Under the pieces are notes generated by a model, which saw nothing but the letters and a program-made list of their open reading frames with translations, had not been told where the DNA came from and searched no databases. Positions 1 to 45,502 of a DNA stretch of 45,502 nt are shown one piece after another (positions within the stretch are counted from its first letter, which is position 1; each line of letters opens with the position of its first letter). A program made the position numbers and the translations under genes. Source of the stretch: Candidatus Zixiibacteriota bacterium (GTDB lineage Bacteria > Zixibacteria > MSB-5A5 > JAABVY01 > JAHJOQ01); contig JAHJOQ010000164.1 in NCBI GenBank assembly GCA_018820315.1, forward strand, positions 1-45,502, in the 5' to 3' direction.

Positions 1-1134
1 GAGAACGCCGACTTTGCCGACATCTCTGCATCCTGTGAAATCAAATTCATCGGTCCGCCATCTGATGTTATCCGAAGAATGGGAGACAAGTCTGCCGCCA
101 AGCGATTGATGAAAGAGGCGGGTGTGCCTGTTGTTCCCGGTTCGGAGGGTGTAGTTGAGTCTGTGGATGATGCCATTCGTATCGCAGATGGAATCGGCTA
201 TCCGGTGATCATCAAAGCTTCTGCAGGTGGCGGCGGACGCGGCATGAGAGTCGCTGCAAATGCGCAGGACATGCAGGCTGCGTTCAGAACAGCTCGCATG
301 GAAGCTGAGGTTGCTTTCAAGAATTCGGAAGTCTATATCGAGAAGTATGTCACCAATCCACGTCATATCGAGGTTCAGATACTTGCCGATGAGCACGGAA
401 ACGTGATTCATCTTGGCGAACGGGATTGCACTGTCCAGAGGCGTCATCAGAAACTGATAGAGGAATCACCTTCGCCGGCGTTGACGGCTGAGATGAGGGC
501 GAAGATTGGTGAGTTGGCTGTTAGAGGCGCCGAGCGTGCCGGCTATCAGAATGCTGGAACAATCGAGTTTCTTCTCGACACCGATGGCAGCTTCTATTTC
601 ATGGAGATGAACACTCGGATACAAGTCGAACATCCTGTAACGGAAGAAGTGACGGACATCGATCTCGTGCGCGAGCAGCTGAGAATAGCATCAGGGCTTC
701 CGCTCGAAATGACTCAGTCGGATGTGAAGATTCGGGGGCATTCGATGGAATGCCGCATTAACGCCGAAGATCCTGATCGGGATTTCAAGCCATCTCCCGG
801 ACAGATAACCTCATTCCATGTGCCGGGAGGACTTGGGATAAGAGTAGATACTCATGCGTATGCCAAGTATGTCATTCCAGCTTTCTATGATTCGATGATT
901 GCCAAGCTCATCACGCACGGTAAGAATCGCGCCGACGCTATGATGCGGATGCAGAGAGCGCTGGAGGAGTTTGTGATCGAAGGTGTGGCTACGACTATAG
1001 GATTTCATAAGAGAGTATTCGCAGACCCGACTTTTCAGAATGGGATATACGATACGACATTTGTTGAAAAATTCATGGCAGGCGAGACTGCCGCGATTAA
1101 GCCCGGAACAGTGGAGATCGAAGGACCAAAATAA
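1..1134 (+). CDS. accC: Acetyl-CoA carboxylase biotin carboxylase subunit, 5'-truncated by the window edge
   Basis: ATP-grasp enzyme that carboxylates the biotin of the carrier protein with bicarbonate and ATP, the first half-reaction of acetyl-CoA carboxylase in fatty acid synthesis. The reading frame is open from base 1, so the start and most of the N-terminal domain lie upstream; 377 residues are visible. Seen in order: the glycine-rich ATP loop ([14 protein letters not shown]), [15 protein letters not shown], the [17 protein letters not shown] segment, and the catalytic [18 protein letters not shown] stretch, followed by the biotin-carboxylase C-terminal domain. Eleven bases separate its stop from the gcvH region, so it probably shares a transcript with the glycine cleavage genes. 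A biotin carboxylase subunit of another acyl-CoA or pyruvate carboxylase is possible, because accB is not in view. Confidence 0.93.
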
Positions 1135-1148
1135 TTTTCGGAGGAATG

Positions 1149-1529
1149 ATGGAAACTCCCAGTGATTTGAAATACTCCAGGGATCATGAGTGGGTACGCG
1201 TCGAGGACGACATGGTCATCATCGGCATCACGGCATACGCTCAGGGAGAACTCGGTGATGTTGTTTTCGTCGAACTGCCCGAGATCGGCAAACATTTAGA
1301 GCAGGGCGATGCATTTGGAACAATCGAGGCGGTCAAGGCTGTTTCTGATCTGTACAGCCCGGTGTCTGGTGAAGTTGTCGAGATCAACGAGCTTCTGGAA
1401 AGCGATCCGGCACTCGTAAATCAGTCGCCGTTCGAGGATGGCTGGATGGTCAAGGTGGCTGCTTCCGACATGAGTGAACTTGACGATCTGATGGATGCGA
1501 ATGCATACAAGGAGATGGTCGGAGCGTAG
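1149..1529 (+). CDS. gcvH: Glycine cleavage system H protein
   Basis: Lipoyl carrier protein that shuttles the aminomethyl group from the P protein to the T protein and is reoxidised by dihydrolipoyl dehydrogenase. The family signature around the lipoylated lysine is present (GTIEAVKAVSDLYSP, lysine at about residue 63), as are the N-terminal SRDHEWVRVE strand and the PFEDGWMVKV C-terminal segment. The length of about 126 residues is normal. Two ATGs are adjacent, at 1146 and 1149; the GGAGG at 1140-1144 sits better for 1149. The stop is one base before the gcvPA start, so the two are almost certainly translationally coupled. gcvT and lpd are not in the window. Confidence 0.96.
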   Translation: METPSDLKYSRDHEWVRVEDDMVIIGITAYAQGELGDVVFVELPEIGKHLEQGDAFGTIEAVKAVSDLYSPVSGEVVEINELLESDPALVNQSPFEDGWMVKVAASDMSELDDLMDANAYKEMVGA

Positions 1530-1530
1530 A

Positions 1531-2871
1531 ATGTCATATGTGCCGTGCAACAGGGATGAACGCGATGCGATGCTCCGCGATATAGGCATTGGATCATTCG
1601 AGGAACTTCTCTCCGCGATTCCGAAACATCTGAGACTGACGAAGAAACTGGACCTTCCTCCCGCGATGTCGGAGTGGGAAGTCTGTCGGTACATGGCGAC
1701 TCTCGCGGGCAGGAATATCAATTCTGACGATTGCGACGTATATCTTGGCGGTGGCAGCTATGATCATTTCTCTCCGGCTGCGGTAGATGCCATAATCTCT
1801 CGCCCGGAATTCGCAACTGCGTACACTCCGTATCAGGCTGAGGTTTCGCAGGGGACGCTGCAATCGATCTATGAGTTCCAGAGCATGTTCGCTCGTCTGA
1901 CGGGGATGGATGTTGTCAATGCATCGATGTATGATGGTGCCTCGGCCTCCGCGGAGGCGGTTTTGTTGGCTGTTGGTCACACTAACCGAAAGAAAGTCCT
2001 CTATTCTCGAGGTCTAAACCCACTCTACCTTGAAGTTATTCGCACTTATACATTCGGAATTGATGCCGAGCTCGCTCCGGTGCCGGATGTCGATGGTGTA
2101 ATTGACCGAGCTGCGCTTGACAGTTTGATCGACGATTCGGTTGCTTGTCTGGTGGTTCAGACACCGAATTTCTATGGTCTAATCGAAGATCTCGATGGAC
2201 TTAAGTCCCGGCTCGGGAATGCTCTCCTGGTCAGTGTCTGCAATCCGATTTCGCTTGGATTGCTGAAACCGCCTGGCGAGTTTAATGTGGATATCTGCGT
2301 CGGTGAGGCCCAGCATCTCGGTAATTCAATCTCCTATGGCGGTCCTGGAGTCGGTCTTTTCGCTGCGCGGAAGGAATTCATCCGCAAGCTTCCGGGAAGG
2401 CTTGTCGCCAGGACGACAGACGTCGAAGGTCGAACTGGATACACGCTGACGCTGCAGACTCGTGAGCAGCACATTCGCCGAGACAAAGCGACATCGAACA
2501 TCTGTACGAATCAGGCATTATGCGCCCTTGCGAATGCCGTGTATCTCAGCCTCCTGGGAAAATCGGGGATCGTCGAGGTCGGTGAACTCTGTGTGCAGAA
2601 CGCCCATTACCTCGCTCGAAAGATATCGGAGATCGACGGATTCAGCATGCGTTATCACGGCTCATTCTTCAATGAATTCCTTGTTACAACACCTGTGGAT
2701 GCGTTCGATATCCTGAGAGAGCTCGAGTCGAAGAGAATCCTTGCCGGCATACCGCTGGCATGGTTTCACCCCGATCGCAAGCGAGAATTACTGATTGCAG
2801 TTACCGAGAAGAGAAGAAGAGACGATCTGGACCGATTCGTCTCTGCGTTGTCAAGATTCAGTGGATCATAG
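1531..2871 (+). CDS. gcvPA: Glycine dehydrogenase (decarboxylating) subunit 1
   Basis: N-terminal half of the split P protein. With GcvPB it decarboxylates glycine and loads the aminomethyl group onto lipoyl-GcvH. The 446 residues match the usual length of subunit 1. Recognisable segments are the FLGGGSYDHF-like YLGGGSYDHFSPAAVD, TAYTPYQAEVSQGTLQ and MYDGASASAEA. As expected, this half lacks the PLP lysine, which is in GcvPB. The ATG at 1531 follows the gcvH stop by one base; a longer frame from 1495 would overlap gcvH and is not needed. The partner gcvPB is not adjacent: two other genes lie between them. Confidence 0.95.
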   Translation: MSYVPCNRDERDAMLRDIGIGSFEELLSAIPKHLRLTKKLDLPPAMSEWEVCRYMATLAGRNINSDDCDVYLGGGSYDHFSPAAVDAIISRPEFATAYTPYQAEVSQGTLQSIYEFQSMFARLTGMDVVNASMYDGASASAEAVLLAVGHTNRKKVLYSRGLNPLYLEVIRTYTFGIDAELAPVPDVDGVIDRAALDSLIDDSVACLVVQTPNFYGLIEDLDGLKSRLGNALLVSVCNPISLGLLKPPGEFNVDICVGEAQHLGNSISYGGPGVGLFAARKEFIRKLPGRLVARTTDVEGRTGYTLTLQTREQHIRRDKATSNICTNQALCALANAVYLSLLGKSGIVEVGELCVQNAHYLARKISEIDGFSMRYHGSFFNEFLVTTPVDAFDILRELESKRILAGIPLAWFHPDRKRELLIAVTEKRRRDDLDRFVSALSRFSGS

Positions 2872-2886
2872 ATACGGAGCAGCAAT

Positions 2887-3288
2887 ATGCCTCATTGTCC
2901 AATATGCAAATGTGATCTCGATGATACAGTTTCCGCGTGTCCGTTTTGCGGGTCGGATGTTCTCGACGATCTAGAGGGCATCGGTGATGCCGGTGTCGGC
3001 AATCCGGCTGCCGAGGGCGATGTTACAACCGATGGAGATGTCGACCTGGATACTGCGGTTCTGCTGTGTAAGTCGTACTCGCGATTTAACACAGAATTCC
3101 TCATTGAGACACTTAAGTCCGCGCAGATCCCGTATTATTGCCGCATAATAGGCGGATTGTATGGACGAGGAATGCCGGGCACTGTCAGCATATTCGGCAG
3201 CAGAGCAGCGGACGCTGAGATATACGTTCCGCCAGAGTACCATGAAGACGCGGAAGAGATTCGAAGACAAACTCTCGGAGATGAATAG
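2887..3288 (+). CDS. Zinc-ribbon plus DUF2007 (putative signal-transducing) protein
   Basis: Small cytoplasmic protein of 133 residues. The N-terminus has a zinc-ribbon-like pair, Cys4/Cys7 (CPIC) and Cys18/Cys21 (CPFC). An acidic linker of about 30 residues follows, then a DUF2007-like domain from about residue 58 (LLCKSYSRFNTEFLIETLKS, GTVSIFGSRAADAEIYVPPE). DUF2007 proteins are annotated as putative signal transducers with no proven ligand, so no specific role can be given. It starts 15 bases after gcvPA and ends 10 bases before the thioredoxin gene, placing it inside the glycine cleavage operon. Confidence 0.75.
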   Translation: MPHCPICKCDLDDTVSACPFCGSDVLDDLEGIGDAGVGNPAAEGDVTTDGDVDLDTAVLLCKSYSRFNTEFLIETLKSAQIPYYCRIIGGLYGRGMPGTVSIFGSRAADAEIYVPPEYHEDAEEIRRQTLGDE

Positions 3289-3298
3289 GAGACAACCA

Positions 3299-4165
3299 AT
3301 GACCAGACTTGTCCTGATCGCAGCAGTAATATTGTTGCTTGTCGCATCGGTCGTGCAAGCCCAGATGCCGGAAGAAGATTCCGCAGACTCATTGGTCATT
3401 GCCTGGACTAACGGTTTCTCGGAAGCGCAGGCGCAGGGACTAAGCGAGAATCGAGTGATACTGCTCGATTTCTACACTGATTCGTGAAAGTGGTGCAAAC
3501 GCTTGGATAGCGTTACGTTCACGAATCCGTCCGTTGCCGCAATCTCGAAGAGTGTTATATTCAGCAAGTACAATGCGGAAGTTGACTCACAGTTTGCGAA
3601 GTTATATGGAATCACCGGATATCCAACGATGGTAATTGTGAAGCCAAACGGTGCGGAAATAGATCGACTGGTTGGGTTTTATCCGCCGGAGGATTTTATT
3701 CCGGCGTTGTTCGATGTTATGCAGAACAGGAATACACTTGATGACTATCTGACAAGATTAGCCAATTATCCTGACAGCGCTGCACTGCGAATGGAAGTCG
3801 CAGAGAAGTACAAGTATCGCAGTCAATCCGATGTGGCGAAGATGCATTACAACTTCATAATCGACAGCGACAGAGAGAATCTGCTGGGCTATTCGGATGA
3901 CTGTTTGTTGTCACTCGGTCAGATGGAGCTCAAGGCAAAGAACTACGCTGATGCTGTCGGTTATTTCGAGATGATGCAAACTGAGTATCCTGCGAGCGAG
4001 TTGTTTGAAGAAGCCAATGTCTATGTCCCTTATACACTCATGAAAGCGGGCGAAAAGAAGAAAGCCATCAAAGCTTTCGAGGCTTTCAAGAAGGAATTTC
4101 CCGAATCTGAAGACCTCGAATGGGTCGACGAGCAGATAGTGAAGATCAAAGAAGGGAAGAACTGA
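3299..4165 (+). CDS. Exported thioredoxin-fold TPR protein, probable selenoprotein with a UxxC active site (TGA at 3485-3487)
   Basis: One continuous frame of 288 residues if the in-frame TGA at 3485-3487 is read as selenocysteine (residue 63). Around it the protein reads DFYTDS-U-KWCKRLD. Thioredoxin-fold relatives have DFYTDWCGWCKRLD here, so the TGA occupies the first Cys of CxxC and Cys66 the second. The frame stays intact on both sides: DFY strand before, then the cis-proline motif GITGYPTMVIV and GFYPPEDF. The N-terminus (MTRLVLIAAVILLLVASVVQA) is a clear signal peptide with cleavage after about residue 21, so it acts outside the cytoplasm. Residues ~150-288 look like tetratricopeptide helices. 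The ATG at 3299 follows AGGAG at 3287-3291. A SECIS-like hairpin follows the TGA. The alternative is a nonsense mutation splitting the gene in two, which the exact position of the TGA argues against. Its partner and substrate are unknown. Confidence 0.82.
3485..3514 (+). promoter_or_regulatory. Candidate bacterial SECIS element downstream of the UGA
   Basis: A perfect 6-bp stem, AACGCT (3498-3503) with AGCGTT (3509-3514), closes a 5-nt loop TGGAT (3504-3508). The loop begins 16 nt after the TGA and has G as its second base. This fits the published bacterial SECIS description from memory: a short stem, a small apical loop with a G in the first two positions, 16-37 nt from the UGA. A weaker lower pairing GTG (3493-3495) with CAC (3520-3522) may extend it. 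The element would recruit SelB with Sec-tRNA. Folding was done by eye. Confidence 0.65.
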
Positions 4166-5640
4166 AGACGAACGTATACTCAACAGACGGCAGGAACATC
4201 TTTGAGAAATCACATCCCGGTCGGAAAGGATATACACTTCCTGCCGTCGATGTCGAGACTCAGCCGCTCGATATTCTGATAGACAAGCGCTTCCTTAGGG
4301 ACAGCGCGCCGAATCTGCCCGAAGTCTCAGAGAATGAAATAATGCGGCATTTTGTCGGAATGTCGGTAAAGAATCATCATATCGACAAGGGTTTCTATCC
4401 ACTCGGGTCGTGCACTATGAAGTACAATCCGAAAGTAAATGAGCGCACCGCCCGATACCCCGGATTTGCATCTGTGCATCCGCTCCAGTTGAATCACACA
4501 GTAGCAGGCGCTCTTGAACTGCTCCACGCAACGGCATCGTATCTCGCAGAGATTGCTGGAATGCATGCGGTCACATTGCAGCCGGCCGCGGGAGCTCAGG
4601 GTGAATTCTGCGGAATGCTGATTGCGCGCAAGTATCATATTAAGAATGGCAATAAGCGCAAATATGTTGTGCTGCCCGATTCTGCTCACGGCACCAATCC
4701 GGCATCGGTCGTTCTTGCGGGTTACCAGGTGAAACAGGTCAAGTCGTCGGAAGATGGCACGCTTTCCCCGCAAGCACTCGCGGAAGTCGTGGATGAAGAT
4801 ACCGCAGCAGTGATGCTGACGAACCCAAACACACTGGGATTGTTCGAGAAGAGTGTGGAAGAAATTGCAAAGATCGTGCATGATGCAGGCGCATTGCTCT
4901 ATATGGACGGCGCCAACTTGAACGCGCAGCTCGGTATTGTTCGTCCCGGTGACCTCGGATTCGACATAGTCCATTTCAATCTGCACAAGACATTTTCGAC
5001 TCCGCACGGCGGCGGCGGTCCCGGATCGGGACCCGTCGGCGTGACAGAGAAGCTGGAGCCGTTCCTGCCGTACCCTGTTGTGTCGAAGAAATCCGACGAT
5101 GGCGCAGGCAAATACTATCTCAACTACAACCGCCCCGATTCTATAGGGAAGCTTCATGCCTTTTACGGCAATTTCGGCGTGATCGTAAGGGCGTGTACTT
5201 ATATACTTTCCAACGGTGCCGAAGGTCTGCGTGAGGTCGCCGAGTCGGCGATTGTCAATGCGAACTACCTCAAAGAGCAGCTGAAAGAGAAGTACGATTT
5301 GCCGCATCCGCAGCACTGCATGCATGAGTTCGTGCTTTCCGGCAACAGACAGAAGAAACGCGGTGTCAGGACTGCCGACATAGCCAAGAGGCTGCTTGAT
5401 TTCGGCGTTCATGCGCCGACATGCTATTTCCCGCTGATTGTTCCGGAAGCGATCATGATCGAACCGACCGACACCGAGACGAGGGAAGTACTTGACAGGT
5501 TCGCCGAGATCATGCTGCAGATAGACCGCGAGGTGGATGAAGATCCGGAAATGCTCCGCACCGCGCCCCACAACACACCGGTCGGGCGTCTCGACGAACG
5601 CAAGGCAGCCACGGAGCTGGATGTTGTGTGGGAGTATTGA
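4162..5640 (+). CDS. gcvPB: Glycine dehydrogenase (decarboxylating) subunit 2
   Basis: PLP-carrying C-terminal half of the split P protein. The PLP lysine is about residue 276 in NLHKTFSTPHGGGGPGSGP. Other family stretches are HHIDKGFYPLGSCTMKYNPK and MLTNPNTLGLFE. No ATG lies at the expected N-terminus. The best start is a CTG at 4162, preceded by a GAAGGGAAG purine run and overlapping the TGA of the thioredoxin gene (CTGA), which gives LKTNVYSTDGRNIFEKSHPG as the beginning. An ATG at 4120 would add 14 unrelated residues and overlap the upstream gene by 46 bases. Length from CTG is 492 residues, close to the family norm. Confidence 0.94.
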   Translation: MKTNVYSTDGRNIFEKSHPGRKGYTLPAVDVETQPLDILIDKRFLRDSAPNLPEVSENEIMRHFVGMSVKNHHIDKGFYPLGSCTMKYNPKVNERTARYPGFASVHPLQLNHTVAGALELLHATASYLAEIAGMHAVTLQPAAGAQGEFCGMLIARKYHIKNGNKRKYVVLPDSAHGTNPASVVLAGYQVKQVKSSEDGTLSPQALAEVVDEDTAAVMLTNPNTLGLFEKSVEEIAKIVHDAGALLYMDGANLNAQLGIVRPGDLGFDIVHFNLHKTFSTPHGGGGPGSGPVGVTEKLEPFLPYPVVSKKSDDGAGKYYLNYNRPDSIGKLHAFYGNFGVIVRACTYILSNGAEGLREVAESAIVNANYLKEQLKEKYDLPHPQHCMHEFVLSGNRQKKRGVRTADIAKRLLDFGVHAPTCYFPLIVPEAIMIEPTDTETREVLDRFAEIMLQIDREVDEDPEMLRTAPHNTPVGRLDERKAATELDVVWEY

Positions 5641-5688
5641 GCAAGTCCAGATTCAGTCGATAGAATGTCATTCTCTGGGGGATGTGAC

Positions 5689-6261
5689 ATGCTCACTGCC
5701 CTGACTCTTCTTGTGTCAACGATCGTAGCAGCCGTCCTCTCCTTCCTGCTCAGTCGCCGTTTGCTGCGCGCAAGTAGCAGTCTCGCTCTTAAGATCATTA
5801 TAGCAAGCTCGCTAATCGCCGGTGTCGCTCTGGTTCTCGCCTCATCTGCCAGTATGGGGCATGTTCTTGCTGAAAGACGCTGGCCGGTGACAGAAGGGAC
5901 GGTCATCGAATCTGATATCGCTCACGACCAGACATATCGCCCGCAGATCGCATACAGCTACACAGTGGCCGGAGTCATCTACACCGACACAACGACTCTC
6001 GGTGCGCCGGGATTCGGTGGCAAGCGAAAGCGCTACGATGTCTCTCGCTCGCTCACGCACGATCACCCGGTCGGCAGCAAGATTGCGATTCATTATGATC
6101 CAGCCAATCCCGCAGACTCGGTTCCAAAGACCACAATCACTTGGGATGTGTACACAAAGCTATCATTTGGCATTACGCTATACGCAATTGGCATATTCCT
6201 CGCAGTTGGGCTCATCATGGGTAGGAGAAAGTCCTCAGCATCTTCTTCACAAACTGTTTGA
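5689..6261 (+). CDS. DUF3592-type membrane protein
   Basis: Membrane protein of about 190 residues with a first transmembrane segment at the N-terminus (LTLLVSTIVAAVLSFLL), a second at about 33-50, a soluble beta-rich domain, and a C-terminal transmembrane segment (LSFGITLYAIGIFLAVGLIM). The middle resembles DUF3592: EGTVIESDI, a predicted strand with YSYTVAGVIYTDT, and VGSKIAIHYDPANPADS. These proteins have no established function. The start at 5689 is favoured because GGGGGA at 5677-5682 is well spaced; an ATG at 5665 would add eight residues. It follows gcvPB by about 50 bases and may be read through from that operon. Confidence 0.72.
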   Translation: MLTALTLLVSTIVAAVLSFLLSRRLLRASSSLALKIIIASSLIAGVALVLASSASMGHVLAERRWPVTEGTVIESDIAHDQTYRPQIAYSYTVAGVIYTDTTTLGAPGFGGKRKRYDVSRSLTHDHPVGSKIAIHYDPANPADSVPKTTITWDVYTKLSFGITLYAIGIFLAVGLIMGRRKSSASSSQTV

Positions 6262-6292
6262 GCAATCCTGTATCATTGATTACATTTGATCC

Positions 6293-7891
6293 GTGCTGAA
6301 GTTTGAGAATGTAAGTTTCGCTTATGCTCCCGATTCGATTCCCGCATTGAAGGATATCTCATTCGAAATCGGGCCGGGTGAGTCTGTGGCTGTGATGGGC
6401 GGCAATGGCAGCGGAAAGACAACGCTCGCGTTAATTGCTGCCGGGCTGATGCAGCCTTCTTCCGGCAATGTTGTACTCGGTGGCAGTGACGCAGACAGGT
6501 CCGGACTGGTGCTGCAGAATCCTGACAATCAAATTGTCTCGATTTCAATCGAGCGTGAGCTGGCATTTCCGCTTGAATGCCGCCAATGGCCGCCAGATTC
6601 TATGCGGAGTGCCGTCGACAAGAGCCTGCAATGGACTCGCTTTCTCGACCGTCGAAAGAGCGCGCCTAATGAGTTGTCGGGTGGCGAAAAGCAGAGATTA
6701 GCTCTGGCGTCGGCAATGATAGCCGGACCGGGCATTCTGATCCTCGATGAGCCCTCTTCGCATCTCGATTCCCCCGGCAAAGCATCTGTGGATGAAGCTC
6801 TCATGGAAACTCGCGAGAAAAACAGGGAACTAGTCACTCTCGTCATCACACAGTCATCTTCCGAGGCGCTTAGGTTTCCTCGCCTAATCGTGCTCAGCGA
6901 AGGCGCAATCGTCGCGGATGGCAATCCGACGGACGTTTTTTCAGATGCCGATAGCTGCCGCAAGTGGAATATTGCGATTCCTGACGAGATTCTGCTCGAT
7001 GCTCTCCCACCGGTGACGAGATGGCGAAGCTCAACCCAATCGGATTCTGTGACGGCTGAATCTGTCACAAGCAAAGCACTTATTGAAGTGTGCGACCTGG
7101 CGTTTTCATGGGAAGGTGGCAACGTCGTATTTGATAATCTCGACCTTTCTGTCGGTGGCAATCGCATAATCGGCATGGCTGCCGAATCAGGCGGCGGCAA
7201 GACCACACTAGGTTACATTCTGAGTGGACTTGCGGCTCCAGCCAGCGGCAGGATTCTGTGGAACGGGGAGGATATTGCCACCGAAGATCTACTGACCAAA
7301 GTCTCATATCTGTTTCAGTTTCCGGAAAGGCAGTTCTTCTGCAGCACAGTGCTTGACGAGGTTGCATTCGGGTTGCAACAGATGGCGCTCCCGGAATCTG
7401 AGATCGATAAGCGGGTCGATGAAGCTCTTGCACTGGTCGGACTTACATGCGACGATTACAAATTGAGGTCGCCGTATCATCTCTCCGGCGGTGAGATGAG
7501 AAAAGTGGCGCTTGCGTTGGTGATTGCTATGAAACGACCTTTAGTTATATACGATGAGCCTACCGCCGAGCTTGATATTGCTTCGACAGAGAGCTTCAAG
7601 AAGACTATGAGTGATATTGGAAAGCAGGGCGCGACACAGATCATCATATCGCATGACACAGACTTTCTGTTCTCAATTTGCGATGATATGATCCTGCTTA
7701 ACAGAGGTTCCGTTGTTTATTCCGGCTGCAAGTTTGGATTGCTTGACTCTCCGGATATCTTCGAATCGTGCGACATTGCTACTCCCAGCATAGTCAAGTG
7801 GAGCATCAAAGCGGGTGCTGCAGGATTCGTTCGCGGTAACGGAATCGTATCGATTTCTCATTTGGTGGATCACTTGAAATTGACCCCTTGA
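6293..7891 (+). CDS. Energy-coupling-factor-type ABC transporter ATPase, two ATPase domains fused
   Basis: A single 532-residue chain with two ABC ATPase domains, as in EcfA1-EcfA2 (YkoD-like) fusions that power vitamin or metal uptake through an EcfT and a substrate-binding S component. Domain 1 has Walker A GGNGSGKT (Lys42), signature LSGGEKQRL and Walker B ILILDEPSSHLD. Domain 2 has AESGGGKTT, LSGGEMRKV and LVIYDEPTAELD. The first glycine of the second Walker A is Ala. Q-loop segments LQNPDNQI and FQFPERQFF are typical of ECF ATPases. The start is GTG at 6293. No EcfT or S gene is near, so its substrate cannot be inferred from context. Confidence 0.85.
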   Translation: MLKFENVSFAYAPDSIPALKDISFEIGPGESVAVMGGNGSGKTTLALIAAGLMQPSSGNVVLGGSDADRSGLVLQNPDNQIVSISIERELAFPLECRQWPPDSMRSAVDKSLQWTRFLDRRKSAPNELSGGEKQRLALASAMIAGPGILILDEPSSHLDSPGKASVDEALMETREKNRELVTLVITQSSSEALRFPRLIVLSEGAIVADGNPTDVFSDADSCRKWNIAIPDEILLDALPPVTRWRSSTQSDSVTAESVTSKALIEVCDLAFSWEGGNVVFDNLDLSVGGNRIIGMAAESGGGKTTLGYILSGLAAPASGRILWNGEDIATEDLLTKVSYLFQFPERQFFCSTVLDEVAFGLQQMALPESEIDKRVDEALALVGLTCDDYKLRSPYHLSGGEMRKVALALVIAMKRPLVIYDEPTAELDIASTESFKKTMSDIGKQGATQIIISHDTDFLFSICDDMILLNRGSVVYSGCKFGLLDSPDIFESCDIATPSIVKWSIKAGAAGFVRGNGIVSISHLVDHLKLTP

Positions 7892-8112
7892 CAGAAGTAA
7901 GCGAATATGTATCTTGACATACTATATTGACCGATTGGTTTCTGATGCGCGAGATTGCCGTAGCACAGTGATTGTCAGGTATCTGAATCGAGCGGTTGAT
8001 TTCACAGTAGAAGTTGATTTACGACTTTCCCGGAGTGGGAGCCTGTTTTGAGTTTTGCAAGAACTGCATTCTCAGGCATTTCTGACTGAAACAAAGTATG
8101 GATGGGATTTAA

Positions 8113-9162
8113 ATGCGCCAATATCCTCCAAGACGTCCCCGCTTTTCTAATCGTATCTCGATTGTAGTTCCGGCATACAACGAAGCCGAGAATATCAAGC
8201 CGCTCATCGAGAAGTTTGCGGAAATGATGCGAAATACGAGACTTCCGGCTGAGGTCATTATTGTCGATGACGGCTCCGACGATCAGACTCTGCAGTACGC
8301 GCAGCAGGAAGCGCATCGACACCGGTTTCTTCGGGTACTCTCTCACAAGCGAAACCAGGGGCTGACGGCGGCGCTCGAAACAGGCTTTAATGCCGCGAGG
8401 GGTAGTATACTCGCCTTCTGGCCCGCTGATCTGCAATATATGCCCGAAGATATCCCCAGGATGGTAGCGAAGATAGATGATGGATACGACGTAGTATGCG
8501 GCTGGAAAAAAGGCCGATACGGCATGAAACGCTTCGTCTCTTTCTTCTACAATCTGCTTTCCAGAGTGCTGTTTAGAGTCGGCGTGCACGATCTCAACTC
8601 GGTGAAGGCATTTCGGAGGGAAGTGTATCAGGAGATGCCGAATCTGCGCGAGGGATGGCACAGGTATCTTGTCGTAATGGCGGCTGATCGAGGATTCAAG
8701 GTGGGCGAAGTCAGGGTGCAACTCTATCCACGTCTCCACGGCAAAACAAAATTCGGGATGTTGAGGATACCGATCGGTCTTACTGATCTCTTTTCTGTGA
8801 AGTATCGAATATCGTTCATGCGAAAACCGATGCTCTTCTTCGGATCGCTCGGGATTCTGTTGATTGTGGCGGCATTCGCGGTCGGCGTAGTCGCCATCTA
8901 TTTCAGGGTGATTCTCAGTGAGGGGTACCGTCCGCTTCTCTATCTTGTGATGCTGCTTGCAATGTCGGGACTTGCGTCTGTCGGGCTCGGATTCGTAGCG
9001 GAATCGCTGATCTACGTACAGGATGAGATCGCCGAATTAAAAAAGCAGACTGGAAAGATCGATAGTCTTGCGGAGTCTATTTCGAGACTGAGGAAGCAGA
9101 TGCAGGCCACTGACAAGGGCAGGAAGAGAGCGCAAGAGAGCAGTGACAGGCCTCAGAACTGA
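8113..9162 (+). CDS. Glycosyltransferase family 2, polyprenyl-phosphate sugar transferase-like, membrane anchored
   Basis: GT-A fold glycosyltransferase of 349 residues, closest in pattern to dolichyl/polyprenyl-phosphate mannose or glucose synthases. Seen are IVVPAYNEAENIKPLIEKF, the nucleotide-sugar VIIVDDGSDDQT motif, FWPADLQYMPEDIPRM (the DxxxQ segment) and DLNSVKAFRREVY. After residue ~235 come two transmembrane helices (LFFGSLGILLIVAAFAVGVV and LLYLVMLLAMSGLASVGLGF), then a charged coiled coil. It probably loads a sugar onto a lipid carrier at the inner membrane. It overlaps the next glycosyltransferase gene by 20 bases, so the two act or are at least made together. The 221-base spacer upstream shows no clear gene. 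Confidence 0.86.
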   Translation: MRQYPPRRPRFSNRISIVVPAYNEAENIKPLIEKFAEMMRNTRLPAEVIIVDDGSDDQTLQYAQQEAHRHRFLRVLSHKRNQGLTAALETGFNAARGSILAFWPADLQYMPEDIPRMVAKIDDGYDVVCGWKKGRYGMKRFVSFFYNLLSRVLFRVGVHDLNSVKAFRREVYQEMPNLREGWHRYLVVMAADRGFKVGEVRVQLYPRLHGKTKFGMLRIPIGLTDLFSVKYRISFMRKPMLFFGSLGILLIVAAFAVGVVAIYFRVILSEGYRPLLYLVMLLAMSGLASVGLGFVAESLIYVQDEIAELKKQTGKIDSLAESISRLRKQMQATDKGRKRAQESSDRPQN

Positions 9163-10336
9163 GCGGAAATCGGTCCTCGTCCTCACTCACAATTTCCCCA
9201 GATTTTCCGGCGATGTCTCAGGAGTCTTTCTGCGACACTTACTTCTGTCACTAACGGATTCATTCGATTTCACCGTTGTAGCGCCCCACGACAAAGGTCT
9301 GCCGGACATCGAGGAGATGGACGGTATCACAGTTCGCCGATTTCGCTACGCATCCGATGATCGGGAGAATATTGCATACAGAGGTGAGATGCATACCCGC
9401 GTCAAGTCGAATCCTATTGGAGTGCTGAGATTCTTGCGTTCTTATAGCAAGGCGGCAAGGGGCGATGTCGCAGGCAGTCCTTTTGATGCGATTTGGGCGC
9501 ATTGGTGGATTCCCGGAGGATGGGCGGGCCTGAAGAGTAAGGGCGTTCTGGATGTTCCGCTTGTGGTTACATGCCACGGCACGGATATATTTCTGCTCAA
9601 CAAATTCTCATGGTTGAAACCATTAGCAAAAAAGATATTCAGTGCCGCTGATCGAATTACTGTCGTATCGAACTTCCTGAAGAATCAGTTAGTTGGCATT
9701 ATGGAGAGTAGTGTCGATGGTGTAGAACAGAAGATCAGTGTTGCTCCGATGCCCGTCGACGATGAGGTGTTTTTCTTTGATCCTGAACTACAGGCTGTGC
9801 ATGGGAGTATTTTGTCTGCATCGCGTCTGACTGCTCAAAAGCACCTCGATAAGCTCATTCGTGCCGGCGCAAGACTCAGAGACGACGGAATCGAATTTGA
9901 CATGGCTGTTTACGGTGACGGCCCGGAACGCCAGAAGCTCCTTCAGTTGATCCAAGACCTGGACCTCTCAGATCATGTCCGCATACATAATCCAGTTCCT
10001 CAGGCTGAACTTGCAGGCATCTACCGAAAGTCAGAGATTGCTGCTCTTGTGTCTGAACATGAAGGATTCGGACTCATGTTGCAGGAGGCGATGCTCTGTG
10101 GCTGCGCGGGTGTCGGTGCTGATTCAGGCGGCATTACGGATATGATAGCCGAAGACGGTCGCGACGGCATTCTGGTACAGCCGCGCGATGCGGACGCGCT
10201 ATACTCCGCGCTCAAGAGCCTGCTGACCGATCGAGAAAGGCTCTCAAAGCTTCGCGAATCCGGCAGGAGATCGGCTGAGAAGAGATTTTCTGGAGCTGAG
10301 TTGACAGAGATTTTCAGGACTATATTGAATGCTTGA
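9143..10336 (+). CDS. Glycosyltransferase family 4 protein
   Basis: GT-B fold glycosyltransferase of 397 residues. The N-terminal domain starts VLVLTHNFPRFSGDVSGVFL, and the C-terminal donor-binding domain has ILSASRLTAQKHLDKLIRA, the acidic EHEGFGLMLQEAMLCGC motif of retaining GT4 enzymes, and GADSGGITDMI. It probably adds a sugar to a lipid-linked or surface glycan. The GTG start at 9143 lies inside the end of the preceding GT2 gene. The acceptor and donor cannot be read from the sequence. The HEAT-like gene follows 47 bases later. Confidence 0.87.
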   Translation: MTGLRTERKSVLVLTHNFPRFSGDVSGVFLRHLLLSLTDSFDFTVVAPHDKGLPDIEEMDGITVRRFRYASDDRENIAYRGEMHTRVKSNPIGVLRFLRSYSKAARGDVAGSPFDAIWAHWWIPGGWAGLKSKGVLDVPLVVTCHGTDIFLLNKFSWLKPLAKKIFSAADRITVVSNFLKNQLVGIMESSVDGVEQKISVAPMPVDDEVFFFDPELQAVHGSILSASRLTAQKHLDKLIRAGARLRDDGIEFDMAVYGDGPERQKLLQLIQDLDLSDHVRIHNPVPQAELAGIYRKSEIAALVSEHEGFGLMLQEAMLCGCAGVGADSGGITDMIAEDGRDGILVQPRDADALYSALKSLLTDRERLSKLRESGRRSAEKRFSGAELTEIFRTILNA

Positions 10337-10383
10337 GGATAGAGAGCTTGTTAAACTTGATCTATCACCATGCAAGGTAAACA

Positions 10384-11064
10384 TTGACTGACCCGGAATT
10401 CACGCAGATTGATTCGCGCTTGCGCCGAGATAGGGCAGAAGCCCGCGAGATGCTCGAATCAGATGACGTCGAAAGTTTGACCGCTTGGGCCGAAAGGGAC
10501 CCGAAGTTGCTGCGTGTACTCGTCTCACTGCTGTACGACAGAGATGAACTTGTCTGTTTCAGAGCTGCGGACGCGCTTGGCCGGGCATCTGCGATTGTGG
10601 CAAGGCGCAAGCTTTCACGAATCCGAAATCTCCTCAGGCGACTTTTTTGGACGATGAACGACGAATCTGGAAGTATCTGTTGGTATGCGCCGGAAGCGAT
10701 AGGTGAGATTCTCGCGAATGTTCCGGTTCTGATCAGCGAATATTCCAAGATGCTCTTCTCATTTCTGAAGGAAGAACCTTTCGAGAAAGGTGTTCATCGG
10801 GCTTTACACCGGATAGCTGGCCTGCATCCCGGCAGTTTTGCTTTGCCTGTCAGCGCTCTCTCGAAATCACTTGATGATCCCGATCCGTCGATACGAGGCC
10901 ATGCCATCTTGACGATAGCGTCAATGGGATATGAGATACCGTCCGACGGATTGGATCGGTTGCGACGGGACGATTCACCGTTCAGACATTTCAATTCGGA
11001 GAAGAGAGAATTCGAGACCAGGATTATCAGTGAAGTTGTCCGGGAAATTGCCAAAAGTCCTTGA
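10384..11064 (+). CDS. HEAT-repeat protein resembling the DVU0298 family of sulfate reducers
   Basis: 226-residue soluble alpha-helical protein. Helical pairs run throughout: LLRVLVSLLYDRDELVCFRA, the LRRLFWTMNDESGSICWYAP block, then VHRALHRIAGLHPGS and DDPDPSIRGHAILTIASMG. The block with W-x-MNDESG-x-x-CW-x-APEAIGEIL is what I recall as the hallmark of the DVU0298 family, a HEAT-like protein found in sulfate-reducing bacteria; this is from memory and unchecked. Its molecular role is not known. The apparent start is TTG at 10384. Its presence fits the sat-apr-qmoC genes found 2 kb away. Confidence 0.68.
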   Translation: MTDPEFTQIDSRLRRDRAEAREMLESDDVESLTAWAERDPKLLRVLVSLLYDRDELVCFRAADALGRASAIVARRKLSRIRNLLRRLFWTMNDESGSICWYAPEAIGEILANVPVLISEYSKMLFSFLKEEPFEKGVHRALHRIAGLHPGSFALPVSALSKSLDDPDPSIRGHAILTIASMGYEIPSDGLDRLRRDDSPFRHFNSEKREFETRIISEVVREIAKSP

Positions 11065-11129
11065 AAAATAGTCCGATAGAGATGATGTCACGTGTTTGGC
11101 ACCAATGATAGAGAATATGGATTAGAAAC

Positions 11130-11159
11130 TTGACTGGGCATCTTGAATTTTCATATATT
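11130..11159 (+). promoter_or_regulatory. Sigma-70-like promoter upstream of the PEGA lipoprotein
   Basis: TTGACT at 11130-11135 and TATATT at 11154-11159 are separated by 18 bases and lie about 60 bases upstream of the lipoprotein start. Matched by eye only. Confidence 0.5.
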
Positions 11160-11219
11160 CGTCCAGTCGACAAGTACAGAATACCAGTGAAGATAAAGTA
11201 TTAACTATATAAGGAGGGA

Positions 11220-12176
11220 ATGATGACAACTGTCCGCAAATCTATTCTGCCGCTTGCATGGATTGCCGTGCTGTTAATGGTGATCTACGCCGGCTGCTCA
11301 GATGACAATGGCGGAACCAGTCCGCCGCCTGTGACGACCGGCACTCTGACGATCTCGTCAACGCCGAGTGGCGCCGCAATCACTCTTGATGGAACTGCCA
11401 AAACCGATACGACCCCGGCAACATTTACAAACATCGATGCCGATAGCCATACGATTACGTTGTCCAAGGCCGAATATGACGACTGGGACAGTACAGTGAA
11501 TGTGCCGGCGGGTGGTACAGCCACTGCCACTGCCACACTTAAACTCACCATGTATGCGCTAAATTTGTTTGCTGTCGGGAACGGATCTGTGTACAAAGAT
11601 CCTAATGCATCAGAGTATCTGCCTAACACGGAAGTTGAAATTTCCGCGGTTCCTGACCCCGGCTGGGAATTCGACGAATGGACCGGCGGTCACACGGGCA
11701 GCAAGAACCCTGATACGCTTGTCATGACGCAGGATTGGACGACTACTGCGGTGTTCGCGGAGATTCAATCGGTTTGGGATTCGATTCGGATAGAGGGAGC
11801 GACGTCGCTTGAAGGAGGGGGAGCAATGACAAGGCCGATAGTCTTCCTCGATACCTCGGAATCAGAGTACATCGTTGTCTACCGGGGGACCGGATGGCTT
11901 GGTGATCCAGCGACAGGCGACTACATTATTCAGTTTGATCCTGAAGAGTTGGACAGTGTCCAGGCGATAATCACAGCGTGGGATGACATAGACGAAGATA
12001 ACACGCTTGAGGATGGAGAGCCTATCGGTTGGTGGGATATTGACGGCGAAGGTGACTGGGATGATCGTATTTGGCTGCACAGGGGAGATACGATACCCAA
12101 CGCAGATGTGCTGATGTATCTCTCAGCCAAAGCGCCACGCAGGCTGATTAACCCCGAAAGAGTCAAGATCAAATAG
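11220..12176 (+). CDS. Lipoprotein with PEGA domain and InlB-type B-repeat-like domain
   Basis: Secreted lipoprotein of 318 residues. The signal ends in the lipobox-like YAGC (Cys26), followed by a short acidic/proline linker. Residues ~40-105 form a PEGA domain (GTLTISSTPSGAAITLDGTA ... ATFTNIDADSHTITLSKAEY). Residues ~108-170 look like a bacterial B-repeat-like domain (YALNLFAVGNGSVYKDP, GWEFDEWTGGHTG). The remainder is acidic and matches nothing I recognise. The ATG pair at 11220/11223 is preceded by GGAGGG at 11213-11218. It has its own promoter and terminator, so it is probably monocistronic. It likely decorates the outer surface or periplasm; the ligand is unknown. Confidence 0.84.
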   Translation: MMTTVRKSILPLAWIAVLLMVIYAGCSDDNGGTSPPPVTTGTLTISSTPSGAAITLDGTAKTDTTPATFTNIDADSHTITLSKAEYDDWDSTVNVPAGGTATATATLKLTMYALNLFAVGNGSVYKDPNASEYLPNTEVEISAVPDPGWEFDEWTGGHTGSKNPDTLVMTQDWTTTAVFAEIQSVWDSIRIEGATSLEGGGAMTRPIVFLDTSESEYIVVYRGTGWLGDPATGDYIIQFDPEELDSVQAIITAWDDIDEDNTLEDGEPIGWWDIDGEGDWDDRIWLHRGDTIPNADVLMYLSAKAPRRLINPERVKIK

Positions 12177-12210
12177 CTTGCCGACAACGGCGTAGATTGA
12201 ATATTAATAG

Positions 12211-12240
12211 GCGGCGCGATGTTCTCGCGCCGCTTGTTCT
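12211..12240 (+). terminator. Rho-independent terminator after the lipoprotein gene
   Basis: A perfect 9-bp GC-rich stem, GCGGCGCGA (12211-12219) with TCGCGCCGC (12225-12233), a 5-nt loop, then TTGTTCT. It follows the lipoprotein stop by about 35 bases. Confidence 0.75.
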
Positions 12241-12271
12241 ATTCGTGCTATACTCGAGTCTGTATATGAAT

Positions 12272-12293
12272 AACGGCCGGAAGTCCGGCCGTT
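12272..12293 (-). terminator. Hairpin terminator shared by the convergent YkgJ gene
   Basis: AACGGCCGG (12272-12280) pairs with CCGGCCGTT (12285-12293) around a 4-nt loop. It lies 29 bases beyond the stop of the minus-strand YkgJ gene and reads into ATTCATAT on that strand. The T-run is weak, so the direction is inferred. Confidence 0.55.
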
Positions 12294-12321
12294 GAGATGT
12301 CGATATGTCAGTCGACTGAGT

Positions 12322-13158
12322 CTATTCTGTTTTCTTCTGGCTCATCTTGGCTTCAAGTTCGCTCTGCTTGGCGTGCAGGACATCCTGCTTGACGGTCATA
12401 GTCTTCTCGCCGAATAGCGAAAACCTGAGCCAGTTGAATCCGAACTTCAGCAGCTCGACATCGTCTTTCTCGATTTTCTGCCGCGTCTCATCATCGACTT
12501 CAAACTTATCTAAGAACGTACTCTTGAATATGAAATTGTGGAACTTGTCGATGTCATATGCCACCATGAAGAACATTTCGATCTTCTCGGGAGTCATGCC
12601 GCCATCTTTCTGCAGTCCCTCATGCAAAGCGATATCTTTGAACAGATCTCCGAGTTCGTTGTACTCGGCGATACCCTGATCCTTGATCCAGTCCGAGACA
12701 GTCTGTTTCCTCTTCTCCTGAAATCCCTTGCAGACACCTTCCTGTAATAGGAAGTAGAACTCTTTGTCGAGTTCATCGCTACCGTCTTTCGGGGAGGCGA
12801 GCCCAAGAGGATACATGCGGCACGACCATGGTCGATCTTCATAAACGGTGCAGCCTTGTTCTGATACAAAGGGGCAGGATTTCTTCTCGTTGTCCTGCAT
12901 CTTCAGCATGACTACGGGGTATCGCAGATTCTCATCAAATGGTGAGATAGTATGCTTAGCAATGAGTTCACCGGAAGCGATGCCGAGGCGATTCTTCAGC
13001 CTGATGATATCGTATGGCGTCAGAAAGATGTTAACGTCCCCGCAGCAGTCATTGAAGCAGGAAACACCTTTGTGGCAGCGGAAAGTGAACGAACTGTCTT
13101 GGGCCAGTCGAGGATACTCATCCAGGATAGCCTTCTTGAGATTTTCTATTTCTTTCAT
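12322..13158 (-). CDS. YkgJ-family cysteine-cluster protein
   Basis: 278-residue cytoplasmic protein with the YkgJ (UPF0153) metal-binding motif: Cys28, Cys34, Cys38, Cys39 (FRCHKGVSCFNDCC), then CPFVSEQGCTVYEDRPWSCRMYPLG. These proteins bind zinc or an iron-sulfur cluster and are often called Fe-S oxidoreductases, but most have no proven reaction. The region after about 150 is helical and rich in acidic/aromatic residues. The ATG is 15 bases after the stop of the upstream zinc-ribbon gene, so they form a two-gene unit downstream of aprA. A maturation or repair role for sulfate-reduction enzymes is speculation. Confidence 0.82.
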   Translation of the reverse strand: MKEIENLKKAILDEYPRLAQDSSFTFRCHKGVSCFNDCCGDVNIFLTPYDIIRLKNRLGIASGELIAKHTISPFDENLRYPVVMLKMQDNEKKSCPFVSEQGCTVYEDRPWSCRMYPLGLASPKDGSDELDKEFYFLLQEGVCKGFQEKRKQTVSDWIKDQGIAEYNELGDLFKDIALHEGLQKDGGMTPEKIEMFFMVAYDIDKFHNFIFKSTFLDKFEVDDETRQKIEKDDVELLKFGFNWLRFSLFGEKTMTVKQDVLHAKQSELEAKMSQKKTE

Positions 13159-13173
13159 TCGACCACCTGTATG

Positions 13174-13437
13174 TTATTCGACAATGCAGTTCCTGAGCGC
13201 CTCGGAAGACCAGACAGGTATTGGACCCAATTCTCCGGTCTGTGGATTATATTTGTGGCGATACGATACATTCTGCTCGTAATGACCTTTCATCCACTCC
13301 CATCCTTTGACGTAATAGGGACAGTCGTCGTTGAAACAGACGTATTGTATGTCCGATCCCCAGCTTGTTTCGGCGGGAGCGGCCCATTTGAGCATCTTCA
13401 CTCCGCAATGCGGGCATGTTGTTTTGTCATCTTCCAT
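13174..13437 (-). CDS. Small zinc-ribbon protein (ogr/Delta-like type)
   Basis: 87-residue protein with CPHCG (Cys8, Cys11) and CFNDDC (Cys34, Cys39) forming one four-Cys zinc site, and a tail of conserved look with Trp/Tyr (YYVKGWEWMKGHY, PIPVWSSEAL). It resembles the ogr/Delta-like zinc-finger proteins that I recall as common in sulfate reducers; function is not established. The ATG at 13437 gives MEDDKTT; a GTG at 13455 would add six residues. It is the first gene of a pair with YkgJ and has its own promoter-like element. Confidence 0.72.
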   Translation of the reverse strand: MEDDKTTCPHCGVKMLKWAAPAETSWGSDIQYVCFNDDCPYYVKGWEWMKGHYEQNVSYRHKYNPQTGELGPIPVWSSEALRNCIVE

Positions 13438-13489
13438 GTTATCTCTTAACTTCACTCCAATCCAAATGTTCCAGTCCCAATAACGCTTC

Positions 13490-13519
13490 TCTATATCGCC
13501 TAAATTGACGAATTGTCAA
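13490..13519 (-). promoter_or_regulatory. Sigma-70-like promoter for the zinc-ribbon/YkgJ pair
   Basis: On the minus strand TTGACA (13519-13514), an 18-base spacer and TATAGA (13495-13490) precede the zinc-ribbon gene. It lies after the aprA terminator, which supports separate transcription. Confidence 0.5.
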
Positions 13520-13544
13520 GCCGAAACTGCCTTCCACAAAATGA

Positions 13545-13574
13545 GAGTCCTCCAGGAATGAACCTGGAGGACTC
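13545..13574 (-). terminator. Terminator of the sat-aprBA operon
   Basis: A perfect 12-bp stem, 13545-13556 with 13563-13574 (GAGTCCTCCAGG and its complement), with a 6-nt loop, 32 bases beyond the aprA stop. On the minus strand it is followed by TCATTTTGTGG. Confidence 0.75.
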
Positions 13575-13606
13575 AATCAATTAACGAACACTATCTCCAG
13601 AGGAGA

Positions 13607-15484
13607 TTAGTATATGTGGTGGATGTCCCGCTTGTTCATCTCCCACTTGTTTGTAGTCGGATGCCAGGTGCAATTCGCAAACACTTCCCAGTCTTTCTTC
13701 ATTTCCGGACAGTCTGACCGGAAGTAATATCCCGGCCAACGTGTCTCTTCACGGAACAGGATAGTGCGAATGTGCGCTTCGGCCTGCCACATGCGGTGGA
13801 CATTCTCCCAGCAGCGCATCAGTTCGTGGTATCCCTCGGCACCCAACTTCTCCGCATCTTCCCGCAGGAAGTCGAGCAGTTCGAGACCTTTCTCGAGGTT
13901 CTCTTTGCTAGTCTTGAAGTGGACGCTTACACCACCTGCATATTCGTCCATAATCTTCTGCAGACGGAACATGAACGATTTCGGCTTGATGTAGTTCGGG
14001 TTGACATCAGGGTCTGAGGTGTAGTTCTTGAATTCCTCGAACCTGTCGAGCGGGGCAAGGATCTTCTTCTTGAGTTCTTCGACCATCGCTGCATCGACTT
14101 TTGGCGCTGCTGCGTTGTCTTTTGCGTAGGCAACCGCGGCCTTGCCTGCGATTCTGCCTTCAGTGCAGGAGCCGGAAGAGAACTTGTGGCTTGATGCGCC
14201 AGAGGCGTCACCGGCTGCGAACATACCCTTTACGGTGGTCATGTTCGTGTAACCCCAGAAGTATTCCTTCGGAGCAATATCTTCGGGACCTGAGACCCAG
14301 GCACCGGAGGCGCCGGAGTGCGACCCGATGAAGTATGGCTCACAGGCTGCGATTTCAGACGGTCTCTCTTCAGGAGCAATATTGCTCGCTGCCCAGAGAA
14401 TCGCCTGTGAGATCGTCATATCCAGGAAGTCTTCCCAGGCTTCCGATTCGAGCTCTTTCAGTTTTTTCTTGCGCTCTTTTTCATCGGGAACCGCTTTGGA
14501 CAGATTCTCAATTGCTTCCTCTGTTCTCATATAGATCGGGCCTTTGCCGTCCATAACGTCCAGCATCATGAGCCAGTTGCGCAGGTTGGCCGGAACCGGC
14601 TTGACCGCACCGTATGGCTGCCATTTTGCCAGCTCGTCCTTGCGCTCGATCATGTAGTTGCCGCCGGTCGCATTTGTTGCACGCGACTTGAAAAGCAGGA
14701 ACCACGCACCGACCGGACCATAGGCGTCCTTGAAACGTACAGGGATGAACCTGACTTCCTGACAGGTCATTTCTGCACCGGCGCGGAGGGTGAAGTATGC
14801 GCTTGCACCGGAGTTGAACGGCGGATACCAGGAGCGGCCGAGGCCTTCGCCGACCGAACGCGGCTTGAAGACGTGGACGGCGCCACCCATTGCGACCATC
14901 GTAGCTTTAGCTTTGAAGACGTAGAACTTGTTTTCACGGACCGAGAATCCAACAGCGCCAACGCACTTGTCGCCGTCCATCAACGGCTCGGTTGCGAAGA
15001 CTCTTTCGTAGATGTTTTCGGTGCCGAGAGCGTTCTTGGCTGCTTCAGCAACGATGACCTTGTAGGATTCACCGTTGATCATGAGCTGCCAGCGTCCTTC
15101 GTGAACATAGTTGCCGTCGGCGTCTGTCCAGATCGGCAAACCCCACTTCTCGAACAGATGAACTGTCGAGTCGACGTGGCGCGCAATGCTCGCCACGAGA
15201 TCTTCGCGGGTGATACCCATAAGATCGTTTCTAACATAATCGACGTAATCTTTGATGGTGTTCTGACCATCTTTGACACCGACATACTGGTTGATCGCGG
15301 AGAGTCCCATGGCGACCGCGCCTGACCTGTCCATTGCCGCTTTGTCAACCAGCGTGACTTTAAGACCGTTCTTCTTTGCCCAGTAGGCGGCCTCTGTGGC
15401 GGCACCACAAGCTGCCATACCACCACCGAGAATCAGAACGTCAGTATTGATTTCTACTGTTTCCCATTTATCCCAGACTGCCAT
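13607..15484 (-). CDS. aprA: Adenylylsulfate reductase subunit alpha
   Basis: FAD-containing subunit of dissimilatory APS reductase, which reduces adenosine-5'-phosphosulfate to sulfite and AMP (or the reverse). 625 residues, a typical length for a reductive AprA. The Rossmann motif VLILGGGMAACGAATEAA is at the N-terminus, followed by MDRSGAVAMGLSAINQYVG and, mid-protein, GDASGASSHKFSSGSCTEGR. The ATG follows a GAAAGGAA site. It is the last gene of sat-aprB-aprA, 18 bases from aprB, and is followed by a strong terminator. Electrons are expected to come from the Qmo complex, of which only qmoC is in the window. Confidence 0.98.
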   Translation of the reverse strand: MAVWDKWETVEINTDVLILGGGMAACGAATEAAYWAKKNGLKVTLVDKAAMDRSGAVAMGLSAINQYVGVKDGQNTIKDYVDYVRNDLMGITREDLVASIARHVDSTVHLFEKWGLPIWTDADGNYVHEGRWQLMINGESYKVIVAEAAKNALGTENIYERVFATEPLMDGDKCVGAVGFSVRENKFYVFKAKATMVAMGGAVHVFKPRSVGEGLGRSWYPPFNSGASAYFTLRAGAEMTCQEVRFIPVRFKDAYGPVGAWFLLFKSRATNATGGNYMIERKDELAKWQPYGAVKPVPANLRNWLMMLDVMDGKGPIYMRTEEAIENLSKAVPDEKERKKKLKELESEAWEDFLDMTISQAILWAASNIAPEERPSEIAACEPYFIGSHSGASGAWVSGPEDIAPKEYFWGYTNMTTVKGMFAAGDASGASSHKFSSGSCTEGRIAGKAAVAYAKDNAAAPKVDAAMVEELKKKILAPLDRFEEFKNYTSDPDVNPNYIKPKSFMFRLQKIMDEYAGGVSVHFKTSKENLEKGLELLDFLREDAEKLGAEGYHELMRCWENVHRMWQAEAHIRTILFREETRWPGYYFRSDCPEMKKDWEVFANCTWHPTTNKWEMNKRDIHHIY

Positions 15485-15502
15485 CTTATAACCATTCCTT
15501 TC

Positions 15503-15943
15503 TTACTTGACGCTTGGAATCTGTGCCATACCTGATGACTCAGGCTCTGTACATAGCAAATCGCTCTTCAGGTCGTCAGTAGCGGTGGCGAATCCGCCTT
15601 CCGGTTGCGCTTGACCTTCCTCAGTGGTGCGGATCGGGAATTTGAATCTCTTCAGCATACCGTTCCTGAACTTGACAGTCCACATGATGGAGTCTGTGGA
15701 ACGCAGCGGGGTGACCGTCGCGCCCATTGGGACAAAATCAGCATAACCGCGAACCTCGACTGCCTGGACCGGGCAGATCTTGACGCAGCTGTAGCATTCC
15801 CAGCACATCTCGGGTGCCTGGTTGTAGGCTTTCATTTTGTCCTTGTCCAGCACCATCAAGTCGTTGGGACAAATGTGCTGACAAGCTGTCTTGTCCAGCG
15901 CCTTGCACCCATCGCACTTGTCGACAATTACGAAGCTAGGCAT
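15503..15943 (-). CDS. aprB: Adenylylsulfate reductase subunit beta
   Basis: Iron-sulfur subunit of APS reductase, carrying two [4Fe-4S] clusters that pass electrons to the FAD of AprA. The 146-residue chain has CDGCKALDKTACQHICP (Cys10, 13, 21, 25) and CWECYSCVKICP (Cys47, 50, 53, 57), then VRGYADFVPMGATVTPLR, typical of AprB. The C-terminal tail, which wraps around AprA in known structures, is present. An AAGGAGG site precedes the ATG. It lies between sat and aprA with spacers of 37 and 18 bases, so the three genes form one operon. Confidence 0.97.
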   Translation of the reverse strand: MPSFVIVDKCDGCKALDKTACQHICPNDLMVLDKDKMKAYNQAPEMCWECYSCVKICPVQAVEVRGYADFVPMGATVTPLRSTDSIMWTVKFRNGMLKRFKFPIRTTEEGQAQPEGGFATATDDLKSDLLCTEPESSGMAQIPSVK

Positions 15944-15980
15944 TTAGAAATCCTCCTTGCAACTGACTTAGTTAAGTCTC

Positions 15981-17216
15981 TTATTTCTTGATCTTCTTTT
16001 CTGCTTCACCGGTCGCATGACCGTGCATCTTGACTTCAACCTTATCTTCATCTTTGATACCGGCGTAGTACTCTCTCAGAATGCTTAGAATTTCCGGACG
16101 GCTGAATTCCGCCGGGACTTCGCCCTCTTCCGAAAGTGCCTTACGCAACGCGGTGCCGGAGAGGAAGAGTCTGTCTTCTTTGCCGTGCGGGCAAGTCTTC
16201 ATCGAGACCATTCCACCACATTTGTAGCACCAGAAAGTCCAGTCGATCGGCAGCATCTTGCATTTGAGCGCACCATCCCACAGATCGAAGAATATCTGCT
16301 GAGCGTCGAACGGACCATAGTAATCACCGACGCCGGCATGATCACGGCCGATGATCATGTGTGTGCAGCCGAAATTCTGGCGGAAGAGCGCATGCAAAAG
16401 GCCTTCGCGCGGTCCGGCATAACGCATATCAAGTGGATAACCACCTGTAACAACGCGATCCTTTACGAAGTAATTCTCGACGAGAGTATTTATGCAGTCG
16501 ACGCGAACATCCGCTGGGATGTCGCCTGGTTTCAGTTTGCCCACGAGTTGATGAATATAGATTCCGTCTGAAACCTCGCAGGCTATCTTCGCAAGGTATT
16601 CGTGTGAACGGTGCATCGGATTGCGAAGCTGCAACGCTGCGACGGTCTTCCAGCCCTTTTCCGCAAAAATCGCGCGGCTTTCGGCTGGGCGCTGATAGAC
16701 ATCGGCGAACTCTTTGACAAAATAGCTCTCAGAGAGGACTTTCACCGGACCGGCAATATTCCATGCCTTCTGGGCTTTCACCATCTGGACGCCGGGATGC
16801 TGATCATCAGTTGTTTTGAATACATGCTTGCACTCGAAGTCCTTGTCGATCTGGTACGATTCCGTAACCTTCATCGTACCCATGATCTCCTTGGTTTCAC
16901 CCGAAACAAGGCAGATCTCAGTTCCGGGGGCGAGTTTCTCGTCGTGAGAGAGTGTGATCGGGATCGGCCAGAAGAGCCCACTGCTCATCTTCATATCGGC
17001 GCAAACGCCTTTCCAGTCCTTCTCTCCCATGAATCCCTCTAAGGGAGTGAAGCCTCCGATACCGAGCATAATCAGGTCGCCGGTTTCGCGAGTCGTCATC
17101 TCAAGCTTAGGAAAACCTTCCGCTCTCTTGAGCTCTTTTTTCCTGTCCTCACCGTCAAGCATGAGGATCTTCAGCTTATCACTTCCGTGCGGGGATATCA
17201 GATCTGATTTGGCCAT
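15981..17216 (-). CDS. sat: Sulfate adenylyltransferase (ATP sulfurylase)
   Basis: Activates sulfate with ATP to give APS and pyrophosphate, the first step of dissimilatory sulfate reduction. The 411-residue chain has the family motifs [14 protein letters not shown] and [17 protein letters not shown], and ends in a lysine-rich tail. Zinc-ribbon-like Cys residues ([15 protein letters not shown]) are present as in bacterial homologues. It is the first gene of the sat-aprB-aprA operon. Upstream lie two promoter-like elements that share a TTGTGA(A)n motif, described separately. Confidence 0.97.
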
Positions 17217-17278
17217 GACATGTTCCTTTTACTGTCTTATAACATTAGTATTAATTAGCCATCGTTCTACCGGCGAGA

Positions 17279-17414
17279 ATGCACTTTTTTTCACAAGCTT
17301 TTGACAAGCTTAGAGCCACTTGTATCTAATCGGTAGAATACATCACAAACTTGATCCTAATTTCCTTATCAGTTTTCGCCACAAGAATGTAACTTTTTTC
17401 ACAATCTCTGTCAA
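17279..17414 (-). promoter_or_regulatory. Tandem promoter-like elements of sat with repeated TTGTGAAAAAA motif
   Basis: The distal element reads, on the minus strand, TTGACA (17414-17409), a 17-base spacer and TACATT (17391-17386). The proximal one has TTGTCA (17307-17302) and TGCATT (17283-17278). Inside each spacer is an 18-bp stretch, 17387-17404 and 17279-17296, identical at 15 of 18 positions; minus-strand sequence TTGTGAAAAAAGTTACAT and TTGTGAAAAAAAGTGCAT. The first is an imperfect palindrome resembling CRP/FNR- or Rex-type operators. Rex regulation of sat is reported in Desulfovibrio. No regulator gene is in the window, so the factor is a guess. Confidence 0.45.
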
Positions 17415-17718
17415 GGGAATTCTGAAGGTTTTTTGGGGTTTCGAGTAGATATTTGATGAATTATTCTTCTGAAACTTAAGTGATTCGAGAGACTTACACC
17501 TGCAGACCCCAATCTGATGATCCAATGAGGCAGGCAGCATCGCAGACTTCGTTAGATTCGGGTAATCGGGCAAGATCAACATATGTCTCCGATTTTTCGG
17601 TCATCGAAAGCAGATTTTGCACCGAGTATACGCTATTACAGGAAAAATCGAATTCAGAGTCGGAGCGGTCTCAGGATGGAACAATCACCCCAAGTGGCTC
17701 GATATAACAAACAGACTT

Positions 17719-17769
17719 CGTGAAATAAGTAGCAAAATTCTTGACAGTAGGTCGAGGCCGGACTATTTT
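17719..17769 (+). promoter_or_regulatory. Sigma-70-like promoter of qmoC with an upstream motif related to the sat sites
   Basis: TTGACA at 17741-17746, a 17-base spacer and TATTTT at 17764-17769. Just upstream, 17719-17735 reads CGTGAAATAAGTAGCAA, matching the sat-side motif GTGAAAAAAGTTACAT at 12 of 16 positions. The qmoC start is 69 bases after the -10 box. Confidence 0.5.
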
Positions 17770-17838
17770 CACCGGTGAAAACATGAGGGGTGGCGCTGCG
17801 ACATCATAACCGCGCCCCGCACCACACGGGAGTGAATT

Positions 17839-19014
17839 ATGGCTGAACCGAAATATCTGGAGCCTGACACAGACCTGATCAGTGAAGTCCGAAGGGCTGG
17901 TGGGGATAGTCTGAAGAAGTGCTATCAGTGCGCTACCTGTTCGGTTGTCTGCAACCTGTCTCCTGCCGACAACCCGTTTCCGCGCAAGGAGATGATTCAG
18001 GCGCAGTGGGGTATGACTGATGCACTCATGAGAGATCCTGATGTTTGGCTCTGCTACCAGTGCAACGACTGCAGCATTCACTGTCCACGCAATGCAAGGC
18101 CGGGCGATGTGCTTGCGGCAATCAGGTCTCACATCTATCGCAAGTTTGCTGTTCCATCGTTCATGGGTAAGGCACTCGCGAATCCCGGTGCACTCCCGAT
18201 TCTCTTTCTCGTTCCGATACTCATTATCACTGCCTGCATATTTTTGTCGGCTCCTCGAACTACTGATGGAAGTTTTCTGTTTCTCAGCAGCTCTGTCATT
18301 GATTTCAACATATTCATGCCGCACAGCACGGTGGATGCACTGTTCGTCATTGGCAATATCCTGATTTTCATACTGGCAGCAATCGGCTTTCGACGATTCT
18401 GGCGAGGTCTTCAGGGCAGGGGAGAGGATCAGCGAATGTCCTTCGTTTCCGGAATGGTGCAGGCTCTCAAAGAAATATTCAGCCATGCACGGTTCTTTGA
18501 ATGCGAGACGAACAAGTCTCGGAGTTGGGCACACATTATTCTCTTTGCTGGATTCGGCGGCGCGATGATTACCACCGGGTGCGTATTCATCTTCATCTTC
18601 ATACCATATTATCTGAATATGCTCGGTCTCGAGCAGTTCGAGTCGTTCTTCCATTTGCCTCTCGACATCTCTCATCCGGTCAAGATTCTTGGCGCTGTCA
18701 GCGGAGTCCTCATGACGATCGGCGGGGGAATGCTGATCGTACGAAGATGGTCGGACAAGGAGAAGGTAGGCGCGAGCGGATATGCTGATAATCTGTTCCT
18801 GTGGACGATCTTCCTGGTCGGCGTCACTGGCATGCTGTCGTGGCTGATCAGGCTCTCCGGCTTAGCGATGCCTGCATACACAGCATATTTTCTGCATTTG
18901 GTTTTTGTGTACTTTCTTCTTTGGTATATGCCGTATTCGAAATTCGCGCATATGATCTATCGCTCGCTGGCTCTTGTCTACGCAAAACAGATAGGACGCG
19001 AACCAAGAAGCTAA
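17839..19014 (+). CDS. qmoC: Quinone-interacting membrane-bound oxidoreductase subunit C
   Basis: Membrane subunit that links the quinone pool to APS reductase in the Qmo complex. The N-terminal HdrC-like domain has two [4Fe-4S] motifs, Cys28/31/34/38 (CYQCATCSVVC) and Cys72/75/78/82 (CYQCNDCSIHCP). From residue ~115 a HdrE/cytochrome b-like part has about six transmembrane helices with possible haem His. The 391-residue length fits QmoC. It is divergent from sat. Usually the order is sat-aprBA-qmoABC, but no qmoA or qmoB is found on either side. They may lie elsewhere, or another HdrA-like protein may replace them. An HdrC/E fusion of a different complex is the alternative. Confidence 0.85.
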   Translation: MAEPKYLEPDTDLISEVRRAGGDSLKKCYQCATCSVVCNLSPADNPFPRKEMIQAQWGMTDALMRDPDVWLCYQCNDCSIHCPRNARPGDVLAAIRSHIYRKFAVPSFMGKALANPGALPILFLVPILIITACIFLSAPRTTDGSFLFLSSSVIDFNIFMPHSTVDALFVIGNILIFILAAIGFRRFWRGLQGRGEDQRMSFVSGMVQALKEIFSHARFFECETNKSRSWAHIILFAGFGGAMITTGCVFIFIFIPYYLNMLGLEQFESFFHLPLDISHPVKILGAVSGVLMTIGGGMLIVRRWSDKEKVGASGYADNLFLWTIFLVGVTGMLSWLIRLSGLAMPAYTAYFLHLVFVYFLLWYMPYSKFAHMIYRSLALVYAKQIGREPRS

Positions 19015-19028
19015 TTAGTAATGATATT

Positions 19029-19109
19029 GTAGGTTGAATCCCTTGCGGATTCGACATCCCGCATTTATGCAGCACATGAATTGTCGAAAGCGCGAGGCTT
19101 TCGACCTAC
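19029..19109. repeat. 81-bp palindromic repeat-like element after qmoC
   Basis: The ends GTAGGTTGAA (19029-19038) and TTCGACCTAC (19100-19109) are inverted at 9 of 10 positions. Inside are two hairpins, GAATCC/GGATTC (19036-19041 and 19047-19052) and GTCGAAAGC with GCTTTCGAC (19083-19091 and 19097-19105). It may be a REP-like repeat and could also stop qmoC transcripts. Confidence 0.5.
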
Positions 19110-19248
19110 GGACTGAATTCCTGTTGCATTGCTGAGTTGCGCGATTTATATTTTGTTGAGATAGCCTCAGCTGCGTTGAGCGCATGAGGAGTAGAGGACA
19201 ACAGTATTCAACGAACTATGCGATTAATTCGAGATAAGGGGAAACGCG

Positions 19249-20010
19249 ATGGAATACGAAGTATTTGTTTCCGTGATCGGCGCCTTGGCAACCGTGTTCG
19301 CGGCTTTGGCTTCGCAATACATCTTTCGACGGCAGAGGGACATCCAGAGGAGGAAGTCAGAGGAGATCACGCAACTTGCAGATCTAGTCAGAACGGAAGA
19401 ATCCAAATCCCGAGCAGGTTCCGTTGAGAGGCTGCTTGAGAAGATCCCTTCTGGCCTTCAGCTTGACGAATTCAACAGGAAGCTAGAGGAGATAGCAGTT
19501 ACATTCTCTCAGGCAATTCCCACGAGGACGGAATCGTACGATGCTGTCGAGAATCTAATCAACGGATATCACGAGCAGGCACTTGATCAGGCTAAGGTCC
19601 AGTTCTGGTTCAGTGTTGTAGCAGCATCAATCGGATTCACGCTTATCATTTATCAAGGCATGAACATTGACATCGACCAGCTGTCTACGACGGCGAAAAT
19701 CCTTCCAGGAGCGACCATTGACGCGGTTGCCTTCTTGTTCTTTAGGCAGGCGTCTGCGACTCGCCAAAGGGCAACAGAACTGTATGACAGACTTAGGACT
19801 GACAAGAAGAACAGTGAATCGGTCCGGTTGGTTTCGTCGATTGAAGATCTGAGAGTCAGAAGTGCAGTCAAGGCGCAGATTGCTCTGCACATGTCGGGAC
19901 TAAACCCCAGCGCAATCGACTTGACGAAGTTCTTGTCGCCTGAGGATGCCGGCAAGTCATCGGAAGACGATGCTGAAGAAGAGCGGGTGGTTGACCTGCA
20001 GTCCAAATAG
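19249..20010 (+). CDS. Membrane protein resembling the TRADD-N-associated two-transmembrane domain
   Basis: 253-residue protein. An N-terminal transmembrane helix (residues ~5-26) is followed by a long charged coiled-coil region (27-115). Then comes a pair of helices at ~119-139 (QFWFSVVAASIGFTLIIYQG) and ~148-166, ending in FFRQASATRQRATELYDRLR and an IALHMSGL segment. The pair and the FFRQ...LYDRLR stretch match my memory of the cyanobacterial TRADD-N-associated TM family, found with effectors in predicted conflict/programmed-death systems. No adjacent effector or NTPase gene is present, so it is an orphan here. Transcription is separate from its neighbours. No function is claimed. Confidence 0.6.
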   Translation: MEYEVFVSVIGALATVFAALASQYIFRRQRDIQRRKSEEITQLADLVRTEESKSRAGSVERLLEKIPSGLQLDEFNRKLEEIAVTFSQAIPTRTESYDAVENLINGYHEQALDQAKVQFWFSVVAASIGFTLIIYQGMNIDIDQLSTTAKILPGATIDAVAFLFFRQASATRQRATELYDRLRTDKKNSESVRLVSSIEDLRVRSAVKAQIALHMSGLNPSAIDLTKFLSPEDAGKSSEDDAEEERVVDLQSK

Positions 20011-20156
20011 CCCGCCTCCCCTTTGGCTCACATAGCGTAGTTTCACGAGTCCATAGGTGGTTCATATTCCGCTGTTCTGATGCACGCAGCTGTTTCTTTC
20101 TTCTTGTGGCTGGTGTACGTCCTCGTGCATCAGCATGGATGAAAAATGTGGCGGGC
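20010..20156. repeat. Nested inverted repeats in the spacer before the GT39 gene
   Basis: The outer pair is GCCCGCC (20010-20016) with GGCGGGC (20150-20156), and the inner pair is TGATGCACG (20078-20086) with CGTGCATCA (20124-20132), both perfect. The 147-bp unit could fold into a cruciform or RNA structure, or be a small mobile-element relic. Confidence 0.4.
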
Positions 20157-20229
20157 AAATCATCAATTTACTATATATGACCATTGCGCGTCCAAGGTCA
20201 CTATACTGAATTGAGGGAGCGACCTGAGT

Positions 20230-22392
20230 TTGAATTTCCTGACGAAAGTCCCGAGTTTTCTTGAAGGGAAGAAGTTCTATATTCTTCTCGGCCTCATCTT
20301 CGCAGTCGGACTGCTCGCACGCATCTTGTACCTGCCCGCCGATGCTCCGATTGGCTTCACCAGATCACAGGATGTCTCGACAGATCCATTCGCATATACA
20401 TACTTCGCCAAGAACCTGATCGACACGGGTAATGCGAACCCGTACGACGATCCTCGCTGGATAGTGTACGAGAAGTCCACTCAGACTGTCGCGGCATATC
20501 TCGTATACGCCGTGCTTGGCACAGGGAGGGCACAGGGCAATCTAACAGCAGTTATCCTGAACCTACTCGCGATCCTCATGATCGCACTCGCAATCAAGAA
20601 TTACGGTTCCAGACTGGCTGCTTTGTTGTTTGCTCTGCTTGCGTGCACGAACTTCACACTTATCATGTTCGCCAGGATACCGTTTCTCGAAGCATCACAG
20701 AATTTCTGGCTCGCAGCCGCATTCTATTTATTCTCACTCGGTGAGAAGCGCGGTTTCTGGTTTGTATTATCTGGTGCCGCCACCGCCGCCGCCGCATTCT
20801 TCGGCAAGATGGTGGCTCTCTATGCAGGTGGGCTATATCTGTCCGTATGGGTTTTTAAGCTTCTAACTGCCGAAAACGATAGAAAGCCCATCCTGATAGA
20901 TGCAGTCAGGTTTTACGCAGCTTATGTAGCCATTGGAATATTCTGGTTTCTGTTCACGTATCTTCCCTCGGCATCCGAAGTATCGAGCTATTATGCTGAG
21001 CAGGGATTGGGATTGTATGGTAGTCCGAGAGCATTCGAGGAACTCCGCATGTTTTTCTGGCAGATTCAGAATCTCCTTGCAGAAAGGCAATTCATGGCGA
21101 AGCTGCCGATCGTTACATCCCTGGCTGCGCTTGGCGGTGCAATGGTCATTGCTTATCTCGTGAAATCGCTTCGCAACAAGAAAGTAGACTATCCACTCAC
21201 TTCCGGGTGGGTCATTCTACTTGTCTGGCTTGTGCTCGCATATATTGCCCTGTTTCCATTCAACTACAGGCCGCTCAGATACCAGACTACTCTCATGTTC
21301 CCGATGATAGCGCTCGCTGGCATTTTGCTCGCTATTCCATTCGAGTTTGTGAAAGCAAAGATCGAGAAGAAGAAAAAGCGGCGGTCGGACAGCAAGATGC
21401 TCACGGGTGTTTTCTGGAGTCTGTGGTTTCCACCTTTTCTCTGCTCCGCTTATCTCATACTGAAATCCTCGACTGGAGGCGGACTCGATCCATCGGTTCA
21501 GGATAACATCTACGTCTATACTATCATTTTCATGTGTGTCGGTTTCGCGTTGTGGTTTATAGTCAAGCTTGACATCTGGCGTTCTGCCGTATATCGAGAT
21601 ATAGCACGAGTCGGGGTGCTTGTGATTGTGCTGGGCTATCTCATCATGCATGCCTTAGGATATGTCTCCTGGGCGGGAACCAGAGAATATTCACTCGTTT
21701 ACGCAGACAGGGATCTTGGCGAGATACTATCAGGCGACGCCGTGCTGTCCGGATCTTATGCATCGGCACTGACTCAGGAAAACAAGCTCGGCTGCATCCA
21801 CCACCAATTTGGTGTGGAGACTCCGGACCTCGATTTCTTCAACAAATTTCCGATCACTCACCTCGCAATCGATGAGGGGAACGAGAAACGCGCGCGACAG
21901 GACTATCCTACTCTCATGGCTGGGGCTAAAGAGATTGCCAACTATCGACTTCGCGGTTTCCCGGTCAAGATATTCAACATTTCGCAGGTCAGTCCGAATG
22001 CCGCTGCTCAAACATATCATCTTTCTGAGTATGAGCAGGCGAGATTCATGCTAACCGGAAACCAGCCCGATTCCGCGAACGCATTGATGACTCGGTTCGC
22101 TGCATCAGGATCAAGAAGCTACACTGCGGAGCTTTACCTCGCGGAGACGCAGCTCAGGGCGCAGAAGTATGATGCCGCCATCGAGCATCTGCAAAGGGCT
22201 GTCGAGATCGCACCTTTCGATCTGTACACGGCATATTTGTTTGGACAGGCGCTTCTGAACTCTGCGCAAACGCAGGGCAGTCCGGCATATCTTGAGGAGG
22301 CTCTGGGCTATCTCGAATTCGCATATGCGAGACGGCCGGCTGACCAGAAGCTGAGGCAGACTATTGAGAGCTTGAAGCGACAGCTTCGTTGA
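20230..22392 (+). CDS. GT39-like polytopic glycosyltransferase with C-terminal TPRs
   Basis: 720-residue membrane protein with about 10-12 transmembrane helices resembling dolichyl/undecaprenyl-phosphate mannosyltransferase (PMT/ArnT) GT-C enzymes, which move a lipid-linked sugar onto a periplasmic acceptor. The first loop contains the acidic region near DVSTDPFAYTYFAKNLIDTG that may hold the catalytic Asp. The soluble C-terminus (~residues 590-715) has TPR-like pairs (AELYLAETQLRAQKYDAAIE, HLQRAVEIAPFDLYTAYLFG). The start is apparently TTG at 20230 after GAGGGAG. The acceptor is unknown. The GT2 at 8113 could supply the lipid-linked sugar, though the genes are 11 kb apart. Confidence 0.75.
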   Translation: MNFLTKVPSFLEGKKFYILLGLIFAVGLLARILYLPADAPIGFTRSQDVSTDPFAYTYFAKNLIDTGNANPYDDPRWIVYEKSTQTVAAYLVYAVLGTGRAQGNLTAVILNLLAILMIALAIKNYGSRLAALLFALLACTNFTLIMFARIPFLEASQNFWLAAAFYLFSLGEKRGFWFVLSGAATAAAAFFGKMVALYAGGLYLSVWVFKLLTAENDRKPILIDAVRFYAAYVAIGIFWFLFTYLPSASEVSSYYAEQGLGLYGSPRAFEELRMFFWQIQNLLAERQFMAKLPIVTSLAALGGAMVIAYLVKSLRNKKVDYPLTSGWVILLVWLVLAYIALFPFNYRPLRYQTTLMFPMIALAGILLAIPFEFVKAKIEKKKKRRSDSKMLTGVFWSLWFPPFLCSAYLILKSSTGGGLDPSVQDNIYVYTIIFMCVGFALWFIVKLDIWRSAVYRDIARVGVLVIVLGYLIMHALGYVSWAGTREYSLVYADRDLGEILSGDAVLSGSYASALTQENKLGCIHHQFGVETPDLDFFNKFPITHLAIDEGNEKRARQDYPTLMAGAKEIANYRLRGFPVKIFNISQVSPNAAAQTYHLSEYEQARFMLTGNQPDSANALMTRFAASGSRSYTAELYLAETQLRAQKYDAAIEHLQRAVEIAPFDLYTAYLFGQALLNSAQTQGSPAYLEEALGYLEFAYARRPADQKLRQTIESLKRQLR

Positions 22393-22556
22393 GCACTCAC
22401 TTCACTTGAATCAAAACGACCTCCGATTTTGGTTGATTCCACTACTAAAGCGCAATAAATTTGTTTATAGCATGTTTCGGTTTGCCGGAGAATATGCGGT
22501 GGTTGCACTGAACAAAATTCCATAGACTATTCAATATGAGTTCTGAGAGGCACGAG

Positions 22557-23885
22557 ATGAAGAACAGCATGAGTTCTCTCTGGAAAAGTGAGGATTGGTG
22601 GGCGGTTTGGATCGGCTTCGCGATCATTATCGCAGCTCTCCTGAGAATCCTCCCGAAAATACCGAGCGTGGGCAAGTGGACTGACGATCCGTTGGCTGCA
22701 TTCAGCATCATCAAAGAGGGAGTTGCGACAGGTAACATCCTTCTTCCACTATTGATGCTGATGATAGGACTCGGTTTGCTGACAGCCGTTGGTGTCGCAT
22801 CCATGAAGACAGAGAAGCTGGTAAAATACCTTGCGGGATTCGCTGGTGTCTTCATCCTGGCCACATTGGCATACTGGATAGCCGATCAGGTCAACATCAA
22901 ATACTGGGGATTAAGTTATGCTATGTGGGCTCTGCTGGTCGGGCTGCTTGTCTCGAACACTATCGGTACTCCCAAATGGCTGAGAGCGGGTGCTAGAACC
23001 GAGCTTTTCATAAAGATAGGGCTTGTGCTGATGGGTTGCGAAATCTTATTCAAAAAGATCATGGCGCTCGGTGCTCCCGGTCTGATGGTCGCCTGGATCG
23101 TAACTCCGATAGTGATCATCTTCATGTACAAATTTGGCACAAAAATCCTCAAGATGTCGAACAAATCACTGATTATCATAATTGCTGCGGCAACCTCTGT
23201 ATGCGGGGTCTCGGCGGCAATAGCTGTAGCAGCGGCATGCTGTGCCAAGAAAGAGGACCTCACACTTGCAGTCGGAATGACTCTTATCTTCACCGTGCTG
23301 ATGATGTTCTTCATGCCTCTTGGAATAAAGTACATCGGAATGAATGACATTCTCGGCGGCGCATGGATGGGTGGCACAATCGACTCGACCGGAGCGGTCG
23401 TTGCTGCCGGATCGATGCTCGGAGATGCTGCAGAGAAAGTGGCCGCGGTCGTGAAGATGATACAAAATGTGCTGATCGGCGTCGTCGCTTTCGTTGTCGC
23501 CATATACTGGGTGACACGTGTAGAGTGCGAGGGCAGCGATCACAAGCCGAATGCTATGGAAATCTGGTACAGATTTCCGAAGTTCGTGCTCGGATTTGTG
23601 GCTGCGTCACTCGTTTTCTCATTCATAGTTGTGCCGGCATCATCCGGAGACTTCAAACTCGTCGAGGCGAGTTACATCAAACCATTTACGAGAGAGCTAA
23701 GAGAATGGTTCTTCTGTCTCGCTTTTGTCGCGATCGGGCTTGAATCGAATTTCAAGGACCTGACGAGCAGAATGGAGGGAGGCAAGCCGCTGATCCTCTA
23801 TGGTGTTGGTCAGACATTCAATTTGATCCTGACTCTGTTGGTTGCATACCTTGCATTCATCGTCTTCTTCCCGAATGCGATCTGA
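22557..23885 (+). CDS. UPF0324-type membrane protein (putative sulfate exporter family)
   Basis: 443-residue polytopic protein with about 11 transmembrane helices, matching the YeiH/UPF0324 family named putative sulfate exporters. The family signature region ICGVSAAIAV appears here as VCGVSAAIAVAAACC, followed by the GAWMGGTIDSTGAVVAAGSM loop. The substrate is unproven for the family. GAGAGG at 22545-22550 supports the ATG at 22557; an ATG at 22536 lacks a site. A 92-residue membrane protein gene follows 8-20 bases later. With sat and apr nearby, a role in sulfate or sulfite movement is plausible but inferred. Confidence 0.85.
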   Translation: MKNSMSSLWKSEDWWAVWIGFAIIIAALLRILPKIPSVGKWTDDPLAAFSIIKEGVATGNILLPLLMLMIGLGLLTAVGVASMKTEKLVKYLAGFAGVFILATLAYWIADQVNIKYWGLSYAMWALLVGLLVSNTIGTPKWLRAGARTELFIKIGLVLMGCEILFKKIMALGAPGLMVAWIVTPIVIIFMYKFGTKILKMSNKSLIIIIAAATSVCGVSAAIAVAAACCAKKEDLTLAVGMTLIFTVLMMFFMPLGIKYIGMNDILGGAWMGGTIDSTGAVVAAGSMLGDAAEKVAAVVKMIQNVLIGVVAFVVAIYWVTRVECEGSDHKPNAMEIWYRFPKFVLGFVAASLVFSFIVVPASSGDFKLVEASYIKPFTRELREWFFCLAFVAIGLESNFKDLTSRMEGGKPLILYGVGQTFNLILTLLVAYLAFIVFFPNAI

Positions 23886-23905
23886 AGGAGGGTGTGAGAG
23901 CTGAA

Positions 23906-24172
23906 ATGACAAACAAGCGACATGACAGGATTGGCCGCTTCATAGCGTGGTCGAAATTCGCTATCGGACTTTGTATGCTGTTGCTGATGGTGACTCTCTT
24001 TGCGTCAGGCTATACTCTTCCCGGTGTGTTTGGCGAAGTGGTCCGGCACAACCAGGCGACCGACATCGATGCTTCGCCGCTATTCTATTCTGAGGTCGAG
24101 AATATGTCCGATCTCGAGGATGGAGTCAGAGTGATGATGGAGCAAGCTCGGTCGATGCCATCAAGCGAGTAG
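23906..24172 (+). CDS. Small membrane protein of unknown function
   Basis: 88-residue protein (from ATG 23906) with one transmembrane helix (FAIGLCMLLLMVTLFASGYTL) and an acidic C-terminal tail on the far side. I recognise no family. A GTG at 23894 would add four residues. It follows the UPF0324 gene by about 20 bases, after AAGGAGG at 23885-23891, so it is probably cotranscribed and could be an accessory. Its 3' end overlaps the convergent anti-sigma gene by 12 bases. Confidence 0.55.
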   Translation: MTNKRHDRIGRFIAWSKFAIGLCMLLLMVTLFASGYTLPGVFGEVVRHNQATDIDASPLFYSEVENMSDLEDGVRVMMEQARSMPSSE

Positions 24173-24682
24173 CGACGAGATTCCTCTCTTTGATCTGATC
24201 ATGAGTCTGTCTACCACCCAGACCGCCGCGATGGCGAGGAGCCCAGATACCAAAGGAATAGCAAACCGCGTCGATGACGCGAGCCTGGTCTTCATGTCTG
24301 CCGCCACCGCATTGTCATGAAATGGCCTAAACAGATCAATACGCATGAGTGACTTTGCGACTGCAGTGAGGTCTACGAAGTATGCCACTGCAGCAAGCGT
24401 CATCAGCAATCCTGCGGCAGCCACCAGAGATTCGAAGTGTCTCTGCCAGAAGGGGGCTTTCATTTCGGCGACAATCGAATTTAGGATTGTCGAAGTGAAA
24501 TCAACCGGTAATTCGAAGCCTGATTCATCGCTGAGGCCGACATTCAGTCTGCTGTATTGTTCGGCCCTCGTGTGGCATTCAGGGCATATATCGAGATGAT
24601 TCGCGATCTCTGCCGAGCAATCTACTGATCGCTCATCGAGAAATCCCTGAATCTCCTCATCTGTCAGATGCTTGCTTCCCAC
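24161..24682 (-). CDS. Membrane-bound anti-sigma factor with zf-HC2-like domain
   Basis: 173-residue protein. The N-terminal zinc-binding anti-sigma motif is His29-x3-Cys33-x2-Cys36 (HLDICPECH), as in ZAS-type anti-sigma factors that sequester ECF sigma. Two transmembrane helices follow (LVAAAGLLMTLAAVAYFVDL and IPLVSGLLAIAAVWVVDRLM), with a periplasmic loop between them. The start overlaps the end of the ECF sigma gene by 19 bases, the usual coupling. It probably keeps that sigma at the membrane until a signal arrives. Confidence 0.85.
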   Translation of the reverse strand: MGSKHLTDEEIQGFLDERSVDCSAEIANHLDICPECHTRAEQYSRLNVGLSDESGFELPVDFTSTILNSIVAEMKAPFWQRHFESLVAAAGLLMTLAAVAYFVDLTAVAKSLMRIDLFRPFHDNAVAADMKTRLASSTRFAIPLVSGLLAIAAVWVVDRLMIRSKRGISSLLA

Positions 24683-25257
24683 AGGTCCTCCATTTGGTAT
24701 TTCGTCAGAAGACGATCCTTCAGAAGCTTTCTGGCCCGGAATAGATAACTCTTCACTGTACCCTCAGGCATGTTCATGATGCTTCCGATTTCGCGATAAC
24801 TCATGTCATCGAGATGATAGAGAGTGATAATCGCTGCGAACTGCGCTGGCAGCTTGTCGATCTCGGTGCGAAGCCTGATCGAGACATCTTCCAATTCGGC
24901 TTGCTTATCCGGTGGTGCCGAATCATCACAGTGAGATTCGATACTTCCGCCATTCGAGGCAATGTCTTCATATAGCGGAATTTTCTTCTTCTCCAGATAA
25001 TTGCCGCACGTATTATACGCTATCCGTGCGATCCAGGTCGAGAGCTTCGATTTGAACTGAAAGCTCGATAGATTTTGATAGACCCGAATAAAGATATCCT
25101 GGCAGAGATCTTCGCGGTCTGTTTCATTGTGTACCATTCTAAACACGATATGGCTCACCAAGCGTTTGTTCTGATCGACAACGGCTCTGAATGCCTCGGC
25201 GTCGCCGGAGATAATTTTGTGTACCAGGCGCTCGCTGTCATCCAGATAATCCTCCAT
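24664..25257 (-). CDS. ECF-type RNA polymerase sigma factor
   Basis: 197-residue sigma-70 family factor. Region 2 (about 22-90) has VFRMVHNETDREDLCQDIFIRV and WIARIAYNTCGNYL; region 4 (about 130-190) has LPAQFAAIITLYHLDDMSYREIGSIMNMPEGTVKSYLF. It directs polymerase to promoters of a stress or envelope regulon. The cognate anti-sigma overlaps its 3' end. It is divergent from the DUF6249-like gene, with an inverted-repeat-rich spacer between, so autoregulation or co-control of that gene is possible. Confidence 0.93.
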   Translation of the reverse strand: MEDYLDDSERLVHKIISGDAEAFRAVVDQNKRLVSHIVFRMVHNETDREDLCQDIFIRVYQNLSSFQFKSKLSTWIARIAYNTCGNYLEKKKIPLYEDIASNGGSIESHCDDSAPPDKQAELEDVSIRLRTEIDKLPAQFAAIITLYHLDDMSYREIGSIMNMPEGTVKSYLFRARKLLKDRLLTKYQMEDLWEASI

Positions 25258-25283
25258 ATTTATCAGACCGATATCTCAGGCAG

Positions 25284-25331
25284 AATGTTGCATGAATATT
25301 GGTATAGTATTCCGGCGGAATCTGCAACATT
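25284..25331. promoter_or_regulatory. Inverted-repeat operator-like region between sigma and DUF6249 genes
   Basis: AATGTTGCA (25284-25292) and TGCAACATT (25323-25331) are perfect inverted copies, 30 bases apart. Between them ATTCCGGCGGAAT (25309-25321) is a 13-base palindrome. The spacer is shared by two divergent genes, suggesting dual control. Confidence 0.4.
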
Positions 25332-25385
25332 TGCGAGTACATCCTTGTCAAACTAATCAGAAGACACAAAAGCAAGGAGTTGGAA

Positions 25386-25754
25386 ATGCTGCAATTAACT
25401 GACGCCATCGAAATGGTAATCGTGTTTTTCACGATCGGGTTTGTGGTAAAGATTATCCTCGATTACAGTATGCGGAAAAAGCTCATCGAGAAAGGCCTCG
25501 TCGATAAGAACGTGAAGTATCTGTTCAGTGACGGCGGCCCCGCAAAGTCATCGTTGAAGTGGGGCATGGTCCTGATCGGAATCGGAGTAGCGATAATCAT
25601 CGGCCGCATTGTACCATATCGCTGGTCAGATGAGATCACTGTCAGCGGGATATTTATTCTCGCCGGGCTCGCGATGGTGATCTATTACGCTATTGCTCCA
25701 AGAATCAGAACGAATGGCGACAGTGAAGCTTCCTCCGACGAAGTTGATCGATAG
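25386..25754 (+). CDS. Small membrane protein, DUF6249-like
   Basis: 122-residue protein. One transmembrane helix begins near the N-terminus (MVIVFFTIGFVVKIILDY), followed by a KLIEKGLVDKN segment, then two further helices (WGMVLIGIGVAIIIGRIV and VSGIFILAGLAMVIYYAI). This layout resembles DUF6249 proteins, which often neighbour ECF sigma/anti-sigma genes. No function is known. GGAG at 25376-25379 favours the ATG at 25386 over TTG at 25380. Confidence 0.6.
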   Translation: MLQLTDAIEMVIVFFTIGFVVKIILDYSMRKKLIEKGLVDKNVKYLFSDGGPAKSSLKWGMVLIGIGVAIIIGRIVPYRWSDEITVSGIFILAGLAMVIYYAIAPRIRTNGDSEASSDEVDR

Positions 25755-25876
25755 AATATTGTCGTGTAAAGAGCGGCAGGCGACTTTCCGCGAGAGCATT
25801 TCTTCCTGAAACGGAATCACACTTAGCGTTTGATAAGGCTCAGGGTGTTTCTTCCGGAGAGTGTATCTCAATTTGG

Positions 25877-28450
25877 CTATAATATAATCACAAATTTCCC
25901 CACCTGATTTCCCCATTCAGATTCGATTGAGAATAGATAGATGCCACTTGCGACGAGTTCATTGTGGCGAGTCCTGAGGTCCCATTGAATCTTGGAATCG
26001 GTGTCGGTGAATCTCCCAGGATGATCGAGCTCCCTGACAAGTTCGCCGGAGAGAGTGTATATCCTGATCTTGCACCTGGGTGGCAGATTCACGAAGTGTA
26101 TTCGTCTTGTATGATCCACGAATCCCGAGTGTCCTTGGTCCTCGTAGTCTGATGCCGCGTATCGTCCATCCCCATAATACGGGTTCGGATAAACCTCGAC
26201 TGGAATGTTCTCTCTGAGTGATACGGAGGCATCGTTAATCGCCCATACTTCTGTCGCGTTGGATAGCGGTGAGCTTTCCAGTGGCTCAAGGTCCCGTTCA
26301 TAGTCGCCGAAATCGAAGGCGGTGACCGAGAAATACCACGGGATCGATGACAACAGATTGTCCATCTCAAACTCATATTCGTAATACTTGTGATACAGCA
26401 CAGAGTCGCCTGTCAGCGGATTAAACCCCTTAACCCACAAATCGGGATTGAGAGAGTCGATTTCAGGTATTATCAGACCCTCTTCGATCTCTTCAGCGAA
26501 TCTCTTTCTGATACCGGTGGCATTGTGAACGAACGCTCCATCCTCCCAGCCCGCTATGGACTGATTCCACTCCAGAGGGGTGAAGCAGAGAACAGACCCA
26601 TCGTGATCGAATCCGACTCCATCATCATTGAGGGGATACACTTCGGGATCGAATGACTGGCCGAACATCTCGCGCAATGTGCTCAGCTTGAGTGGTATGC
26701 TGGCTACCTCGAACTCACTCTTATCAGAATTCCAGCGCAGCACTGTGTAGTCGAGGAAATCCCGTGATTCGAGCATTCCGAGCCTGTCGATTCGGGGCTG
26801 TCGTCCCATGTAGACTCGGTATCCTTCGAAATCGATCTGTCTCGTGAAGGGGTCTCTTGATGTCTCGCTGATGAGACCGTTCCACCTGAGTGTGATCTTG
26901 CCGATAGTGGTCGACTGGCGCAGAACGGGCGGGGGAGGTGATACGGCTGCCCTGAAGTCAGGAACGCCATCGCCTGCGTAATAGAACGTGTCCAGAATCT
27001 CCTGGCCGTTGACCGTGTCCGGTATCAACCAGAACGGCCCGGAATCATCGTCACCATCAGTATCATAACCCGGATTGTCGTATACCCAGTTTGCCCAGAC
27101 GGCATTGAGCGCAGCATCTCTGAAATCGACCTTACTATAGTAGGTGTGAGGGGAACGCGGAAGATTATCAGCTGCATTTCGAGGATCTCTGTGGAAATCC
27201 TCGCCCGCAAGATATGCAAGCGTGAACGGTACAGTGTCACCAACGTCGATATCAAATGGTCCTGCCGAGAGCACAAACCGAGTGTCATATCCATCGGCAA
27301 TCGTCTCAGCGAATGTTGGAGGTGGTAACCAGCCCTCCTGCGTATGATCTTCCGCTGAGTAAATCTGATCGTAATCGTGTTCGCCGTTGGACAGAAGGTA
27401 GTATTTGTTGCGGTCTCCCTCTGGCGTGCCGAGACCACCTGTTCCGTAGTTGCGCTTTGTGGCATCGAGCATCGGCCCCCAGTCAAAGGCTGACGTACCA
27501 TTTGACGTCCACCAGTTAAACGCTACCTTCGTTTGGCGACTGGAAAGGCGCATCACTCGTACACCTGCGACGGATGTCGCACTTCGGTCATCGAAGAAAT
27601 CGACATTTGGATCGCCGTCATTGTCGGCAATCCATGCAAAATCAATCGTGTCGAGGAAGTTGCCCCCCGCGATTGAGGGATAAGTTTCTCGAAATCCGCA
27701 GACGTCATCTTCGTGACCGCCGACGTCGTTGGAGATGTGGTTGACGTCCCCATCGACGTATAATCCAACATAGACGTTCTCCAGCGATTTCGCTCCGATG
27801 TTCCGAATCTGGTAGTCGAGCAGAATAAAGTCCTGAGCGTATCCAACACTCCATGAGTAACTGGTCTGTTTGACCTCGATATTAAGTGGCACATGCAGCT
27901 CCCCGTTGTATCCGGTTCCAACGTATGACTCTTCGTCGAGAGTGTCTGTGTAGGTCGCGATGAACTCAAGATCGGCGTGTGCCTCTTCATCATAATCTGG
28001 ATCAGATGGCCTATTCGAGCGCTTGTGCAGACCGCAGTGAGTCGGGTCAGCGCATGGATTCATAGCATAGACATACTGCCAGCCATCGAAGCCTTCCGAC
28101 ACCAGTGTGTCCTCTCCGACGACGGCGCCGATCCACAGGGCTGCAGCATAGAGATATTCAACCTGGGACCCTGCGGGGAACTGCGCCGAAGGGGCGCTGA
28201 GCCCTGTCTCACAATCATTCCATTCACCATCTTCGCTTCCGAACAGTCCGAAATTCGACACAGAGAAGAGGAAATTGCTGTATGTATGCGTGCAGACCTC
28301 AGTATACGGGCGTTCTATTCTGGTTGTCTTGAATCTGCCTTCTGCAGAATCAGGAAGAGGGGAAGTGTTATTCGCCTCTGCGAAGAGCTGAGGTGCTATC
28401 AGGAGCAATATACATCCAGCCAACAGTACGTTACATTTCGTTCTGCACAT
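25877..28450 (-). CDS. Large secreted protein with C-terminal FlgD/Por-type sorting-like domain (paralogue 1)
   Basis: About 857 residues. A signal peptide (CNVLLAGCILLLIAPQLFA) is followed by a region shared with the next gene upstream: THTYSNFLFSVSNFGLFGS, DCETGLSAPSAQFPAGS, YAAALWIGAVVGEDTLVS. A fibronectin-like stretch around ITLRWNGL comes later. The last ~100 residues have EVYPNPYYGDGRYAASDYED ... IRIYTLSGELVREL ... NELVASGIYLFSIES ... GKFVIIL, the shape of FlgD-Ig/T9SS tail domains of FCB bacteria. Probably exported to the cell surface. GGAG with 8-base spacing supports the ATG at 28450; an ATG at 28468 is also open. The ligand or enzyme activity is unknown. Confidence 0.78.
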   Translation of the reverse strand: MCRTKCNVLLAGCILLLIAPQLFAEANNTSPLPDSAEGRFKTTRIERPYTEVCTHTYSNFLFSVSNFGLFGSEDGEWNDCETGLSAPSAQFPAGSQVEYLYAAALWIGAVVGEDTLVSEGFDGWQYVYAMNPCADPTHCGLHKRSNRPSDPDYDEEAHADLEFIATYTDTLDEESYVGTGYNGELHVPLNIEVKQTSYSWSVGYAQDFILLDYQIRNIGAKSLENVYVGLYVDGDVNHISNDVGGHEDDVCGFRETYPSIAGGNFLDTIDFAWIADNDGDPNVDFFDDRSATSVAGVRVMRLSSRQTKVAFNWWTSNGTSAFDWGPMLDATKRNYGTGGLGTPEGDRNKYYLLSNGEHDYDQIYSAEDHTQEGWLPPPTFAETIADGYDTRFVLSAGPFDIDVGDTVPFTLAYLAGEDFHRDPRNAADNLPRSPHTYYSKVDFRDAALNAVWANWVYDNPGYDTDGDDDSGPFWLIPDTVNGQEILDTFYYAGDGVPDFRAAVSPPPPVLRQSTTIGKITLRWNGLISETSRDPFTRQIDFEGYRVYMGRQPRIDRLGMLESRDFLDYTVLRWNSDKSEFEVASIPLKLSTLREMFGQSFDPEVYPLNDDGVGFDHDGSVLCFTPLEWNQSIAGWEDGAFVHNATGIRKRFAEEIEEGLIIPEIDSLNPDLWVKGFNPLTGDSVLYHKYYEYEFEMDNLLSSIPWYFSVTAFDFGDYERDLEPLESSPLSNATEVWAINDASVSLRENIPVEVYPNPYYGDGRYAASDYEDQGHSGFVDHTRRIHFVNLPPRCKIRIYTLSGELVRELDHPGRFTDTDSKIQWDLRTRHNELVASGIYLFSIESEWGNQVGKFVIIL

Positions 28451-28634
28451 GGTCTGATCTCCTGCCATTCCTTTAGTTTTGGTTGCTGCTGCTCAGTTCT
28501 GTCGGTGCGTTCCCGTATAAGAGACGGATAACTCTAACAAACATAAAATGGAAAAGCAATATGAATGCAAGCGAAACGTTGGATGGTCAGGCGGCAATAC
28601 TTGCAGAATGATTCTCGGATTACACATAGAACTG

Positions 28635-31211
28635 CTAGAGTATGATCAGTAACTTGCCGATCTGGTTGCCCCAGTATGATTCGACAACGAACAGGTAGAT
28701 GCCGCTTGTGACGAGCATGTCGTCCTTTGATTTCAGATTCCAGAGAAGCTCGGTGGCGGATCTGCTATCACCGCTGGGGTGAACCAGTTCTCGCACCAAT
28801 TCGCCGCTAATCGTGTAGATTTTCAGCGTGCAGTACGGTGGGAGATCGATGAAGTGGATACGACGTTCCCTGTCAAAAATACCGGTGTGGTTCGGATCCT
28901 CATACCCTGCTCGTGCGTATCGGTCTTCACCGTAGTATGGATTTGGATAGACGGTCACTTGCGGACCCCGGTCGAAATCGGTGGATGGAAAATCTGCCGG
29001 ATTCGCCTGGATCAGGTTATCGAGGGGATTGCTTTCTGCGGAGACCGTTCCGGTAGAAATATCTCCAAAATCGAGCGCAGTGACTGAAAAGTAGCAGGTT
29101 TCGTTCGGGTAGAGATTGTCAATTGAATATTCGTACTCAAAGAACTTATGGTACATCACCTCTTCACCCGTCATGCGGTCTTGTTCCGTGACCCACAGAT
29201 CGGGGTTGAATGAGTCTATCTCCGATGTGACGATGCCGCGTTCTATTTCATCCGCATAGGTCTTCTTGATACATGAGTGATCAAATGTCGTCGCGCCGTC
29301 AGTCCAGCCTCTGATCGACTGGTTCCATCCTACCGGGGTGAAGCAGTAGAACACTCCGCCACTCTCGAAACCATATTCGTCACCGTTGCACAAGTAGTCG
29401 AGAGGGTCGAAATCGTCGCCGAACATTTCCCACAGCGAAGCGAGTGTCATCGGTTCGCTCATTAAGCGGAATCTGATCTCATCAGAGGACCGGTATCTGA
29501 CAGAGAAGTCGACTTTGTCCTGGCTGCAGACGAGCGCAAGGGATGGAATCGTAGGGTGGCTCCCCATATAGACACGATAGCCTTCAAAATCGGTCCAGCG
29601 AGTGATGGGATCGATCATGGATTCGCAGTCAATTCCATTCCATCGAAGTGTCACGGAACCGTAATCTGATTCGTGTCGAAGTCGTGGTGCCGGCGGAGAG
29701 GTGACTGCTCGATAGTCCGGCACACCATCGCCGGAATAGTTGAATGTATCGATTACTTCCTCGCCGCCAATTGTATCTACTATAACAAAGTAAGATCCGG
29801 CGTTGTCATCGCCATCCGTATCGACGCCGGGATTGTCAAACACCCTCGCTGCCATGCTCGCGTTCAGACCGATATCATCAAAGCTCAGAGTATTATAGAA
29901 GCTATCCGGCTCCATACCTCCGTCGCGCCTCATATAATTATCGAAGCTGGTCGGATCCTGATGAAATCTCTCTCCCGCTACATAAGCGATCGTAATCGAC
30001 TTTGTCTCATCGGGCAGGAGTTGGAACGGTCCCACGGAGATCATGCAGCTTACGTCTGTTCCCGCCGCGATCATTGCGGAGGTGGGTGGAGGAGGCATCC
30101 ATCCGTAGACGCTGAAATCCTTCCCAGAGAATATCTGATCATAGTCATGCTCTCCATTAGACAGAACGTAGTACTTGTTGCGGTCACCTTCAGGAACACC
30201 CTGCCCGCCGGTGCCGAAATTCCGCCTTATTGCTTCCATCATCGGCCCCCAGTCGAATCTCGAATTGCCATTGAGCGACCACCAGTTGAAACTTGTTGTC
30301 ATATCCTCTTCGGGGAGCTTCAGGAATCGAATGCCGGCTACCGAGCGAGCACTATGTTCATCGAACACACCTTCTACTGGATCGCCATCGTTGTCAGCAA
30401 TATAGGCGAGATTGATCGTATCCTCAAACCCATGACCGGCAGACGAGAGGACAGTATGCCTGAAACCACTAATATCATCATAGTATCTGTCATAGACGAA
30501 TCTGCTTCCGACATCGCCATCGACATATATGCCGACGTAAACTTCGCTCAGATCCGCAGGCCCAATGTTCCTGATATCATAGTCTATTATTATGAAGTCC
30601 TCAGCATGTGGCACACTCCAGGAGTAGCTATGCTGTGTTACCTCGATGTTGAGCGGAATATGTTCTCTGCCACTCCAGTCATGCGGTACGTACCTCGGAT
30701 CCACCAGAGTATCGGTGTACGTAGCGATGTACTCCTGATCAGCATGGGCATCCTCATGATAGTACCAGTCAGACGGTCTGCTGGAGCGCCGCTCAAGCCC
30801 GCAATTCGCCTCTGAGCAGGGATAGAGTTCGTTGGCAATCTGCCACCCGTCCGCACCGACTGAAACAATAGTATCATTACCGACCACCGCTCCAATCCAA
30901 ATGGCGGCCATATATAGATGCTCTATTCCGCTGCCAGCAGGGAATTCAGCGGATGGCGCGGCGAGTCCTGTCTCGCAATCCCTCATTTCCCGACCATAAC
31001 TGCCGAAGAAGCCCCAATTTGAAATCCCCATCCATAGGTTATTGTATGTGTGAATACAGGTCTGAGTATACGGTGGCTGATTGATTGAGGCCTTGTGAAA
31101 ACGACCCACTTCGGCGACGCCACTGGGCTTGTCAATCTCTCCCATTCCCGATCCTGCGGTCAGGAGAAAGAACACCGCAACGAGAACCAGCGCTGAACTC
31201 TTCGTAGCCAT
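28635..31211 (-). CDS. Large secreted protein with C-terminal FlgD/Por-type sorting-like domain (paralogue 2)
   Basis: About 858 residues, a tandem paralogue of the gene just below it (same domain order and many shared motifs: CIHTYNNLWMGISNWGFFGS, DCETGLAAPSAEFPAGS, YMAAIWIGAVVGNDTIVS). The C-terminus has TVYPNPYYGEDRYARAGYED ... LKIYTISGELVREL ... SGIYLFVVES ... GKLLIIL. The signal peptide begins MATKSSALVLVAVFFLLTAG. An ATG at 31259 would add 16 odd residues; AGAGG at the right spacing favours 31211. It is about 185 bases upstream of paralogue 1, so they may be cotranscribed. Probably a surface protein; no catalytic motif is visible. Confidence 0.78.
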   Translation of the reverse strand: MATKSSALVLVAVFFLLTAGSGMGEIDKPSGVAEVGRFHKASINQPPYTQTCIHTYNNLWMGISNWGFFGSYGREMRDCETGLAAPSAEFPAGSGIEHLYMAAIWIGAVVGNDTIVSVGADGWQIANELYPCSEANCGLERRSSRPSDWYYHEDAHADQEYIATYTDTLVDPRYVPHDWSGREHIPLNIEVTQHSYSWSVPHAEDFIIIDYDIRNIGPADLSEVYVGIYVDGDVGSRFVYDRYYDDISGFRHTVLSSAGHGFEDTINLAYIADNDGDPVEGVFDEHSARSVAGIRFLKLPEEDMTTSFNWWSLNGNSRFDWGPMMEAIRRNFGTGGQGVPEGDRNKYYVLSNGEHDYDQIFSGKDFSVYGWMPPPPTSAMIAAGTDVSCMISVGPFQLLPDETKSITIAYVAGERFHQDPTSFDNYMRRDGGMEPDSFYNTLSFDDIGLNASMAARVFDNPGVDTDGDDNAGSYFVIVDTIGGEEVIDTFNYSGDGVPDYRAVTSPPAPRLRHESDYGSVTLRWNGIDCESMIDPITRWTDFEGYRVYMGSHPTIPSLALVCSQDKVDFSVRYRSSDEIRFRLMSEPMTLASLWEMFGDDFDPLDYLCNGDEYGFESGGVFYCFTPVGWNQSIRGWTDGATTFDHSCIKKTYADEIERGIVTSEIDSFNPDLWVTEQDRMTGEEVMYHKFFEYEYSIDNLYPNETCYFSVTALDFGDISTGTVSAESNPLDNLIQANPADFPSTDFDRGPQVTVYPNPYYGEDRYARAGYEDPNHTGIFDRERRIHFIDLPPYCTLKIYTISGELVRELVHPSGDSRSATELLWNLKSKDDMLVTSGIYLFVVESYWGNQIGKLLIIL

Positions 31212-31290
31212 GTCATACCTCTTTCTAATCCCCCGGATTAGCAGAACTCGATTCTGCAATTCACACTGTGCTCCAACTATACGGACGTCT

Positions 31291-31326
31291 GATCTGTGAT
31301 TTTATCAAATGCAATAATCACAGATC
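31291..31326. promoter_or_regulatory. 11-bp inverted repeat upstream of secreted paralogue 2
   Basis: GATCTGTGATT (31291-31301) and AATCACAGATC (31316-31326) are perfect inverted copies with a 14-base spacer, in the divergent gap between the secreted-protein pair and the pentapeptide gene. No T-run follows, so an operator is favoured over a terminator. Confidence 0.45.
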
Positions 31327-31521
31327 ACGCAACAGGAAACTTCGAGTTGCAGTATTGTTCAAAGAACAAACGGGATAAGAAAAGTCTGCATAGTAGCAGA
31401 AATGCCACTCCCGGATTTACTGTGTACTAAAGACATTGCCAGATCGGGGTGCCGCTTAAGGCGGAAAGGCGAGAAATTGCTTGACGATGTCCCTAATATT
31501 ATAGATCATTATCGCATTACT

Positions 31522-33144
31522 ATGAAGGCAAAGTCGAAAAAGAACTTGCGCGAAGAGACGGAAGCGGATGCTCCGTTCCAACAGTTATCCGATTCCAAGC
31601 TGCGGAAAATTCTCGAGCAACACAAGAGGTGGTTGGAGTTGCCCCCCGGGAGTATGCACCCCGGCCGGGCTAATCTACGGTATTATGATCTGAAAGGCCA
31701 ACAACTGGTAGGAGTAAATCTGAAGGCAGCGGACATGGAGGGATCTGATCTTCAAGACGCTGACATGCAGGGCTGCAATCTGATAGAGGCTAATCTGGAC
31801 GGTGCGAATCTCAGGGGGGCAGACCTCAGAAAATGTGATTTTCAGTGTGCGAATGCGCATCGGACCAACCTGCGAGAAGCCGACCTTCGGGAAGCCGATC
31901 TGGATCGTGCAATTGGGCTGACTGCCGTGCAACTGGCTGGCGCCAACTTGTCTGGGGCAAAGTTGCCGGGGAATTTGTGCGAATTTGACGGATTGAAATC
32001 GGTCGAACAAATCTCTAAGAGTGCACAGAAAATATTCCTTCTTATGCTTGCCTGTGTGGCATATTCGCTGCTTACGATAGGGGCTGTCAGCGACTCTGAG
32101 ATTTTTGTCAACTCGCTCACTTCAGCCATTCCAGTAGTCGGAGCACACGTTCCAATAGTTGGATTCCTCTTCGCGGCTCCTGTTATTCTGCTATGCATAT
32201 TCTTGTACTTTCAGATACACTTGCAACGGTTATGGGAGCAGATTGTGGCTCTCCCCGCAGTATTTCCAGATGGAAGATATCTTGACGAAAAGGTGTATCC
32301 TTGGTTTGTGACGTGGATCGCACAGTGGTGCATGCCTCGGAAGTACCGCAGATCAAAGCCGTTAGCACTTACGCAAACACTCATAACGTTGTTCATGGTG
32401 TGGTTATTGGTACCTGCAACAGTTGGCGTATTCTGGGTACGCTACTCTATGTATAGTGTCGAGCAAGCAACGGGGAGTGCTTATTTTCTGTTCTTCCCCG
32501 TATCGGTGCTCATTACTGCGTACATGCTCATTCTTGCGAACAAGACTGTGCATAACCCATTGCTCAGATTGCAAACCCCGGGGCCAATGGTAGCTTGGCT
32601 AGTTGCCCTCGCGGTGGGTACAACCTCTCTCGTGTTCGCGCCAAAGAGCTCGGATTTTCAACGAGCGAACTTCAGAGGGTTGGCTTACGAAAATGGCGAC
32701 TTCCGGAACACAGTATTAAGAGGTGCCAACCTCGAGATCTCGAATCTGAAGGCCGCAGATCTCGCAGGTGCCAACCTGCAACAATCTAATATGCAAAGAG
32801 CCGATCTGCGTGAAGCTACTCTTGACTCAGTCATCGCCGACTTGGCATCATTTGAATACGCGCTGCTTGCAAATGCTACCCTGCGTGATGCGAGTCTTGT
32901 TGGTGCGGATCTATCATCAGCTGTTCTAGCTGGTGCGGACATGTCTGGAGCGGACTTGCGCTACGCCGTCGGCCTGACGTTAAGCCAGGTAAATTCAGTC
33001 AAACTGGATTCCAGCACTCAGTTGCCTGCCTACATTCTGGATTCAATTCAGACAGATTCACTCCTGACTGTCAAGTACGGCTTTCTGTTCAAGGCGGACA
33101 GCCTGCAGTCTGTCGAGCCGCCGCCGGGTACAGCAGCACCTTGA
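31522..33144 (+). CDS. Pentapeptide-repeat membrane protein with repeats on both sides of a transmembrane block
   Basis: 540 residues from ATG 31522 (a frame from 31402 is open but looks unlike a protein start). Residues ~50-150 are A(D/N)LXX pentapeptide repeats such as ADMQGCNLIEANLDGANLRG. Residues ~170-370 hold about four transmembrane helices (FLLMLACVAYSLLTIGAV, LFAAPVILLCIFLYF, LITLFMVWLLVPATVGVF, MVAWLVALAVGTTSLVF). Residues ~380-490 hold a second repeat block (ADLAGANLQQSNMQRADLRE). Pentapeptide repeats form right-handed beta-helices. No function is known; a scaffold or transport role is a guess. No clear ribosome-binding site is seen at either start. Confidence 0.78.
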   Translation: MKAKSKKNLREETEADAPFQQLSDSKLRKILEQHKRWLELPPGSMHPGRANLRYYDLKGQQLVGVNLKAADMEGSDLQDADMQGCNLIEANLDGANLRGADLRKCDFQCANAHRTNLREADLREADLDRAIGLTAVQLAGANLSGAKLPGNLCEFDGLKSVEQISKSAQKIFLLMLACVAYSLLTIGAVSDSEIFVNSLTSAIPVVGAHVPIVGFLFAAPVILLCIFLYFQIHLQRLWEQIVALPAVFPDGRYLDEKVYPWFVTWIAQWCMPRKYRRSKPLALTQTLITLFMVWLLVPATVGVFWVRYSMYSVEQATGSAYFLFFPVSVLITAYMLILANKTVHNPLLRLQTPGPMVAWLVALAVGTTSLVFAPKSSDFQRANFRGLAYENGDFRNTVLRGANLEISNLKAADLAGANLQQSNMQRADLREATLDSVIADLASFEYALLANATLRDASLVGADLSSAVLAGADMSGADLRYAVGLTLSQVNSVKLDSSTQLPAYILDSIQTDSLLTVKYGFLFKADSLQSVEPPPGTAAP

Positions 33145-33221
33145 TTTGCGCGAGTCTCTTGGCGAGGCTGCAGCGTCGATGCATGCGATTCAGTAGAAGT
33201 ACGAACCGGAAGGAGGAGACT

Positions 33222-34205
33222 ATGTGGAGGGAACTTTTAGTTGTAGTGGCTGTTTTCATCGCGAGTTGGTCATACGCTGACGACGGGCATGGTGATTCTC
33301 ATAGGCCGGTGCATACGTATTCGATTGTAGCGTACGACAGTACGACTGGCCAATTTGGTGCGGCTGTTCAGTCGCACTATTTCAAAGTCGCCGATGTCAT
33401 CTGGGCCGAACCGAATGTCGGCGCAGTAGCGACACAGTCGCTCGTCGATTTCGCCTATGGTCCTCTCGGGCTGGAATTGATGAAAGTTGGCAAGACGGCA
33501 CAGCAGGCTCTTGACGGGCTGATCGCCAGTGATCCAAACAACAATGTCAGGCAGGTTGCAATGATTGACTGTAAGGGTAATATCGCCACTCACACCGGTT
33601 CTCTTTGCATAGCCGAGGCGGGACACCATACGGGCAGATTCTATTCCGTTCAGGCAAACCTGATGCGTGACTCGACAGTCTGGGATGCGATGGCTGATGC
33701 ATATGAGAATTCCTCTGGTGATATCGCCGAGAGAATGATGGTCGCACTCGAAGCTGCACAGGTCGAAGGGGGAGATATTCGCGGTATGCAGTCCGCTGCG
33801 CTGATTGTCGTGACCGGTGAACCGACTGGTCGCGAGTGGAGCGATAAGATTTTCGATATTCGCGTGGATGATTCCCCTGAACCGCTCGTCGAACTGCGGC
33901 GGCTTCTGAATATTTCGAGAGCATATCGCCATATGGATCGAGGCGATGAACTTATTTCCGCTGAGAAATTCGAGGAAGCCGAAAGGGAGTACTCGATAGC
34001 CGCCGATCTCGCGCCCGGCAACATGGAAATTCGATTCTGGCAGGCGGTCACTCTGGCGAGCATCGGAGAAGTCGAGAGATCACTGCCAATCTTCAAGCAC
34101 ATATTCGAAGAAGATTCTCGCTGGCGTGAACTGGTTCCGCGCCTTGTGAAAGCGGAACTTCTGCCGGACGATGACGAAGTGTTGGAGCGAATACTGGCGC
34201 AGTAA
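33222..34205 (+). CDS. Secreted DUF1028-family protein with C-terminal TPR-like region
   Basis: 327 residues from ATG 33222, preceded by AGGAGG at 33211-33216. Signal peptide MWRELLVVVAVFIASWSYA. The DUF1028 domain spans ~30-230 (TYSIVAYDSTTGQFGAAVQS, GAVATQSLVDFAYGPLGLEL, MIDCKGNIATHTGSLC, AALIVVTG). DUF1028 is an Ntn-hydrolase-like fold of unsettled substrate. From residue ~240 a helical region (AYRHMDRGDELISAEKFEEA, SIAADLAPGNMEIRFWQAVT) resembles TPRs. It is separated by 77 bases from the pentapeptide gene, so cotranscription is possible. Confidence 0.85.
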   Translation: MWRELLVVVAVFIASWSYADDGHGDSHRPVHTYSIVAYDSTTGQFGAAVQSHYFKVADVIWAEPNVGAVATQSLVDFAYGPLGLELMKVGKTAQQALDGLIASDPNNNVRQVAMIDCKGNIATHTGSLCIAEAGHHTGRFYSVQANLMRDSTVWDAMADAYENSSGDIAERMMVALEAAQVEGGDIRGMQSAALIVVTGEPTGREWSDKIFDIRVDDSPEPLVELRRLLNISRAYRHMDRGDELISAEKFEEAEREYSIAADLAPGNMEIRFWQAVTLASIGEVERSLPIFKHIFEEDSRWRELVPRLVKAELLPDDDEVLERILAQ

Positions 34206-34414
34206 GGAACCGGGGCTCTTCTGATCTAAAGGAGACATACTAAGGCAAGTACTGCTCTCCCACGGTCGAGTTGTAAGGCATTGCTAGGCTGTACGTTAGG
34301 GCTGCTCGATCAAAGTCGGTCGTGCTCTGTTCTGTAATCCTAAATCATTTCGCAGAATAGCCGATCAATAAAGGGAGCTTCTAAGTCCACAGGAGATCGA
34401 AAAAGGAGTCGATT

Positions 34415-34660
34415 ATGTTGACATGGTGTGCAATACTGCTCGCGCTTGGAGTCCTGGCATTTCTTGACAGCATTTTCAGCTACGGTGAGATATTCCGCCG
34501 TGCTAACTCGCTGATGTTCATGTGCGTTTCGCTCGGGCTACTGGTCAGAACGGCTTCAAAGGCCAGAGCGGAAAAGAAGCGGGCAGCCCAGTCAGGTTAC
34601 AGACTGAAAGAAGATGGTGCAAGCGATCCAGCGCGAGAAAAAGCTGGAGTATCGGTTTAG
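34415..34660 (+). CDS. Small membrane protein of unknown function
   Basis: 81 residues. An N-terminal hydrophobic helix (MLTWCAILLALGVLAFLDSI), a second (ANSLMFMCVSLGLLV), and a charged, likely cytoplasmic tail. I recognise no family. AAAGGAG at 34403-34409 with proper spacing supports the ATG and the reality of the gene. It stands alone, with a hairpin after it. Confidence 0.55.
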   Translation: MLTWCAILLALGVLAFLDSIFSYGEIFRRANSLMFMCVSLGLLVRTASKARAEKKRAAQSGYRLKEDGASDPAREKAGVSV

Positions 34661-34702
34661 TAATTGCTAAGTCCCACGTTTGTCCCGGCTTCGAAGATTA
34701 GA

Positions 34703-34728
34703 GCGGGAGCTGCATCCACGGCTCCCGC
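34703..34728 (+). terminator. Possible terminator after the 81-residue gene
   Basis: GCGGGAGC (34703-34710) pairs perfectly with GCTCCCGC (34721-34728) around a 10-nt loop. No T-run follows, so termination is uncertain. Confidence 0.45.
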
Positions 34729-34732
34729 CTTC

Positions 34733-34884
34733 GGGCTTGCTGAAAAATGCTAAATGATATCATTGCGAGCGAAGCGTGGCAATCTCCGCATTTCACAATA
34801 GCCTTGATTTACATAGAGATCGCCACGTCGCTTCGCTCCTCGCGATGACGACGTTCCGCGGTCCGTGACTTTTTCAACAGGCCC
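34733..34884. repeat. 152-bp MITE-like element, copy 1
   Basis: Terminal inverted repeats GGGCTTGCTGAAAAA (34733-34747) and TTTTTCAACAGGCCC (34870-34884) match at 13 of 15. The interior holds the bacterial repeat type with CATTGCGAGCGAAGCGTGGC. It is inverted relative to copy 2 and the same length; 34816-34849 reads identically (34 of 34) to its reverse complement in copy 2. Confidence 0.75.
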
Positions 34885-34889
34885 CTGCT

Positions 34890-35090
34890 TCAAAGCGCCA
34901 ATTGTCTCTCAAGAGCATCCAGATATTTGTCCCCGCTGCCAGTTATACAGACGACAACTTTGTCAGTTGATCTGACGAGATTTCGCTGAACCATCTGTTT
35001 CAAGCACGCTGGCGATGCTCCCCCTTCAGGCGACGAAAAAATCTGCCTGATACCGTACCGCATCGAATACCAGGTCGGCCTCATGGTCAC
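34890..35090 (-). pseudogene. Threonine synthase remnant (C-terminal end)
   Basis: About 66 residues ending in SSPEGGASPACLKQMVQRNL and DKVVVCITGSGDKYLDALE, which match the C-terminal end of threonine synthase-type PLP enzymes. The rest of the enzyme is absent upstream; the flanking sequence is degraded. It lies between the two MITE copies. Probably a decayed gene fragment. Confidence 0.65.
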
Positions 35091-35270
35091 AGGGATGTAA
35101 TTCTCTGGTTATTACGACAGGAAGAGGATAGAGTCGGATACGATTCTTCCCTTTTTGCGAAACAAACCGGACGATCTTTCAAGACACCACGCTCATGTAA
35201 TCGAGATTCAATCAGATAGCTATTATCCCTTGTCTCTACACTATTAAGCAGTTATCATCTCCCTTGCAAC

Positions 35271-35422
35271 AGGGCTTGTTGAAAAGCCATGGCATCGCAG
35301 GATTTGTCATCGCGAGGAGCGAAGCGACGTGGCGATCTCTCTTTGAAGCAACACCGCAGTGAGACCCTGAGACTGCCACGCTTAGCTCGCAGCGACGATT
35401 GCAGGTCTTCTCAACAAGCCCT
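35271..35422. repeat. 152-bp MITE-like element, copy 2 (inverted)
   Basis: Terminal repeats AGGGCTTGTTGAAAAG (35271-35286) and CTTCTCAACAAGCCCT (35407-35422) match at 15 of 16. Same 152-bp length as copy 1 and opposite orientation. It ends 28 bases before the ettA start. Between the copies, 35091-35270 shows nothing I recognise. Confidence 0.75.
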
Positions 35423-35450
35423 ACAGTAAGGTTGAAAGAGAGGTAACTGA

Positions 35451-37130
35451 ATGGCTGAAAAATTCATATTTCATATGTATGGCGTAAACAAGTTCTATGG
35501 GCAGAAACAAGTTCTCAGAGACATAAACCTCAGTTTCTATCCGGGCGCCAAGATCGGGATCGTAGGCGAGAACGGCTCAGGCAAGACAACTGTCCTGCGC
35601 ATCATGGCAGGACTTGACACCGAGTTTCAGGGTCACGCCGAGATCACTCCCGGCTTTCGCGCCGCAATAGTAGAACAGGATCTACAGCTCGATCCAAGTC
35701 TTACCGTGCGGCAAACCGTGGAGCAGGCTTTCGGTGAGACCAAAGCGTTGCTGGATGAATACAACACCATCGCCGGCAGCATGGCCGAACCGATGGAAGG
35801 TGATGAAATGCAGAAGGCGCTGGATAGGATGAGTGCATTGCAGGATAAGATTGATGCACTGGATGCCTGGAATCTCGATCATAACCTCAAGGTCGCTGCC
35901 GACGCGCTCTGCCTGCCGGAAGACGATCGGATGGTCGGGACTCTGTCTGGCGGAGAGAAACGGCGGGTCGCACTATGCAAGGTGCTTCTTGAGCGACCGG
36001 ATTTGCTGCTTCTTGACGAGCCAACCAATCACCTTGATGCAGAGACTGCTAATTGGCTGGAGGCGCAGCTTCGCGAGTATCCCGGGACAGTCATAATCGT
36101 CACTCACGATCGCTATTTCCTCGACAATGTCACCGGCTGGATACTCGAATTGGAGGGTGGTCACGGCATCCCCTGGGAGGGTAACTATAGCTCCTGGTTG
36201 GAGCAGAAGCTTGATGAACTCGCTTCCACTGAGAAGATGGAATCGTCACGTGCTCAGGCTCTTAAGCGTGAGCTATCATGGATTCGCATGAATCGTGGAG
36301 ATCGCAATGAACTCTCGCGTTCTCGCATCAGAGAATATGAGCACCTTGTTGCCCGGGAGACCGCCGCGGCGAAATCTGACAGCAGAGCGATCCAGATCGC
36401 ACCGAGCGAACAGCTGGGCGAACAGATCATTGAGTTTCATGACGCAACCATGGGATATGATGATGAACAGCTCTTTGAGAAACTGTCTTTCGCGCTGCCG
36501 CGGGCCGCGGTTGTTGGTCTGCTTGGCCCCAATGGAACCGGCAAGACGACTTTGTTTAATCTTATCAACGGGAGTCTGAAGCCACAGGAGGGCGGGATTG
36601 TTGTCGGATCATCGGTGAGGCTCGCGTATGTCGATCAGGAGCGAGCGTTTCTTGACGGCGATAAGAATCTGATCGATGAAGTGGGTGATGGTATTGATAC
36701 GGTTAGAATCGGAACTCGTGCAGTCCCGATCCGACAATACCTCGCCGGATTTGGGTTTAAGGGCGCGTCTCAGCAGAAGTTGGTGCGAGAGCTTTCGGGC
36801 GGAGAGCAAAACCGATGCAACCTGGCCAAGGTGCTCAAAGTCGGAGGAAATGTGCTCCTGATGGATGAGCCAACCAACGACCTCGACGTCAATACTCTGC
36901 GGATGCTTGAAGAGGCGATTCTGGATTTCTCCGGATGCGTCATGGTTATCAGTCACGATCGCTTCTTTCTTGATCGAGTCTGCACCCATTTGCTTGTCTT
37001 CGAAGGCGAGGCAAAGGTGCGCTGGTTTGAGGGCAATTTCTCTGCATATGAGGAGTGGCGCAGCAAAGAGCTCGGTGAGAAGTCGTTCGAAAATCGGCGC
37101 AATCGCTATCGTACGATAGTGAAAGTGTGA
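35451..37130 (+). CDS. ettA: Energy-dependent translational throttle protein EttA (ABC-F)
   Basis: 559 residues, typical for EttA (E. coli about 555). Soluble ABC-F ATPase that binds the ribosomal E site and gates elongation by ATP/ADP ratio. Domain 1 has GENGSGKTT (Lys45), LSGGEKRRVALCKVLL and LLDEPTNHLD; domain 2 has GPNGTGKTTLFNL, LSGGEQNRCNLAKVL and LMDEPTNDLD. Between them lies the ABC-F linker (about residues 250-310), which is rich in Arg and Lys. The MITE directly upstream may carry or disturb its promoter. Confidence 0.95.
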   Translation: MAEKFIFHMYGVNKFYGQKQVLRDINLSFYPGAKIGIVGENGSGKTTVLRIMAGLDTEFQGHAEITPGFRAAIVEQDLQLDPSLTVRQTVEQAFGETKALLDEYNTIAGSMAEPMEGDEMQKALDRMSALQDKIDALDAWNLDHNLKVAADALCLPEDDRMVGTLSGGEKRRVALCKVLLERPDLLLLDEPTNHLDAETANWLEAQLREYPGTVIIVTHDRYFLDNVTGWILELEGGHGIPWEGNYSSWLEQKLDELASTEKMESSRAQALKRELSWIRMNRGDRNELSRSRIREYEHLVARETAAAKSDSRAIQIAPSEQLGEQIIEFHDATMGYDDEQLFEKLSFALPRAAVVGLLGPNGTGKTTLFNLINGSLKPQEGGIVVGSSVRLAYVDQERAFLDGDKNLIDEVGDGIDTVRIGTRAVPIRQYLAGFGFKGASQQKLVRELSGGEQNRCNLAKVLKVGGNVLLMDEPTNDLDVNTLRMLEEAILDFSGCVMVISHDRFFLDRVCTHLLVFEGEAKVRWFEGNFSAYEEWRSKELGEKSFENRRNRYRTIVKV

Positions 37131-37193
37131 AGCCGGGAGCGGGATAGATATATACGACCATCGCAATCAACGACGACTTTACAAAGGTGACGT

Positions 37194-37781
37194 ATGAAGA
37201 AATGGGAAATGAAAATTGCACGGGGGTATGATCCAAGGACTCAGAACAAGATTGGTCTGTTTGCGGCACAGCTTGACGATCAGTTGAAACGCCTCAAGAA
37301 GGAGGTCAAGAGTCTGACGGTGAAGCAATTGGAATGGCAGTTGAACCCGGGAATGAACAGCGTTGGCATGTTACTGGCGCACATTTCGTTTGCGGAAGTG
37401 TGGTGGATGAAAATCGCCGCAAACGAGCTACCTTGGGAGCCTGAGGGGAAGAAAATCATGGCTCGGTACTGCAGCATCGAGGACGATGGCTTGCCGCTTC
37501 TGCCCGATGGACATCATCCGTCATTCCTCAAAGGGTTCACTGCAGAGAAGTATCTGTCCATTCTCGCAAAAGGGCGCCGTGCGATCCATAGCGAGATGAA
37601 GAAGTGGCGGGACAGAGATTTGGACGATTTCTACAAAGTTGGAAAAGGCGAGGTCTCGCATGCTGCTACATTGCACCACGTACTCGAGCATTTCTGCGGG
37701 CATTTTGGTCAGATTCTGTTGCTAAAGCATCTTATGCGTGACGCCGGAATTTTAAGGAAGCAAGAAAAGGCGAAATCCTGA
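37194..37781 (+). CDS. DinB/DUF664-type protein
   Basis: 195-residue four-helix bundle of the DinB superfamily. The likely metal-binding His residues are in LLAHISFAEVWW and HHVLEHFCGHFGQILLLKHL. Members include thiol-dependent transferases such as bacillithiol transferases; the activity here is not known. It follows ettA by 63 bases. Confidence 0.78.
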   Translation: MKKWEMKIARGYDPRTQNKIGLFAAQLDDQLKRLKKEVKSLTVKQLEWQLNPGMNSVGMLLAHISFAEVWWMKIAANELPWEPEGKKIMARYCSIEDDGLPLLPDGHHPSFLKGFTAEKYLSILAKGRRAIHSEMKKWRDRDLDDFYKVGKGEVSHAATLHHVLEHFCGHFGQILLLKHLMRDAGILRKQEKAKS

Positions 37782-38138
37782 GCTGGAAACCGGCTAACTT
37801 CAGATAGTTGTGACGTAACGGTCAGAATCGGCATACTTGGTGTGAGCGTTTCGTGTTGTCCCCGATGCCGTTTTGATAAGCGGTGATGGTAATGTTCGAG
37901 TCCGACAAACCGGGCTCTACGAGACTCGAACTGAGATTCCTGCCTATTATCAGAACTTCAACTCGTCCGCCGTTTCTGCTGGATGATCCGGCGCTAGGTG
38001 GGAATGTCTTGAATCGCCTGCACTTGATATTCGCGCGTTAAATCCAGTTTCATTCATGTTTCAGTCGACATGTTGCCGATCAATGCGTATAATTGCGATC
38101 AGATGCTATATTCAGATAACTGATATGCGGAGGAAACG
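37782..38138. other. Non-coding gap before the cupin gene
   Basis: 357 bases with no convincing gene. TATAAT and TATATT strings occur near 38090-38110 ahead of the cupin, which may reflect its promoter, but no good -35 box was found. Nothing else recognised. Confidence 0.4.
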
Positions 38139-38483
38139 ATGGCTGTTGTCAAATACGATAGTATTAGAATGAGCGGTGTCACGATGGAAGGCGTGGAAGG
38201 GACATCCAAAGCAAATGTGATCGGATCTCCCGAGGGTTGGGAGCATTATACACTTCGTGTATTTCGGATCGCTCCCGGCGGGTTCACTCCTTTTCACAAA
38301 CACGACTGGGAACATGTCAATTACGTCATCAAGGGCAAAGGCACTCTTACACTCGGCGCTACGACATCAGAAATATCAGAAAAGGATTTCGCATTTGTGC
38401 CTCCCAATACAATGCACCAGTTCAAGAATGCTCACGATGAGGATTTCGAATTCATCTGCATTGTTCCTAATCAAGGCGCTTGA
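38139..38483 (+). CDS. Cupin-domain protein
   Basis: 114-residue single-domain cupin. Motif 1 is FTPFHKHDWEHVNYVIKGKG with His/His/Glu metal ligands; motif 2 is FVPPNTMHQFKN. Such proteins range from enzymes to sensors; no substrate is visible. GGAGG sits at 38130-38134 before the ATG. It stands alone between non-coding gaps. Confidence 0.85.
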   Translation: MAVVKYDSIRMSGVTMEGVEGTSKANVIGSPEGWEHYTLRVFRIAPGGFTPFHKHDWEHVNYVIKGKGTLTLGATTSEISEKDFAFVPPNTMHQFKNAHDEDFEFICIVPNQGA

Positions 38484-38525
38484 TGCATATTAGCTGCAGT
38501 CGATAATTTCTGTCGAGCAGAATTG

Positions 38526-39395
38526 TTAACAGTCGGGGGAGCTGTTCCCGTCCGGGTCGCAAGGGGCGTTTCCGCCGAGAAAGATGTATCCTACAAGGTA
38601 AATCACATCATCGATGCCAATCTCGCCAGAGCAGTCTGTATCACCTATGTCGACAGGGTCGGGAGATGGCCCTCCCAGAAAGATGTAGTTCACTTAGAAA
38701 ATGATATCGTCGATGTCAACGGACCCGCTGTTATCAGTGTCTCCGCATCCAGCTATCGCTATCACCGGCGAATAACGGCCGGAGCTGTCTTCAGCAATCA
38801 CCAGATATACATATTCAGATGAGCCACTTGTCGGGGTGTCGACGAAGAATGTGTCACTTATGCCGGGATCACTGAGATCGCCAGACGGATTGTCAAGTCT
38901 GAAGAATGGACCATTGGATGATGCATTTCTGCGGTAAATATGATATGACGATCCGGGTGCCCCACGCCAGCTCACCTTGACTTCAGGTGGAGATAAGTCC
39001 TCTGCCGTGATATTGCTCGGAGGAGGCGGCCATGCTGCTGGCCCAAGCTGCACGCTCTCTTCCTGGAAGCTGTTATCCGGAATGAGTCCGGTCAGGTGGG
39101 AGCTTTCCCCATTTGCTACATTGCAGAAGTGGTAGTCATATGGGATCCCCGGTGATCCTGTTAGAAAATTCTGGAAGTCATCGAACCAGAAACCTGCATC
39201 ATACCCTGCACCATCCGACGTCACAATCCTAATCTCTTCATCTGTCCCATTCAAATATCCGAAGAAGGAAAGCCGGCCATCCGGTGGGGCTGAATTGTCC
39301 GAATTGGACACAGCACCAAATATCGATCCCTGTGCCAGAGCAGAAGAGCTCGACGCGAAGGCTATGAAAAGTGTCAACATGATTCGTAGAGCCAT
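38526..39395 (-). pseudogene. Secreted dockerin-like protein, interrupted by TAA
   Basis: The frame runs from ATG 39395 (signal peptide MALRIMLTLFIAFASSSSALA) to a TAA at 38694-38696. It then continues in the same frame to a second stop at 38526, completing a two-repeat dockerin-like domain. Before the stop is CGDTDNSGSVDIDDIIF; after it VNYIFLGGPSPDP and GDTDCSGEIGIDDVIYLVGY. Intact relatives have Leu (FLVNYIF) where the TAA stands, so one T-to-A change (TTA to TAA) explains it. The middle has a fibronectin type III-like part (PEVKVSWRGAPGSSYHIYRR). It is either a recent pseudogene or a sequencing error; the protein would be secreted and surface bound. Confidence 0.75.
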
Positions 39396-39909
39396 GCAAT
39401 GATACTCCTGGCACATAGATCATTCGATGTGCTGGTATGGTCGATTCTGTTGGGAGCCGGGAAAGAAGTAGAGTATCCGGCCTAAGCCGATAACCGACAA
39501 CGCTGTAAGCTCCTTTCAATTATACTGGACAGTCTGTCAGAAACAAGCGAAATCAGTACTCAAAATACGTCAGTCCCTTGACTTGATAAAAGGACGCCCG
39601 CGGACGACCACCAGCGACGCAATTTGTGCGATTTCGATAACGTAAGAATTGACCGTCTGAATTTCTACGCATGCTTAGGTTAGTCAAGTAGGCCTTTGCT
39701 ATCCTGCATTCATGGTTAAAGCTCCAGTCAAGGCGGTCGACCATGAAATAAAGGCTATCATGATGAGATGCAATAGAGTACCAGTTTGATCGAGAATCAA
39801 ACGAGTTCTTGACATAGAATTGAAAGCTGATATATTAGATATTGAATGTGTTTAAATAGGTAATATTTTCGACACTGTCATACTTGCCGTACAAACCTGG
39901 AGGAAAGTG
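39396..39909. other. Divergent non-coding gap
   Basis: About 514 bases between the broken dockerin gene and the C10 protease. No convincing gene. The right end carries the protease promoter at 39809-39836. The rest shows nothing I recognise. Confidence 0.5.
39809..39836 (+). promoter_or_regulatory. Sigma-70-like promoter of the C10 protease
   Basis: TTGACA at 39809-39814, a 16-base spacer and TATATT at 39831-39836, about 73 bases before the start codon. Confidence 0.6.
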
Positions 39910-42024
39910 ATGTGTGTATTTATGAGGAGTAATCCGTACGGGTTCGCTATGAAGATCCCCCTTCTGCTGACAATATTAATCCTGCTCGCGGCATCTAGTG
40001 TCACTGCCACGGTCTCGACTGTTGAAGAGGCGGAGACAGTCTGTCAGAACTGGCTGACCTATATCGTCTACCACACAGGTGACTGGGGTGGTGCCATGAG
40101 TCCACAGATCATCGGTGCGGATGACATATATGCCGACGACATACTTCTTGCGAGATGCTTTCATATCTCACCGATCGGATATGTGATCGTGCCGGTTCTG
40201 AAAGAGATGCCTCCGGTGAAGCTCTACTCGGTTGAGAGCAATTATGACGTTAATCAGGAGCACGGCCTATCTCAGATGATGCGTGAGATATTTGCACAAC
40301 GAGCGGAGGTTTACATTGATTTCTATGGCAGCCTTGAGGCGGATCAGGCTTCCAAAGACTATTACATATTCAATGATTCACACAGACAGCAATGGTTGAG
40401 GTACGTGAAAAGCCCTGATCACTTCATGGCCGAAGAACTCGGCAAGGACGCGATGCAGACTGTCGGACCGCTGCTGACGAACGTTTGGAGTCAGGATTAC
40501 CCTTACAACACAGATTGTCCTCCCGGCAACCCGGTCGGCTGTGTGGCGACTGCCATGTCTCAGGTGATGCACTATTATAACTGCCCACCATCAGGTGTCG
40601 GGACGCACAGTTACTGGTGGTATCCTGATTCAGGCGACCCTGTCTATTTCACTGCTGACTTTAGAGATACCTATGAATGGGATCTTATGCCCGATCAGTT
40701 CTTATGGCCGTACACTGACGAGATGATCGACGCTGTGGCCGAACTTTGCTTTGAGGTAGGTGTATCGGTTGATATGGATTACGCGCCTGACGGTTCTGGC
40801 GCTTACTTTGAGGATATCGCACCGGCGCTTCAAAACTACTTCCGATTCAACAGCGGCATGCAACGCTTGTGGCGCAGCTCCACGACTGCCTACACTTGGT
40901 TTACATACTACATCAAACCTGAGATCGACGCAGGCCGCCCAATCATCTACGGGATCACCGGACATGCGTTCATCTGTGATGGTTGGCAGGACGGTGGCAC
41001 CAACATGTATCACCTCAACTATGGTTGGGGTGGCAGTCAGAATGCATGGTATGCTATCGATGATTACTTCTGCGACTGGGGCTGCTCGATGGCTCATGAG
41101 TCCCTGTTGCGGTATATCAGACCGTACCCTGACTGGGACGAAGATGGCGTTGACAACGATATTGACAATTGTCCGATGATACCTAATACGAATCAGGCTG
41201 ACGGAGATGATGATGGCGTCGGAGACCTGTGCGACAACTGCGTGTATGCCTATAATCCGGAACAGGGTGATGCTGACGGTGACGGCGACGGTGACTACTG
41301 CGATCCGGATGCGGACGATGATGGTATTCTCAATGAAAGTGACAACTGCTGGCTGGTCGATAATGCGGCGCAGGAGAACAGTGATACAGACGAACTTGGC
41401 GATGACTGTGATAACTGCGACTTCGTGGACAACCCGGAGCAATACGACGAGGACAGCGACGGGACAGGAGATTTCTGTGATGGCGAACTGCACATCCAGA
41501 GCTACCAGGTTGAAATCCCGCCCGGCTATCTGGGCGTTTACTACTACTATCAGTTCTGGTGTGTAGGCGGAACTGCGCCGTACTATTGGACCAAACTTGC
41601 GGGGCAGCCGCCCTATGGTACAGTGTTTGCTAACGGAACGGTTGGGACTGTGTCAGGGACGCCGTCATATATCCCTGCTGGAGAAGACTCTGCAATATCT
41701 ATTATCACAGTCAAGCTAGAGGACTCAAGCAATCCGGTTCTTTCTGACACAATCGCTGTGAAAATCATCGTGTACCGCGACGAACCACAGCCACCATATG
41801 TTTGTGGAGATGCCGATGGTAGCGCAGGGGTCGATATCGATGATGTGGTCTTCCTGATTGCCTACATCTTTTCCGGAGGACCCGCTCCTGATCCGTTAGA
41901 ATCCGGAGATTCGGATTGCTCGGGAGCGATTGACATCGATGACGTAGTATACACAATTTCCTATATATTCAGCGGTGGCCCGCCTCCGTGCGACCCTGAT
42001 GATAACGGCACACCGAACTGCTGA
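39910..42024 (+). CDS. Secreted C10-family cysteine protease with calcium-binding repeats and dockerin-like tail
   Basis: 704 residues. Signal peptide near the N-terminus (KIPLLLTILILLAASSVTA). The C10 (streptopain-like) domain has catalytic Cys211 in NPVGCVATAMSQVMHYY and His352 in GITGHAFICDGW, then NYGWGGSQNAWY. Residues ~410-530 are thrombospondin type 3-like acidic repeats (DEDGVDNDIDNCPMIPNTNQ). A Putative-Ig-like stretch (GGTAPYYWTKL) follows. The end is a two-repeat dockerin-like domain (CGDADGSAGVDIDDVVFLIA ... GDSDCSGAIDIDDVVYTISY). It probably degrades or processes proteins outside the cell, possibly after propeptide removal. GGAGG at 39899-39903 supports ATG 39910. The dockerin has no cohesin partner in view. 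Confidence 0.9.
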   Translation: MCVFMRSNPYGFAMKIPLLLTILILLAASSVTATVSTVEEAETVCQNWLTYIVYHTGDWGGAMSPQIIGADDIYADDILLARCFHISPIGYVIVPVLKEMPPVKLYSVESNYDVNQEHGLSQMMREIFAQRAEVYIDFYGSLEADQASKDYYIFNDSHRQQWLRYVKSPDHFMAEELGKDAMQTVGPLLTNVWSQDYPYNTDCPPGNPVGCVATAMSQVMHYYNCPPSGVGTHSYWWYPDSGDPVYFTADFRDTYEWDLMPDQFLWPYTDEMIDAVAELCFEVGVSVDMDYAPDGSGAYFEDIAPALQNYFRFNSGMQRLWRSSTTAYTWFTYYIKPEIDAGRPIIYGITGHAFICDGWQDGGTNMYHLNYGWGGSQNAWYAIDDYFCDWGCSMAHESLLRYIRPYPDWDEDGVDNDIDNCPMIPNTNQADGDDDGVGDLCDNCVYAYNPEQGDADGDGDGDYCDPDADDDGILNESDNCWLVDNAAQENSDTDELGDDCDNCDFVDNPEQYDEDSDGTGDFCDGELHIQSYQVEIPPGYLGVYYYYQFWCVGGTAPYYWTKLAGQPPYGTVFANGTVGTVSGTPSYIPAGEDSAISIITVKLEDSSNPVLSDTIAVKIIVYRDEPQPPYVCGDADGSAGVDIDDVVFLIAYIFSGGPAPDPLESGDSDCSGAIDIDDVVYTISYIFSGGPPPCDPDDNGTPNC

Positions 42025-42050
42025 TCGAACAGCGGTTCACTGAGAATCTC

Positions 42051-42085
42051 AAGCCCCGACCTGAAGATGTGGTCGGGGCTTTTCA
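42051..42085 (+). terminator. Rho-independent terminator after the protease
   Basis: AAGCCCCGAC (42051-42060) pairs with GTCGGGGCTT (42072-42081) around an 11-nt loop, followed by TTTTC-like T-rich sequence. Confidence 0.85.
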
Positions 42086-42160
42086 TTGCCTGTCGCTCGG
42101 CACTTATTCCGTATACAGATTGAGATTGATTTGTTCTTTGAACCAAGCTATAAATGATGT

Positions 42161-42658
42161 ATGAGATTACTCGACGACAATCAGGAAGACCGGCACAATC
42201 TCTTCATGCGCGAGGCTCTGCGCGAGGCAGAGAAGGCTGCGGAGAAAGGTGAAGTGCCGGTTGGATGCGTGATAGTGCATGACAACCGCATAATCGGACG
42301 AGGCTATAATAGAAGAGAAGCACTACAGGATGCTACGGCCCATGCGGAAATCATCGCCATATCCGCTGCCTGCCAGACCATGCATAGCTGGCGGCTGGAA
42401 GATTGCACTATGTATGTAACTCTGGAGCCATGTCCCATGTGTGCCGGCGCGATAGTATTGACGAGAATTCCCGTGCTTGTGTACGGTGCAGATGACCCGA
42501 AAGCCGGCGCATGCGGGACTCTTCTTGATATTGTCCGTGACAGCCGTCTCAATCACATTGTAGATGTTATAGATGGCGTAATGGCGCGGGAAGCTCAGAG
42601 CTTGCTGCAGGATTTCTTTCGCACACTGCGCCGGAGAAATAGTAAGGCGGAGGACTAG
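42161..42658 (+). CDS. tadA: tRNA-specific adenosine deaminase
   Basis: 165-residue deaminase converting the wobble adenosine of tRNA-Arg(ACG) to inosine. The zinc motifs are DATAHAEIIAI and TLEPCPMCAGAI. Length and the N-terminal REALREAEKAAEKGEVPVG are standard. The ATG at 42161 gives an N-terminus slightly longer than many; an internal Met at about residue 16 is an alternative. The next gene begins 2 bases later. Confidence 0.92.
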   Translation: MRLLDDNQEDRHNLFMREALREAEKAAEKGEVPVGCVIVHDNRIIGRGYNRREALQDATAHAEIIAISAACQTMHSWRLEDCTMYVTLEPCPMCAGAIVLTRIPVLVYGADDPKAGACGTLLDIVRDSRLNHIVDVIDGVMAREAQSLLQDFFRTLRRRNSKAED

Positions 42659-42659
42659 C

Positions 42660-43148
42660 ATGCAACTCACTCGACAGGAGATACTGAAACTCTCGGTCTC
42701 GGTTATGTACATTGGATTGCTTGTCGACCTTGGTGGAGCTGCCCTGTTTTATTTGGTCGGGCAATTTCTTCGCAGCCAAGGGATCATAACGCTTGTACCG
42801 GCTGAGTCACTTGACATGCTCGGTTACGGCCTGCTGGCCGTCAGTGCCGCGGAGATTGCCACAATCGTAGTCCTGAAACGGAGATGGATTAGCGCAAGAT
42901 CCCCTCAACTTCGGTCTATCCGAAAACGTGAGGTTTTTTATAGGCAACTGAAACTCATGTTTGCCACCCTTTTCCTTGTGACCCTTACTCCCGCTTTGTA
43001 CGGATTCCTGTATTTCGTTCTCGGAGGTACCGAAACGCTGTTTATTCTTCTCATCGTAGCGACTATGATCGGCTATATGCTGATTAGAGTACGCCCAAAC
43101 GATCTCCAGAAGAGCATCGGCAGTATTGAACTGGAAGATCCTGAATGA
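42660..43148 (+). CDS. Four-helix membrane protein of unknown function
   Basis: 162-residue protein with about four transmembrane helices (LSVSVMYIGLLVDLGGAALF, LGYGLLAVSAAEIATIVVL, LMFATLFLVTLTPALYGFLY, TLFILLIVATMIGYMLI) in two pairs around a basic loop. No family recognised. It follows tadA by one base, so they are coupled. A short hairpin spans its stop codon (ATGAGC 43145-43150 with GCTCAT 43154-43159, then CTTTT). Confidence 0.6.
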   Translation: MQLTRQEILKLSVSVMYIGLLVDLGGAALFYLVGQFLRSQGIITLVPAESLDMLGYGLLAVSAAEIATIVVLKRRWISARSPQLRSIRKREVFYRQLKLMFATLFLVTLTPALYGFLYFVLGGTETLFILLIVATMIGYMLIRVRPNDLQKSIGSIELEDPE

Positions 43149-43180
43149 GCATTGCTCATCTTTTGTGCGAGAGAATGGAC

Positions 43181-43208
43181 TTGACAATGTGGAGATTTGG
43201 AATAAGAT
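43181..43208 (+). promoter_or_regulatory. Promoter of tRNA-Ser
   Basis: TTGACA at 43181-43186, a 16-base spacer and TAAGAT at 43203-43208, 37 bases upstream of the tRNA. Confidence 0.5.
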
Positions 43209-43244
43209 AGTATCCTTGCGCTGGCTTTCCACCAGCAATCAGTC

Positions 43245-43331
43245 GGAGAGGTGCCGGAGCGGTTGAACGGGGCGGTCTCGAAAACCGTTGAGCCTTCGCG
43301 GGCTCCCAGGGTTCGAATCCCTGCCTCTCCG
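43245..43331 (+). tRNA. tRNA-Ser(CGA)
   Basis: A type II tRNA with the long variable arm. The 7-bp acceptor GGAGAGG pairs with CCTCTCC; the anticodon loop CTCGAAA gives CGA (reads UCG). The variable arm is GAGCCTTCGCGGGCTC and the T loop GTTCGAATCC. Its layout matches known serine tRNAs; the CCA end is not encoded (GCCTT follows). Confidence 0.93.
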
Positions 43332-43638
43332 CCTTGCAACCTGTTGTACTACAATTATATACGAGCATTCAGGGCTTTAGCGGAGAGGAAATAGTTCGAA
43401 CCCCCTTGAGCCGTAACCCCTTGTATTGTAAAGCAGTATTACTTCGAGCCAGTAAGGTTCTCATCGATTTCTATCTCTCGCGATGCCCGCAGATAATCGG
43501 TGTTCGAGTACCGTGGATTGCCTAGACTGCGCGTACCGGGGATATTCGTTCCGCTGATATTCTGAACCCGAATCGAGAACTGTAATCGTCTGTCATCTCC
43601 CGGATTGAAGACTCATTTCCGTATTTGAAGAGATATTA
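43332..43638. other. Non-coding gap between the tRNA and IS630
   Basis: 307 bases with no convincing gene; the possible reading frames look like chance. No integrase or attachment duplication of the tRNA 3' end was found. Confidence 0.4.
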
Positions 43639-43648
43639 TAGTACTTCT

Positions 43649-44314
43649 TCATGATTCAATTTGTGGGTATAGCTGCTTGAGCTTGATTCTTGCGTTCTTT
43701 GTTGTGAATCGCCAGTCGACGCCCTTTTGACTCTGGTTGCGCTCTCTATACCACTCACGCGCCTCTTTCCTTAACGTTTCAATGTGAGGTATCCTTCGAT
43801 TAAGACATTGTCTTGTGAACACGCTCAACTCGATCTCCGCAATGTTCAGCCAACTCCCGTGCCTTGGTGTATGGTGTATCTCAAGCCGCTCCAAAAGACG
43901 CCGCGCTTCTCGTGGCTCGAACGCCTCGTAAAGGGACGCAGGCTTGTGCGTGTTCAGATTGTCCATGACCAGAACCACCTTTTCCGCTTCCGGGTAATCC
44001 ACATCCAGAAGTTCCTTAATCTCATGCGCCCAGTCAATCATCGTCTTGCGCTCCCGGACGTTCACCTTCCGCCAGTTGCCCAGAGGCTCGTTAAACATGA
44101 AATTGTTCGCCGTCCCGTTCCGCTCATATTCGTAATCCACGCGCTCCGCCCAACCGGGGGCCGCTTCTATCTTCCGGCGGGTCTCCTTGATTAGCTGTGT
44201 CGGTTGCTCGTCCATGCATACAACCGGATAATCCGGATCATAAGGCCGCTTGTAGACTTCCAGCACGTCCTCCATGTGCGCGACAAAATCCGCATTCTGT
44301 TTCGGCGGTATCAC
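43649..44314 (-). CDS. IS630 transposase, catalytic part (second frame)
   Basis: 221-residue frame (the real product joins the first frame by a -1 shift). It carries the DDE-type catalytic domain: VVCMDEQP, the VLVMDNLNTHKP stretch and HHTPRHGSWLNIAEIELSVF with its Glu. IS630 transposases insert at TA. The shift is at A7, so production by programmed frameshifting is likely; a decayed frameshift cannot be ruled out. Confidence 0.85.
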   Translation of the reverse strand: MIPPKQNADFVAHMEDVLEVYKRPYDPDYPVVCMDEQPTQLIKETRRKIEAAPGWAERVDYEYERNGTANNFMFNEPLGNWRKVNVRERKTMIDWAHEIKELLDVDYPEAEKVVLVMDNLNTHKPASLYEAFEPREARRLLERLEIHHTPRHGSWLNIAEIELSVFTRQCLNRRIPHIETLRKEAREWYRERNQSQKGVDWRFTTKNARIKLKQLYPQIES

Positions 44315-44325
44315 CCAGGATTTCC

Positions 44326-44781
44326 TCAGGTGCGGTTTAAGTTCGTTTTTTTAAGCGTCTGCCGCACGGTCTCGTGTGAAATGCTTTCCACTACCTCCAG
44401 TTCCACCATCTTGTCCGCCAGCAGATGCAGCGTCCAGCGCGCTCGGCCCTTGGGCGGCTTGCTGCAACTCAGCGCGATCAAGCGGGCCTCTTTTTCGCCG
44501 TCGAGTAGTTTTTCCCGCGGCGGCATTTCGCGCTTCTTTCGATTCAGCGCCGCATCGAGCCCCTGCTCGACGAAGCGTTTCCGGATGCCCTCGACCGTAC
44601 GCGCATGGCAAGAGAAAGCCTCGGCAATGCGCCAGTCGGTCCAGTTCGGTCCGTCGGCATCGGCCTTCAGCAGGATGTGGGCATGCCGAATCCTGTACGC
44701 AACGGTCTTGCCCTTGGCGCTAAGTTGCTCCAGTCCTCTACGCTCTCGGTCCGAGAGCCGCACAATGTACTTCTTGCTCAT
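44326..44781 (-). CDS. IS630 transposase, N-terminal part (first frame)
   Basis: 151-residue frame with the helix-turn-helix region (LSDRERRGLEQLSAKGKTVA, WRIAEAFSCHARTVEGIRKR). It ends ...RQTLKK-TNLNRT after a run of seven As (minus strand, CTTAAAAAAACG near 44341-44352). Slipping back one base at the A-run gives LKKNELKPHLRKSWVIPP, the usual IS630 continuation into the catalytic part, so it is the N-terminal half of a fused transposase. Confidence 0.85.
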   Translation of the reverse strand: MSKKYIVRLSDRERRGLEQLSAKGKTVAYRIRHAHILLKADADGPNWTDWRIAEAFSCHARTVEGIRKRFVEQGLDAALNRKKREMPPREKLLDGEKEARLIALSCSKPPKGRARWTLHLLADKMVELEVVESISHETVRQTLKKTNLNRT

Positions 44782-44869
44782 GGCGATCCTCCATCAGGAA
44801 TATAAAGTCCTCATGAAGATATCCACCAGATTACGTCACTCCTATATTTAATCATGAAGGAGTACTAGG

Positions 44870-45391
44870 GCCATTCATACCCGTCGCTATGCCAAGCAAG
44901 TTCCTGGCCACCACATCCAGGTTGATGTGACATTCCTTACTCTCAAGAACCCCGAGGACAGGAAGGTCCGTCGTTTCCAATACACTGCCATAGATGATGC
45001 CACCAGGATCCGGGCTCTGAAGATCTACAGACGTCATACTCAGAACAACGCCATTGATTTCATAGATTACGTGATCGATAAGTTTCCGTTTCGCATCCAT
45101 ACCATTCGCACAGATCGGGGCCATGAGTTCCAGGCTCTGTTCCATTGGCATGTCGAAGACAAAGGCATCCGCCACGTGCATATCATCAAGCCGCGCTCGC
45201 CGCAGCTCAACGGCAAGGTCGAGAGATCCCACCGTTCCGACAAAGAGGAGTTCTATCAGCTATTGACCTACACATATGATGTAGATTTGAACAAGAAACT
45301 GGAGGAATGGGGACGATTCTACAATTGTGGTCGTCCTCACGGAGCGTTCAATGGAAAAACTCCTTACGAAGCGCTCAGAAGTATGTTATAA
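44870..45391 (+). pseudogene. IS481-type transposase, 5'-truncated
   Basis: The open frame starts directly at the IS630 end and reads RAIHTRRYAKQVPGHHIQVD, then a DDE integrase core (VTFLTLKNPEDRKVRRFQYT, IRTDRGHEFQALFHWHVE, HIIKPRSPQLNGKVERSHRS). This is the C-terminal ~170 residues of an IS481-type transposase. The N-terminal half is not found on the other side of the IS630, so the insertion was followed or accompanied by loss. A GTG at 44927 is not a true start. The 45392-45502 tail may hold the IS481 end; no terminal repeat was identified. Confidence 0.8.
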
Positions 45392-45502
45392 TAACCGGAT
45401 ATCTGTCTCATAGGGTACGTAATATCACACACACGACCATCAAAATCGGTGTTGACTAATGAGAGGATTTATTGCTTCTTGCGAATCAACAAAGCTTCGG
45501 GA

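Follow-up and report, generated by a model that had tools for sequence, protein, structure and literature searches.

In the 45,502-nucleotide stretch of DNA analysed here (hereafter the window), which comes from a Candidatus Zixiibacteriota bacterium, the genes sat, aprB and aprA lie on one side of a 622-bp intergenic region and the divergent qmoC on the other, and related TTGTGA-type sequences recur upstream of both sat and qmoC. The locus thus raises the question of whether these sequences are operators of one regulator and, if so, of which; an earlier note on the same DNA had proposed a single redox regulator, either Rex-like or CRP/FNR-like, that would control sulfate activation and electron supply together. 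Most of what is known about how dissimilatory sulfate reduction is regulated at the level of transcription comes from Desulfovibrio. Judged by its neighbouring genes, the sat of the window is dissimilatory; its closest named relatives by sat similarity are Candidatus Zixiibacteriota, and gene order and spacing indicate that it probably shares an operon with aprB. The features of the locus are collected in Table 1.

Table 1. Genes, promoter hexamers and motif copies at the sat/qmoC locus (positions in the window).
Feature	Position	Strand	Basis or remark
sat, ATP sulfurylase	15981..17216	-	NCBIfam NF003166, 487 bits against a cut-off of 387
aprB	15503..15943	-	3' of sat; NCBIfam TIGR02060, above cut-off
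aprA	13607..15484	-	3' of aprB; NCBIfam TIGR02061, above cut-off
qmoC	17839..19014	+	divergent from sat; NCBIfam NF038018, 405 bits against a cut-off of 300
Proximal sat copy, TTGTGAAAAAAAGTGCAT	17279..17296	-	degenerate in its right half; scores -2.7 bits with the rex-site matrix
-35-like TTGTCA before the proximal sat copy	17302..17307	-	weak; good -10 absent
sat -10 hexamer TACATT	17386..17391	-	17-nt spacer to TTGACA; consensus promoter
Distal sat copy, predicted operator, TTGTGAAAAAAGTTACAT	17387..17404	-	10.6 bits on the rex-site matrix
sat -35 hexamer TTGACA	17409..17414	-	sequence; TTGTGAA just after a -35-like hexamer is common in relatives
qmoC copy, degenerate candidate operator, TCGTGAAATAAGTAGCAA	17718..17735	+	0.8 bits on the rex-site matrix
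qmoC -35 hexamer TTGACA	17741..17746	+	sequence
qmoC -10 hexamer TATTTT	17764..17769	+	17-nt spacer to TTGACA

The two 18-bp copies upstream of sat that the earlier note described are real, both of them TTGTGAA-type and identical to each other at 15 of 18 positions; the further statement that they lie in the spacers of two promoter-like elements holds for the distal copy (TTGACA-N17-TACATT) and less well for the proximal one, where the TTGTCA hexamer is without a good -10. The distal copy begins 4 nt after TTGACA, extends into TACATT and occupies most of the promoter spacer, its right half sharing bases with the -10, and it matches the Rex consensus TTGTGAANNNNTTCACAA, an 18-bp palindrome, at 11 of 14 positions. 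Only a few relatives show a -35 next to their more proximal copy, and the existence of two genuine sat promoters was rejected, the distal one alone being well formed and widely conserved. At the proximal place several relatives carry TTGTGAAAAAAGTCACAT, which is more palindromic than the proximal copy of the window. The copies start 108 bp apart in the window, and adjacent starts are 26 to 230 bp apart in the 19 relatives with at least two sat copies, distances of 76 to 79 bp recurring; a phasing between copies was rejected for want of a common value, and because no common spacing exists we make no claim of looping at sat. An additional TTGTGA lacking a matching right half, TTGTGATGTATTCTACCG, is present between the two copies (17331-17348, minus strand). 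The third related copy, said to lie just upstream of the qmoC -35, is present as well, ending 5 nt before TTGACA; it is degenerate in the window genome, and the corresponding position in many relatives is occupied by TTGTGAAAAAAGTAACAA or a close variant of it.

The genome of the window encodes one Rex (a single PF06971 match above the cut-off), which aligns from residue 8 to residue 206 of its 214 with Rex proteins of solved structure, at E-values down to 2.3e-47, and 35 bp before its gene lies a perfect TTGTGAAACGTTTCACAA, agreeing with the consensus at 14 of 14 positions. Rex is present in 29 of 30 relatives, and an upstream site with 12 to 14 of the 14 consensus bases is found at 28 of 30 rex loci, own locus included; in G020 (2.3 Mb, completeness not stated) a sat site is present and no Rex match was found. 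The rex sites, chosen by the published consensus (PMC5317091, PMC5355995) within a 180-bp stretch, were the only sites on which a scoring matrix was trained; the sat sites were not in the training set but were known beforehand, and the threshold of 8 bits, under which both the proximal sat copy and the qmoC copy of the window fall, was fixed after some scores had been seen.

How far such resemblances could be due to chance was judged both within the window and across relatives. A pair of 18-mers at least as alike as the sat pair arose in 9 of 200 dinucleotide shuffles of the 622-bp intergenic region, and the window alone is therefore only suggestive; across relatives the enrichment is clear, and it is this comparison that carries the case. 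Among 80 sat loci, 29 were taken as zixibacterial and 50 as others, while L040, which has no sat start, was left out of the sat counts and used as a genome handle; L010, L022, L023, L025, L027 and L028, titled 'bacterium' or 'candidate division GN15', were placed among the 29 by sat similarity and list order. Counting the window and relatives, which are not independent of one another, TTGTGAA stands 3-5 nt after a -35-like hexamer upstream of sat at 20 of 30 loci, and a TTGTGAA or TCGTGAA site stands 5-7 nt before the qmoC -35 at 19 of 23; at least two TTGTGAA within 400 bp upstream of sat were found at 20 of 30 loci. At 8 bits, the rex-site matrix finds 39 sites in 11.6 kb of DNA upstream of sat, spread over 25 of 29 loci (the exceptions are L024, L026, L033 and L035), against a mean of 0.42 and a maximum of 2 sites in shuffles of the 29 regions. 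The other 229,758 positions of the same loci hold only 17 sites, and 15 of the 17 lie no more than 350 bp from qmoC; outside the zixibacterial set, only 4 of 50 sat loci reach the threshold, and a wider occurrence of the motif at sat was rejected. Upstream of qmoC, sites were found at 15 of the 22 loci with a tblastn match (shuffle mean 0.2) and none reached 8 bits at the remaining seven; 7 of the 29 loci were without a qmoC match, and the starts of L020 and L026, where the match did not run from residue 1, were moved by hand.

The genome-wide motif search suggested by the earlier note extends the pattern well beyond this locus. A strict pattern, TTGTGAANNNNNTNACAW, has 13 hits at 12 places in the own genome, as compared with 1 for the reversed control, and 62 hits against 4 in six relatives, the 62 including some inside reading frames or without a close gene. 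In the own genome eight of the places lie before the genes for ETF-QO, citrate synthase, two multihaem cytochromes, nuoA, a putative qmoA, sat and rex; two more precede an Rrf2 regulator beside a GlcD-like oxidase and an RsbRD_N gene with dsrM, dsrK and dsrO behind it, and the remaining two are found before a DUF1015 gene and within a 348-aa frame. The nuoA site recurs in 4 of the 6 relatives when genes are equated by protein cluster, the model match having been checked on 2 of the resulting 5 genomes. What we call the putative qmoA, a name given in this analysis, is an HdrA-like flavoprotein of 425 aa, next to which comes another HdrA-like frame, with no match to the NCBIfam models named Qmo. 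Own loci counted, the rex-site matrix finds sites at 23 of 27 putative qmoA loci and at 19 of 25 dsrA loci (L273 to L275 for qmoA and L301 to L305 for dsrA were left out as fragments, second copies or dsrB-like); at dsrM it does so at 8 of 30 despite a longer scanned stretch of 1,000 bp, five of the eight sites, like that of the own genome, lying at about -650 to -680, and dsrM was accordingly rejected as a conserved target. Some of the qmoA, dsrA and dsrM matches sit away from the common place. At dsrA the commonest form of the site has TAATGAA as its left half; a conserved TAATGAANNNNTTCACAW is seen just 5' of the -35, mostly about 240-260 bp before dsrA (L284, L285, L290 and others), departing from the Rex site in one half and identically in many genomes. 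Strict-pattern sites also precede genes for a membrane pyrophosphatase (model match for L184) and TmcD (model match for L199), in two relatives each by protein cluster (L184, L185, L199 and L202).

Considering these results together, we think it probable, at roughly 0.8, that the TTGTGAA elements serve as operators for Rex, a repressor that senses NADH. The comparative evidence favours the proposed single redox regulator over sat (activation) and qmo (electron supply), with a degenerate copy at the qmoC of the window genome itself; and because sat and qmoC share a rex-type site, one redox sensor probably switches on both functions. As to the candidates that had been named, Rex fits, given its one gene, its own conserved site and the predicted nuo, citrate synthase and ETF-QO targets, and the CRP/FNR-like candidate is not supported, the recognition helix of the one such protein in this genome above the cut-off lacking the CRP arginine. 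A site occurs at rex itself and at NADH-related genes, and the rest of the target list, as predicted from sequence, fits an NADH switch. The position of the sites is one in which a repressor would block transcription at sat (spacer and -10), at rex and at many putative qmoA genes (around the start), and repression is thus the predicted mode at sat, qmoAB and rex because the site lies in the spacer or around the transcription start. This does not apply to qmoC and dsrA, whose site ends 5-7 nt upstream of the -35 and is centred near -50 (dsrA was read by eye, and the centre was reckoned).

What the sequences show directly is the motif with its positions and conservation, and a Rex, identified as such, with a conserved site of its own. 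From them we infer that Rex binds the sites, in which direction it acts at sat, qmoAB and rex, and any influence it has at qmoC and dsrA. At a low NADH/NAD+ ratio, Rex dimers on the promoter-embedded sat site would keep sat-aprBA off, and the proximal site would also be bound where it is intact; as NADH accumulates, Rex would be released and sulfate activation would begin. The same Rex would act at qmoC, the putative qmoAB operon, dsrMKJOP, nuo, citrate synthase, ETF-QO and rex, and because one regulator would act on both, electron supply and acceptor activation would follow one redox signal.

A different division of labour would have a second regulator bind an A-tract form of the site, TTGTGAAAAAAGTNACAW, at the sulfate genes, leaving to Rex the C/G-centred form at rex and in central metabolism. 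The two groups do contrast consistently at the centre and at position 12: in the sulfate-gene sites the centre is an A-tract and position 12 is mostly G or A, whereas position 12 is T in all 28 rex sites. For sat, 18 promoter sites entered this comparison; the sites of L033 and L035 and the second one of L018 were omitted, and two others, the second of L017 and the proximal one of the window, were counted with the proximal group. The position-12 contrast is softened, however, because the consensus used to select the 28 rex sites itself has T at that position and because sites at nuoA, a usual Rex target, have G or A there in 4 of 5 cases. The nuoA sites are moreover intermediate between the two groups, some sites at sulfate genes match the Rex site perfectly or nearly so (for example, TTGTGAACAAGTTCACAA upstream of dsrM in G009), and a search limited to Rex and CRP/FNR proteins found no second regulator. 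We regard this division as unlikely.

The motif also resembles that of a CRP/FNR-family regulator of the HcpR kind, which would bind TGTGA-N6-TCACA at these promoters. The Desulfovibrio HcpR regulon has the signal TTGTGAN6TCACAA at sat and apsAB, sites that were first ascribed to HcpR (Rodionov 2004, PMC545781), and HcpR1 of D. desulfuricans is reported to bind TGTGA-N6-TCACA, with low affinity at sat (PMC5701242). This signal is near-identical to the zixibacterial sites: the five listed for sat and apsAB reach 4.0 to 18.3 bits with the zixibacterial Rex matrix, which separates Rex from HcpR sites poorly, giving 11.0 bits to the D. desulfuricans hcp site listed by Rodionov. CRP/FNR-type helix-turn-helix matches are also widespread (30 of 31 genomes, above the cut-off in 28). 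HcpR is, however, a CRP/FNR-type protein, and the arginine at CRP R180, tied to the TTGTGA signal in the Rodionov study (PMC545781), is absent from 24 of the 25 readable zixibacterial CRP/FNR proteins, L149 being the one that has it; 30 loci (own and 29) were considered, 5 were unreadable, and further, mostly weak, matches lie outside this set. The one such protein above the cut-off in the own genome has an FNR-like recognition helix with S at the R180 position. G004 (completeness not stated) has a sat site and no CRP/FNR match, and G012 and G020 have none above the cut-off. Several qmoA and qmoC half-sites read TTGTTA, like the Rex motif of T. saccharolyticum. Neither the motif nor an FNR-type palindrome was found before the CRP/FNR genes at the 24 of 28 loci examined, own gene included. 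A protein of this family as the main binder was rejected on the missing arginine, the empty upstream regions and G004, and we consider it quite improbable.

UP elements lie just before the -35, and A-tracts do stand beside or within these promoters, with the site 5-7 nt before the -35 at qmoC and dsrA. Yet it is hardly credible that no regulator is involved and that these are A-rich promoter or UP-like sequences, since TTGTGAA and a large part of the palindrome's right half persist at three different promoter places, namely the spacer (sat), the start region (rex and putative qmoA) and upstream of the -35 (qmoC), and match the rex site.

Control of sat by Rex is of a kind already known, because it is established in Desulfovibrio: in D. 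vulgaris Hildenborough, Rex represses sat (Christensen 2015, as cited in PMC7531388), and sat transcripts are given there as about 11-fold higher without rex and about 4.6-fold higher without the site (mutant IR1and2). The likeness lies in a Rex-type site in the sat promoter region; as far as that account goes, the present case differs in phylum, in the divergence of sat-aprBA from qmoC, in the A-tract centre, and in a qmoC with its own promoter and site. Many sulfate-reduction genes are described as co-regulated by Rex in Desulfovibrio (Ravcheev 2012, as cited in PMC4215793), and on the zixibacterial side the sites are at the putative qmoA, at qmoC, at dsrA and, in a minority, at dsrM. Caldithrix abyssi has a TTGTGAA-type site 38 bp upstream of rex, as in Zixibacteria, although its reported target is a hydrogenase operon (PMC5317091). 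The literature search found no paper on Rex in Zixibacteria, on Rex with qmoABC, or on Rex with sat and qmo together. What would be extended here, on the predicted operators, is the reach of Rex to another phylum, to a divergent sat/qmoC arrangement and over much of the pathway.

If this reading of the elements as Rex operators is true, the same NADH switch would operate in a second, uncultured phylum and cover most pathway steps, and the operator sequences supplied here are testable. In D. vulgaris, control of this kind over Sat has been linked to the fractionation of sulfur and oxygen isotopes (PMC7531388). More tentatively, and with considerable doubt, Rex in Zixibacteria may be the master switch for the greater part of sulfate respiration (sat-aprBA, qmoC, qmoAB, dsrAB and, in some genomes, dsrMKJOP), recruited separately from that in Desulfovibrio and acting in two modes. 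It would repress from sites within the promoter core, whereas from sites about 50 bp upstream of the start, as at qmoC and dsrA, it would act in another way, perhaps by activation or by forming a loop.

Several other genes of the window deserve brief mention. A 449-aa protein encoded near the sulfate genes (22536-23885, plus strand) matches the YeiH putative sulfate exporter family below the curated cut-off, and an ECF-type sigma factor (24664-25257, minus strand) is SigW-like, scoring below the cut-off of the SigW model. Two neighbouring proteins of 863 and 874 aa (25877-28468 and 28635-31259, both on the minus strand), without a Pfam match at 1e-5, are 51% identical, a tandem duplicate whose products are perhaps exported.
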